A stretch of DNA of 42,641 nucleotides from Clostridia bacterium. Lineage in GTDB: Bacteria; Bacillota; Clostridia; Christensenellales; Aristaeellaceae. The position numbers were made by a program, and so were the translations under genes. The DNA lies in contig JAFZPI010000009.1 of the NCBI GenBank assembly GCA_017552615.1, forward strand, positions 1 through 42,641. Reading direction: 5' to 3'. The notes under the pieces are model-generated. The model was not told the origin of the DNA, did not search any database, and saw only the letters and a program-made list of their open reading frames with translations. Shown here one piece after another: positions 1-42,641 of this stretch (within the stretch, counting starts at the first letter, position 1; each line of letters starts with the position of its first letter).

Positions 1-122
1 CAGGTCGGTGCGCCGTCGCGGAGATGGAAGGAGCGGCGGATGATGTCCTTGTCCTTCCACAGCTTCATGACTTCGCGCTCGCGCTCGACGAATTTCATGT
101 CGGTGGAAACTTTCTTGTACAC
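1..122 (-). CDS. ileS: Isoleucyl-tRNA synthetase, N-terminal fragment (cut by window edge)
   Basis: Only the first 40 or so codons are in the window. They translate as VYKKVSTDMKFVEREREVMK followed by LWKDKDIIRRSFHLRDGAPT, which is the N-terminus typical of bacterial IleRS (class I, charges tRNA-Ile with isoleucine in the cytoplasm). The HIGH motif would lie just beyond the edge. The start is GTG at 120-122, chosen because AAGGAGG lies 9-10 nt upstream (132-139) and the family begins at this point. Assignment is strongly supported by the T-box riboswitch upstream on the same strand, the usual control of ileS in Firmicutes. A family A repeat lies in the 5' UTR between the T-box terminator and the start codon. 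Confidence 0.9.
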   Translation of the reverse strand, partial: MYKKVSTDMKFVEREREVMKLWKDKDIIRRSFHLRDGAPT

Positions 123-170
123 CGGGGATCAGCCTCCTTTGCATGTGGCTTTGCAAGAGGTGTGAGGTGA

Positions 171-275
171 CCTCATTCGACCCTTCGGGTCACCTTCCCC
201 TAAAGGGGAAGGCTCTGTGTACACCTGTCAGGCTTCCCCTTTAGGGGAAGCTGTCACCGGAGGTGACTGATGAGG
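171..275. repeat. Family A palindromic repeat, copy 1
   Basis: About 105 bp bounded by CCTCATTC and TGATGAGG, with the inner inverted blocks CCTTCCCCTAAAGGGGAAGG and GCTTCCCCTTTAGGGGAAGC. The same layout recurs at 25907, 32222 and 34554. It encodes nothing and looks like a small MITE-like or structured RNA element. This copy sits in the untranslated leader of ileS, downstream of the T-box terminator, so it is transcribed whenever ileS is expressed. Confidence 0.85.
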
Positions 276-323
276 TCTCTTCTGTCTTCTTTGCAAGCCA
301 GTCTGTGTTTTGCCGGGGAATGG

Positions 324-354
324 AAAACGTCCCGGCAATTGTCTTGCCGGGACG
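324..354 (-). terminator. T-box intrinsic terminator of ileS
   Basis: Read on the minus strand, CGTCCCGGCAA pairs with TTGCCGGGACG (11 bp, 5-nt loop) and is followed by TTTT. It lies directly downstream of the T-box sequence. It would form when the uncharged-tRNA-stabilised antiterminator does not. Confidence 0.9.
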
Positions 355-583
355 GATGAATGTCATCCGCGGTACCACCCGCATTGGCAGCGAAAGCCGC
401 CCTCTCTGCGCAGGCCCATGACCTGCCCGCCCTGTATCGGGAGCACCCGGACTGCCCTCAAGCACAGCTTCGGGCCGTCTCACTCCGGGGTGATCTGCGC
501 AGGCTTTTCCTCGCCGGGCTCGCACCTTCCCCGGCTCGCTTGGAGGATCCCCTCCCGCGCCGTCCCCATCACGGTGAACGTCA
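324..583 (-). promoter_or_regulatory. T-box leader (tRNA-Ile-responsive riboswitch) of ileS
   Basis: The minus strand carries the hallmark T-box GGGTGGTACCGCGG (367-380) just ahead of a strong intrinsic terminator and an aminoacyl-tRNA synthetase gene. The upstream part is GC-rich and can fold into a Stem I. A segment reading AGATCACCCCGGAGTG contains ATC, an isoleucine codon, and is a plausible specifier loop, though I did not fold the RNA. Known role of the class: uncharged tRNA-Ile binds the specifier and the antiterminator bulge, letting transcription continue into ileS. Identity of the class is near certain; the exact specifier is inferred. Confidence 0.92.
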
Positions 584-589
584 AGGGGT

Positions 590-617
590 ATTATAATGGG
601 TTTTCGGGAAAATGCAA
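590..617 (-). promoter_or_regulatory. Promoter of the ileS T-box transcript
   Basis: On the minus strand, TTGCAT (612-617) and TATAAT (590-595) are separated by 16 bp, placing the transcription start just upstream of the T-box leader. Confidence 0.75.
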
Positions 618-641
618 GAGTGAATTTGGAGGATAAATCCA

Positions 642-1571
642 TTACTGACACAACTCAAATGTATAAACCTCGTGCACTTCCGTTTCATATCCACTATAGA
701 AGCCTTGGGGCATGCCCAGGACAATCCTAGCGCCGCGGTTGAAGAGAACAAGCAGCCAGCCGTTGTCCCGGTCGAAAGACAGGCCTTCGATTTCGCCCTG
801 GAGAAGGATATCATCGAATGTGCGCTCAAGGATCACTGCAGCGCTGGTACCGCCGGGATTGAGTTCCACGCGGTAGAGGTGGTCCGGCTCGCCGTCGTCG
901 GCCGTGCCATCGTCTGCTGTCAGGAAAAGGTTTCCTTCGTAGCAGGCGATTCCCTGGATCCACTGGGGCGTCGGCTGGAGATGAACCTTCCCGAGATATG
1001 CGCCGGTGAAGAGGTCATACTTGTACAGGTATCGGCCGCTTTCACCGTCTGCCCAGGAGCAGAGCCAGATGACACCGGCGGCCGGGTCCACGGCGATGCC
1101 GGAGCACTCAGTTTGGCCGCTCTCCGGCGCAAAGGGGAAGGCGCGCTTATAAGCGAGCGTCTGGGCGTCATACACCGCGATCTGAATGTTGGATGCTTCC
1201 CCGTCCATGAAATACTCAACGCCCGCATAGAGCTCCCCGTTCCACACATCGATGTCCCCTATATGGTTGACGATCCCTTCCATTGCGGTGAAAGGGTCGG
1301 TGCTTGAGGCGAGGAGTTTCCAACTGCCGCTGTAATGCGAAAGCGTTGTACTTCCGCTGACCCAGGTTTCGCCGCCTTCCCATGCCACACCCTGGCGTCC
1401 GTCAGCATCATGGACTCCCTTCAGGTCATATCCGTAACGGGTTTCCATCAGACGGGAATCCTCCGGGCGGCCAATTTGGGTAACCGGCGGCGGCACCTCT
1501 TCCGCGCCTCCGATTCCCGCAAAAGAGATCAACATGGCCAGAACGAGCAGCCAACCAACAATACGCTTCAC
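642..1571 (-). CDS. Secreted protein of unknown function, probably beta-propeller
   Basis: 309 aa with an N-terminal signal peptide (hydrophobic stretch about residues 4-22, ending FAGIGGAEE). No catalytic motif is recognised. The body has repeated Gly/Trp/Asp-containing strands such as DVWNGELYAG, GVIWLCSWADGESG and GNLFLTADDG, which look like blades of a small propeller of the kind found in extracellular sugar-binding or lactonase-like proteins; this fold is an inference. The start is GTG at 1571 with GAGGAGG about 9 nt upstream. A promoter at 1603-1631 is overlapped by one of three evenly spaced TCGNNCGA boxes, so the gene is probably controlled by a dedicated regulator. It is divergent from a sigma-factor unit at 1863-2539, which may be functionally linked. 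It ends about 20 bp from the ileS promoter. Confidence 0.8.
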   Translation of the reverse strand: MKRIVGWLLVLAMLISFAGIGGAEEVPPPVTQIGRPEDSRLMETRYGYDLKGVHDADGRQGVAWEGGETWVSGSTTLSHYSGSWKLLASSTDPFTAMEGIVNHIGDIDVWNGELYAGVEYFMDGEASNIQIAVYDAQTLAYKRAFPFAPESGQTECSGIAVDPAAGVIWLCSWADGESGRYLYKYDLFTGAYLGKVHLQPTPQWIQGIACYEGNLFLTADDGTADDGEPDHLYRVELNPGGTSAAVILERTFDDILLQGEIEGLSFDRDNGWLLVLFNRGARIVLGMPQGFYSGYETEVHEVYTFELCQ

Positions 1572-1602
1572 GGTACTTCCTCCTCAAACATCAACTGAAT
1601 AT

Positions 1603-1631
1603 AGACTATTAAGAATCGAACGATTTGTCAA
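1603..1631 (-). promoter_or_regulatory. Promoter of the secreted propeller-like gene
   Basis: On the minus strand a perfect -35 TTGACA (1626-1631) is followed after 17 bp by TAGTCT (1603-1608). The weak -10 suits a regulated promoter. A TCGNNCGA box lies between the two hexamers. Confidence 0.65.
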
Positions 1632-1667
1632 CATAAATCGTCCGAGCTGAAAACAAAAATCGTACGA
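1616..1667. promoter_or_regulatory. Array of three TCGNNCGA operator-like boxes, 22-bp period
   Basis: TCGAACGA (1616-1623), TCGTCCGA (1638-1645) and TCGTACGA (1660-1667) begin exactly 22 bp apart, about two helical turns, so all three face the same side of the DNA. Each is flanked by A/T, giving AAATCGTNCGA. The first lies in the -35/-10 spacer of the minus-strand promoter; the others lie upstream of it. The third is about 40 bp upstream of the -35 of the divergent plus-strand promoter. The cognate protein is unknown. Confidence 0.6.
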
Positions 1668-1706
1668 TCCGAGGCGGAGAGACCCAAAAGTCGTCGGAAG
1701 CAAATC

Positions 1707-1735
1707 TTGCGCATTGCGCTGTTTTGTGGTAGGAT
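1707..1735 (+). promoter_or_regulatory. Promoter of the leader-peptide/sigma-factor unit
   Basis: TTGCGC (1707-1712), 17-bp spacer, TAGGAT (1730-1735). It would start transcription just ahead of the two leader hairpins at 1748-1794. Confidence 0.55.
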
Positions 1736-1747
1736 AACGATGGAAAG

Positions 1748-1794
1748 CCCCCGGTCCGCACCCGACCGGGGGACGGGCGAGAATTATTCGCCCG
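1748..1794 (+). other. Two consecutive stem-loops in the 5' leader of the sigma unit
   Basis: CCCCCGGTC/GACCGGGGG (1748-1772, 9 bp) is followed after one base by CGGGCGA/TCGCCCG (1774-1794, 7 bp). No T-run follows, so they are not ordinary intrinsic terminators. They fall between the promoter and the start codon at 1863 and could stabilise the mRNA or act as a regulatory leader. Confidence 0.6.
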
Positions 1795-1862
1795 GCAAGC
1801 TGCCATCCTGCCGGATACTGCGTATCAATCTGTGAAACCGTAATGAAAGGAGGTACCAGGCT

Positions 1863-2057
1863 ATGGAGAGGAAATTAGCTGCGCTTTTTGACTTCCAGAA
1901 ATTTGAGAACAACAGTGACCTGCAGAAGGTCATTGATGCTGTTCATGCACGCTCCGCCCGGCGCGAGCTGAGCATGGAAGATCTGGAATACGTCAACGCG
2001 GCGCAGGGTTCCTATATCAGCCCGGAACAAAATCCCTTGGAGAAGCCACGGAAGTGA
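1863..2057 (+). CDS. 64-aa leader-like small protein coupled to sigma factor
   Basis: MERKLAALFDFQKFENN... followed by a helical segment SDLQKVIDAV and the motif ELSMEDLEYVNAAQG, then a short tail rich in P, E and K. The LSxEDLExVxAxxG pattern resembles the end of Nif11-type or other ribosomal-peptide leader sequences (LSDEELEAVAGG), but no cysteine or obvious core peptide follows, so the likeness may be superficial. The start ATG at 1863 has AAAGGAGGT about 9 nt upstream. Its TGA overlaps the GTG start of the ECF sigma gene (GTGA), which implies translational coupling. It could be a small anti-sigma-like partner or a signal peptide. No function is established from the sequence. Confidence 0.75.
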   Translation: MERKLAALFDFQKFENNSDLQKVIDAVHARSARRELSMEDLEYVNAAQGSYISPEQNPLEKPRK

Positions 2058-2539
2058 CGACCCCTGACGTCGGTCAGATTTATACGGATTATCACGGCAA
2101 GGTGATGGGCTATATCCGGGCGCGGGTGCAAAGCGCCGCGGATGCGGAGGATCTGTGCTCGGACGTGTTCGAGAAGGTGTTCCTCAAAATCGGGGACTAC
2201 GACAGCGAAAAGTCTGCGCTGAGCACCTGGATCTTCACGATCACCCGCAACACGGTGATCGACTTCTTCCGGCGGAATCATCCTTCGGATGAGCTGGACG
2301 AGAACATCCCGGACGATTCGGAAGTGGACGCAGCCCTGCTGCGGACGGAAACCCTCAGCGAACTGGCGATGGCCTTGCGGCACCTGCCGGCACAATTCGC
2401 GGAGATCGTCGTCCTGCGTTATTATGACAACAAACCCCTGACGGAGATTGCCGACCGCCTTGGCATCAGCTATGGCGCGGTCAAACTCCGGCACCAGGCG
2501 GCGCTGAAGGCGCTGCGGGAAGCGCTGGGAGAGAATTGA
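2054..2539 (+). CDS. ECF-type RNA polymerase sigma factor
   Basis: 161 aa with the two-domain ECF layout. Region 2 (about residues 10-77) includes DAEDLCSDVFEKVF and the STWIFTITRNTVIDFFRR segment that recognises the -10 element. Region 4 (about 105-155) is an HTH, with EIADRLGISYGAVKLRHQAA contacting the -35 element. Length is normal for a minimal ECF sigma. The start is GTG at 2054, overlapping the stop of the 64-aa gene. No anti-sigma factor with a membrane segment lies downstream; the coupled 64-aa protein is the only candidate partner. Targets are unknown; the divergent secreted protein is a reasonable guess. Confidence 0.88.
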   Translation: MTTPDVGQIYTDYHGKVMGYIRARVQSAADAEDLCSDVFEKVFLKIGDYDSEKSALSTWIFTITRNTVIDFFRRNHPSDELDENIPDDSEVDAALLRTETLSELAMALRHLPAQFAEIVVLRYYDNKPLTEIADRLGISYGAVKLRHQAALKALREALGEN

Positions 2540-2553
2540 TAAAGCATAGAAAA

Positions 2554-2654
2554 TAGGGCATAAGGAATAAGGCAGAAGGCACAAGGAACGGGGCATGGGA
2601 TTTATGAAGCCTTGCATTCATAACTATGCCTTATGCCTTGTGCCTTATGCCCTA
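2554..2654. repeat. GGCATAAGG-type inverted repeat downstream of sigma gene
   Basis: TAGGGCATAAGG (2554-2565) is the exact reverse complement of CCTTATGCCCTA (2643-2654), with AAGGCACAAGG (2576-2586) matching CCTTGTGCCTT (2636-2646). The arms contain imperfect iterations of AAGGCAYAAGG. It forms one large imperfect hairpin, ends in CTAAAAAAG and lies just before the tRNA promoter. It may act as a transcription end for the sigma unit or be another small dispersed element. Confidence 0.65.
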
Positions 2655-2663
2655 AAAAAGGGC

Positions 2664-2692
2664 TTGACAACCGTGCCAAAGGATGGTAATAT
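2664..2692 (+). promoter_or_regulatory. Promoter of the tRNA pair
   Basis: A perfect TTGACA (2664-2669), 17-bp spacer and TAATAT (2687-2692) lie 24 bp before the first tRNA base. Confidence 0.85.
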
Positions 2693-2716
2693 AGCCCTTG
2701 CATTCCGGGAATGCGA

Positions 2717-2787
2717 TGGGGAATAGTGTAACGGCAGCACCTGCGACTCTGACTCGCCCAGTCTAGGTTCGAATCCTAGTTCCCCAG
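2717..2787 (+). tRNA. tRNA-Gln (anticodon CTG)
   Basis: The cloverleaf is complete. Acceptor TGGGGAA pairs with TTCCCCA; D arm GTGT/GCAC; anticodon loop CTCTGAC with CTG at positions 34-36; T arm CTAGG-TTCGAAT-CCTAG. The U1-A72 pair and G discriminator are typical of bacterial tRNA-Gln. The anticodon stem TGCGA/TCGCC has one mismatch at its outer pair. CCA is not encoded. It reads CAG codons. Confidence 0.93.
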
Positions 2788-2792
2788 CTTAT

Positions 2793-2865
2793 GGCTCCGT
2801 TGTCTAGAGGCCTAGGACGTCGCCCTCTCAAGGCGAAAACACCGGTTCGAATCCGGTCGGAGCTG
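2793..2865 (+). tRNA. tRNA-Glu (anticodon CTC)
   Basis: Acceptor GGCTCCG pairs with CGGAGCT (G-U at the first pair). Anticodon arm TCGCC-CTCTCAA-GGCGA gives CTC, reading GAG. T arm ACCGG-TTCGAAT-CCGGT. CCA is not encoded. It lies 5 nt after tRNA-Gln and is cotranscribed with it. Both are C34 isoacceptors; U34 partners must be elsewhere. Confidence 0.93.
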
Positions 2866-2872
2866 CGCGAAG

Positions 2873-2896
2873 CGCCTGCAGAGAACAGGCGTTTTT
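2873..2896 (+). terminator. Terminator of the tRNA pair
   Basis: CGCCTG (2873-2878) pairs with CAGGCG (2886-2891), 7-nt loop, followed by TTTTTC. Confidence 0.85.
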
Positions 2897-2902
2897 CTTG
2901 TA

Positions 2903-3049
2903 CCCTCTCCGCCCCTTCGGGGCACCTCTCCCAGAGGGAGAGGCAAGGCAGTAAAGCTTCTTTTGCAAGCTTGACTCAAAGTCAAAAGCGGAGCGCATCA
3001 TCCTCTTGGCTCCCCCTCCGGGGGAGCTGGCGCGAAGCGCCTGAGAGGG
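2903..3049. repeat. Family B palindromic repeat, copy 1
   Basis: About 147 bp. The left end CCCTCTCCGCCCCTTCGGGG leads into CTCTCCCAGAGGGAGAGGC; the right end is GGCTCCCCCTCCGGGGGAGC, then GGCGCGAAGCGCC and GAGAGGG. The outer ends are inverted (CCCTCTC/GAGAGGG) and each half folds on itself. The centre differs between copies (13240, 28464). It is non-coding and lies between the tRNA terminator and the prsA-like terminator. Confidence 0.85.
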
Positions 3050-3055
3050 AAGGGG

Positions 3056-3081
3056 AAAAAGCCGCTCCGTCAAGGAGCGGC
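3056..3081 (-). terminator. Terminator of the PrsA-like gene
   Basis: On the minus strand GCCGCTCC and GGAGCGGC form an 8-bp stem with a 5-nt loop, followed by TTTTT. Confidence 0.9.
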
Positions 3082-3104
3082 CTGCATCATTATGAGAAGT
3101 TTTC

Positions 3105-4442
3105 TTATTCTGCCGTAGTTTCCTCTTCATCCATCAGGATTTCCATATTCCAGTCCTGGCCGGCGTCGGTGTAGACGATTTCGGCCTGGCTGATCCAGTG
3201 TTCGACCATCGCGCTGTAGATCTCATCTTCTTTGTCGGCCAGGAGGGTTTCGCGGTAGTCTTCACGCATCGCGTCGGTGAGGGGCGTCGGGCCTTCGGCG
3301 ATATCGTCCACATACAGGATCAGGTGGACGCCGAAGCTGGTGACGACCGGGTCGGAGATCTCACCGGGATGCTCGATGCCGAAGACGCCCTGGACAAACG
3401 TGGAGTCATACTCAAGGCTGCCCTCGGAGACCAGATAGCCCTGGCTCAGGGCGGGTTCGACGGTCATCCCGGAGTCCGTGCCGTACAGGGCGATGAGCTC
3501 GTCGAAGCTCTTGCCCTCGTCGAGGGCGGCGTCGATCGCGTCAAGGGTTTCCCGCACCGAATCGATGACAGCCTGGCGGGCGGTTTCGACTTGCTCGAAG
3601 GTGACGGCGTTTTCATCGGTGCCTTCGCCGGTCTCGGTGGCCTCGGCCTGTTCCTCCCAGGTAGCGGCCAGGGTGAGGTAGTTATTCAGGGCTTCTTCGT
3701 CAGGGTCCAGCAGGATGTGCTTCACCGAGCGGAAGCCTGCGGGGATGTAATTCAGCTCATAGCCGAAATAGGTGTACATGGAGTAGATTTCCGCGGGACT
3801 CATGCCGTAGCCGTCTTCATCGTAGAGCAGCGAGCGGTCTTCTTCCGCGATGGAAGCGTGGTAGGCTTCGATGTCCTCGTCGGTCACGGTGATGTCCTCA
3901 TCCGCCAGCACCGCCGCCTTGACCCGCTGGTTGATGGCATTGGCCTTGGCGTTTTCAAGGGTGCTTTCCTTGGTGTAGCCGCCGGCCTGATAGTACGCGA
4001 TGGCGTTTTCGCGCAGGATGGCAAGTTCATCCTCGGCGATATCGGCCGGTTCTTCGACGCCGGTCTCTTCATAGATATAGTTGGCGATGGCTTCTTCCCA
4101 CAGTGCGTCATTGTCGGTCACGAGCTGGTTGAGTTCTTCGTCGGTGAAGGATTCCAGGCCATTCTCGGCCGCGTAGACCGAGATCACGGCTTCCCAAACC
4201 ATCTCCTGGGTGGAGAAGGCGCGGATGATCCGCTGGTTTTCGGCGCTGGTCATGTCATAGCCGTAATAGGAGTACATTTCGATATAGTAATCGTAGATCG
4301 GCTGCACATCGGAGAGGAAGTACTCCCGGCCGTTCACGGTGAAGAGCAGCGGGTTATCCGCGCTCTCGGCACAGGCGATCGCCGTGCAGCCCAAGAGCAT
4401 GCACAGGGTCAGGATCAGGGCAGCCAAACGTTTCATCATCAT
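3105..4442 (-). CDS. PrsA/SurA-like secreted foldase (parvulin-type)
   Basis: 445 aa, exported: signal segment about residues 4-22 containing LLGC, which could be a lipobox, and AIACAES, which could instead be a signal peptidase I site. The N-terminal region (about 30-190) is the helical SurA/trigger-factor-like chaperone part, rich in Tyr and Glu. The parvulin-like domain begins near FRSVKHILL (about residue 237) and ends with SFGVHLILYVDD, the conserved closing strand of rotamases. A Glu/Thr-rich insert splits this domain. Known role of the family: peptidyl-prolyl isomerase and chaperone for proteins folding outside the membrane. Three consecutive ATG codons follow GGATGGAG; the first is used here. 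It has its own promoter (4483-4511) and terminator, so it is monocistronic. Confidence 0.82.
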   Translation of the reverse strand: MMMKRLAALILTLCMLLGCTAIACAESADNPLLFTVNGREYFLSDVQPIYDYYIEMYSYYGYDMTSAENQRIIRAFSTQEMVWEAVISVYAAENGLESFTDEELNQLVTDNDALWEEAIANYIYEETGVEEPADIAEDELAILRENAIAYYQAGGYTKESTLENAKANAINQRVKAAVLADEDITVTDEDIEAYHASIAEEDRSLLYDEDGYGMSPAEIYSMYTYFGYELNYIPAGFRSVKHILLDPDEEALNNYLTLAATWEEQAEATETGEGTDENAVTFEQVETARQAVIDSVRETLDAIDAALDEGKSFDELIALYGTDSGMTVEPALSQGYLVSEGSLEYDSTFVQGVFGIEHPGEISDPVVTSFGVHLILYVDDIAEGPTPLTDAMREDYRETLLADKEDEIYSAMVEHWISQAEIVYTDAGQDWNMEILMDEEETTAE

Positions 4443-4482
4443 GGAATCTCCATCCTTTCATCCCGGATCAGCGGGTAGGCTT

Positions 4483-4511
4483 ATTATGACATGTTTTCAG
4501 AACAAACGCAA
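4483..4511 (-). promoter_or_regulatory. Promoter of the PrsA-like gene
   Basis: On the minus strand TTGCGT (4506-4511), 17-bp spacer, CATAAT (4483-4488). Confidence 0.65.
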
Positions 4512-4551
4512 GCGACCGGGAAAAAGTTACAGACTGTTCACGATTCAGTAC

Positions 4552-4582
4552 AAAAACGGACCCGCCGGGGTGGCAGGTCCGC
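4552..4582 (-). terminator. Terminator of the CapA-like gene
   Basis: On the minus strand GGACCTGCC and GGCGGGTCC pair around ACCCC, followed by GTTTTTG. Confidence 0.88.
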
Positions 4583-4596
4583 TGTCGATTTGATTT

Positions 4597-5685
4597 TTAT
4601 TCCGCCCGGATGCTTCCGTCCGCGTCGATCCAGATCGTTTCGGTGTCCGCGAAGGCCTTGGGCAGGGTGATGAGGCTGCCCTTGGACTGCTGCGCGATCA
4701 GCCGGTTCATGCTGACCTTGCGGTTCTTTGCGATCTGCAGGATGAAGGGCTTATAGTCCCCGCGGTCACCGGTCTTGAAGGGCGTCGCGCGCATGACTTG
4801 CAGGACCGGTGCCTCGCCGGTGATGTCGTATTCGAGCGTAATGACCGCGCCGAAGGTGGAGACTGCGCCGGAATACCCGTCACAGAGGGCGCCGAGAGAC
4901 GAAAGGATGGGCTTGCCCTTATAATAGTAGATGGGGTGAAGCGTGTCGGAGCCGTGTCCCCAGACCACGTCGACGCCGCCGTCGATCAGTTCCTGGGCGA
5001 TGGTCAGGTTAGCATGGGTGGGAGTGCTGGCGTCCGTCTTGCCCCAGTTGACACTGACGATGACGAGACTGCAGTCATGCTCCCGCAGGAGGCGCACGCG
5101 TTCCAGGATGGCCGCGACGTCACGCTCGGCCGGATTTTCATAGCCGACCACGCCAATGCGGATGTCCTTCACCAGCCAGATCAGCAGTTCGTCAAAAGTA
5201 TCGCCGGAGCGGGTTTCCATCGTGCCGAAATGCAGGACGCCGGCCTCGTCCAGCACCCGCTGGGTGTTGGTGTAGCCGGCGGTGCCGAAGTCGCCGACCT
5301 TATCATCTGCGAGGCACACGGCATCAATTCCGGCCGCCGTCAGAAAACGCACAGCCTCCTCCGGCGCACAGTAGAGGGAAGAACCGCTGGGCTTGGGGAT
5401 GTCTTCGTTCACAAAAGGCATGTGCAGGCAGCCGAGCGTGAGGTCATCTGACTGGAAAAGGGTGGTGAAGTCGCCGAGCAGCCAGTCGTCTGCCTGGGTC
5501 GCCTGAACCTGGGTCAGGCTCCGGGCCTGTGTGTTCCAGCGGGTGGTGTCACCCAGGCCGATCCGGCCGGTCAGGGTGATCGTCAGGCGTCCGTCGTTTT
5601 CGGGTTCCTCGGCAAAGGCTGCCGGTATGGCGATTAAAATGGTGAATGCCAGCAGCAGGGCCAGCATGAATTTGCTTCTGCGCAT
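4597..5685 (-). CDS. CapA/PgsA-like secreted protein with altered metal-binding motifs
   Basis: 362 aa with a signal peptide ending PAAFAEE. The body matches the CapA family (calcineurin-like fold, linked to poly-gamma-glutamate synthesis and other envelope roles): an opening strand ITLTGRIGLGD, GIDAVCLADDKVGDFG where family members have A-N-H-x-x-D-x-G, IVSVNWGKT where they have HWG, and VVWGHGSDTLHPIYYYKGKP near the usual G-H-x-P-H block. Several usual ligands are replaced (N-H by D-D, H-W-G by N-W-G), so a phosphatase-like activity is doubtful and it may be a binding paralogue. The start has GGAGG 8 nt upstream. It has its own promoter at 5719-5747 and terminator at 4552-4582. Confidence 0.75.
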   Translation of the reverse strand: MRRSKFMLALLLAFTILIAIPAAFAEEPENDGRLTITLTGRIGLGDTTRWNTQARSLTQVQATQADDWLLGDFTTLFQSDDLTLGCLHMPFVNEDIPKPSGSSLYCAPEEAVRFLTAAGIDAVCLADDKVGDFGTAGYTNTQRVLDEAGVLHFGTMETRSGDTFDELLIWLVKDIRIGVVGYENPAERDVAAILERVRLLREHDCSLVIVSVNWGKTDASTPTHANLTIAQELIDGGVDVVWGHGSDTLHPIYYYKGKPILSSLGALCDGYSGAVSTFGAVITLEYDITGEAPVLQVMRATPFKTGDRGDYKPFILQIAKNRKVSMNRLIAQQSKGSLITLPKAFADTETIWIDADGSIRAE

Positions 5686-5718
5686 GAATCGAGCCTCCGA
5701 TCATGGTTGTGCAATATG

Positions 5719-5747
5719 ATTGTAACAAATCCGCAACAGGATGTCAA
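5719..5747 (-). promoter_or_regulatory. Promoter of the CapA-like gene
   Basis: On the minus strand a perfect TTGACA (5742-5747), 17-bp spacer, TACAAT (5719-5724). Confidence 0.88.
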
Positions 5748-5784
5748 TATTCCAATGGATTTTCTTGGGAGGCTTTACACATGC

Positions 5785-5823
5785 AAAAGCCCCCGCCCCC
5801 TTGCGAAAGGGGACAGGGGCTTT
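5785..5823 (-). terminator. Terminator of the alr-coaD operon
   Basis: On the minus strand AAAGCCCCTGTCCCC pairs with GGGGGCGGGGGCTTTT around a TTTCGCAA-type loop. It lies 19 bp after the last gene of the operon. The flanking A and T runs could also let it act in the other direction. Confidence 0.88.
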
Positions 5824-5841
5824 GGGTACGGAGTGCCGGGA

Positions 5842-6525
5842 TTACCGCATGCTGTTGAGGTTTTCGCGCTCCTGATGCACTTCCTGCACCAGGCTGCCGA
5901 CATAGTTTTCACCCTTGCTGAGCATGTCATCCAGGTAGGCGAAGGTCTTCTGGCGCAGCTGAGCCATCTTGTGGTTGGTCTCGTCGGTGAGCTCCTGGGC
6001 TGCCAGCTGGGCGCGCTGCAGCACGCTCTCCTCGCTGACCATCCGCTGGGCCTCGGCCTCGGCGTCATCAATGATCTTCTGGGCCTGGCGGCGTCCGTCT
6101 TCCACGATGGATTGCGCCTGAGCCTGGGCCTGCTGGTTCATCTGCTCACCCATGTGCTCGCCGTCGCGGCGGATCTGGTCAGCCTCGGCCTGTGCCTGGC
6201 GGATCTGCTCCTGGGCGGCCTCATAGTTGCGCTTGGCCTCCGCAGCCAGCCGCTCCGCTTCCGCCTTGGCGGCCGCGATGGCTTCGCTGGCTTCCGCGCG
6301 GGCTGCGGCGAGGATGCTCTCCTCCTGCTCGACGATCCCGTCCGCGGCATTGATTGCCTCGGGCAGGCTCTGCTGGAGCTCTGCCAGCTTTTCGACGGTC
6401 TCCCGGCGATTGATCTGGCACATTTCGCCCCGGATCCAGGACTTGCTTGCGCTGGTCACGGCGTCTGTCAGGTCGCGCACGATCGCGAGACTCTGTTGTA
6501 CACTCCTGCCGCCTTCCACTGCCAT
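5842..6525 (-). CDS. Coiled-coil protein (ATP synthase subunit B/DivIVA-like architecture)
   Basis: 227 aa, almost entirely alpha-helical. Residues about 65-165 are rich in Ala, Glu, Gln and Arg with heptad spacing (AAARAEASEAIAAAKAEAER and similar), as in F0 subunit b or DivIVA-type proteins. No membrane segment, signal or catalytic motif is visible. It is the last gene of the operon after coaD, a position often held in Clostridia by such a coiled-coil protein. A role in septum or cell-pole organisation is possible but not shown. GGAGG lies about 9 nt before the ATG, and an intrinsic terminator follows. Confidence 0.8.
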   Translation of the reverse strand: MAVEGGRSVQQSLAIVRDLTDAVTSASKSWIRGEMCQINRRETVEKLAELQQSLPEAINAADGIVEQEESILAAARAEASEAIAAAKAEAERLAAEAKRNYEAAQEQIRQAQAEADQIRRDGEHMGEQMNQQAQAQAQSIVEDGRRQAQKIIDDAEAEAQRMVSEESVLQRAQLAAQELTDETNHKMAQLRQKTFAYLDDMLSKGENYVGSLVQEVHQERENLNSMR

Positions 6526-6553
6526 GGTTCATCCCTCCATTATGATGATTTGT

Positions 6554-7036
6554 TTATTTCAAGTGTTCCGCCACTTGGTCAACGATTTCAGCCGGCACAT
6601 AGCTGTGCCAGTCCGCCCCGAAGGCTGCCATCTGCCGCACCGCGGAGGAGGATACATGCGCGTGCTCCGGAAGGCCCATCAGCAGGACCGTCTCGATCTC
6701 CGGACAGATCGTCCGGTTGATCTGGGACAGCGTCCATTCGGCGTCGAAGTCCGCCTCGCTCCGCAGTCCGCGGATCATCGCGCAGGCGCCTTTTTCCTTT
6801 GCGAATCCGACGGTCAGCCCGTCATAACGGTCGATCTCCACATGGGGTAAGTCCTTCGTGCAGGCCTTTAACATTTCCTCGCGCGCTTCCGGCGGGATCG
6901 ATCCCCGTTTGTCGGGATTGTTTGCCACAGCCACGATCACCCGGTCATAAAGGGCGGCGGCCCGCCGGATCAGGTCCATGTGGCCGACCGTGGGCGGGTC
7001 GAAGCTGCCCGGAAAGACACATACACGCTCGCTCAC
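6554..7036 (-). CDS. coaD: Phosphopantetheine adenylyltransferase
   Basis: 160 aa, the usual length. Transfers AMP from ATP to 4'-phosphopantetheine, giving dephospho-CoA, the fourth step of CoA synthesis in the cytoplasm. The nucleotidyltransferase signature GSFDPPTVGHMD is at residues 10-21; IRGLRSEADFDAEW and the second ATP-binding motif HVSSSAVRQM are present. Its ATG overlaps the stop of rsmD by 4 bp, the common rsmD-coaD pairing in Firmicutes. Confidence 0.97.
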   Translation of the reverse strand: MSERVCVFPGSFDPPTVGHMDLIRRAAALYDRVIVAVANNPDKRGSIPPEAREEMLKACTKDLPHVEIDRYDGLTVGFAKEKGACAMIRGLRSEADFDAEWTLSQINRTICPEIETVLLMGLPEHAHVSSSAVRQMAAFGADWHSYVPAEIVDQVAEHLK

Positions 7037-7587
7037 GTTTCAGCCTCCCTCAATTTGTACAGGGTGATGCCCGCGTAGCCCCAGCGGCGGGTGTCGGTCT
7101 CCGCGAGGGCTTCGCATACGGTATAGGGATGTCCCGCCTGGTGTTCGGTCACGACCAGGGCGTCCGCGTCCAGCAGGGGCAGCAGAGCTTCGGTGACCGC
7201 GGTCAGGTCACCCATGGCGTAAGGCGGGTCCAGGAACACCAGGTCGAAGCACATCCCCCGTTTCGCGAGTGTTTCCAGTGCCCTTTTCCAGTCGCAGAGC
7301 AGGGTCTCGGCCCGGTCGCCATAGCCTAAACGCTCGGTATTGGCCTGTTCCACCCGGTGGGCCTCCCGGTCGTGGTCCGCCATGACGGCGAAGGCCGCGC
7401 CGCGGCTCAGGGCTTCGAGGGCCAGGGCACCGCTGCCGGCGAAGAGGTCCAGCACCCGGGCGTCCGGAACCCTGCGGGCAATGATATTGAACAGGTTCTC
7501 CCGCACCCGATCCAGGGTGGGGCGGGTGTCCCTGCCCTTGGGGGCGTCGATCTGCCGCGAGCGGGCTTCCCCCGCGATGATCCGCAC
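7033..7587 (-). CDS. rsmD: 16S rRNA (guanine(966)-N2)-methyltransferase
   Basis: 184 aa. An S-adenosylmethionine-dependent enzyme that methylates G966 of 16S rRNA during 30S assembly. It has the opening MRIIAGEARSRQ, the SAM-binding loop DLFAGSG (residues 47-53) and the catalytic motif DPPY (residues 120-123), all typical of RsmD. The start is GTG at 7587, one base after the preceding stop, without a strong Shine-Dalgarno, suggesting translational coupling. It overlaps coaD by 4 bp. Confidence 0.96.
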   Translation of the reverse strand: MRIIAGEARSRQIDAPKGRDTRPTLDRVRENLFNIIARRVPDARVLDLFAGSGALALEALSRGAAFAVMADHDREAHRVEQANTERLGYGDRAETLLCDWKRALETLAKRGMCFDLVFLDPPYAMGDLTAVTEALLPLLDADALVVTEHQAGHPYTVCEALAETDTRRWGYAGITLYKLREAET

Positions 7588-7588
7588 G

Positions 7589-8374
7589 TCAGTTCAGCTG
7601 CTCGGGTTCTCGCTCGGCCCGGCGCTGCCGCTTTTCGCGGCGCTGCTTGCGGGCGAGGTGGCGCTTGCCCTCCGCGATGCTCTGGTGTACCCTGGCCCGG
7701 TCCTTGGGACCGAAAGCATAGCCGACGCCGTAGGCAATGGCCGGCAACAGGCACAGCAGGGGAGCCAGGCGGTCGAGCGTCAGCAGGCCTGCGTAATTGG
7801 ATGAGCCCACCATCGTGACATAAGGCATGGTCAGCGCCCGGGAGCCCACCCGCAGGTAATCGGCCAGCACGGCGGGTTGGGTTTGGGTGTAAGCCGTCAG
7901 AGGCGTCAGAACGTCCGGCCGGGAAGCCATGCCGGAGACAAAGTTCGGCAGGGTGCCCGGGGAGGTGCGCTGCAGTTGGGCCATGGAAGCGTAGACAGCG
8001 GTGACCGCCAGGGCCGGCAGGGTTCCGAGGAAAGCCTGGATAAAGCCCTTCAACGGATGGAAGCAGCAGGCGATTTCCGCGTCGGTGACTGCGCGCCCAT
8101 TGTTCCGCTGATTCAGCACATTTTCACCGAGAGCCACCGCCGCCGTGCCGCGGCTCAGCCCGTTGTAGAAGGCCATCGAATAATAGACACCCACCTGCAC
8201 GAGACAGAAGACGATCCGCAGCCAGGGTGTCCCAATAGCGGCAGAAGTCCCCGAGAGGACCATGCTCAGCAGGCACATCACCAGCAGGCCGCCGAAGAAA
8301 AACAGCGCAGCCTTCAGGGTTTTCCCGTCCACGGGCTTGCCCGTCTGATAGGGCTTGGCCTGGTCCTTGTTCAT
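7589..8374 (-). CDS. Multi-pass membrane protein of unknown function
   Basis: 261 aa with about five hydrophobic segments (roughly residues 21-43, 51-72, 114-133, 180-195 and 205-225) and a strongly basic, Arg/Gln-rich C-terminal tail (KRHLARKQRREKRQRRAERE) expected to face the cytoplasm. The FHPLKGFIQAFLGTLPAL segment lies beside one membrane span. I recognise no family. Its ATG overlaps the TGA of the cyclo-ligase gene (ATGA) and it is followed one base later by rsmD, so it belongs to this housekeeping operon. The basic tail may bind RNA, ribosomes or acidic lipid; that is speculation. Confidence 0.75.
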   Translation of the reverse strand: MNKDQAKPYQTGKPVDGKTLKAALFFFGGLLVMCLLSMVLSGTSAAIGTPWLRIVFCLVQVGVYYSMAFYNGLSRGTAAVALGENVLNQRNNGRAVTDAEIACCFHPLKGFIQAFLGTLPALAVTAVYASMAQLQRTSPGTLPNFVSGMASRPDVLTPLTAYTQTQPAVLADYLRVGSRALTMPYVTMVGSSNYAGLLTLDRLAPLLCLLPAIAYGVGYAFGPKDRARVHQSIAEGKRHLARKQRREKRQRRAEREPEQLN

Positions 8375-8958
8375 GGCATGGTCTCCCTCTGTCTGTTGAT
8401 CCGGTGATACCGGGTGATTCCCTCCGGGAAGGCACAGGCGTCCAGTGCCGTATCCCAGGGATCTGCCGGGATTGTGTCCACGCGCTGATGGCGCAGGGCG
8501 ATCCCAATCCGCAATGCATGGGTAGGATGGCCGGCCAGCCAGCGGTCATAGCACCCGCCGCCCTTGCCGAGGCGGTTCCCCGCGCGATCCACCGCACACA
8601 GCGGCAAGAACATCAGGTCGATTTGGTCAGGGTCTGCTTCTTCCGCGTCTTCCGGCGGTGCCGGAATACCCCAGGCATCCGGTGTTAAGAGCGACAGATC
8701 TTTGAGCACCAGGAACCGCATGGTGAGATCGCGCTCTGTCCGTGGAAGTAGCAGGGTTTTTCCAGATTGCAGGATCTCTTCCAGCAAAGGCCGGATATCC
8801 GCTTCTTCTTGCAAGGAACAGTATGCGGCGATCGTTTTTGCTTGTTGGAAGGCATCCAGTTGGAGGATGTGCCCGCAAATTGCTTGGCTTTCCAAGGCGA
8901 TGACCTCTGCGTCCGGACAGGCGGCCCGGACTTGGGCTCGAATTTCCCGCTTGGTCAT
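8371..8958 (-). CDS. 5-formyltetrahydrofolate cyclo-ligase
   Basis: About 195 aa. Converts 5-formyl-THF to 5,10-methenyl-THF with ATP in the cytoplasm. It has the N-terminal basic helix MTKREIRAQVRA, FLPLCAVDRAGNRLGKGGGCYDRWL (the family G-x-G-x-G-Y-Y-D-R phosphate-binding loop, here with Cys for the first Tyr) and a C-terminal block ALRHQRVDTIPADPWD matching the usual Q-x-x-x-x-x-P-x-x-x-x-D. An ATG at 8970 is possible, but the one at 8958 gives the ATGA overlap with the alr stop and the family's usual first residues, so it is preferred. Confidence 0.93.
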   Translation of the reverse strand: MTKREIRAQVRAACPDAEVIALESQAICGHILQLDAFQQAKTIAAYCSLQEEADIRPLLEEILQSGKTLLLPRTERDLTMRFLVLKDLSLLTPDAWGIPAPPEDAEEADPDQIDLMFLPLCAVDRAGNRLGKGGGCYDRWLAGHPTHALRIGIALRHQRVDTIPADPWDTALDACAFPEGITRYHRINRQRETMP

Positions 8959-10061
8959 GGCCCGATCCATACCCGGTCCACCCGCTCCTGGGCGGACAGC
9001 AGGATTTCATAGGAGATCGTGCCGGCCCAGGAAGCCAGTTCGTCGGCGGTGATGGTTTCGTTGCGGTCCGTGCCCATCAGGGTGGCCATGTCGCCGGGAC
9101 GGACATCTGGGAAGCCGGTTACGTCGAGCATCATCTGGTCCATGCAGATGCGGCCGATCACCGGAACCCGGTGACCGTGCAGAATCGCCTGCGCCTTTCC
9201 CGAGGCCGCCCGGTGGTACCCGTCGCCGTACCCGCAGGTGACCGTGGCGACGCGGGTTTCCCGCTGTGCCGTCCAGGTTCGGCCGTAGCTTACGGTATCG
9301 CCGGGCTGTACGGTCTTTACATGGGAGACCGCCGCCTGCCAGCTCATGGCGGGCTTCAGGGGACAGTCGGTTTCGACCGGCGGGAAGCCGTACAGGCTCA
9401 CGCCCATGCGTACCATGTCAAAAGCGGCCTGTGGCATCATGCGGTGGATCGCGGCGGAGTTGGCGCAGTGACGGATGAGGCCGTCCGGCAGAAGCGCCAG
9501 CAGTTCCTCGAAGCGGCGAAGCTGTTCCCACGCGCTGGACATGTCGTCGCCGTCCGCGTCCGCGAAATGGGTGAAAGCTCCGGTGAGACGGACCCGGTCG
9601 GTCCCTTGCAGCGTGTCCAGTACGGCCCGGACATCGCGCTCGTCGCGGGCGCCGATCCGGCCCATGCCGGTGTCGAGCTTCAGGTGGCAATTGAGGGTGA
9701 CATTGGCTTCGGCTGCCGCCTGATCAGCGAGGCGGATGTGCTCCGGGGTGCAGACCGTCAGGGTCAGTCCGCAGGCCGCCGCGGTGGCCATTTCTTCTTC
9801 GTTCGGAGCGCCGAGGATCAGGATGGGAGCGTCAATGCCTGCCTGCCGCAACGTCAGTCCTTCGGAAGCGCGGGCGACGGCCAGCCAGGAAGCCCCGGCT
9901 TTGAGTGCGGTTCTTGAGACCTGCACGGCGCCGTGCCCATAGGCGTCCGCTTTCACCACGGCGAGGAGCACGGCGTGCTCGGGGACGCAGGCTCGCAGCG
10001 CCCGCACATTGTTGGCGATGGCGCTAAGGTCGATAACGCGAAGATTCTCAGCCGTGGTCAT
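8955..10061 (-). CDS. alr: Alanine racemase
   Basis: About 368 aa, fold-type III PLP enzyme that interconverts L- and D-alanine for peptidoglycan. The PLP-binding lysine is in VVKADAYGHG (K37). The substrate-side tyrosine block CGYGDGYHRA, the RMGVSLYG motif, and the LKLDTGMGRIG and RICMDQMMLDVT motifs are all present. The frame is open 26 codons further upstream, but the start at 10061 gives the family N-terminus (ENLRVIDLSAI) and lies just after a good promoter. It is the first gene of a six-gene operon ending at 5842. Confidence 0.96.
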   Translation of the reverse strand: MTTAENLRVIDLSAIANNVRALRACVPEHAVLLAVVKADAYGHGAVQVSRTALKAGASWLAVARASEGLTLRQAGIDAPILILGAPNEEEMATAAACGLTLTVCTPEHIRLADQAAAEANVTLNCHLKLDTGMGRIGARDERDVRAVLDTLQGTDRVRLTGAFTHFADADGDDMSSAWEQLRRFEELLALLPDGLIRHCANSAAIHRMMPQAAFDMVRMGVSLYGFPPVETDCPLKPAMSWQAAVSHVKTVQPGDTVSYGRTWTAQRETRVATVTCGYGDGYHRAASGKAQAILHGHRVPVIGRICMDQMMLDVTGFPDVRPGDMATLMGTDRNETITADELASWAGTISYEILLSAQERVDRVWIGP

Positions 10062-10074
10062 CCGCCGCCTTTCC

Positions 10075-10140
10075 CTTGCCTTTTCGGCAATTATATCACA
10101 AAAACCGGCGCTTGAAAACCTTTTTGTGAGAAAAGGCAAG
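10075..10140. promoter_or_regulatory. Nested palindrome enclosing the alr promoter
   Basis: The outer arms CTTGCCTTTTC (10075-10085) and GAAAAGGCAAG (10130-10140) are perfect inverted repeats of 11 bp. Inside them CACAAAAA (10097-10104) matches TTTTTGTG (10121-10128). Together they surround the -10 and -35 of the alr promoter. It may be an operator pair, or a hairpin ending transcripts of the upstream radical SAM gene, whose stop is at 10155. Confidence 0.6.
10090..10118 (-). promoter_or_regulatory. Promoter of the alr operon
   Basis: On the minus strand TTTTCA (10113-10118), 17-bp spacer, perfect TATAAT (10090-10095). Confidence 0.75.
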
Positions 10141-10154
10141 CGGCGAGCAACCCA

Positions 10155-11030
10155 TCAGCCCAGAAACGTCATCTGTTCGTATTTCTCGGGCAAGGTGTAG
10201 AGGTACGTGAAGCAGTCATCCGGCTTGTACAGGATTTCGTGATCTTTACAGAAGTCCCTGAACAAATCCATCAATGGATTCCGGTTCGGGCTCGGAACTT
10301 CATAGGCGTTCCCGTAGGTCCTGATATACTTTTCCTTCAGTCCCGGGAAATGCCGGTCCAGCGCCGCGTAATAGTATTCCCGGTCGCCTTCGCGAAGCGT
10401 GAGGCCCATGTCAAAACAGATAATCCCTTTGACGCCCATCTGCGCACAGGCTTCCAGGATGGCGTGTATGTTCTCTTCCGTGTCATTGAGAAAGGGCAGG
10501 ATCGGTGTCAGCCAGACAATGGTGGGGATCCCCCTTTTCTGCATCTCTTCAAGCACTTTGACCCGCCGCTTTGTGTTGCAGACATTGGGTTCAATGATCT
10601 TGCAAAGGTCATCGTCCCAGGTTGTCAATGTGATTTGAACGACACATTTTGCCTTTTGGTTGATTTCATCCAGCAGATCGATGTCCCGCAGGATTCGGTC
10701 AGATTTCGTCTGCACCGCGGCACCGAATCCGTATTTGCAGATGATTTCCAGACATTTGCGCGTCAATCCGAGCTGTTCTTCGCAGTGCATGTAGGGGTCG
10801 GACATGGCGCCTGTGCCGATCATACCCTTTTGCCGATTGCTTTTAAGCGCCTGTTCCAGCAGTTCCGGGGCATTTTGCTTGACTTCGATGTCCTCAAACG
10901 GATGGGTGAACTGGTAGCATTTGCTCCGGCTGTCGCAGTAGATGCACCCGTGCGTACATCCGCGATAGATGTTCATCCCCCAGTGGCCTTTCCCGCCGGT
11001 CAGGATTCCCTTTGCGTTGACGAAATGCAT
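10155..11030 (-). CDS. Radical SAM protein, spore photoproduct lyase-like (SplB-type) family
   Basis: 291 aa. The 4Fe-4S/SAM motif is GCTHGCIYCDSR (Cys 25, 29 and 32, spaced CxxxCxxC), followed by TGAMSDPYMHCEEQLGLTRK and KSDRILRDIDLL, which are typical of the widespread SPL-like group often annotated only as radical SAM. No auxiliary cluster motif is clear. These proteins are seen in many Clostridia and their substrate is generally unknown; a DNA-repair role cannot be assumed because the start motif and length differ from true SplB. Its Shine-Dalgarno TGAGGAG overlaps the stop of the GH36 gene, so the two are coupled in one operon, which is unusual company for this family. Confidence 0.85.
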   Translation of the reverse strand: MHFVNAKGILTGGKGHWGMNIYRGCTHGCIYCDSRSKCYQFTHPFEDIEVKQNAPELLEQALKSNRQKGMIGTGAMSDPYMHCEEQLGLTRKCLEIICKYGFGAAVQTKSDRILRDIDLLDEINQKAKCVVQITLTTWDDDLCKIIEPNVCNTKRRVKVLEEMQKRGIPTIVWLTPILPFLNDTEENIHAILEACAQMGVKGIICFDMGLTLREGDREYYYAALDRHFPGLKEKYIRTYGNAYEVPSPNRNPLMDLFRDFCKDHEILYKPDDCFTYLYTLPEKYEQMTFLG

Positions 11031-11042
11031 GAACGATGCTCC

Positions 11043-13208
11043 TCAGGCTCTCAGTGTCAGACTCACCGACGCCGCATCACCCCAGGGCAGGGGAATGCAC
11101 AGGCCGCTGGTCATCAGTTCGTCGCCGCCGTAGGTCTCGCCGGTCTCTTCGACGGTGTACGTCAGTGCCGGGTCGAGGCCGCGGAGGCGGAGCATCGGGG
11201 CGTCCGTGTTGGGTTGGGCCAGATCCCGGGTCAGCATCAGGACAGCTTCGCGCTTGTCCGGGGAGACTGTGATCCAGGCGGTATCGTGGCCTTCATAAGG
11301 ACTCAGCAGGCGGTGAAAATCGCCGTAGAGCAGGGTCTGCCGCAGGGATTTGACGCGGGTGATGATGGCCTTGACCTGTTCGATTTCTTCTTCCGGGAGC
11401 TTGTTCAGGTCGAGTTCAAAGCCGAAGCAGCCGCTCATGGCGACGTTGGCCCGGGTCTGCTGCGGCGTGATGCGGCCGGATTGGTGATTGGGCACGGCGC
11501 TGACGTGGCTGCCCATCGCAAAAGGCGGGAACACGAGCGACGTGCTCCACTGGATGCGGCAGCGGGAGAGGGCGTCGGTGTTGTCGGAACACCAGGTCTG
11601 GGGCATATAGTGCAGCATCCCGAGGTCAAACCGCCCGCCGCCGGAAGCGCAGGACTCGAAGAGGACATCCGGGAATTCGCGGATCAGCCGCTCAAGGATG
11701 CTGTACAGGCCGAGCATATAGCGGTGCGGCAGCTCCCGCATACGCTCGGGTGAGAGTTCAAGGGAACCCACGTTGGTGAAGTTGCGGTTCATGTCCCATT
11801 TGACATAATCAATGGGATTCTCCCGAAGGATAGTCGCTACGGCGTTGTATACATACTCCTGCACATCTGTCCGGCTCAGGTCGAGAATCAGCTGCCAGCG
11901 GCCTTCGATCGGTGTGCGGCCACGGATCTGCATGGCGTACTCGGGGTGCGCGCGGTAGAGGTCGCTGTCCGGGGAGATCATCTCCGGCTCGAACCACAGG
12001 CCGAACTTCAGCCCGAGCGCATGCACCTTCTCCGACAGCGATTTCAGACCGTTCGGGAGCTTCTTCCGGTCCACAACCCAGTCGCCGAGAGATGAGTGAT
12101 CGTTATCCCGTTGCCCGAACCATCCGTCATCCAGCACAAAGAGCTCGACGCCGACTTCGGCGGCTTTCTTTGCGATCGTCAATAGTTTTTCCTCATCAAA
12201 GCCGAAATAGGTGGCCTCCCAGTTGTTCAGCAGGATCGGCCGCGGGGCATGAGCGTACTTTCCCCGGACGATGTGCTCCACGCACAGCCGGTGGAAGGCC
12301 GCGCTCATGCCGTCAAAGCCCTGGTCAGACCAGGTGAGGACAGCTTCCGGAGTCGTGAAGGACTCTCCCGGCTCCAGCCGCCAGCCGAAGTGCCGATCGT
12401 TCAGCCCGAGCATGAGCCTTGCCGTGTCCCGGCTGCCCACATCCACCCCGGCGTAGAAGCTGCCCGAATACACCAGCGCCGCTGCAAGCACCTCGCCGGA
12501 TGCTTCGTTCGTCTCCGGCCGCGCGAGGGCCGTGAAAGGCGAAGCCACATACGACGATGCTCCCCGGAGGCTTGAAACGCTCATTTCCCCGGGCGTGATC
12601 CGGCGCCGGATGATCTCCCGCTCCCGTGCCCAGTCGCCGGAGAGGGTCACGAGGTCCCACCGGCTGTCCGGCAGGTCCAGGCAGAGGCTTGCGGCACGCT
12701 CGAGGGTCAGGGTTTGCTTGCCGCGGTTCATGAAAACCGCGCTGCGCGCAATGATATCGCAATCCTCAAAGATTGCGTAGAGAAGGGTGGCTTCCAGCCC
12801 CAGCAGTTCATCCCGGAGCTTCAGCCGGAGCGTTTTCGCGTTCTCCCTGAAGGAAGCGGGCAACCCGGGCAGGGCATACTTCCCATCCTCCGCTTCGGCG
12901 GAAACAAGGCGCAGATCGCAGGAAGCGGTGCCGTCTTCCGCGCGGACGATCAGCGCGCCTTCGCGCATGTCGCCAAGGCCGTAAGAAGGATATTCCTGCG
13001 GCACATGATTGAGCGCGCATTCCTGCTCGGAGAATTCTTCTGGTGATTTCACGCCGTGGCGGCGCAGGATGGAAGCCGGGTTGAAAGCCTCAACCCGTTT
13101 CCCGAAGTACAGGTGCGCGGCAAATCCGCCTTTGAGGATGCCAATAATGTAGCTGATATGTGCGTTGCGAAGATGAATCAGATTCTTTGTGATGATGATT
13201 TCGGGCAT
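11043..13208 (-). CDS. Alpha-galactosidase, glycoside hydrolase family 36
   Basis: 721 aa, the typical size of GH36 group I enzymes that release galactose from raffinose, stachyose, melibiose and galactomannan. No signal peptide, so it acts in the cytoplasm. N-terminal beta-sandwich (about 1-300); TIM barrel (about 320-630) with VLDDGWFGQR, GLWFEPEM, the nucleophile aspartate in YVKWDMNR (D472), LFESCASGGGRFD and the acid/base aspartate in CSDNTD (D542). The 70-residue spacing between these two Asp is that of characterised AgaA-type enzymes. C-terminal beta domain follows. It is first in an operon with the radical SAM gene. No transporter lies nearby. Confidence 0.96.
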   Translation of the reverse strand: MPEIIITKNLIHLRNAHISYIIGILKGGFAAHLYFGKRVEAFNPASILRRHGVKSPEEFSEQECALNHVPQEYPSYGLGDMREGALIVRAEDGTASCDLRLVSAEAEDGKYALPGLPASFRENAKTLRLKLRDELLGLEATLLYAIFEDCDIIARSAVFMNRGKQTLTLERAASLCLDLPDSRWDLVTLSGDWAREREIIRRRITPGEMSVSSLRGASSYVASPFTALARPETNEASGEVLAAALVYSGSFYAGVDVGSRDTARLMLGLNDRHFGWRLEPGESFTTPEAVLTWSDQGFDGMSAAFHRLCVEHIVRGKYAHAPRPILLNNWEATYFGFDEEKLLTIAKKAAEVGVELFVLDDGWFGQRDNDHSSLGDWVVDRKKLPNGLKSLSEKVHALGLKFGLWFEPEMISPDSDLYRAHPEYAMQIRGRTPIEGRWQLILDLSRTDVQEYVYNAVATILRENPIDYVKWDMNRNFTNVGSLELSPERMRELPHRYMLGLYSILERLIREFPDVLFESCASGGGRFDLGMLHYMPQTWCSDNTDALSRCRIQWSTSLVFPPFAMGSHVSAVPNHQSGRITPQQTRANVAMSGCFGFELDLNKLPEEEIEQVKAIITRVKSLRQTLLYGDFHRLLSPYEGHDTAWITVSPDKREAVLMLTRDLAQPNTDAPMLRLRGLDPALTYTVEETGETYGGDELMTSGLCIPLPWGDAASVSLTLRA

Positions 13209-13239
13209 GGTAATGCGGTCCTTTCAATACTTTGGCGTA

Positions 13240-13378
13240 CCCTCTCCGCCCCTTCGGGGCACCTCTCCCAGAGGGAGAGGCAAGACAGGTGTTTACTATC
13301 GGTTCAGGCCTCGGAAAAGAGAGGCGAACGTTTCTTGGCTCCCCCTCTGGGGGAGCTGGCGCGAAGCGCCTGAGAGGG
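13240..13378. repeat. Family B palindromic repeat, copy 2
   Basis: About 139 bp, with ends nearly identical to copy 1 at 2903: CCCTCTCCGCCCCTTCGGGG and CTCTCCCAGAGGGAGAGGC on the left; GGCTCCCCCTCTGGGGGAGC, GGCGCGAAGCGCC and GAGAGGG on the right. The centre is unrelated to copy 1. It ends 4 bp before the stop codon of the GNAT gene at 13383 and lies just upstream of the GH36 start. Confidence 0.85.
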
Positions 13379-13382
13379 TTCG

Positions 13383-13940
13383 TCACCCCTTCTCAAAATC
13401 CTCTCGGATCATTCCCCAGATGTTGTAATCGCAGTATTCGGAGACCATCTTGCCATGGCGGATCGTTCCTTCGAGTTTGAAACCGCTCTTCTCCATCACG
13501 CGGTTGGAGCCGATGTTCTTCACGTTGGCTTCTCCCTGCAGTCGGTCCATCCGCGTCTCGGTAAAGATGAACCTGACCACGCGGCGCAGCGCCTCCGTGC
13601 AGATTCCGGTCTTCCACAGCCAGGGGGCGATCCGGTAGCCTACCATGCCCATGCGGTCGTTTTCGACATCGAAAACCTCGATCATGCCGATGATCTCGCC
13701 GGTGTCTTTCCGCTCGATCCCCCAGATAAAGTCGGAGGATGGTTTCCGTTTGACCCACGGACGCGGATCCTCGAACAGAAGTTCCGGATTCTTCTCGCCC
13801 TTGCTGGCCGGCCGTCCCCAGTACGTATAAACCTCATCCAGGCCAAGCCATTTCCGCAGGTCTTCCGTGTCGTCCGGGGTCAGTTTTCTAAGCACCAGCC
13901 TGTCGGTTTCCAGCCTCGGGATATATTTGCATTCTTTCAT
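13383..13940 (-). CDS. GNAT N-acetyltransferase, RimJ/RimL type
   Basis: 185 aa. Opens with RLETDRLVLRKLTPDDTEDL, the start typical of the ribosomal-protein-type GNATs. Later motifs are GYRIAPWLWKTGICTEALRR (acetyl-CoA pyrophosphate loop region) and ANVKNIGSNRVMEKSGFKLEG, the conserved N-x-x-S-x-x-x-x-E-K-x-G-F block. It probably acetylates an N-terminus, amino sugar or small amine; the substrate cannot be told. It is a single gene whose stop sits at the edge of a family B repeat. Confidence 0.88.
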   Translation of the reverse strand: MKECKYIPRLETDRLVLRKLTPDDTEDLRKWLGLDEVYTYWGRPASKGEKNPELLFEDPRPWVKRKPSSDFIWGIERKDTGEIIGMIEVFDVENDRMGMVGYRIAPWLWKTGICTEALRRVVRFIFTETRMDRLQGEANVKNIGSNRVMEKSGFKLEGTIRHGKMVSEYCDYNIWGMIREDFEKG

Positions 13941-14085
13941 GATGATGAATTCTCCTTGTGTTCATTTCATACCTTTCTTGATTTCCTCAAGCGACATTTC
14001 GACAAATTCTGCCAATATCCTTCCATATATCTTTTGCCTATTTCAGTCGTGTTCATATAGCATAGTTGAACGTTGGTATTCAGGA

Positions 14086-14114
14086 TTGACATATTGTTGC
14101 CGGATGTGTATAAT
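14086..14114 (+). promoter_or_regulatory. Consensus promoter of the flotillin-like gene
   Basis: Perfect TTGACA (14086-14091), 17-bp spacer, perfect TATAAT (14109-14114). It is 97 bp upstream of the start codon, leaving a long AT-rich leader. Confidence 0.92.
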
Positions 14115-14210
14115 TCGGCAAAACAGGGATGAAAAACAATATAAAGACCGTTATCCCTGTATCGTTGTTCATACTTCTATTGTTGTTCTGACTGGAAAGG
14201 AGAAGTCGTC

Positions 14211-15620
14211 ATGCTGCAAGACATTCTTAACTTTTTGCTAACGAACTGGTATTGGGTTCTCGCTGGATTAGTTGCCCTGATTATTTTGATTAAGTTTATA
14301 CCACGATACAAAATTGCGCCTCCGGATACGGCTTTGATCATTTCTGGATTGATTCGTAGAAACTATAAGGTCCGCAATCCTGATGGGACTGTTGCCACAA
14401 AGAAATTCGGATATCGGATTGTTCGAGGAGGCTCCACATTCTATGTTCCGGCAATCCAGCGGATTGACCAGTTGGACATGTGCCTGACGCAGGTAGACAT
14501 CAGGACTGCGCTTCCAGTGCCGACAAAAGAATATATCTCGGTTTTGGTTGATGCAGTAGCAAACATCAAGATCGGTTCTGATGATTTGTCTATCGCTACG
14601 GCTGCCGAGCAACTCTTGCATTATGATACGACACAAATCAAGGCCTTGGCCAAGGATGTCCTGGAAGGCAATATGCGTGAAATCATTGGTCAAATGACCA
14701 TTGCAGAGCTTGTACAGAACAGAGACAAGTTTGCCCAGGAGTCTATCAAGGCCGCCATGGCTGACATGAGCAATATGGGTCTTGAGATCATCAACTTGAC
14801 CATTCAAAATTTCTCAGACAAAGATGGCAATGTCATTGATATCATGGCTGCAAGGAATGTGGCCGAGAAAGAACAGGACAAGCGAATAGCCGAAGCTGCA
14901 GCAGAGAAAGAATCAAGGTTTGCAGAGATGCAGGCAGAGGCTGAAATTGCGCGTCAAAACCGCGACGTGGAAGTGCAGAAAGCTGCTTTCAAGCAGGAAA
15001 CAGAGGAAGCCCGCGCGCGGGCTGAGATGGCCTACAAAATTGAGCAAGAACGTATTCAGAAGACCTTTGAAACGGAGCATGCTGCGGCTGAGTTGACCCG
15101 TTTGGAAAAAGAAACCGAACTCAAGCGTCAAGCTGTTGAAATTGAGAGAGAAAAACTGAACCTGGAAATCCGTGAAAAGGCGGCGGCAGAAAAAGACCGC
15201 AGAATCGCTGAAGCAGAAGCAGAACGCGTTGCCCGCCAAGCAGAGGCGGATGCCGCGCTTTATGCAGCTCAAAAGGAAGCCGAAGCTATTCGCCTGAAAG
15301 GTGAAGCGGAAGCGGAAGCCATGCGCATGAAAGCCGAAGCAATGCAGCTTTATGGACAGGCAGCCATGATGGAAATGATTTCCGATAAGTTGCCGGATAT
15401 CGCCCGTGCTGTGTCTGAGCCGTTGAGCAAGACAGACAAGATTATCCTCTTTGGCGAAGGCGGCGCAACGTCCATGGCGAAAGATACAGCCGGAACAATG
15501 CTTCAAACTTTTGAAGCCGTAAAGCAAGCCGTAGGCTTGGATATTCCCAAGGCGATCCGTGATGTTACAACAGGCGGTCTTGTTGGTAAAGCGGTGCAGG
15601 AAACAAGTGAAGTGGAATAA
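14211..15620 (+). CDS. Flotillin-like SPFH-domain protein
   Basis: 469 aa. One N-terminal membrane segment (about 12-30, WYWVLAGLVALIILIKFI), then an SPFH/band-7 domain (about 33-205, including APPDTALIISG and FYVPAIQRIDQLDM), then a long Ala/Glu-rich coiled coil (about 215-375) and a flexible C-terminus. This is the layout of flotillins, which scaffold membrane microdomains and affect signalling and fluidity. ATG at 14211 has AAAGGAGAAG upstream. It has its own consensus promoter and a strong terminator. No NfeD-type partner gene is adjacent, unlike many floT/yqiK loci. Codon and base composition are visibly more AT-rich than the flanking genes, consistent with high expression or acquisition. 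Confidence 0.92.
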   Translation: MLQDILNFLLTNWYWVLAGLVALIILIKFIPRYKIAPPDTALIISGLIRRNYKVRNPDGTVATKKFGYRIVRGGSTFYVPAIQRIDQLDMCLTQVDIRTALPVPTKEYISVLVDAVANIKIGSDDLSIATAAEQLLHYDTTQIKALAKDVLEGNMREIIGQMTIAELVQNRDKFAQESIKAAMADMSNMGLEIINLTIQNFSDKDGNVIDIMAARNVAEKEQDKRIAEAAAEKESRFAEMQAEAEIARQNRDVEVQKAAFKQETEEARARAEMAYKIEQERIQKTFETEHAAAELTRLEKETELKRQAVEIEREKLNLEIREKAAAEKDRRIAEAEAERVARQAEADAALYAAQKEAEAIRLKGEAEAEAMRMKAEAMQLYGQAAMMEMISDKLPDIARAVSEPLSKTDKIILFGEGGATSMAKDTAGTMLQTFEAVKQAVGLDIPKAIRDVTTGGLVGKAVQETSEVE

Positions 15621-15652
15621 GTCTCCAAGGGATATTTGAAATCAATAAAACA

Positions 15653-15675
15653 AAGAGGGGGCATTTCCCCTCTTT
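15653..15675 (+). terminator. Terminator of the flotillin-like gene
   Basis: AAAGAGGGG and CCCCTCTTT pair around CATTT-type loop, followed by a T-run. Confidence 0.92.
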
Positions 15676-15742
15676 TTGAATATAGAAGACTTGACAGACC
15701 AAGCTTGTTGAGTAGGAAAACGCGTTTTTGCTCTATTAGGAT

Positions 15743-16921
15743 TCACCACCTCACCTGCCACCGCTCCGAGTACTCTCCTTTAACATCGTGATGATCCTGT
15801 CCAACGGTTTTCCCTTCGGCAGCCGCCTTCTCCCGCAGCAGTCGGTCGAATTCTTCCTCATCAAAGGGAATCCCGACCTCTGTCCCATCCTTCCAGGCGG
15901 AGAGATACGCCGCGTTCGAGATCGAAAGCTCGTTCAGGCCGTCCGCTCCGGGGGCAATGAGGGGTTCGCCGTGGAGGATGTGATTGGCAAAATTCTGCAG
16001 GATGCCGCGGTGAGCGGTTTCCTCGCCTTCGGGGAGGATTTCTTCCTCACCGACGGGGATGTGTGCGAGGCTCTCTTTCGACGTAAAGCGCACCTCGTCT
16101 TCATCCTGAACCAGCCACCAGAGTTTCATCTTCCCGTTTTCGAGAACCAGCTTGCCCCGGGTGCCGCTGATCTCCAGCCGGTTGGTACCGGGGTACTCGC
16201 CTGTGGAGGTGACAAACAGACCCGTCGCGCCGTTGGTATACCGGGCGAAGAGCGTGGCGTCGTCCTCCACGGCGATGCGGTGGTAGCGGGCCACGTCGCA
16301 CTGGGCGCGGAGGCTCACCGGCATGCCGCAGATCCATTGCCAGAGGTCGAGGTTGTGGGGCGCCTGGTTCAGCAGGACGCCGCCGCCTTCCCCGGCCCAG
16401 GTCGCGCGCCAGGCGGAACTGTCGTAATAGGCCTGGGTGCGGTACCAGTTGGTGATGATCCACACGCTGCGCTTGAGCTCACCCAGGACGCCGGTCTGCA
16501 CCAGCTCCCGGGCCTTGCGGAAGAGCGGGTTGGTGCGCTGATTCAGCATGATAGCATAGGTTTTCCCGGTTTCTTCGGCTGCCCGGACAGCTTCCCTGGC
16601 CCGAAAGACACTGATATCTACAGGCTTTTCGGAGAGGACATGAAGCCCCGCCCGAAGCGCCGCTGCGGCGATTTCCGCATGCAGCGGGTGCGGTGTGGCG
16701 ATGAGGATGGCGTCAGCGGTTCCGGAGGTCAGCAGTTCGTGCCAGTTGATAAAGCGCGGGACATCGGGGAAGCGTTCCGCACACCATTGCAGGCGTGATT
16801 CCTGAATGTCACAGACCGCCGCCAGCGTCAGGCCTTCCACTTGGCCGGACGCAATACACTGGGCGTGGGCGCTGCCCATATTGCCCACACCGATGACGGC
16901 AATGCGAATGCTGTCTGTCAT
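15743..16921 (-). CDS. Gfo/Idh/MocA family oxidoreductase, paralogue 1
   Basis: 392 aa. N-terminal Rossmann fold with IAVIGVGNMGSAHA (NAD(P)-binding) and the catalytic-lysine motif SEKPVD; C-terminal beta-sheet domain with GEGGGVLLNQAPHNLDLWQW, carrying the histidine used by the family. These enzymes oxidise or reduce a sugar or cyclitol hydroxyl in the cytoplasm. The start is ATG at 16921, with GGAGG 5-8 nt upstream, rather than an ATG 27 bp further out. It is the last gene of a four-gene carbohydrate cluster and closely resembles its upstream neighbour (same NWYR, AWRATWAGEGGGVLLNQ block), so the pair arose by duplication. Confidence 0.93.
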   Translation of the reverse strand: MTDSIRIAVIGVGNMGSAHAQCIASGQVEGLTLAAVCDIQESRLQWCAERFPDVPRFINWHELLTSGTADAILIATPHPLHAEIAAAALRAGLHVLSEKPVDISVFRAREAVRAAEETGKTYAIMLNQRTNPLFRKARELVQTGVLGELKRSVWIITNWYRTQAYYDSSAWRATWAGEGGGVLLNQAPHNLDLWQWICGMPVSLRAQCDVARYHRIAVEDDATLFARYTNGATGLFVTSTGEYPGTNRLEISGTRGKLVLENGKMKLWWLVQDEDEVRFTSKESLAHIPVGEEEILPEGEETAHRGILQNFANHILHGEPLIAPGADGLNELSISNAAYLSAWKDGTEVGIPFDEEEFDRLLREKAAAEGKTVGQDHHDVKGEYSERWQVRW

Positions 16922-16931
16922 AATGCCTCCG

Positions 16932-18110
16932 TTATTTGGCCCCGGCAAAACTGTTTCCGGTATCTGCCACGACCGCGGTGCCGCCGGTCTTGCGGCGGGA
17001 GGTGGCGACGCGATTCATGAGTTCATTATAATACTGGTCCTCATCGAACGGCAAAGCGACGGTCTTGCCGGTAAAGGCAGAAAGGTGCATGGCATTGGAG
17101 AGGGTCAGGCCGTTGATGCCCTCGGCGCCGCCGGCGACCAGGGGCTCGCCCCGGAGGATCGCTGCGGCCCAGCGCTGCAGCACGCCGCGGTGCTGGGGGT
17201 TCTCGCCGTCGGTCTCCGGCTCAAAGCTGTGTCCCGGGACACTTCCGAAGGGCAGTTTATTTGTCTTCATCCAGTCCTGTTCGAGGTCTTCCAGCTCATA
17301 GACCGTGAGTTTGTCTTCTTCGCAGACCAGCTGCGCACCGTCCATCTGGACCTCAAAGCGGTTTGTGCCGTGGGGGTCGCCCGTGGAGGTGATGAAGACG
17401 CCGGTGTGGCCGTCGGGCCAGGTCATCAGCGCGGTAACGTCGTCCTCGACTTCAATGTCGTGCCACTGGCCGAAGCGCATGGAAGCCTGCACGGTCGCCG
17501 GCATGCCGAGGATCCATTGGAAGAGATCCAGCTGGTGCGGGCACTGGTTCAGCAGGACGCCGCCGCCCTCTCCGGCCCATGTCGCGCGCCAGTCGCCGCT
17601 GTCATAGTAAAACTGGCTCCTGTACCAGTTGGTGATCAGCCAGTTGGCCCGGCGCACACGGCCGTACTTCCCGCTCTGCACGAGCTCCCGCATCTTACGG
17701 TAGACGCAGTTGGTGCGCTGATTGAACATCATCCCGAAAACTACGGCCGGGTGGGCTGCCGCACAGGCATTCATCTCCCGGACCTGTTTCGTGTAGACGC
17801 CTGCGGGCTTGTCGCACATAACATGGATACCCCGCTCAAGGCACGCCATCACATATTTGGGATGGTCATAATGGGGCACAGTCACGACGCATGCGTCGAT
17901 AAGTCCGCTGTCGAGCATGGCGATGGTGTCGTCAAACCGCGCGACGCTCTCCGGGAGCGTTTTCTCTGCCCATTCCAGCCGCGCAGGGTTGATGTCCGCC
18001 ACCGCCGCGAGGGTCAGCTCCACCTCTGGCCATTCCCCGAGACTGATGGAGCGCGCATAATAAGATCCCTGGTTGCCGATGCCGATGATGCCGAGACGGA
18101 TAGTAGCCAT
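16932..18110 (-). CDS. Gfo/Idh/MocA family oxidoreductase, paralogue 2
   Basis: 392 aa. Rossmann motif LGIIGIGNQGSYYA, catalytic-lysine motif CDKPAG (DKP in place of the more usual EKP), MMFNQRTN and DWRATWAGEGGGVLLNQCPH in the C-terminal domain. Oxidises or reduces a sugar-type substrate with NAD(P); the exact one is unknown. ATG at 18110 is preceded by GGAGGAGG. It lies 10 bp upstream of paralogue 1. Having two related enzymes side by side suggests sequential oxidation and reduction (for example forming and then reducing a keto-sugar) or two related substrates. Confidence 0.93.
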   Translation of the reverse strand: MATIRLGIIGIGNQGSYYARSISLGEWPEVELTLAAVADINPARLEWAEKTLPESVARFDDTIAMLDSGLIDACVVTVPHYDHPKYVMACLERGIHVMCDKPAGVYTKQVREMNACAAAHPAVVFGMMFNQRTNCVYRKMRELVQSGKYGRVRRANWLITNWYRSQFYYDSGDWRATWAGEGGGVLLNQCPHQLDLFQWILGMPATVQASMRFGQWHDIEVEDDVTALMTWPDGHTGVFITSTGDPHGTNRFEVQMDGAQLVCEEDKLTVYELEDLEQDWMKTNKLPFGSVPGHSFEPETDGENPQHRGVLQRWAAAILRGEPLVAGGAEGINGLTLSNAMHLSAFTGKTVALPFDEDQYYNELMNRVATSRRKTGGTAVVADTGNSFAGAK

Positions 18111-18129
18111 ATGGGAACCTCCTCCATCG

Positions 18130-18224
18130 CGCGCGACGGGGTCGCGCGTAGTTCACAATTTTGTAATGCTACTGAGAATTTTTCCCGATTTTGTCGAAAT
18201 TCTCAATAGCACTGAGAATTTTGT
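18130..18224. promoter_or_regulatory. Repeat-rich intergenic control region between TIM-barrel and Gfo/Idh genes
   Basis: ACTGAGAATTTT occurs twice exactly 40 bp apart (18171 and 18211). The second copy forms AAATTCTCA-7 bp-TGAGAATTT (18197-18221), a perfect 9-bp inverted repeat. ATTTTGT occurs at 18158, 18188 and 18218, exactly 30 bp apart. Next to the Gfo/Idh start lies a hairpin CGCGCGAC-GGG-GTCGCGCG (18130-18148). It looks like operator sites plus a leader hairpin for the two oxidoreductase genes; no clear promoter hexamers were found. Confidence 0.5.
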
Positions 18225-18228
18225 CTTT

Positions 18229-18978
18229 TTACGCAAATCCCCGGCTTCGCAGGTAATCATACGACCTCTTCAGGCAGTCCAGCGGGTCCTCTCCGTTGCA
18301 GTCATCCTGTTCGACAAGCATCCACTCCGTGCTGCCGGCTTCGGCTTTCTCGAAGACCCGGTCGAAGTTGATGTTGCCCTCGCCGATCGGGGCCATTTTC
18401 CGGCCGTAAGCGTAGTCTTTCAGGTGGATGACCGGGATGCGTCCGGCCAGCTTTTCCAGCCACTGCGCCGGGTCGCCGCCGCCGGCCTGGACCCAGAAAG
18501 TGTCGAGCGTGAAGCCCATTTCTTCCGGGGGATAGGCCTCCGCGAGCCATTGCAGGATGGGCATTCCATCTATGTGCCGGAACTCCTGGTCGTGGTTGTG
18601 GTACATAAAGTACTTCCCGCTTGCGCGGAAGGCTTTCATCACGGGTTCAAACAGCTTCTGGAAATCCTCCTGGCCCATATGATCTTCGTCTTTCCACGAC
18701 CACCAGCCCAGGCCGATGCAGCGGCATCCAAAAACATCGTGATCCGCGATGATTTTCGCGGTTTCCCCGGTGAGCCGCGGGACGGGCGTGTGCGTCAGGA
18801 CACATTGCAGGCTGTTCTTCGCGAGCTCGGATTTCAGCCACTCCGCTTCGAACGGACAGGTCGCCGAGACCTGTACAGCCGTGTAGCCGATGTCCGCTAC
18901 ACGCTTCAAGGCTTCGGCAAACCCGTCAAGGGTCTGGGTCATCTCTCGGAGGGTAAAAAGTTGGGCGCCGATCCTCAT
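18229..18978 (-). CDS. TIM-barrel sugar-phosphate isomerase/epimerase-like protein (AP endonuclease 2 superfamily), 249 aa
   Basis: 249 aa with the IolE/xylose-isomerase-like fold. Motifs: MRIGAQLFTLRE (strand 1), GYTAVQVSA, the metal-ligand region MYHNHDQEF, MGFTLDTFWVQAGG, IPVIHLKDY and the final GEGNINFD. A divalent metal site formed by Glu/Asp/His is expected. Family members epimerise, dehydrate or isomerise keto-sugars and inosose; others cleave 3-keto-glycosides. It lies 4 bp downstream of a second TIM-barrel gene and upstream of two Gfo/Idh genes, which points to a pathway with oxidised sugar intermediates. The stop codon borders the repeat-rich intergenic region. Confidence 0.9.
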   Translation of the reverse strand: MRIGAQLFTLREMTQTLDGFAEALKRVADIGYTAVQVSATCPFEAEWLKSELAKNSLQCVLTHTPVPRLTGETAKIIADHDVFGCRCIGLGWWSWKDEDHMGQEDFQKLFEPVMKAFRASGKYFMYHNHDQEFRHIDGMPILQWLAEAYPPEEMGFTLDTFWVQAGGGDPAQWLEKLAGRIPVIHLKDYAYGRKMAPIGEGNINFDRVFEKAEAGSTEWMLVEQDDCNGEDPLDCLKRSYDYLRSRGFA

Positions 18979-18982
18979 GGCC

Positions 18983-19834
18983 TCAGGCCTCCTCCAGAAT
19001 CTTCCTCAGGGCTCCGCAGGCCGCGTCAAAGGCCGCGTCAGCGTTTTCATAGGTGTAATTGCCCACCGTGCTGCGCTCGCCATCGCGCTCCAAGGCCTTC
19101 AGACCGGCAAAGACCGTCAAGTGTGGCTCCACCGTCATGGCCGTACCGCCGCGGGCAAGGAAATCCTTCACGATCTCCGGGACATGGCCGTCGCCACATC
19201 CGGCGGGGACCACCCGGCCGTCCGCGAAGAACGCATCCTTGATGTGCAGATAGTCGATACGGTCTTTCAGCATTTCCCATGCTTCAAGCGTATCTTGGCC
19301 GGACTGAACATAATTGGCGGGATCAAAGATACCCAACAGGCGCTTTTCAGTCGTCAGCAGATCGAAGCAGCGTACTGCGTTGTCGCCGTAAATACCTTTT
19401 TCGTTCTCATGGCAGAGGAGGACACCGCTGCCTTCGCAGGCGTCGAGCATGGCGCCGAGCCAGTCGAAGACCTGGCCGCGAGCGTCTTCCGGGGTTTGTC
19501 CTTCCTTCGGGTAGAAGGAGAACATCCGGATGCGACCGGCGCCAAGGATATGGGCAAGTTCGACTGTGTGTTTCAGCTTGTCCAGATGGTCGGCGAAATC
19601 GTCCGCGAGGCTGATCTTTCCGATAGGGGAACCCAGGGAACGGACCTTCTGTCCGGCGTCGTCGAGCATCCGGCGGATTTCACGGGCTTTCTCAAAGGAA
19701 AGGTCGGAGATGCTCTGGCCATCCACGCCGCGCAGTTCAGGGCCGGTCAGGTGGTTGCGCAGCATAGCTTTGATCTGCTCTGCAAGGAATGGACTTGCTT
19801 CGTCTGAGAACGCATAGATTTCCGGCTTGTTCAT
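18983..19834 (-). CDS. TIM-barrel sugar-phosphate isomerase/epimerase-like protein, 283 aa
   Basis: About 283 aa. MNKPEIYAFSDEASP is the start; the open frame continues upstream, but AGGAGGC lies at the right distance before this ATG and a promoter is just beyond. Motifs: LRGVDGQSISDL, RIRMFSFYPKEG, VLLCHENEKGIYGD (metal-ligand region), LLGIFDPANYVQSG, IDYLHIKDA and VPAGCGDGHVPEI. These are the strands and ligands of AP_endonuc_2-type isomerases. Only distantly similar to the downstream TIM-barrel protein, so it probably has a different step. It is first in the cluster 19834-15743. Confidence 0.9.
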   Translation of the reverse strand: MNKPEIYAFSDEASPFLAEQIKAMLRNHLTGPELRGVDGQSISDLSFEKAREIRRMLDDAGQKVRSLGSPIGKISLADDFADHLDKLKHTVELAHILGAGRIRMFSFYPKEGQTPEDARGQVFDWLGAMLDACEGSGVLLCHENEKGIYGDNAVRCFDLLTTEKRLLGIFDPANYVQSGQDTLEAWEMLKDRIDYLHIKDAFFADGRVVPAGCGDGHVPEIVKDFLARGGTAMTVEPHLTVFAGLKALERDGERSTVGNYTYENADAAFDAACGALRKILEEA

Positions 19835-19867
19835 ACAGCTGCCTCCTGTGGTTGCTTTACTGGTGCC

Positions 19868-19896
19868 AGTATAGCGCAGGAAGGGCGGGTTGTAAA
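19868..19896 (-). promoter_or_regulatory. Promoter of the TIM-barrel/Gfo-Idh cluster
   Basis: On the minus strand TTTACA (19891-19896), 17-bp spacer, TATACT (19868-19873). The sequence CTGGTGCCAGTA overlapping the -10 is a short palindrome (CTGGcaCCAG on the other strand) that could be an operator. Confidence 0.75.
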
Positions 19897-19923
19897 TGGG
19901 ATACGCTTCCAAAAACACGACAG

Positions 19924-19959
19924 AAAAACGCCTGGCGATGCGTGAAACGGCCAGGCGTT
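19924..19959 (-). terminator. Terminator of the ECF fusion gene
   Basis: On the minus strand AACGCCTGGC and GCCAGGCGTT pair (10 bp), followed by TTTC. Confidence 0.88.
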
Positions 19960-19974
19960 CGGATCGTGTTGCCA

Positions 19975-21267
19975 TCACAGGATATAATCCGTGATGCAAT
20001 CGTACCAGTGAACATAGGTCACGCCGTTGACGACGATGCGCTCGTTGTCTGGGAGGCGCTCGCTCCAGAGTTTCCCGCCGGGGATGACATGCCAGTCGTC
20101 GCGGTTGAAGCGCCGCCAGAGGATTGTGCGGCCGTTCCGGTCCAGATATTGTTCGGAGACGACGCCGTCATTATACGTATAGCAATCCGTTACGCAGACG
20201 GTATCATAAGTATTACCGTTGATGGTCACGGTGTACCGGCCGGTGACGTCCAGCAGGAAGGGCTTTTCCTTGGCGGTGACGGTGTTTCCTTCTCGGACGA
20301 TGTCCCCCTTCGGGAAGAGGTTGATTTCGTTCCCGCAGTTGTCCTCGCCGAAGCCCCAGTTGTCGAGGAAGGCGTCGCCGTCAAGGAATGTGTAGAGCCT
20401 GCGGACGCCGTCCTCCATGTGGCTCTCCGCCAGCAGGCGGCAGTAGGTGTCTGTCAGCTGGGCGACGAAGTGGCGCGTGACTTCTTCCTGGCCGCCGGCG
20501 CTGTTGCAGTCCATGGGGCTGGTCTCGACGGCTTTGATCTCTACGCCCCGGATGCCGTGGACCTCCGCCGGGCCGGTCACTTCCATGGCGCACATTTCGG
20601 TGCGGGTTTTCTCCGGGAAATCATACATGGCCCAAGTCAGCTTTTCGCCGATGCGGGGCACCAGGAACCACCCCATGAGCTCTTCCCAGCGGACGGGGAA
20701 GGGCGGTTGGTCCAAAGGCGTGATGGTATATTCGGGAATGATGTCAGGCAGTTTTTTCATAGCTTTCTCTTCTTTCTTTGTGCTCTTAGTGGACGGATAC
20801 GGATACTGCTCCCGGAAGCGCTCCCGGGCGTGATGCAGGCGGCTCTTGACTGTGCCGAGGGGGATACGGAGGGTTTCCGCGATCTTCGCTTGGGGCCAGT
20901 TCCGGAAGTAGGCCAGACCAAGGATCTGGCGGTCGGCTTTGCTCAGCTTTTCCAGGGTTTCCCGGACTGCACTGTCTTCGGTTCTTCCAGACAGGCTGCG
21001 GGTATCGGGCCTTTCGGGCAGGACTTCCACCGGGATCTCCGGGGATTTGGCTTTGGCGCGGAAGTAGTCCGCGCATTTGTTCCTGGCGATGGCCAGGAGC
21101 CAGCCCTTGAAAGCTGCGGGATTGTGCAGTGCGTTCCGGTTGGCGGAAGCGGCGGCACAGGTTTCCTGGAGGATGTCCTCAGCGTCGAACCTGTGGTCGA
21201 TCCGGAAGAAGACAAAGCGCTGCAGCACAGGCAGGTTCTCCCGCAGGAGTTCCTCAAACGTGTCCAT
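19975..21267 (-). CDS. ECF sigma factor with long C-terminal extension domain
   Basis: About 430 aa, far longer than a normal ECF sigma (160-200). Residues 1-75 are sigma region 2 (FDAEDILQETCAAA, FKGWLLAIARNKCADYFR); about 105-155 are region 4 (IAETLRIPLGTVKSRLHHAR). A Lys/Ser/Thr-rich linker (STKSTKKEEKAMKK) leads to about 260 residues of mixed beta structure with many Trp, Tyr and Cys (RWEELMGWFLVPRIGEKLTW, MEVTGPAEVHGIRGVEI, and an end YVHWYDCITDYIL). I do not recognise this domain. It may sense a ligand and control the sigma part, replacing an anti-sigma factor. The ATG at 21267 is chosen for its GGTGAGG; an in-frame ATG lies 15 codons upstream. An internal ATG at the linker could also start the C-terminal part alone. 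Confidence 0.85.
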   Translation of the reverse strand: MDTFEELLRENLPVLQRFVFFRIDHRFDAEDILQETCAAASANRNALHNPAAFKGWLLAIARNKCADYFRAKAKSPEIPVEVLPERPDTRSLSGRTEDSAVRETLEKLSKADRQILGLAYFRNWPQAKIAETLRIPLGTVKSRLHHARERFREQYPYPSTKSTKKEEKAMKKLPDIIPEYTITPLDQPPFPVRWEELMGWFLVPRIGEKLTWAMYDFPEKTRTEMCAMEVTGPAEVHGIRGVEIKAVETSPMDCNSAGGQEEVTRHFVAQLTDTYCRLLAESHMEDGVRRLYTFLDGDAFLDNWGFGEDNCGNEINLFPKGDIVREGNTVTAKEKPFLLDVTGRYTVTINGNTYDTVCVTDCYTYNDGVVSEQYLDRNGRTILWRRFNRDDWHVIPGGKLWSERLPDNERIVVNGVTYVHWYDCITDYIL

Positions 21268-21379
21268 CGCCTCACCACCTTTCCGAATGAGATGTTCTGA
21301 AATCGATTTCACCCTTCAAGACGGAGAAGAGTGACCAAAGGTTCATTTTCCAACAAAAATCTTAGGGATTGCCGAAAAC

Positions 21380-21388
21380 AGTATAGCA
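21380..21388 (-). promoter_or_regulatory. Extended -10 promoter of the ECF fusion gene
   Basis: On the minus strand TGCTATACT is an extended -10 element; no good -35 is seen. Confidence 0.55.
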
Positions 21389-21451
21389 CAAAGTGCCTAT
21401 TCCGAGACAGAATAACATATGGAAGATATTGGAACATTCTTGTAAAACCTC

Positions 21452-21480
21452 TTGTTTTCATGCAATGATTATGTTAAAAT
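21452..21480 (+). promoter_or_regulatory. Promoter of the alpha/beta-hydrolase membrane protein
   Basis: TTGTTT (21452-21457), 17-bp spacer, TAAAAT (21475-21480), divergent from the ECF fusion promoter. Confidence 0.65.
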
Positions 21481-21555
21481 TGTTTCAGCCAAAGCCGAGG
21501 ATACGGCGCAATCGAATCTCCGTGACAGACAAATGAAAAGAAAGGAAGGTTTCCC

Positions 21556-23625
21556 GTGACCGAAAGAAAGAAAACCATCCCATGGAAATTGTTGGTGATC
21601 TCGTTGGCGATCGTCTTCCTGTTCAGTTTCCTGGCGAGCATGTTCAACTCCGGGATGTTCAGCGTGGATGTCTCCCGTATCAGTTTTGAGACAGACAACG
21701 GCGTGCTCAGCGGCCTGTTGTACATGCCCAAGGGTGTGGATGAGAACAACCCCCGCCCCGCGGTGATCGTGACCCACGGCTACCTGAACTCCGCGGAGAT
21801 GCAGGACGCCAACGCGATCGAGCTCTCCCGCCGCGGCTATGTGGTCCTGGCGCTGGACATGTATGACCATGGCCACAGCGACATCGATGAAAAACTATAT
21901 CATGACAGTACGGAATTTATGGCCACTTGGGCTCCTTTCTGGATCCACTCCATGTATGACGCTGTTCAGTATATGTATGAAAAGCCTTATGTCCTGAAGG
22001 ACGAAGAAGGTAATGGAATGATTGGCGTCACAGGTCACAGCATGGGCGGTTTCTCTTCCACCATGGCGGTGTACTATGACGAGTTGGATTATGCACAGAA
22101 CGGATACCGCAAGATTTATGCGAACCTGACAGAAGGAAGCGATTTCAAGTATACCTCGATTGTTGCTTATGTGGCACCCGGCGAGCCTTCTGTCACAGCG
22201 GCTTCCTTTGACGCCTCAGGCGGCGGGCGCTATCTTGGCAAGGTCGCTGCACAGTACGACGAGTTCTTCTTCAACGACCTGACAGTCGAGGGCGGCACGG
22301 TCCGCCAAAAGGACTATGTCTCCACGCCCGACGGCATGACCTTCCTGCAGCAGGAGGAACCCGCCGAGGCCAACACCTGGTATGACACCAGCGACGGCGG
22401 ACACCGCATCATCTATGAGCCTGCCGAAACCCATCCCTGGAACCATTTCTCCACGACCACAACCGCCAATGCCGTGAACTTCTACAACGCGGCGTTTGCG
22501 GACTTTATGGAGACCGAACCTGCCGAGGGCAACAGCCAGATTTGGTACTGGAAAGAGATCTGCGAGTTTGTCGCTCTGGTCGGCTTTGTGCTCTTCATCA
22601 TGGCTTTTGCCAATCTGCTGACCTGCCTGCCGTTCTTCCGCATGGCGCGTACCGAATTGCCCGCCCCGGCGGCTCCCCAGCGGCACGGTAAGTTGGCCGC
22701 GACCATTCTGATCCTGATGGTAGCCATCATGCTCCCGGCCCTGCTCTTTGAGACCTTCTACGGATGGGATCCCGAGAATGAAACCCTGAAGCTGCTCCGC
22801 GAGATCGCGTGCGGTCTCTGCCTGTTCGGCGGTATCTATGCGATCTGCAGTGCCAGCGGTTCCCAGCACAAGAAGGGTTACATCGTGGGCGGAATCTTTG
22901 CTTTGCTGTCGGGTGCCGGACTGGCGGCCCTTACAAAATTCGAACTGTATACCAATCTTGGTGCCTGGACTGCCCCGGTGATCAATAGTGTAGCCAAATG
23001 GACCGTGGGCTGCACGTTCGTCGCTCTCATTATCATGTCGGTCGTGTTCCTTTTCCTCAAGAACCGCGACGGCGTGACACTGGCAAACTACGGCGTGACC
23101 TTCAAGCCCATGGCCATCATTGCCGGCCTGTGCGCCGCCATCGTGAGTGTCGCCGCTGCTTACGGACTGCTCTTCCTGGTGGACGCCCTCTTCAAGACCG
23201 ACTTCCGCATCTGGACCTTTGCCTTCAAGACCTTTGACGGCAATATCCTCCCGGCCATCCTGCGCTACCTGCCCACTTTCCTGGCGTTCTACATCGTCAG
23301 CTCCGCGTCGATCTGCATCAACACCAACTCGGAGCGCCTGCAGGGCTGGAAGGGCTATATCCTCGCGATCCTGCTCAATGCCGGCGGGATTCTGTTCTGG
23401 CTGCTCCGCCAGTACAGTACGCTGTTCAACACCGGCGTCGCGGCGCACCCCAGTGCGGACCTCAGTGGCATCGTGCTGGTCGCCATGGTGCCCACGCTGG
23501 CCATCGCGGCCTGCATCAGCCGCTACCTCTACAAGCGCACCGGCAACATCTGGCTCCCGGCTTTCCTGAATGGCATCCTGATGACCATCATGGCCGTGGC
23601 CAATACGACTGTGTTCTACAAATAA
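21556..23625 (+). CDS. Alpha/beta-hydrolase fused to a polytopic membrane domain
   Basis: 689 aa. One N-terminal membrane segment (about 11-31), then an alpha/beta-hydrolase domain (about 40-320): PAVIVTHGYLNS (oxyanion loop), ALDMYDHGHSD and the nucleophile elbow TGHSMGG (Ser162). A histidine in ETHPWNHFS (about 295-300) is the likely third member of the triad. From about 330 to the end there are nine or ten hydrophobic helices (for example FVALVGFVLFIMAFANLL), mostly separated by short loops, with no transporter signature that I recognise. The hydrolase domain is expected outside the membrane. It could act on lipids, lipid-linked sugars or peptidoglycan precursors. ATG or GTG ambiguity is resolved by AAAGGAAGG before the GTG at 21556. 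A terminator follows. Confidence 0.85.
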   Translation: MTERKKTIPWKLLVISLAIVFLFSFLASMFNSGMFSVDVSRISFETDNGVLSGLLYMPKGVDENNPRPAVIVTHGYLNSAEMQDANAIELSRRGYVVLALDMYDHGHSDIDEKLYHDSTEFMATWAPFWIHSMYDAVQYMYEKPYVLKDEEGNGMIGVTGHSMGGFSSTMAVYYDELDYAQNGYRKIYANLTEGSDFKYTSIVAYVAPGEPSVTAASFDASGGGRYLGKVAAQYDEFFFNDLTVEGGTVRQKDYVSTPDGMTFLQQEEPAEANTWYDTSDGGHRIIYEPAETHPWNHFSTTTTANAVNFYNAAFADFMETEPAEGNSQIWYWKEICEFVALVGFVLFIMAFANLLTCLPFFRMARTELPAPAAPQRHGKLAATILILMVAIMLPALLFETFYGWDPENETLKLLREIACGLCLFGGIYAICSASGSQHKKGYIVGGIFALLSGAGLAALTKFELYTNLGAWTAPVINSVAKWTVGCTFVALIIMSVVFLFLKNRDGVTLANYGVTFKPMAIIAGLCAAIVSVAAAYGLLFLVDALFKTDFRIWTFAFKTFDGNILPAILRYLPTFLAFYIVSSASICINTNSERLQGWKGYILAILLNAGGILFWLLRQYSTLFNTGVAAHPSADLSGIVLVAMVPTLAIAACISRYLYKRTGNIWLPAFLNGILMTIMAVANTTVFYK

Positions 23626-23647
23626 TCTCATAGTTCGAACAGACCTC

Positions 23648-23680
23648 TCCCGCCGCGGATGAACCTGCGGCGGGGGTTTT
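23648..23680 (+). terminator. Terminator of the hydrolase/membrane gene
   Basis: CCCGCCGC pairs with GCGGCGGG around a 10-nt loop, followed by GGTTTTC. Confidence 0.88.
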
Positions 23681-23808
23681 CGATTTAGAAAAAACAAAAT
23701 ACGCCTGCCAACACTGCTTAACAATGCTGACAGGCGATGGATAATGATGTTTGTATATATCGGGATTAATCTACAATGCGATATTGTGTAAGTGCGACAT
23801 GAAGCAGA

Positions 23809-24423
23809 TCAAGCTTCGGGAGCCTTTTCTTCAAGGTTTTGCCCACAAGAAGGACAGAATTTAGCATTAATTGTCACAGCCTGACCACATTTCGGGCATA
23901 CGGATGAAAGAGCACTTCCGCAACTGACGCAGAAACGAGCGGTGTCGGCGTTACGCGATTTGCACTTTGGACAGACAACAACTCCCTCTTTCAGGATGGA
24001 GCCTGCGCCGTTGATCACGACTTGTACACCACCGGTTAAAATCGTACGTTCGATGATATTGAAGATTTCTTCCGGAAGTTTCTTCTGACGAAGAGCGCCG
24101 ATACCGGCAGAAACAGCGAAAGGCCAAGCAATGAACCACGCGACTGCAGCTGCCCCAACCTTATCTGCCCACTGGCCTTGCCCAACGGTTACGGTCAGAA
24201 CATCGCCAACAACCATAAACTGGGTTGTGATGGCAAGCCTCGTGCCAGAAATTGTCTTCCAACCGTTACCTGGCTGACTTGCTTGCAGTACATAACCATC
24301 CGTTGTTTTTGAAGACTGGGTTTCCATGGATTTGTTGATGCGGCAATAAGTATCAACAGCTTCGACAATGTTCTCAACAGTTACCCCACCGATCAACCTA
24401 AAGGACCTGGATTCATTTGCCAT
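23809..24423 (-). CDS. Zinc-ribbon protein with central membrane-associated segment
   Basis: About 204 aa. The C-terminus has two zinc-ribbon pairs: CPKCKSRNADTARFCVSCG and CPKCGQAVTINAKFCPSCG, eight Cys in four CxxC knuckles. The N-terminal part (about 10-90) looks like a small beta-rich domain, and residues about 92-115 (VGAAAVAWFIAWPFAVSAGIG) form a hydrophobic stretch that may be a membrane helix. Such double zinc-ribbon tails (DZANK/zinc_ribbon_2 type) often mediate protein or nucleic-acid contacts. The ATG at 24423 has AAAGGAG at the right distance. The gene is AT-richer than its neighbours, like the flotillin gene, and monocistronic. Confidence 0.82.
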   Translation of the reverse strand: MANESRSFRLIGGVTVENIVEAVDTYCRINKSMETQSSKTTDGYVLQASQPGNGWKTISGTRLAITTQFMVVGDVLTVTVGQGQWADKVGAAAVAWFIAWPFAVSAGIGALRQKKLPEEIFNIIERTILTGGVQVVINGAGSILKEGVVVCPKCKSRNADTARFCVSCGSALSSVCPKCGQAVTINAKFCPSCGQNLEEKAPEA

Positions 24424-24470
24424 AGGAATCTCCTTTCTTGGACATAGATATGTCACTATTTGGTAAACCG

Positions 24471-24498
24471 ATTATAGCATATCAACTGTTTCTGTCAA
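24471..24498 (-). promoter_or_regulatory. Promoter of the zinc-ribbon gene
   Basis: On the minus strand perfect TTGACA (24493-24498), 16-bp spacer, perfect TATAAT (24471-24476), with TGC before the -10. Confidence 0.9.
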
Positions 24499-24576
24499 TA
24501 ATGACTTTTAGCCTTCAACAGATTCTTGTTAAGAAATGAGCTTGTCGGATATTTTAATCGCAAAGAGTCAAAAATG

Positions 24577-24585
24577 TGATATGAT
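24577..24585 (+). promoter_or_regulatory. Possible extended -10 promoter for the threonine aldolase unit
   Basis: TGATATGAT is an extended -10-like element about 50 bp upstream of the start; the -35 is poor. Confidence 0.4.
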
Positions 24586-24633
24586 AAACTTGGCAGTGAA
24601 AGCTGCACATCCATGAATAAGGATCTATCGAAG

Positions 24634-25665
24634 ATGAGCAAACTCAATTTCGCCTGTGATTATCTCGAAGGTGCGCACCCGGCGATCCTGCGCCGGCTGC
24701 TCGAAACCAACCTGGTGAAGACCGACGGCTACGGCGAGGACGAATACTCTGAATCTGCCAGGGAAAAGATCCGCGTGGCCTGCGAGGCTCCGCAGGCGGA
24801 GATCCACTTTCTTGTCGGCGGGACGCAGGCCAACGCGACCGTCATCGACGGACTTCTTCGCCGTTGGCAGGGCGTGCTGGCTGCGGAGACCGGCCACATC
24901 GCGACCCATGAAGCCGGGGCTGTCGAGGCCGGGGGGCACAAGGTGCTGACCTTGCCTCAGCACAACGGCAAGCTCATGGCGTCAGACGTGAAAGCAGCTC
25001 TGGATTCCTGGAAAAACGATGACAACCGCGACCACATGGTCATGCCGGGAATGGTGTACATCTCCCAGCCCACGGAGAGCGGGACGCTCTATTCCCTCGC
25101 CGAACTGGAAGTGCTCAGCGCGGTCTGCCGCGAGGCAGGGGTGTTCCTGTACGCGGACGGGGCGCGGCTGGCTTATGCTCTGGTCTGCCCGGAGAATGAT
25201 GTGACCCTGCCGGACCTGGCCCGCCTCTGCGATGCCTTCTATATCGGCGGGACCAAGTGCGGAGCGCTCTTCGGGGAGGCGGTGGTTTTCCCGAAACCCG
25301 GGATTGCGCCGCATTTCTTCACACTGGTGAAACAGCACGGAGCTTTACTTGCGAAGGGCCGCATTGCCGGACTGCAGTTTGAGACCCTGTTCACGGACGA
25401 CCTGTATGGGCAGATCGGTCAGACTGCCATTGCGGCAGCTAGCCGTATCCGGGCCACCCTTTGGGATAAAGGTTACACGCTTGTGATGGAGAACCCCACC
25501 AACCAGATCTTTGTCCTGCTGGACAAGGAACAATACACCCGCCTGACTTCCCGAGCCATTCTGTCTTTCTGGGAGCAGCCGGACCCGGAGCACACCGTCA
25601 TGCGCATCGCCACGAGCTGGGCGACCACGGACGACGACGTGGATGCGCTAATTGCCTGCCTTTGA
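24634..25665 (+). CDS. Low-specificity threonine aldolase (beta-eliminating lyase family)
   Basis: About 343 aa. PLP enzyme, fold type I, that splits L-threonine or L-allo-threonine into glycine and acetaldehyde; relatives act on other beta-hydroxy amino acids. Motifs: FACDYLEGAHPAIL at the start, HFLVGGTQANAT (phosphate-binding), TGHIATHEAGAVEAGGHKV, LYADGARLAYAL (Asp pairing with PLP) and YIGGTKCGALFGEAVVF with the Schiff-base lysine. The ATG at 24634 has AAGGA 10 nt upstream and gives the family N-terminus; an ATG at 24613 is an alternative without a Shine-Dalgarno. It is followed 12 bp later by the TtcA-like gene, probably one operon. Confidence 0.92.
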   Translation: MSKLNFACDYLEGAHPAILRRLLETNLVKTDGYGEDEYSESAREKIRVACEAPQAEIHFLVGGTQANATVIDGLLRRWQGVLAAETGHIATHEAGAVEAGGHKVLTLPQHNGKLMASDVKAALDSWKNDDNRDHMVMPGMVYISQPTESGTLYSLAELEVLSAVCREAGVFLYADGARLAYALVCPENDVTLPDLARLCDAFYIGGTKCGALFGEAVVFPKPGIAPHFFTLVKQHGALLAKGRIAGLQFETLFTDDLYGQIGQTAIAAASRIRATLWDKGYTLVMENPTNQIFVLLDKEQYTRLTSRAILSFWEQPDPEHTVMRIATSWATTDDDVDALIACL

Positions 25666-25677
25666 GAGGGAACACCC

Positions 25678-26415
25678 GTGAAAGAAATGACACGCGATGC
25701 CGCGATCCAGCATTCGCTGGTGAAGCGCTTCCGGAAGGAAATCTGGCAGCCTTTCGTGGCGGCCTGCAAGCGCTATGCTCTGGTGCCAGAAGGCGCCAAA
25801 GTGGCGGTGTTTCTCGACGGTACCACACCCACGCTGCTGGCGGCACTGCTGCTGCAGGAACTGCACCGGCACTCCGATGTGCCGTTTGAGTTGACGGTGG
25901 TGGAGACCTCATCCACCACCGCCTGTGGCGGTGGTCCCCCTTCCCCTAAAGGGGAAGGCGATTCAACAACCTCACAAGAGCCTTCCCCTTCAGGGGAAGG
26001 TGCCCGAAGGGCGGATGAGGTTCGTCAGGAGAGGTTCCGCCTGGCTGCCCTTGCCCACGGCTGTGACCGGTACGTCGTCCCCGACTGCATGAGCGACGTG
26101 ACGGAGTTCGTCCTGACCTCCATGCTCCGGGACGGGGAAACCCGGGCGTTCTTGCCGCGGGAAAATCCGGACGAAAACGGGATGATCCTGATCCGGCCGC
26201 TGTATTGCATCGAAACGAGGGACATTCGAGCCTTCTGCCGGTATAACAACCTGCCTTTTGTTCCCCGGGAAACCGATCCCCGGCGGCGTATGGCCCGGGA
26301 ACTGATCGACAGTGTCAAAAAGGATGATCCCGACGCCGAGATCCGGGTGTTCCGCGCCGTGCATGCGGTCCATGCTGACACATTTCCTAAAACCGTTGAA
26401 TCAGAAAGCGAATGA
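25678..26415 (+). CDS. Degenerate TtcA/TilS-like protein with in-frame repeat insertion
   Basis: 245 aa. The layout follows the PP-loop tRNA-thiolation family: an N-terminal helix, VAVFLDGTTPTLLAALLLQEL where TtcA has V-A-x-S-G-G-K-D-S, GCDRYVVPDCMSDVTEFVLT where it has G-H-x-x-D-D, then ILIRPLYCIETRDIRAFC and NNLPFV. The ATP-binding SGGxDS and the metal-binding H/D pairs are lost, so normal adenylation is unlikely. Residues about 77-114 are encoded entirely by a family A repeat (25907-26020, 114 bp, 38 codons), giving a Gly/Pro/Ser-rich loop. Start is GTG at 25678 with GAGAGGG upstream. It lies between threonine aldolase and GH43, 4 bp before the latter. Confidence 0.75.
   Translation: MKEMTRDAAIQHSLVKRFRKEIWQPFVAACKRYALVPEGAKVAVFLDGTTPTLLAALLLQELHRHSDVPFELTVVETSSTTACGGGPPSPKGEGDSTTSQEPSPSGEGARRADEVRQERFRLAALAHGCDRYVVPDCMSDVTEFVLTSMLRDGETRAFLPRENPDENGMILIRPLYCIETRDIRAFCRYNNLPFVPRETDPRRRMARELIDSVKKDDPDAEIRVFRAVHAVHADTFPKTVESESE
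25907..26020. repeat. Family A palindromic repeat, copy 2, inside a coding frame
   Basis: 114 bp from CCTCATCC to GGATGAGG, with CCTTCCCCTAAAGGGGAAGG and CCTTCCCCTTCAGGGGAAGG inside. It lies wholly within the TtcA-like gene. The length is divisible by three and none of its codons in that frame is a stop, so the frame is kept. No direct target duplication is evident at the borders. Confidence 0.9.
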
Positions 26416-26419
26416 TAAT

Positions 26420-27898
26420 ATGCACGCCAATCCGATCCTGTATGCCGATTTCCCCGACCCGGACGTGATCCGCGTCGGCGAGACGTATTACCTTGCGACG
26501 ACAACCATGCACGTCCTGCCGGGCTGTGATATTCTGCGCTCGTATAACCTGTGCGACTGGGAGCTGGTCTGCCATGTCTGCCCGACTCTCGACGGCACCT
26601 CGGCGCAGCGCCTGATCGACGGCGACATCTACGGCCAGGGCATGTGGGCTCCCAGCCTGCGCTTTCATGCAGGCGTGTTTCACGTGTTTTTTGTGGCCAA
26701 CGATACAAGGCGCAGCTATCACTACACCGCTCCGGCGATCGAAGGCCCCTGGACCGAACAGCCGGTCGAGGGATTCTATCATGATCCCTCGCTGCTTTTT
26801 GATGACGACGGTCGGGTGTACATTGCCCACGGCAATCGCCGGATCCACTTGACGGAGATGAAGCCGGACCTGTCCGCGCCGATACCCGGTGGATTTGATG
26901 AGATCATCGTCCGGGACGGGTCGTCGGACGCCTTTCCGCTTGGGTATGAGGGATCGCACCTGCAGAAGATCAACGGGCGGTACTTCCTCTCCCTGATCCA
27001 CTGGCCGAAGCAGGAGAACGGCCGCCGCACGCAGGCAGTCTATTGGGCGGATAACATCCAAGGCCCCTGGCAGGGTGGCGACGTGCTCGATGACGACATG
27101 GGCTTCCGCAACCGGGGCATTGCCCAGGGCGGGCTGATCGACACGCCGGACGGCCGCTGGTTCGCGATGCTCTTCCAGGACCACGGCGCCGAGGGCCGGA
27201 TGCCTGTGCTCGTGCCGGTGCGCTGGGAGGACGGGCTGCCGGTCTTCGGGCCGGTGCCCGGGACGATCGAAACGCCCGATTCCCGTCCGGGTTACGTGTA
27301 TCGTCCCCTGGTGGGGAGTGACGACTTCTCACAGGAAAACCTTCGGGATTTCTGGCAGTGGAACCACCAGCCTGATGACAGCTTGTGGAAGCTTGATTCC
27401 GTCGCCGGGACGATGACCCTGCGCACGGGACGGGTCGTGGCGGATCTCGAGCACGCGCCGAACACGCTGACCCAGCGGACCTTCGGTCCCTGTTGCGCCT
27501 GTGAGGTGACGGTGGATGCCTCGGGTCTCGGCAACGGAGATTACGCGGGGCTATGCGCCTTGCAGGGACACTTTGCGCAGATCGCGATTTGCCGCCAGGA
27601 TGGGAAGCTGTTCCTCTCTGTCATCGCGAAGGATGATGAGCTTCGCGAGTTGGCCTGGCTTCCGCTGGAGGGCAAACAGGCGCGGTTCCGGGCGGAGTTT
27701 GATTTCACGGACATGAAGGATGAGGTCCGCTTCTTCTGGCGCACGGACGGCGATTGGCAGCCGCTCGGCCCTGCGCATCATCTGGTTTATGACCTGCATC
27801 ATTTCATGGGCGTACGGGTCGGGCTTTTCTGCTACTCCACCCGCAAGAGCGGGGGAGAAGCGGGGTTCAGGGATTTCCGGTATGAAATGATGGATTAA
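26420..27898 (+). CDS. Glycoside hydrolase family 43 (arabinofuranosidase/xylosidase type)
   Basis: About 492 aa, no signal peptide, so cytoplasmic. Five-bladed propeller (about 1-295) with the base Asp in YADFPDPDVIRV (near residue 13), the pKa-modulating Asp in GFYHDPSLLFDDDG, and the acid Glu in FPLGYEGSHLQK. A C-terminal beta-sandwich (about 320-490; DDFSQENLRDFWQWNHQPDD, FRDFRYEMMD) is the DUF1349/GH43_C2-type module common in beta-xylosidases and arabinofuranosidases. It should release terminal arabinose or xylose from short side chains; the precise subfamily cannot be fixed. ATG at 26420 is 4 bp after the TtcA-like stop; the frame is open upstream, but this start gives the family N-terminus. 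Confidence 0.93.
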   Translation: MHANPILYADFPDPDVIRVGETYYLATTTMHVLPGCDILRSYNLCDWELVCHVCPTLDGTSAQRLIDGDIYGQGMWAPSLRFHAGVFHVFFVANDTRRSYHYTAPAIEGPWTEQPVEGFYHDPSLLFDDDGRVYIAHGNRRIHLTEMKPDLSAPIPGGFDEIIVRDGSSDAFPLGYEGSHLQKINGRYFLSLIHWPKQENGRRTQAVYWADNIQGPWQGGDVLDDDMGFRNRGIAQGGLIDTPDGRWFAMLFQDHGAEGRMPVLVPVRWEDGLPVFGPVPGTIETPDSRPGYVYRPLVGSDDFSQENLRDFWQWNHQPDDSLWKLDSVAGTMTLRTGRVVADLEHAPNTLTQRTFGPCCACEVTVDASGLGNGDYAGLCALQGHFAQIAICRQDGKLFLSVIAKDDELRELAWLPLEGKQARFRAEFDFTDMKDEVRFFWRTDGDWQPLGPAHHLVYDLHHFMGVRVGLFCYSTRKSGGEAGFRDFRYEMMD

Positions 27899-27934
27899 GA
27901 AAAGCAAACCATAACGAGGGAATCCGACAGAAAG

Positions 27935-28423
27935 ATGAAGAACCGATACATTTGCAAAATTGCCTCTTTGGAGGAAATGAATCAAAGATGGGATTACGAG
28001 ATCAACCTCCATTCAGAGAAGACAAACTGGTTGATCTGGAAAGAGGAAGCAATCGAAAACGCCCGGGAAGGCCGTTCCATCCCGTATTACGGCATCCTTG
28101 ACGGTACGATTCTCTGCGAAGCAACGGCAAATCTTTATCCTGAGTTCGGGCAAATGACAGGGGATCATACGGTTGAACTCTGCGCGTTTCGGACGATCAT
28201 GGAAGAGCGCGGGAAGGGATACTTCTCAAAGCTGATGGACTTCATGCTGGGAGACCTGAAGCAGAAGGGGTATACAATAGCGATTGTCGGCGTGGAGCCG
28301 GGCGAAGCGATCAACAGGGAGATCTATCATCACTGGGGCTTTACGGAATTCATATGCTCCGGGAAGGAAACGTATCCGGACGGGACGGTTATTGAGGTAG
28401 AATTCTGGGGGAAGAGGCTTTGA
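27935..28423 (+). CDS. GNAT N-acetyltransferase
   Basis: 162 aa. A GNAT-fold protein with IPYYGILDGTILCEATANL (beta strands 2-3), VELCAFRTIMEERGKGYFSKLMDFM containing the acetyl-CoA loop E-R-G-K-G-Y, IAIVGVEPGEAINREIYHHWGF and a final VEFWGKRL. Substrate unknown. It lies 36 bp after the GH43 gene and may be in the same transcript. Composition is more AT-rich than GH43. A family B repeat begins 41 bp after its stop. Confidence 0.88.
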   Translation: MKNRYICKIASLEEMNQRWDYEINLHSEKTNWLIWKEEAIENAREGRSIPYYGILDGTILCEATANLYPEFGQMTGDHTVELCAFRTIMEERGKGYFSKLMDFMLGDLKQKGYTIAIVGVEPGEAINREIYHHWGFTEFICSGKETYPDGTVIEVEFWGKRL

Positions 28424-28463
28424 ACCTAGAGCTGTAAGAGAAGGAAAGCGTTGACCGAGGAGA

Positions 28464-28568
28464 CCCTCTCTGTCAGCTTCGCTGACATCTCCCCCAGAGG
28501 GGGAGACAAGAAATCCCTTCCCAGGCTCCCCATCGCAATAGGGAGCTCCCGCGAAGCGGGTGAGGGGG
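28464..28568. repeat. Family B palindromic repeat, copy 3 (divergent)
   Basis: About 105 bp, ends CCCTCTC and GAGGGGG, with TGTCAGCTTCGCTGACA and CTCCCCCAGAGGGGGAG on the left, and GGGAGCTCCCGCGAAGCGGG on the right. Shorter and diverged compared with the copies at 2903 and 13240. The rest of the 28424-28877 gap holds AT-rich sequence with no gene, plus the hairpin at 28812-28842. Confidence 0.8.
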
Positions 28569-28811
28569 TCCCCCCTCTGCAATCCCGAACACTTATTCTG
28601 TTATCTTTGCCAATCTGCCACCAAACCCCGAACATTCCGTCTCGAACTCCATAAAGGTATTTTCCATCGTTCGGAAAACGAGATTTGTGGTATCCGGCCA
28701 AAAATTTTTCCGAAAAATCTATTTTTCCAGCAGGAATTTCGGAGGAGACGTCGAAACATAACACCAGAATCAAAAGAGAAAGGACGTGACGCCGATGCCC
28801 CACTCCGTAGC

Positions 28812-28842
28812 GCGGAGGCTGAACGGCTGACAGAAGCCTCCG
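28812..28842 (+). other. Leader stem-loop upstream of hpf
   Basis: GCGGAGGCT (28812-28820) pairs with AGCCTCCGC (28834-28842) around a 13-nt loop, 35 nt before the hpf start. No T-run follows. HPF genes are growth-phase controlled, so this may be a regulatory or stabilising hairpin. Confidence 0.5.
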
Positions 28843-28877
28843 CTTCACCCTAAAAAGTGAAAGGAGCAAAAACGACC

Positions 28878-29420
28878 ATGAAGATGACCCTGACAGCGCG
28901 AAACATGATCATCACGCCCGGCATTACACAGCGGATTCACAAGAAAACCGCACGCATGGAGCGCTATCTCCTGCCGGATACCGAGATGCAGATCAAAATG
29001 CGCAAGGACAAGAATGACCTGCGCGTCGTGGAAATCACCGTACCTATGGGAAACGGTGTCATCCTTCGCTCCGAGGCTGCTGCCGAGAGCAACCTGTTCC
29101 TCGCCATCGACGATGCCCTGGCCAAAATCGAGAAACAGATCCATCGTCACCGTACCAAGCTGGGCAAGCGCATCCGCGAGGACGCCTTCACCTATGAGGA
29201 GCCCGAGTATATCGAGGAAGACACCACGGAAGAGAGCGGACCTAAAGTTGTGAGAACAAAGACATTCCCTGTCCGCCCAATGTCAGTCGAAGACGCGGCC
29301 ATCCAGATGGAAATGCTGGGGCACAGCTTCTTCGCCTTCGTGAACATAGAGACAGAAAGGACCAACGTACTGTACCAACGCAAGGACGGTAACCTAGGTC
29401 TCCTGGAGCCCGAAGCCTGA
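28878..29420 (+). CDS. hpf: Ribosome hibernation-promoting factor, long form
   Basis: About 180 aa. N-terminal S30AE domain (about 1-95: MTLTARNMIITPGITQRIHK, then RVVEITVPMGNGVILRSEA and DDALAKIEKQIHRHRTKL) binds the 30S decoding region; a charged linker; C-terminal dimerisation domain (about 120-180: VVRTKTFPVRPMSVEDAAIQ, LGHSFFAFVN, VLYQRKDGNLGLLEP). Long HPF dimerises 70S ribosomes into inactive 100S particles in stationary phase. ATG at 28878 is preferred (GGAG 11 nt upstream); a GTG at 28857 is in frame but precedes the Shine-Dalgarno. A strong terminator follows. Confidence 0.96.
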   Translation: MKMTLTARNMIITPGITQRIHKKTARMERYLLPDTEMQIKMRKDKNDLRVVEITVPMGNGVILRSEAAAESNLFLAIDDALAKIEKQIHRHRTKLGKRIREDAFTYEEPEYIEEDTTEESGPKVVRTKTFPVRPMSVEDAAIQMEMLGHSFFAFVNIETERTNVLYQRKDGNLGLLEPEA

Positions 29421-29494
29421 ATCAGGGTCACGCCTGCCGCCGCTGTCACCGGCAGGCCGGTCAAACGGAACCCAAGCTCGTACAATTGAATAGC

Positions 29495-29532
29495 AAACCC
29501 CGCCCGGTGCAAAGCGCTCCGGGCGGGGTTTT
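29495..29532 (+). terminator. Terminator of hpf
   Basis: AAACCCCGCCCGG pairs with CCGGGCGGGGTTT around a 12-nt loop and runs into TTTT. Confidence 0.93.
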
Positions 29533-29553
29533 GAAGTTTTGGACATCAGACTA

Positions 29554-29582
29554 TTGACGTTGAACGGATTCATATGTATAAT
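29554..29582 (+). promoter_or_regulatory. Promoter of the DUF4143 ATPase gene
   Basis: TTGACG (29554-29559), 17-bp spacer, perfect TATAAT (29577-29582). Confidence 0.88.
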
Positions 29583-29583
29583 T

Positions 29584-29625
29584 CTGTTGAGAAGTTGGAT
29601 TGTAAACAAGCTAAGTTCTCAACAG
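29584..29625 (+). promoter_or_regulatory. Inverted repeat abutting the Shine-Dalgarno of the ATPase gene
   Basis: CTGTTGAGAA (29584-29593) and TTCTCAACAG (29616-29625) are perfect 10-bp inverted repeats with a 22-bp centre. The left arm begins right at the -10/start of transcription and the right arm runs into the Shine-Dalgarno AGGAGGT. It could be an operator or an mRNA hairpin limiting translation. Confidence 0.65.
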
Positions 29626-29638
29626 GAGGTGCTCGCAT

Positions 29639-30940
29639 ATGGAGATTAAGCGCGATCTTTACCTGAACAAACTCAAGTCTTTGATGTGGGACGGACAGGT
29701 CAAGGTCATCACGGGTATCCGCAGATGCGGGAAATCATATCTGCTACGGATTCTCTTTCGGAACTTTTTGCTTGAGCAGGGGATTCCAGAAGAACAGATC
29801 CTGACGTATGAACTGGACCTTGCCAAGGACATACGTTACCGGAATCCGCTGGAGCTGGCTAAAACCGTTCGGGAGCGGGTGGAGGGCCAAAGCGGTCGGT
29901 TTTATCTGTTCGTGGATGAAATCCAGATGTCTGACGAGATGCCGAATCCGTATAATCCGGGCGGCAAAGCGATCACCTTCTATGATGCGCTCAATGACCT
30001 GAAATCTCTTTCCAATCTGGATATTTACGTGACCGGCAGCAATTCGCGGATGCTGTCCAGCGACATCCTCACGGAATTCAGGGGCCGGAGCGATGAGATC
30101 CGTGTTCATCCATTGAGCTTCGCTGAATACTATACCGCGGCTGGCGGAGATAAAGGGGATGCATTTGAAGAGTACGCGTTCTTTGGCGGTATGCCGCTGA
30201 TTCTGTCCAGGCCGGATGAGTCCGCAAAGATGAACTATCTGAAGTCCCTATTCTCCGAGGTTTATCTGAAGGATATTGTGGAACGCAAAAAGATCAAACG
30301 GGAGGATATTCTCTCTGCGACGGTGGACATGTTGTGCTCCTCTGTTGGATCGCTTACCAACCCTAACAACATTGCCAATGCGCTGAATTCCAGGCAGAGG
30401 CTTTCCGGTGAAAATACGGTGGCAGCCAACACGGTAAAGGCATATATCGGGCACCTGGCGGACGCCTATCTGTTTGAAGAGTGCCGCCGGTATGATGTCA
30501 GAGGAAGGGACTATTTCGACTACCCAAACAAGTATTACTGCGACGACATTGGACTTCGCAACGCAAGGATCGGCTTCAGACAGCAGGAAATGACCCACAT
30601 CATGGAAAACATCATTTACAACGATTTGCGGATCCGTGGATGCGAGGTGGATATCGGGATCGTATACAGCCCGGAGAAAAACAAGTCGGGACAAAATGTC
30701 CAGGTTCCACGGGAGATTGATTTTATTGCAACGCTGGGCGGCAGAAAGACCTATATCCAGTCAGCTTTTGCATTGGATACGGACGAAAAGGCCCATACAG
30801 AAAATAAACCGTTCGACCTGACCGGAGATTCTTTCCCGAAAGTGATTGTCCGGCATGACATCCGGAAACGCTGGTATGACGATCACGGGGTTCTCAATAT
30901 CGGTATTCTGGATTTCTTGCTGGATCCGAGCATCATCTGA
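29639..30940 (+). CDS. AAA+ ATPase with DUF4143 domain
   Basis: 433 aa. Walker A TGIRRCGKS (about 25-33), Walker B FVDEIQ (about 89-94), sensor-like YVTGSNSRML and the RVHPLSFAEYY block, followed by the C-terminal DUF4143 domain (about 215-400) with a nuclease-like REIDFIAT...K region. This is a large, common and poorly understood family of Bacteria and Archaea, often present in many copies and shared horizontally; roles in stress or mobile-element biology have been suggested, not proved. ATG at 29639 is preceded by AGGAGGT. Single gene with its own regulated-looking promoter, AT-richer than flanks. Confidence 0.92.
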   Translation: MEIKRDLYLNKLKSLMWDGQVKVITGIRRCGKSYLLRILFRNFLLEQGIPEEQILTYELDLAKDIRYRNPLELAKTVRERVEGQSGRFYLFVDEIQMSDEMPNPYNPGGKAITFYDALNDLKSLSNLDIYVTGSNSRMLSSDILTEFRGRSDEIRVHPLSFAEYYTAAGGDKGDAFEEYAFFGGMPLILSRPDESAKMNYLKSLFSEVYLKDIVERKKIKREDILSATVDMLCSSVGSLTNPNNIANALNSRQRLSGENTVAANTVKAYIGHLADAYLFEECRRYDVRGRDYFDYPNKYYCDDIGLRNARIGFRQQEMTHIMENIIYNDLRIRGCEVDIGIVYSPEKNKSGQNVQVPREIDFIATLGGRKTYIQSAFALDTDEKAHTENKPFDLTGDSFPKVIVRHDIRKRWYDDHGVLNIGILDFLLDPSII

Positions 30941-30963
30941 AAACGGCGGGAGCGTTTCCCGCC
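30941..30963 (-). terminator. Terminator of the PstS-like gene
   Basis: On the minus strand GGCGGGA and TCCCGCC pair (loop of 5), followed by GTTTTC. It lies in the convergent gap with the ATPase gene and may serve both. Confidence 0.78.
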
Positions 30964-30984
30964 ATATTCATTGGAGCCATGGGT

Positions 30985-32040
30985 TTACCTCAGCGGCACA
31001 TAACCCGCCTGTGCGATGCAGGCCTGGCCCTCGTCGGAGACCAGCCATTCCACGAAAGCGGCGGAGGTCTCGTTGCCCTCGTCATAGACCGCGAAGTAGT
31101 TCACGGTGAAGGGATAGGCGCCGGACTGGAGGTTCTCGTCCGTCGGTTCGATGCCGTCGATCGCCAGGACCTTCACGCTGCCGGACTTGTAGAGGCCGTT
31201 GACATAGTAGAGGTAGGAATAGCCGATGGCCGTGGGGGCGTTATCATAGTTGCCGACCTGGCGGATGAGGTCGCCCATGCCCGTGGAGATGTAGTTCTCC
31301 TGGGCAGCCACAAGCTGGAAGCCATCCATGACCATCTCTTCCATCGCGGTCTGGCTGCCGGCGCCGTGCGGGCGCTGATAGGCTTCAATGGTGATGCCCT
31401 CTTGGCCGCCGACCTCGCTCCAGAGGCGGATCGCCCCGCCGTAGATCCCGCGGATCTGGTCGGCGGTCAGGCTGTCCACCGGGTTGTCGCTGTTGACGAT
31501 GAAGACGAACGCGTCGCAGCAGATCGGCACCATGACGAGGTTCAGGCCGTTGTCCGCCGCGGCCTGGCGCTCGTCGGCATTGGGGCCGGTGCCGACCACC
31601 AGGTCGATCGGGTGGGTGTCATCCATCATGATCCCCTGCGAGGCGATCGTGACCATCGGGTTGGGCTTGCCCTGGGCGAGACGGGCATAGGCGTTGGGCG
31701 TGGAGGAGAAGTTGACGAACCCGTTCAGATCCTCCTCCGCGAGGTTCAGCCATTGCCGCGCCCATTCCATGGCCATCGGGACGCAGACGGTCGATCCGTC
31801 GATGGAGGGATAGGTGTCCCACTGCCCGATGAACAGCCCCTCGCTGCCCTCCAGCGGTGCCAGCGCTCCGAGCTGGAACGCACTCGTGTCCTCCACAAAG
31901 CGCTGCCAGTCCTCCCCGCGCTCGATAGACTGGTTGATCTGCTGCCAGGAATTCAGGGGAAAGGCTTCCGTTTCCGCTCCCACCAGGGAGAAGGAGAGAC
32001 AAAGGGTCAGCGCCAGCACGGCGCACAGGGTTTTCTTCAT
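30985..32040 (-). CDS. PstS-like periplasmic/extracellular substrate-binding protein
   Basis: 351 aa with a signal peptide (about 1-22, LCLSFSLVGAETE; no cysteine lipobox). Type II binding-protein fold with the phosphate-binding-protein signature regions: FIVNSDNPVDSLTADQIRGIYGG, AYQRPHGAGSQTAMEEMVM (the R-x-x-G-S-G-T-like oxyanion loop), and AIGYSYLYYVNGLY; ends AAFVEWLVSDEGQACIAQAGYVPL. Family members deliver phosphate to PstCAB, but here no permease or ATPase gene lies in the window, and the lack of a lipobox is unusual for a Gram-positive binding protein. It could be a sensor or bind another oxyanion. A weak promoter (TATAAA at 32058-32063) precedes it. Confidence 0.85.
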   Translation of the reverse strand: MKKTLCAVLALTLCLSFSLVGAETEAFPLNSWQQINQSIERGEDWQRFVEDTSAFQLGALAPLEGSEGLFIGQWDTYPSIDGSTVCVPMAMEWARQWLNLAEEDLNGFVNFSSTPNAYARLAQGKPNPMVTIASQGIMMDDTHPIDLVVGTGPNADERQAAADNGLNLVMVPICCDAFVFIVNSDNPVDSLTADQIRGIYGGAIRLWSEVGGQEGITIEAYQRPHGAGSQTAMEEMVMDGFQLVAAQENYISTGMGDLIRQVGNYDNAPTAIGYSYLYYVNGLYKSGSVKVLAIDGIEPTDENLQSGAYPFTVNYFAVYDEGNETSAAFVEWLVSDEGQACIAQAGYVPLR

Positions 32041-32151
32041 GGTGATGCCTCCATTTCTTTATATTGACATTCATGGATGAATGAATGTTCGTTGCCCCTC
32101 AGTCACCGCGTCGCTGTTTCTTCGGGAATAGACGAGATGAGGAGAGTACGA

Positions 32152-32216
32152 GGTGCGGCAAGCAGCGCCCCTACAGGGATGCTGGGTTGTGTAAGGGCGC
32201 CGCTTGCTGCGCCCCA
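32152..32216. repeat. Family C palindromic repeat, copy 1
   Basis: About 65 bp. GCGGCAAGCAGCGCCCCTACA is matched in reverse by a TGTAAGGGCGCCGCTTGCTG arm, with GGGATGCTGGGTTG in between. Almost identical copies are at 34452 and 36763, at the same position relative to each LRR gene. Confidence 0.85.
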
Positions 32217-32221
32217 TCAAA

Positions 32222-32342
32222 CCTCATCCACCACCGTCTTCGGCGGCGGTTCCCCTTCCCCTAAAGGGAAAGGATTTTGGATACTTTTCTTCGCATTAAG
32301 CCTTCCCCTTTAGGGGAAGGTGGCGCGAAGCGCCGGATGAGG
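32222..32342. repeat. Family A palindromic repeat, copy 3
   Basis: 121 bp from CCTCATCC to GGATGAGG, with the inner TTCCCCTAAAGGGAAAGG and CCTTCCCCTTTAGGGGAAGG blocks. Its last base directly precedes the stop codon of the LRR gene at 32343. Nearly identical to the copy at 34554. Confidence 0.9.
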
Positions 32343-34403
32343 TCACTCCGCCTCCACGACCCACACCCTCTCTTCCTTAACCCATCCTGTCAGCCGGATG
32401 GTCCGCACATAGGCCCAGCCGTCCCGCTGTTCCAGAACGATCGCCTGCTCACAGTCCCAGACCTGACCAATTTCGTCGCCGCCTGGTGCGTCAAGGACAG
32501 GGATCGGGCTGTCATCCGGGGCGCAGAGATAAGCCAGGATACGGCTGCTGTCGCCGTTGCGCAGGAGGGTAATCTCGTCCGCGGTGAACTCTTCTTCACG
32601 GTAGATCCACCAGTAATCTTCCGGATCAAAATAATCCCGGATGTCCACATAGGCTTTTCCGTTGCTGATATCAACGTCGTATTCATCGTAACGCTCGCCT
32701 GTCGCGTTGTTAACGGCGCCGGTCAGCTTGAAAAGCGTGCTGCCCGTGGTATCCGCCTCGAGGCATTCCAGGGGGATCCAGTAGAGCTTGTCTCCCCAGC
32801 CCCAGTATCCGCCTTGTGCAATCCAATCTGATTCTTTCCATTCTTGCAGCCGTACATGCGCCGCATCGCCTTCAACGTCTTCGACCCGGACAAGGGCGTT
32901 CGCGAAAATTGTTCCCACGGGTTCGGTGTAGGCTGCGTCCGCCCAAAGGGTTTCTTTCGCCTCTCCGTTCGGGCTAACCACCCGGGCGGTATAGTTGCCG
33001 AAATAAAGTTTGCGCTCCTTCCACTCCTGGGTCGAACCGTTGTCGCCGTTGTACCAGGTGAAATCCCCCTGAACCGCGGAGCCGTACCATTCGACGGTGA
33101 GACCCGGCGGCAGGGAGAGGCGCTCCAGGCTCACGCAGGCGTAGAACGCCGAATCGGCGATCTCGGTCACGGTCAGTGGCACCGTCAGGCTCTGCAGCCG
33201 CCCGCAGCCGGCGAAAGCAAAGGATTCGATGCGTTTCAGGCCAATGGGCAGGGAAATCGTTTTCAGCGGGCTGTTCATTGAGTCGTCGTCGAACGCATAG
33301 CTGGCAATCACTTCCGTCCCGGCAGGCACATCGTAATGGGTATCGCTCTGCCCGTTCGGGTAGCGGATCAGGGTCTTGCCGTCGGTGGAGAAGAGCACGC
33401 CGTCCACGGACTTGTAGCACGGGTTCCCCTCCTCGACTTCGTAAACCCCAACGGTCACATAATATCCGACTGGCAGCTCTGCAGTATAACCTGCAGGAAT
33501 AATGATCCGGTTGAAATTTGTCCCGTAGATGGCGTCGATATCGAAGTATTCCAGTCCCTCCGGAAGTCGGAACTCGGTGCAGTATCCATAAACGATGCTT
33601 TCCGCGCCCATCATCCGCAGGCTGTCAGGGAGGATCAAGGTTGTCTCCGTATCATATCCCATCAGTTCGGACAGATCAACCCTGCCACCCGAAATGTCCC
33701 CGGGGCGGATCACCGTGTAGATGAAAGTGTGCCCTCGCCACTCGCCCTCTTCGTCTTCCTCTTCGACAAATGTCCAAGTATAATTGTCCCCGAGAATGGT
33801 CACGCCTTCACAGATTCGGACGGTATTGGTATTGCCGTCCACCTCGATCAGTTCGACTTCTTCCAGTGCGCCTGCGTCCATGTAAAGCCAGGCGACTTTG
33901 TCGTCCACGTCGGTTTCCGCATAGGCCAGGCCGCTGTCCTTGTCCGCGAGCATGACGATCACGGTGTCACCCTCATGCAGGGTACGGGCAGGGGATCCGC
34001 CAGGCGTGAAAGAAGCTTCCGCTTCCCCGGTGACCCGGCACAGCATCCGCTGGATTTCGAGATCGCTGTCATTTGGTAACTCACAGGCGCCGGGATCGAT
34101 TTTGATCCAACCTACGCGGCCGTCCCCGGTCTTTACCATGGCCCAGGTCTGCGCCTGCAGCGTTCCGCGGAGTGTGAAACTCTCCCCGGTGGGGATGGGT
34201 TCCAGGGGAAAGGCTTCGTCAAAGGGCGCAGCGAACAGCGGGACGGGTTCGTCCTCCGGCAATCCGAGGTCGGCGGCGTCGGACGGTTCCTCCCAGAAAG
34301 TGGCGCGCCGCCATATCCAGTCGTCCAGATCAAGCGCACCCGCCACCGCGGGCAGCAGGCAGATGGCCAGGGCCAGGGAAAGCCAGAAAAGGTGTTTCTT
34401 CAT
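32343..34403 (-). CDS. Secreted BspA-type leucine-rich-repeat protein with SH3-like ends, paralogue 1
   Basis: About 686 aa, signal peptide MKKHLFWLSLALAICLLPAV ending AGA. An SH3-like domain (about 60-115, FTLRGTLQAQTWAMVKTGDG...GWIKIDP), then LRR_5-type repeats (about 245-430) such as LPEGLEYFDIDAIYGT, LPIGLKRIESFAFAGCGRLQ and LTVTEIADSAFYACVSLERL, and a C-terminal SH3-like domain (about 635-680, VLDAPGGDEIGQVWDCEQAI, WAYVRTIRLTGWV). BspA-like LRR proteins bind host matrix or other surfaces; here the SH3-like ends may bind cell wall. The start at 34403 follows AAAGGAAGTG; the frame is open upstream. It lies downstream of paralogue 2 in transcription order. The stop abuts a family A repeat. 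Confidence 0.87.
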   Translation of the reverse strand: MKKHLFWLSLALAICLLPAVAGALDLDDWIWRRATFWEEPSDAADLGLPEDEPVPLFAAPFDEAFPLEPIPTGESFTLRGTLQAQTWAMVKTGDGRVGWIKIDPGACELPNDSDLEIQRMLCRVTGEAEASFTPGGSPARTLHEGDTVIVMLADKDSGLAYAETDVDDKVAWLYMDAGALEEVELIEVDGNTNTVRICEGVTILGDNYTWTFVEEEDEEGEWRGHTFIYTVIRPGDISGGRVDLSELMGYDTETTLILPDSLRMMGAESIVYGYCTEFRLPEGLEYFDIDAIYGTNFNRIIIPAGYTAELPVGYYVTVGVYEVEEGNPCYKSVDGVLFSTDGKTLIRYPNGQSDTHYDVPAGTEVIASYAFDDDSMNSPLKTISLPIGLKRIESFAFAGCGRLQSLTVPLTVTEIADSAFYACVSLERLSLPPGLTVEWYGSAVQGDFTWYNGDNGSTQEWKERKLYFGNYTARVVSPNGEAKETLWADAAYTEPVGTIFANALVRVEDVEGDAAHVRLQEWKESDWIAQGGYWGWGDKLYWIPLECLEADTTGSTLFKLTGAVNNATGERYDEYDVDISNGKAYVDIRDYFDPEDYWWIYREEEFTADEITLLRNGDSSRILAYLCAPDDSPIPVLDAPGGDEIGQVWDCEQAIVLEQRDGWAYVRTIRLTGWVKEERVWVVEAE

Positions 34404-34451
34404 AAAATAATCACTTCCTTTATTGGGGTAACGGGTGAAACAGGGGGTACC

Positions 34452-34517
34452 GGGGCGCGGCAAGCAGCGCCCCTACAGGGATGCTGGGTTGTGTAGGGGC
34501 GCCGCTTGCTGCGCCCC
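34452..34517. repeat. Family C palindromic repeat, copy 2
   Basis: About 66 bp: GGGGCGCGGCAAGCAGCGCC ... CTACA, centre GGGATGCTGGGTTG, then TGTAGGGGCGCCGCTTGCTG. It lies in the gap between the two LRR genes and could fold into a stable hairpin in the transcript. Confidence 0.88.
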
Positions 34518-34553
34518 ATCGCTGCAACCTCTTCAGTCTGTGTCCTTGTGGTA

Positions 34554-34674
34554 CCTCATCCCCCACCGCCTTCGGCGGCGGTCCCCCTTCCCCTAAAGGG
34601 GAAGGCTTTTGGATACTTTTCTTTGCATTAAGCCTTCCCCTTTAGGGGAAGGTGGCGCGAAGCGCCGGATGAGG
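34554..34674. repeat. Family A palindromic repeat, copy 4
   Basis: 121 bp, CCTCATCC to GGATGAGG, with two 20-bp TTCCCC palindromes. It ends exactly before the stop codon of the LRR gene at 34675. Apart from a few changes it equals copy 3, reflecting the segmental duplication. Confidence 0.9.
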
Positions 34675-36732
34675 TCACTCCGCCTCCACGACCCATACCA
34701 TCTCTTCCTCAACCCATCCCGTCATTCGGATGGTTCGCACATAGGCCCAGCCGTCGCGCTGTTCCAGAACGATGGCTTGCTCGCAGTCCCAAACCTGACC
34801 AATTTCGTCGCCGCCGGGGGCATCAAGGACGGGGATCGGGCTGTTGTCCGGGGAGCAGAGGTAGGCGAGGGTGCGGCTGCTGTCGCCGGTGCGCAGGAGG
34901 GTGATCTCGTCCGGGGTGAACTCTTCTTCACGATAAACCCATTCATACTCTTCCGGATCATAATGATCCTGGATGTCCACATAGGCTTTCCCGTTGGTAA
35001 TCTCAACGTCGTATTCACTGTAGCGCTCGCCTGTCGCGTTGTTGACCGCGCCGGTCAGCTCGAAGAGTGTGTTGCCCGTGGTATCCGCCAGGAGGCAGTC
35101 CAGGGCGATCCAGTACACGGTGTCACCCCATCTCCAGTCCTTGCCGGCCGGTGTTTCGTAACGGATTTCGATCACGACTCTGGCCATGTCTCCCTCGGTC
35201 GCTGTGACCCTGGTCCTCGTGTCCACCGGCACATCGTCCACATGGTAGGCGCGGGTCTTGTCCCTCCACAGCGGTACGGTCTCCTCGCCGGAAGGGCTGA
35301 CCACCCGGGCGGTATAATACCTGAACGACGTTCTCCGCTCCTCATTCCGCTCGGTCGCTCCGTTATCGCCGTTGTACCAGGTGAAGTCCGCCTGCTCCGC
35401 GTAGCCGTACCATCTGGCACTGAGGCCCGGCGGCAGGGAGAGCCGCTCCAGGCTCACGCAGGCGTAGAAGGCCGAATCGGCGATCTCGGTCACCGTCAGG
35501 GGCACCGTCAGGCTCTGCAGCCGCCCGCAACCGCCGAAGGCATAACTCTCAATGCGCTTCAGGCCGATGGGCAGGGAGATCGTCTTCAGCGGTCTGTCCA
35601 TCCAATCGCTGGAAAACGCACCGCTTCCGATCACCTCTGTCCCGGCGGGCACGTCGTAATGCGTTTCGTCCCACCTGTACGGATAGCGGATCAGCGTTTT
35701 CCCGTCGGCGGAGAACAGCACGCCGTCGATATCCCGGTAACGGGGATTCCCCTCTTCCACCTCAAACCTGCCGATCGTCACGCGATCTCCATACGGGATT
35801 TCTCCGGTGTAGCCCGCGGGAATGACCAGCCGCCCGATGTCGGTGCCATAGATGGCGTCATAATCACAGATTTCGATCCCTTCCGGAAGCCTCAGTTCAT
35901 CCAGGCTTCCGTAAACAATAGCCTCTCCACCAAGCATCCGCAGGCTGTCCGGAAGGATGAGTCGAGCAGTTTTGCCATACCCTACGAGCGAATTCAGATC
36001 AATGCCGTATTCCACAATGTCCCCAGGGCGGATCACGGTACGGCAGGATTCATACCACCACTTTTCGACAGGATCATCTTCGTCTACCAGGTAACCCCAC
36101 TCCCAGACAGAAACATCCCCGAGAATGGTTACACCCTCACAAATGCGGACTGTATAGGTGATGCCATCGGACTCGACCAGTTCGAGTTCAGCTTCCTGCA
36201 GCGCATCCGTGTCGGTGAACAGCCAGGCAATTTGGCCATTAACCTCGGTTTCCACATAGGCCGTCTTCTCACCTGCGAACATCACGATGACCGTGTCGCC
36301 CTCCTGCAGGGTACATAGCACCTGATTACCAAGACCGGCGGGAACACCTGTCTCTCGGGTAACCCAGCACAGCATCCGATCGATCTCAAGATCATCGTCG
36401 TTTGGCAGTTCACAGGTGCTGGGATCAATTTGGATCCACCCGTCGCGGCCGTCCTCGGTCTCCACCATGGCCCAGGTCTGTGCCTGGAGCGTGCCATGGA
36501 TCATGAAGCTTTCCCCGGCAGGGATGGGTTCCAGGGGAAAGGCTTCTTCAAAGGGCGCGGCGAACAGCGGGATGGGTTCGTCCTCCGCGAGACCGAGGTC
36601 GGCGGCGTCCGTCTCCTCGTCCCAGAAGTATATGTCCAGCCACTCCAAATCCTCCATGTCCAGCGCCAACGCCGCCGCGGGCAGGAGACAGATAGCAAGG
36701 GCAAGGAAAAGCCAGATCAGGTGTTTCTTCAT
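34675..36732 (-). CDS. Secreted BspA-type leucine-rich-repeat protein with SH3-like ends, paralogue 2
   Basis: 685 aa. Signal peptide MKKHLIWLFLALAICLLPAA; SH3-like domain around residues 60-115 (MIHGTLQAQTWAMVETEDG); LRR_5 repeats about 245-430, with LPIGLKRIESYAFGGCGRLQ and LTVTEIADSAFYACVSLERL; C-terminal SH3-like domain with VLDAPGGDEIGQVWDCEQAI and WVEEEMVWVVEAE. The C-terminal third is nearly identical to paralogue 1, while the region before the LRRs and the segment about 475-520 have diverged, which suggests selection on exposed parts. GAAGGAAG precedes the ATG. A promoter lies at 36852-36880, with a family C repeat in the 5' UTR. Confidence 0.88.
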   Translation of the reverse strand: MKKHLIWLFLALAICLLPAAALALDMEDLEWLDIYFWDEETDAADLGLAEDEPIPLFAAPFEEAFPLEPIPAGESFMIHGTLQAQTWAMVETEDGRDGWIQIDPSTCELPNDDDLEIDRMLCWVTRETGVPAGLGNQVLCTLQEGDTVIVMFAGEKTAYVETEVNGQIAWLFTDTDALQEAELELVESDGITYTVRICEGVTILGDVSVWEWGYLVDEDDPVEKWWYESCRTVIRPGDIVEYGIDLNSLVGYGKTARLILPDSLRMLGGEAIVYGSLDELRLPEGIEICDYDAIYGTDIGRLVIPAGYTGEIPYGDRVTIGRFEVEEGNPRYRDIDGVLFSADGKTLIRYPYRWDETHYDVPAGTEVIGSGAFSSDWMDRPLKTISLPIGLKRIESYAFGGCGRLQSLTVPLTVTEIADSAFYACVSLERLSLPPGLSARWYGYAEQADFTWYNGDNGATERNEERRTSFRYYTARVVSPSGEETVPLWRDKTRAYHVDDVPVDTRTRVTATEGDMARVVIEIRYETPAGKDWRWGDTVYWIALDCLLADTTGNTLFELTGAVNNATGERYSEYDVEITNGKAYVDIQDHYDPEEYEWVYREEEFTPDEITLLRTGDSSRTLAYLCSPDNSPIPVLDAPGGDEIGQVWDCEQAIVLEQRDGWAYVRTIRMTGWVEEEMVWVVEAE

Positions 36733-36762
36733 GAGCGAGCACTTCCTTCAATGGGGTTAACG

Positions 36763-36826
36763 GGGGGCGCGGCAAGCGGCGCCCCTACAGGGATAGGGTG
36801 GTGTAGGGGCGCTGCTTGCTGCGCCC
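36763..36826. repeat. Family C palindromic repeat, copy 3
   Basis: About 64 bp, arms GGGGCGCGGCAAGCGGCGCC and GTGTAGGGGCGCTGCTTGCT, with a shortened centre (GGGATAGGGTG). It sits in the leader of LRR paralogue 2, between its promoter and start codon. Confidence 0.85.
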
Positions 36827-36851
36827 GACTTCTCCAATTTTCTCTCCCCTG

Positions 36852-36880
36852 ATTCTATACCATAGAACGATCAAAGGCAA
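36852..36880 (-). promoter_or_regulatory. Promoter of the LRR gene pair
   Basis: On the minus strand TTGCCT (36875-36880), 17-bp spacer, TAGAAT (36852-36857), about 120 bp upstream of LRR paralogue 2. Confidence 0.6.
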
Positions 36881-36956
36881 GGAATTCTTGCATGACGGCG
36901 GAAAAATAAGCCCGCAAAAATGCCCGTTGAGGCCATGCCTGACTCCAAAAAAGACC

Positions 36957-36985
36957 TTGCGGCATCCTTCTGTTTGGAGTATGAT
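36957..36985 (+). promoter_or_regulatory. Promoter of the degV-cca unit
   Basis: TTGCGG (36957-36962), 17-bp spacer, TATGAT (36980-36985), 54 bp before the degV start. Confidence 0.65.
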
Positions 36986-37038
36986 TCTATATGGTTTCAT
37001 TCATCCCTTCGAAAGGACCGACAGAAAGGACGATTCCC

Positions 37039-37923
37039 ATGTCATTTGTGCTCAGCTGCTGTTCTGCGGCGGACCTGCCCCAGGATTACCTGGACCGCCG
37101 CGACATTCACTATATCAGCTTCCGCTACCAGCTTGGCGACAAAGAATACCCCGATGACCTTGGCAAGACGATCCCTTATAAGGACTTTTACGCGGCGATG
37201 GTCCGCGGGGCGGAGACCCGCACCAGCCGGCTGAATGTGGACGAATATGAGCGCTACTTCGAGGGCTTCCTGAAAGAGGGCCGCGACGTGCTGCACCTGG
37301 TGCTCTCGAGCGGCATCACGTCTTCCTTCGAGTCCGCGGCGAAGGCGCGGGACCACCTGAAAGAGAAATATCCGGACCGGAAGCTGATCGTGATCGATTC
37401 GCTGGCAGCGTCCGGCGGCTTCGGCCTGCTGACGATCCTGGCCGCTGACAAGCGGGACGATGGGCTGACCATCGAGGAGACCGCCGAATGGGTCGAGGCG
37501 AACAAGCTCCGGATTCACCACTGGTTCTTCTCGACCGACCTGACCTTCTACATCCGCGGCGGGCGCGTCGGCAAGGTCTCGGGCTTCATGGGACAACTGC
37601 TGAACATCTGCCCCCTGCTGAACGTGGATTTCCAGGGCCGCCTGATCCCGCGCGAAAAGATCCGCACCAAGCGCAAGGCCATCCGCGTGACCGAAGAGCA
37701 CATGGAGATGTATGCCGAGAACCGCCTGGACTATAGTGGCAAGTGTATCATCAGCCATTCCGACTGTCCCGAGGATGCCCGCGCACTGGCGGACCTGATC
37801 GAATCCCGCTTCCCGAAGCTGGACGGCCCGGTGATGATCACCGACATCGGGTCCACGATCGGCGCGCACTCCGGGCCGGGGACCGTGGCGCTGTTCTTTG
37901 TCGGCGATGTGCGCGCGGACTGA
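37039..37923 (+). CDS. DegV family fatty-acid-binding protein
   Basis: About 294 aa. Two-domain DegV/FakB fold that holds a fatty acid for the FakA kinase in exogenous fatty-acid use. Motifs: an early strand FVLSCCSAADLP where family members have the S-x-D-S ligand region, RLNVDEYERYFEGFLKEG, LVLSSGITSSFESAAKA (the S-S-x-x-S-G-T-x-x-S-like site), VIDSLAASGGFG, STDLTFYIRGGRVGKVSGFM and IGAHSGPGTVALFFVG, the conserved ending. The ATG at 37039 has GAAAGGA 8 nt upstream; the open frame extends further. Its end overlaps the next gene by 17 bp. Confidence 0.94.
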   Translation: MSFVLSCCSAADLPQDYLDRRDIHYISFRYQLGDKEYPDDLGKTIPYKDFYAAMVRGAETRTSRLNVDEYERYFEGFLKEGRDVLHLVLSSGITSSFESAAKARDHLKEKYPDRKLIVIDSLAASGGFGLLTILAADKRDDGLTIEETAEWVEANKLRIHHWFFSTDLTFYIRGGRVGKVSGFMGQLLNICPLLNVDFQGRLIPREKIRTKRKAIRVTEEHMEMYAENRLDYSGKCIISHSDCPEDARALADLIESRFPKLDGPVMITDIGSTIGAHSGPGTVALFFVGDVRAD

Positions 37924-39262
37924 GCCGCGGCTGACACCGCCCGACGACGCCCTGCGGGTGGTGCGGCGCCTGAACGCGGCAGGCCACAGGGCGTACTTTG
38001 TGGGCGGCTGTGTCCGGGACAGTCTGCTGGGCCTCATGCCCAAGGACTGGGACATCTGCACCGATGCCGGACCGGACGCGATGGCAGAGGTCTTTCAGGG
38101 CTGGCATGTGGTCGAGACCGGCCTCAAGCACGGCACCCTGACTGTGATGCTGAACCATCAGCCCTATGAAGTGACGACTTTCCGCGTCGATGGGGCCTAC
38201 ACCGACCACCGGCACCCGGACAGCGTGGCTTTCACCGACGATCTGCGGGAAGACCTCCGACGGCGCGACTTCACGGTCAACGCGATGGCCTGGCACCCGG
38301 AAGAGGGCCTGATAGACCTGTTCCATGGACAGGAAGACTTGCAGGCCGGGCTGATCCGCTGCGTGGGCGATCCCCGCGAACGCTTTGGTGAGGACGCCCT
38401 GCGCATCCTGCGGGCGCTGCGCTTTGCTGCCTGCTACGGTCTTTCGATCGAGGACGAGACCGCCAAGGCCATGCGCGACATGGCGGAGGACGTGCGGCTG
38501 GTTGCCGGAGAGCGCATCCGTGTGGAGATGGACAAGCTGCTCTGCGGAAGGGCGGCCGAAAGCATCCTCCGGGACTACGCCGATGTGATCACTGCGATCT
38601 TCCCTGCATTGAAGCCGATGGTGGGCTTTGACCAGAAAAGCCCCTGGCACCATTGGGAACTCTGGGAGCACACGGTACGGGCGGTGGGATTCATTGCCCC
38701 GGACCCGCTGCTGCGCTGGGTGATGCTCCTTCACGATTCTGGGAAACCCGCGGCGTTCACCGTGGACGAACAGGGTGTGGGCCACGCGTTTGGGCACCAG
38801 CAGCATTCAGTGAAAATCGCGGCCAGGCTGTTTGACGGGATGCACTTTGACACCCGCACAAGGGAACGGGCCCTGCTGCTGATTGAAAAGCACGACCTTT
38901 CGATGACCCCGGACGCCAAGCTTCTCACACGCCAGCTGAACCGCTTCGGCGAAGAAGCTGTCCGCCAGCTGATCGCCGTGCACTGCGCCGACGGAAAGGC
39001 GAAGGGCACTGTTCAGCCGGAGACCATGGACGCCTGGGCATCGGAGATGACGGAAGCGCTGGATGCACTGCTCGCGCAGAAACCATGTTTTACGCTCTCC
39101 GGCCTCGCCGTGAAGGGCAGCGACCTGATCGCCGCCGGGATGCAGCCCGGAAAACAGCTCGGCGATATGCTGCAGCGGCTGCTGGAAGTCGTGATGGACG
39201 GCGAGGTCCCCAACGACCGCGAAGCGCTCCTGCGCAAAGCAAAGGAAATACAGGCGCCCTGA
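37907..39262 (+). CDS. cca: CCA-adding tRNA nucleotidyltransferase with HD domain
   Basis: About 451 aa. Adds or repairs the 3' CCA of tRNAs, necessary here because neither tRNA in this window encodes CCA. Class II nucleotidyltransferase: GGCVRDSLLG and DWDICTDA (metal-binding DxD), RRDFTVNAMAW, GLIRCVGDPRERFGEDALRI with the nucleotide-reading E-D-x-x-R, then an RNA-binding helical region. A C-terminal HD domain follows (WHHWELWEHTVRAV, WVMLLHDSGKP, GHQQHSV). The start is uncertain: ATG at 37907 overlaps degV by 17 bp; a TTG at 37898 is also possible. No strong Shine-Dalgarno, so translation is likely coupled to degV. Confidence 0.95.
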   Translation: MCARTEPRLTPPDDALRVVRRLNAAGHRAYFVGGCVRDSLLGLMPKDWDICTDAGPDAMAEVFQGWHVVETGLKHGTLTVMLNHQPYEVTTFRVDGAYTDHRHPDSVAFTDDLREDLRRRDFTVNAMAWHPEEGLIDLFHGQEDLQAGLIRCVGDPRERFGEDALRILRALRFAACYGLSIEDETAKAMRDMAEDVRLVAGERIRVEMDKLLCGRAAESILRDYADVITAIFPALKPMVGFDQKSPWHHWELWEHTVRAVGFIAPDPLLRWVMLLHDSGKPAAFTVDEQGVGHAFGHQQHSVKIAARLFDGMHFDTRTRERALLLIEKHDLSMTPDAKLLTRQLNRFGEEAVRQLIAVHCADGKAKGTVQPETMDAWASEMTEALDALLAQKPCFTLSGLAVKGSDLIAAGMQPGKQLGDMLQRLLEVVMDGEVPNDREALLRKAKEIQAP

Positions 39263-39273
39263 CGGTCACCGGC

Positions 39274-39302
39274 TTGACTTCCCTGAGGTTCTGTGCCATG
39301 AT
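39274..39302 (+). promoter_or_regulatory. Promoter of the ald-kduI-kduD unit
   Basis: TTGACT (39274-39279), 17-bp spacer, CATGAT (39297-39302), 40 bp before the ald start. Confidence 0.68.
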
Positions 39303-39341
39303 TTGACAAACCAAAGATCCAACTGTAAGGAGGACGACGAT

Positions 39342-40454
39342 TTGAAGATCGGCTGTGTCAAAGAGATCAAGAACAATGAATTCCGCGTGGGACTCACGCC
39401 CGACAATGTGAAGGCTTATATCAAGGCGGGCCATCACGTTTATATGGAGAAAGGCGCGGGCCTCGGCTCCGGTTTCAGTGACAACGAGTATGTGGACGCG
39501 GGTGCTTCCCTGATCGACAATGCAGCGGACGTGTGGCATCTGTGCGACATGATGGTGAAGGTGAAGGAGCCCCTGCCGGAGGAGTACGCGCTTTTCCATG
39601 AGGGCATGATCCTTTACACCTACCTGCATCTGGCCGCCGATCCGGAGCAGATGGACGCCCTCCTCGCCGGCAAGGTCAAGGCCGTGGCCTATGAGACCAT
39701 CCAGGAAACCGAAGGCTCCCTGCCCTGCCTGGCGCCGATGAGCCAGATCGCAGGCCGCCTGTCCATCCAGGAAGGCGCGAAGTACCTCGAGAAGAAGTTT
39801 GGCGGCGAGGGCATCCTGCTCGCAGGCGTGCCCGGCACCCCGAAGGCCAACGTCGTGATCCTCGGCGGCGGCACCGTGGGCATGAACGCCTGCAAGATCG
39901 CCGTCGGCATGGGCGCGAACGTCACGATCCTCGACGTCAACCTCAAGCGCCTGGAAGAGCTGGACAACATGTTCGGCGCCCACATCCAGACCCTTGTCTC
40001 CAATGATTCCAACGTTGAGCGTGTCCTGAAGGACGCGGATCTGGTTATCGGTTCTGTGCTGATCCCTGGCGGTTCGACTCCGAAGCTCTTCAAGGCGAAG
40101 TACCTGCCGGAGATGAAGGACGGCGCGGTCTTTGTGGACGTGGCCATCGACCAGGGCGGATGCGGTGAATCGAGCCATGTCACGACGCACGACGATCCGG
40201 TGTATATCCTGGACGGTGTCGTGCACTACTGCGTCGGCAACATGCCCGGTGCAGTGCCGCGCACCAGCACGATTGCCCTGACCAACGCGACGCTGAAGTA
40301 CGGCCTGCAGATCGCGCAGAAAGGTCTGGAAACCGCCGCGAAGGAAAACTCGGCCATTGCCGCCGGCGTCAACTGTTATCTTGGTGCCATCACCAACGCC
40401 AATGTGGCCGCGGCCCACAGCCGGGACTGCGCGCCGCTTGCCTCACTGATCTGA
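39342..40454 (+). CDS. ald: Alanine dehydrogenase
   Basis: About 370 aa. NAD-dependent reversible deamination of L-alanine to pyruvate and ammonia in the cytoplasm. N-terminal catalytic block MKIGCVKEIKNNEFRVGLTP, with HHVYMEKGAGLGSGFSDNEY and MMVKVKEPLPEEY; Rossmann domain VVILGGGTVGMNACKIAVGM; then DQGGCGESSHVTTHDDPVY and VGNMPGAVPRTSTIALTNAT, all typical of Ald. The start is TTG at 39342, set by AAGGAGG 8 nt upstream and by the family's first residues; the frame is open to an ATG at 39303 which lies before the Shine-Dalgarno. Followed 21 bp later by kduI with no terminator. Confidence 0.95.
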   Translation: MKIGCVKEIKNNEFRVGLTPDNVKAYIKAGHHVYMEKGAGLGSGFSDNEYVDAGASLIDNAADVWHLCDMMVKVKEPLPEEYALFHEGMILYTYLHLAADPEQMDALLAGKVKAVAYETIQETEGSLPCLAPMSQIAGRLSIQEGAKYLEKKFGGEGILLAGVPGTPKANVVILGGGTVGMNACKIAVGMGANVTILDVNLKRLEELDNMFGAHIQTLVSNDSNVERVLKDADLVIGSVLIPGGSTPKLFKAKYLPEMKDGAVFVDVAIDQGGCGESSHVTTHDDPVYILDGVVHYCVGNMPGAVPRTSTIALTNATLKYGLQIAQKGLETAAKENSAIAAGVNCYLGAITNANVAAAHSRDCAPLASLI

Positions 40455-40475
40455 TTCGAACGAGGAGGGAAACCC

Positions 40476-41306
40476 ATGGAACTTCGCACCGCATCGTCAC
40501 CCAAGGACGTTAAGACCTATGACACCGCCCGCCTGCGTGAGGAATTCCACATCAAGGGTCTTTTCCCGGCGGACGATGTGAAGATGGTTTACAGCCACAT
40601 CGACCGCATCATCACCGGCGGCGCCATGCCCGTAAACAAAACGCTGAGCCTTGCCGCGGGGGACGAACTGCGGGCGGAGTATTTCCTGCAGCGCCGCGAG
40701 ATGGGCATCATCAACATCGGCGGCCCTGGCAAGGTCACCGTGGACGGCACCGAGTACGCCATGCGCAACCGCGACGGCCTGTACATCGGCATGGGTGCGA
40801 AAGATATCGCGATGCGCAGCGATGACCCTGCGAATCCCGCAAAGTTCTATTTCAACTCCTGCCCGGCGCACAAGACCTACCCGACGGTGTACATTCGCCC
40901 GGAGGACTGCGTGCGGGTCGAGCTCGGGACACTTGAGGAATCCAATCACCGCACGATCTGCAAGTACATCCTGCCCGGGCAGGTCGAGAGCTGCCAGCTC
41001 GTGATGGGCATGACGCACCTCGAGCCCGGGAGCGTCTGGAACACGATGCCCTGCCACACCCACGACCGCCGCATGGAAGTTTATCTCTACTTCGACCTGC
41101 CGGAAGACGCCTTCGTCATGCACTTCATGGGTGAGGGCCAGGAGACCCGCCACATCATCATGCGAAATGAAGAAGCCGTGATTAGCCCCTCCTGGAGCAT
41201 CCACTCTGGTGCGGGCAGCCGCAACTACACTTTCATCTGGGGCATGTGCGGCGAGAACCAGGACTTCGACGACATGGACGGCATCCGGAACCAGGACCTG
41301 CTGTGA
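40476..41306 (+). CDS. kduI: 5-dehydro-4-deoxy-D-glucuronate isomerase
   Basis: 276 aa, the usual length. Interconverts 5-keto-4-deoxyuronate and 2,5-diketo-3-deoxygluconate in pectin and glycosaminoglycan breakdown. Cupin fold with the zinc-site motif [17 protein letters not shown] (His, His and Glu ligands), [19 protein letters not shown], and the ending [31 protein letters not shown] precedes the ATG. It lies in a run with kduD, the next enzyme of the pathway, 17 bp downstream. Confidence 0.97.
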
Positions 41307-41323
41307 GGCAAGGAGAAGCGAAA

Positions 41324-42121
41324 ATGAATCTGAATCAGTTTTCCCTTGAAGGCAAGGTTGCCCTGATTACGGGCGCGTCCTACGGCATCGGCTTCGCCAT
41401 TGCCTGTGCCATGCACGAGGCCGGCGCGACGATCGTCTTCAATGACATCAGGCAGGAACTGGTCGACAAAGGCCTGGCCGCTTATGCCGAGAAGGGCATC
41501 CCCGCCCGCGGCTACGTCTGCGACGTGACGGATGAAGACGCCGTGAACGCCCTGGTCGCGAAGATCGAAGCCGAGGTCGGCGTGATCGACATCCTTGTCA
41601 ATAACGCCGGTATCATCAAGCGCATCCCGATGACCGAGATGACTGCCGAACAGTTCCGTCAGGTCATTGACGTCGACCTGAACGCGCCGTTCATCGTGGC
41701 GAAGGCCGTCATCCCATCCATGATCAAGAAGGGCCACGGCAAGATCATCAATATCTGCTCGATGATGAGCGAGCTCGGCCGGGAGACGGTCTCCGCCTAC
41801 GCAGCGGCCAAAGGTGGCCTGAAGATGCTCACCCGCAACATCTGCTCCGAGTACGGCGAATACAATATCCAGTGCAACGGCATCGGCCCGGGCTACATCG
41901 CCACACCTCAGACCGCGCCCCTGCGCGAGCGCCAGCCTGACGGCAGCCGGCATCCCTTCGACTCCTTCATCGTGGCCAAGACCCCGGCGGCGCGCTGGGG
42001 CAACCCCGAAGACCTCGGCGGCCCCGCGGTCTTCCTGGCCAGCGACGCCTCCAACTTCGTCAACGGCCACATCCTCTATGTGGACGGCGGGATTCTGGCT
42101 TATATCGGCAAACAGCCTTGA
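41324..42121 (+). CDS. kduD: 2-dehydro-3-deoxy-D-gluconate 5-dehydrogenase (SDR family)
   Basis: About 265 aa. Short-chain dehydrogenase that reduces 2,5-diketo-3-deoxygluconate to 2-keto-3-deoxygluconate with NAD(P)H. GASYGIGFA (cofactor loop, T-G-x-x-x-G-I-G type), LVNNAGIIKR, catalytic Ser in INICSMMSE and Tyr/Lys in SAYAAAKGGLKML, and the C-terminal DASNFVNGHILYVDGGILAYIGKQP typical of KduD. The ATG at 41324 follows AAGGAGAAG; the frame is open into kduI but this start matches the family. Downstream kdgK and kdgA are not in the window. Confidence 0.95.
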   Translation: MNLNQFSLEGKVALITGASYGIGFAIACAMHEAGATIVFNDIRQELVDKGLAAYAEKGIPARGYVCDVTDEDAVNALVAKIEAEVGVIDILVNNAGIIKRIPMTEMTAEQFRQVIDVDLNAPFIVAKAVIPSMIKKGHGKIINICSMMSELGRETVSAYAAAKGGLKMLTRNICSEYGEYNIQCNGIGPGYIATPQTAPLRERQPDGSRHPFDSFIVAKTPAARWGNPEDLGGPAVFLASDASNFVNGHILYVDGGILAYIGKQP

Positions 42122-42160
42122 CGGTAAGCAAACAAAAACCATCCATCGTGAAGCAGTTAT

Positions 42161-42203
42161 AAAGCGCGGTTCTGACTTTCTTGATGAAAATCGCCGCGCT
42201 TTT
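42161..42203 (+). terminator. Probable terminator after kduD
   Basis: AAAGCGCGG (42161-42169) pairs with CCGCGCTTT (42194-42202), followed by TT. The loop is long (24 nt), so efficiency is uncertain. Confidence 0.6.
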
Positions 42204-42404
42204 GTAACGTGCGATTTTTCACAAACAAAAACAACTTTGCATATCGTTTCGTATGCATCAGGATATGCAAAGCCTTTTGAAGTGAATTTTATCCCGGCGA
42301 ATCTTCGTTCTAAGGCGTATCGCATATCAAAGATGTGTATTTGTTCATTTTTCATGCCAAACGAAAATAAACGCGTTTTTGACGCGTTTATGAACGAGCA
42401 ATGG
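42204..42404. other. Gene-free AT-rich stretch with two inverted repeats
   Basis: No convincing gene. CTTTGCATATC (42235-42245) is the exact reverse complement of GATATGCAAAG (42262-42272), with TATGCAT in the loop. AAACGCGT (42369-42376) matches ACGCGTTT (42382-42389). Base composition is well below the neighbouring genes, as expected for a junction with a mobile element. Confidence 0.55.
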
Positions 42405-42425
42405 AAAACCCCGCCGTAGCGGGGT
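42405..42425 (-). terminator. Minus-strand terminator before the IS fragment
   Basis: On the minus strand ACCCCGC and GCGGGGT pair around TACG and are followed by TTTTCC. It would stop transcripts coming leftward from beyond the window. Confidence 0.7.
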
Positions 42426-42482
42426 CATACGAGTTCGCAATTCGCTGTGTTCGTTTGCTGTCCGTTGTCCAGTACCGCATAG

Positions 42483-42641
42483 TTGGCAACCCATCTGCCG
42501 TACAGGGCTTTCCTCAAGCACAGACCTTCGGAAGCTGAGTTGCGTAAGGAACGGATCAAGGAACGGATTCAGGAGATCTACGACAACTCCCACCAGAACT
42601 ACGGAGCTCCAAAGATTGCCAGGGAGCTTCAGAAGGAAGGA
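42483..42641 (+). CDS. IS3-family transposase OrfB, N-terminal fragment (cut by window edge)
   Basis: The frame opens right after TAG (42480-42482) and runs off the window. It reads KHRPSEAELRKERIKERIQE followed by IYDNSHQNYGAPKIARELQK, which is the HTH_21-type region that begins IS3-group (IS150/IS3) OrfB transposases; the DDE catalytic domain would follow to the right. OrfA and the typical start of OrfB are not visible upstream. Remnants of the expected C-R-x-L-x-V-S segment seem to lie in another frame (VRLLSVVQYR, about 42448-42477), so the gene is either decayed, 5'-truncated or read by programmed frameshifting. Direct evidence for the element is strong; its state is uncertain. Confidence 0.82.
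   Translation, partial: MATHLPYRAFLKHRPSEAELRKERIKERIQEIYDNSHQNYGAPKIARELQKEG

Follow-up and report, generated by a model that had tools for sequence, protein, structure and literature searches.

A probable recent insertion of a REP-dimer-like repeat in a loop of a clade-conserved TtcA-like pseudoenzyme of Clostridia

How can a gene carry a long palindromic repeat within its coding sequence and still be open? This question is raised by a reading frame resembling that of the tRNA thiolase TtcA in a window of 42,641 nt (the whole stretch of DNA analyzed), which is contig C22 of G000, a draft Clostridia genome of 2.03 Mb in 49 contigs that is 72.8% complete. A sequence-only reading of the window had offered two answers, namely, a decaying thiolase that tolerates insertions or a repeat family able to provide a neutral protein linker, as known for the Rickettsia palindromic elements (RPE). 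We followed up both by comparing the repeat and its host protein with their relatives; the features concerned are listed in Table 1. The closest named record carrying the host gene was CAMKAE010000101.1 (uncultured Clostridia bacterium), and Rfam returned nothing beyond two tRNAs.

Table 1. Features of the window discussed in the text, with positions counted from its first nucleotide
Feature	Position	Strand	Remarks
PLP-dependent aldolase-like gene (Pfam Beta_elim_lyase)	24613..25665	+	Upstream; ends 12 nt before the host start codon
Host ORF, TtcA-like PP-loop pseudoenzyme, 245 aa	25678..26415	+	GTG start; ORF, profile, and structure evidence
Former PP-loop SGGKDS site, now DGTTPT	25816..25833	+	Alignment columns
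Full-length palindromic repeat, 116 nt, in frame	25906..26021	+	Borders lined up with 19 other full-length copies; RNA fold
Left arm of the repeat	25906..25959	+	End ACCTCATCC 25906-25914, outer hairpin 25915-25935, inner palindrome 25939-25958
Variable central loop	25960..25979	+	Without stop in the host frame
Right arm of the repeat	25980..26021	+	Inner palindrome 25981-26000, outer hairpin GCCCGAAGGGC 26002-26012, end GGATGAGGT 26013-26021
Former GHHxxD site, now PDCMSD	26080..26097	+	Alignment columns
GH43 glycosidase gene	26420..27898	+	Downstream; begins 4 nt past the host stop codon
Further family copy	170..279	-	
Further family copy	32221..32343	+	
Further family copy	34553..34675	+	

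Both the ORF and the palindrome within it proved real, as the frame was open through the repeat and in register with its orthologues to the same C terminus. The repeat had been described as 114 bp adding exactly 38 codons. After alignment of 20 full-length copies (window copy included), whose flanks differed, we corrected this to 116 nt touching 39 codons (TSST...ADEV). The RNA fold of the window copy had an energy of -77.1 kcal/mol (z -8.8), and none of 200 shuffled sequences was equally low. The 9-nt ends ACCTCATCC and GGATGAGGT were both exact in 16 of the 20 full copies and carried one changed letter in the remainder (L047, L048, L049, and L055). Compared to the consensus of the other 19 copies, the arms of the window copy differed in 4 of 129 columns, making it the seventh closest of the 20.

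The element consists of two inverted arms, each with an outer and an inner hairpin, placed around a variable loop. This central loop measured 16 to 26 nt in the 17 of 20 full copies in which it could be delimited, and its sequence varied between copies. Like a MITE, the element has terminal inverted repeats, made up of the 9-nt ends and a longer imperfect inversion. Pairing of the outer hairpin was kept despite changing letters: stems with 4 pairs or more, G-U pairs counted, were present in 28 of 29 distinct segments compared to 15% of shuffled segments, these loci having been chosen partly for their likeness to the repeat and hence not being independent. Across many of the 20 full copies, the arms were near identical and the central loops almost wholly different, some loops resembling reverse complements of others. 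The arms may be homogenized, or the loops may turn over fast. Additionally, five copies at different loci (L062, L064, L065, L068, and L070) carried the same additional segment in one arm, within its inner palindrome, pointing to the multiplication of an altered element. A sister palindromic family with a similar layout (ends CCCTCTC/GAGAGGG, hairpins, and a variable middle) occurred twice in the window, at 2900-3049 and 13237-13378.

In the genome to which the window belongs, matches to the family merged into 43 pieces representing 41 distinct elements (L065 and L070 were each counted as two pieces), of which 20 were full length; since 40 of 88 candidate stretches were scored, 41 is a lower bound. 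Among 200 genomes of the taxonomic family (own genome included), the core pattern was found in 63, with up to 155 sites in G119, and a reversed control pattern was nearly absent from the same 200. The element itself was matched at an E value of 1e-5 in 43 of them, scoring being limited to a few candidates per genome. Within the genus, G001, G002, G009, and G010 had no site of the core pattern. Copies were located mainly outside genes. Indeed, the window copy was the only one of the 41 elements to lie in a frame that has a start codon upstream and stays free of stops for 200 nt or more on either side. In the other spanning frames, as judged by eye, either the copy stands before the probable start codon, or the frame terminates within the copy or shortly behind it. 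Several of these frames begin with a copy and continue into what we take, from the letters, to be the starts of MetG, IspE, PurB, HisC, NagB, and dUTPase-like proteins. Seven frames of at least 80 aa, which are predicted and unproven as genes, end by position where the TGA within GGATGAGG would stop them. Similarly, of four places fetched from G189 where a long frame holds the peptide, two represent a copy before ABC-permease-like and MFS-like starts and two are doubtful frames.

Two copies of the family lie at a tandem duplication in the window (32143-36850). Its gene copies, 32343-34463 and 34675-36732 on the minus strand, are 75 to 92% alike over the matched stretches, and each is adjoined by a repeat copy (at 32221 and 34553, respectively). 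A second palindrome family of 70 nt is found at all three borders of the tandem copies (32149, 34451, and 36763), and the duplication may have been mediated by repeats. Another tandem duplication, with a spacing of 1180 nt and 77 to 80% identity, is present at 16315-17732.

As to how the family moves, we considered the RAYT transposases. REPINs, which go with a RAYT transposase, consist of two inverted REPs around a variable spacer and reach high copy numbers. The family studied here is like them in its paired inverted arms, its variable spacer, and its many copies. Unlike them, it had no Y1_Tnp (RAYT) match in its own genome, an absence that is not firm in a 73%-complete draft, and none of 15 Y1 loci in relatives was flanked by this repeat on both sides (exact motifs; four stretches were cut by contig ends). 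At one Y1 locus (L241) a repeat copy lay 581 nt downstream, and several Y1 loci had lone end heptamers nearby. When four Y1 loci were checked for other palindromes, L240 was flanked on both sides by a different one, which also lay on one side of L238. Y1_Tnp was matched in 11 of 16 genomes picked for high pattern counts compared to 14 of 60 genomes of the general set; it was absent from G000, G004, and G011 despite 27, 25, and 66 pattern sites, respectively. A RAYT as the mover is thus unsupported on the present data.

Directly at the 9-nt ends there was no target duplication (mean length, 0.15 nt versus 0.26 nt in the control). However, short direct repeats lying 3 nt outside both ends were in excess, with a mean of 1.06 versus 0.46 in within-locus shuffles of 36 elements. 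In an 8 x 8 grid of offsets for the same 36 elements, the best cell was reached by 2 of 300 shuffles, and for the 20 full copies at 3 nt outside the ends, none of 2000 partner shuffles reached the observed value. Direct repeats measured 6 nt in L056 and L154 at the 3-nt offset and 7 nt in L066 at 1 nt, and the window copy had none at the 3-nt offset. This weak excess may reflect an element that is 3 nt longer at each end and has a short or eroded target duplication, or it may be a trace of repair microhomology. Because the excess was seen under these controls, we dropped the argument that the element moves without target duplication.

We then turned to the host protein. The host protein is kin in fold and sequence to the tRNA thiolases TtcA, TtuA, and NcsA; it differs from them by lacking the SGGKDS PP-loop, the CxxC motif, the third cysteine, and GHHxxD. 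The loss of SGGxDS and GHHxxD had been noted from the sequence and was borne out, and the two cysteine motifs were found to be gone as well. Pfam ATP_bind_3 and NCBIfam TtcA matched the protein below their cutoffs, and PRK10696 scored 47.7 bits against a cutoff of 272. The protein was matched in 49 of 60 genomes searched (own included). Among 30 loci whose frames were examined, 20 had all four motifs, L027 had three, and 7 had none of the four; L019 and L024 were partial frames at contig ends with the N-terminal half missing. The motif-less genes, the window gene and one each in G002, G003, G004, G006, G008, and G009, belong to a single genus, and all their frames are open. This pseudoenzyme was therefore present in 7 of 12 genomes from this genus. 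When the repeat-coded columns were excluded, a tree of 29 proteins placed the seven in one clade with a support of 100/99, the G008 protein being on a long branch.

The same 39 repeat-coded residues would be expected in orthologues if they were an old part of the protein. They were found in none of the six orthologues of the genus, which leaves the idea of an inserted repeat standing. Between the window gene and its G006 orthologue, NG86 estimates over 196 codons were dN 0.395 and dS 0.969, giving a dN/dS of 0.41 (bootstrap range, 0.28 to 0.58; 0 of 200 replicates at or above 1). The ratio was 0.34 against G009 and 0.37 against G004, and the three pairs among G006, G009, and G004 gave 0.54 to 0.69, so that all six pairs tested were below 1 (0.34 to 0.69). 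As dS is close to saturation, these values are rough and the constraint is moderate. They bear mainly on the time before the insertion. Identity to the G006 protein was 59% in the N-terminal part and 53% in the C-terminal part, with no clear faster drift behind the repeat. The proposal of a decaying thiolase is at odds with these data, since the degenerate form is open, common to 7 of 12 genomes in one clade, and below a dN/dS of 1 in every pair. Judged from these comparisons, the motif loss is old and the insertion young.

An AlphaFold model based on 38 sequences had a mean pLDDT of 84.1 and a pTM of 0.80. Values below 50 were confined to residues 79 to 102, within the repeat-coded residues 77 to 115; the C-terminal tail scored 50 to 60, and a predicted helix (residues 106 to 126) begins in the repeat-coded sequence. 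Foldseek placed the model next to the sulfurtransferase 5ztb (E value, 3.1e-09), TtuA 5gha (1.1e-08), and TilS 2e89 (8.0e-07), with NcsA also among the top matches. As modeled, the protein is a member of the PP-loop ATPase fold of the TtcA/TtuA/NcsA superfamily. The neutral linker suggested earlier is supported for the window copy only: its frame is kept, the part it encodes is mostly predicted to be disordered, and the rest of the protein is predicted to be well folded.

Alignment with the orthologues had been proposed as a way to find the empty site, but no clean one emerged, as the nearest orthologue has about 50 to 55% protein identity and the loop is strongly variable. We infer the insertion step, as the empty site is not seen in any closely related strain. 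At the insertion point, the window gene lacks the loop of its relatives, which measures about 20 aa in the nearest orthologue, and the place of this loop is occupied by the repeat. The segment that connects the second strand to the CxxC motif in intact TtcA is shortened in the pseudoenzyme clade. Two alternatives are on a par here: the insertion may have been accompanied by a local loss, or the element may have entered a loop that was already short. As the length of 116 nt is not divisible by three, some additional alteration at the junction must have accompanied the insertion for the frame to be preserved. The direct repeat GGAG (4 nt; 25902-25905 and 26028-26031) would give 126 inserted nt, exactly 42 codons; however, direct repeats of this length close to both ends are near chance level. 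As the arms of the window copy are near the consensus, the insertion probably is recent, "recent" being relative, since six other full copies are closer to the consensus.

We consider it probable (about 0.75) that a REP-dimer-like element was recently inserted at this locus and is tolerated there, in a loop of the clade-conserved TtcA-like pseudoenzyme. One of at least 41 such elements would have reached a surface loop in which the clade had already shortened the CxxC segment, and about 17 to 20 loop codons would have been lost on this occasion or been absent before. Selection would have removed outcomes that broke the frame, be it for the sake of the protein itself or because a stop of translation would harm the GH43 gene 4 nt downstream. 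Given such selection against broken outcomes, a single in-frame survivor among 41 elements is unremarkable. The 39 codons would serve mostly as a disordered linker, as the model predicts, and the mRNA would bear a very stable hairpin that ribosomes have to open. Alternatively, the gene could be an early pseudogene whose function was lost in this lineage, its in-frame state being luck after a recent insertion. In favor of this reading, 20 of 120 copy-by-frame combinations over the 20 full copies were free of stops (3 of 6 for the window copy), i.e., about 1 in 6, and about a third of the net lengths keep the frame. Additionally, part of the loop is missing, and little time may have elapsed, the arms being so close to the consensus. 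We nevertheless regard a pseudogene as unlikely, as the two flanks keep an open frame and their register across 196 codons, with a dN/dS of 0.41 against G006, the C-terminal motif is retained, and the gene is packed tightly between two genes of the same strand.

The very stable fold and the spacing of 12 and 4 nt, which suggests a single transcript, would also suit a regulatory RNA, with the hairpin modulating translation or message stability between the host gene and its GH43 neighbor. However, palindromic arms are a shared trait of the full copies, and none of the six orthologues carries the repeat; such a role seems improbable to us. Finally, the repeat could be a coding selfish element that prefers genes, like RPE. 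It is palindromic, has about the size of an RPE, and is in frame here, and the host's frame through the repeat was free of stops in 5 of the 20 full copies, window copy included. Yet the single interior copy among 41 indicates that the family does not target genes as RPE do; together with the placement of copies before likely start codons or at frame ends in the spanning frames read by eye and with the similar or doubtful places fetched from G189, it led us to reject RPE-like gene targeting, and this explanation, already disfavored, retains hardly any probability.

The clade-conserved pseudoenzyme itself, which accompanies an intact second TtcA (ttcA2), is the more lasting lead and the one most worth following. 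An intact ttcA2 was present in 6 of the 7 genomes with the pseudoenzyme: five of these proteins fell into one clade of the tree (support 100/99, together with that of G010), and the sixth, of G006, consisted of two fragments assigned by identity only. In G002, which is 66% complete, ttcA2 was not found, and G010 has ttcA2 without the pseudoenzyme. Intact TtcA proteins outside the ttcA2 clade occur in G001, G007, and G011, and the TtcA of G005 is closest to that of G011; none of these four genomes has the pseudoenzyme, so that the pseudoenzyme and the other intact type occurred together in none of the seven. In the tree, whose inner branches are mostly weak, the intact genes other than ttcA2 are not grouped together. 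This pattern, which rests on 12 related genomes and hence on few, nonindependent cases, suggests that the pseudoenzyme lives alongside ttcA2. In the genome of the window, a repeat copy (G000:C41:1943-2062) begins 10 nt behind the intact ttcA2, as counted from its last sense codon.

When the window ORFs between 20000 and 32500 were compared with the stretches fetched around the six orthologues, matches were limited to the host gene and its antisense frame. A gene for an SNF2-type helicase directly follows the pseudoenzyme gene in G006, G003, and G002 (L203, L206, and L208; Pfam was run on the G006 protein alone). This helicase had no match near the other intact TtcA genes, as far as their surroundings were fetched, so that degeneration of a TtcA in place finds no support in this neighborhood.

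A known precedent for a motif-less partner is Ctu2/Ncs2, the second subunit of the eukaryotic U34 thiolase, which passages of PMC10067955 describe as a homologue of Ctu1 without the cluster cysteines and with poorly ordered extra regions. According to this description, the pseudoenzyme is like Ctu2 in being a homologue of a catalytic subunit without cluster cysteines, in co-occurring with it, and in having an extra part that is predicted to be poorly ordered. Unlike Ctu2, it is bacterial and nearer to TtcA than to NcsA/Ctu1. By analogy, the genus could hold a bacterial counterpart of Ctu1/Ctu2, made of ttcA2 and a putative motif-less partner whose disordered loop was lengthened by 39 REP-derived codons. 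We put this forward as a doubtful idea; whether a Ctu2-like subunit exists in bacteria is directly testable.

A literature search covering few subscription papers brought up no description that we recognized of either the repeat family or the TtcA pseudoenzyme. The event itself is nevertheless a new example of insertions already known from other bacteria. In the passages of PMC3733652 on such insertions, REPs lie wholly inside ORFs in several bacteria; dimers or groups coding for 20 to 30 residues make up over half of these inserts, and some clusters code for 43 to 82. The 39 codons found here are within this range of sizes. The same source describes the GTAG and CGTC superfamilies of REPs as short palindromes, often in inverted pairs, that are mostly intergenic or near gene ends and whose ends can supply stop codons. 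Like the REP dimers described there, our family has inverted hairpin units, a variable spacer, and many copies located mainly outside genes. Unlike GTAG and CGTC REPs, it carries neither tag at its ends (ACCTCATCC/GGATGAGGT), has two hairpins per arm, and had no linked tyrosine transposase that we could find. In-frame RPE within Rickettsia genes are reviewed in PMC10969869 (see also PMC3733652), and by these partial accounts, the window copy resembles them as a palindrome of about 100 to 150 bp in frame within a gene, giving a tolerated peptide. At the level of the family, the comparison with RPE made in the sequence-only reading fails: RPE are often in frame inside ORFs, whereas here this holds for 1 of 41 elements and there is no CGTC tag, the two families being compared by description. 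We thus conclude that the family looks and behaves like a REP dimer, and we file it neither as a REPIN nor as an RPE. It adds a gut-type Clostridia family, and a REP-like family with neither the GTAG nor the CGTC tag, to the palindromic repeats found in frame, and it provides a measured contrast to RPE, in which in-frame capture is a rare by-product of a mainly intergenic repeat.
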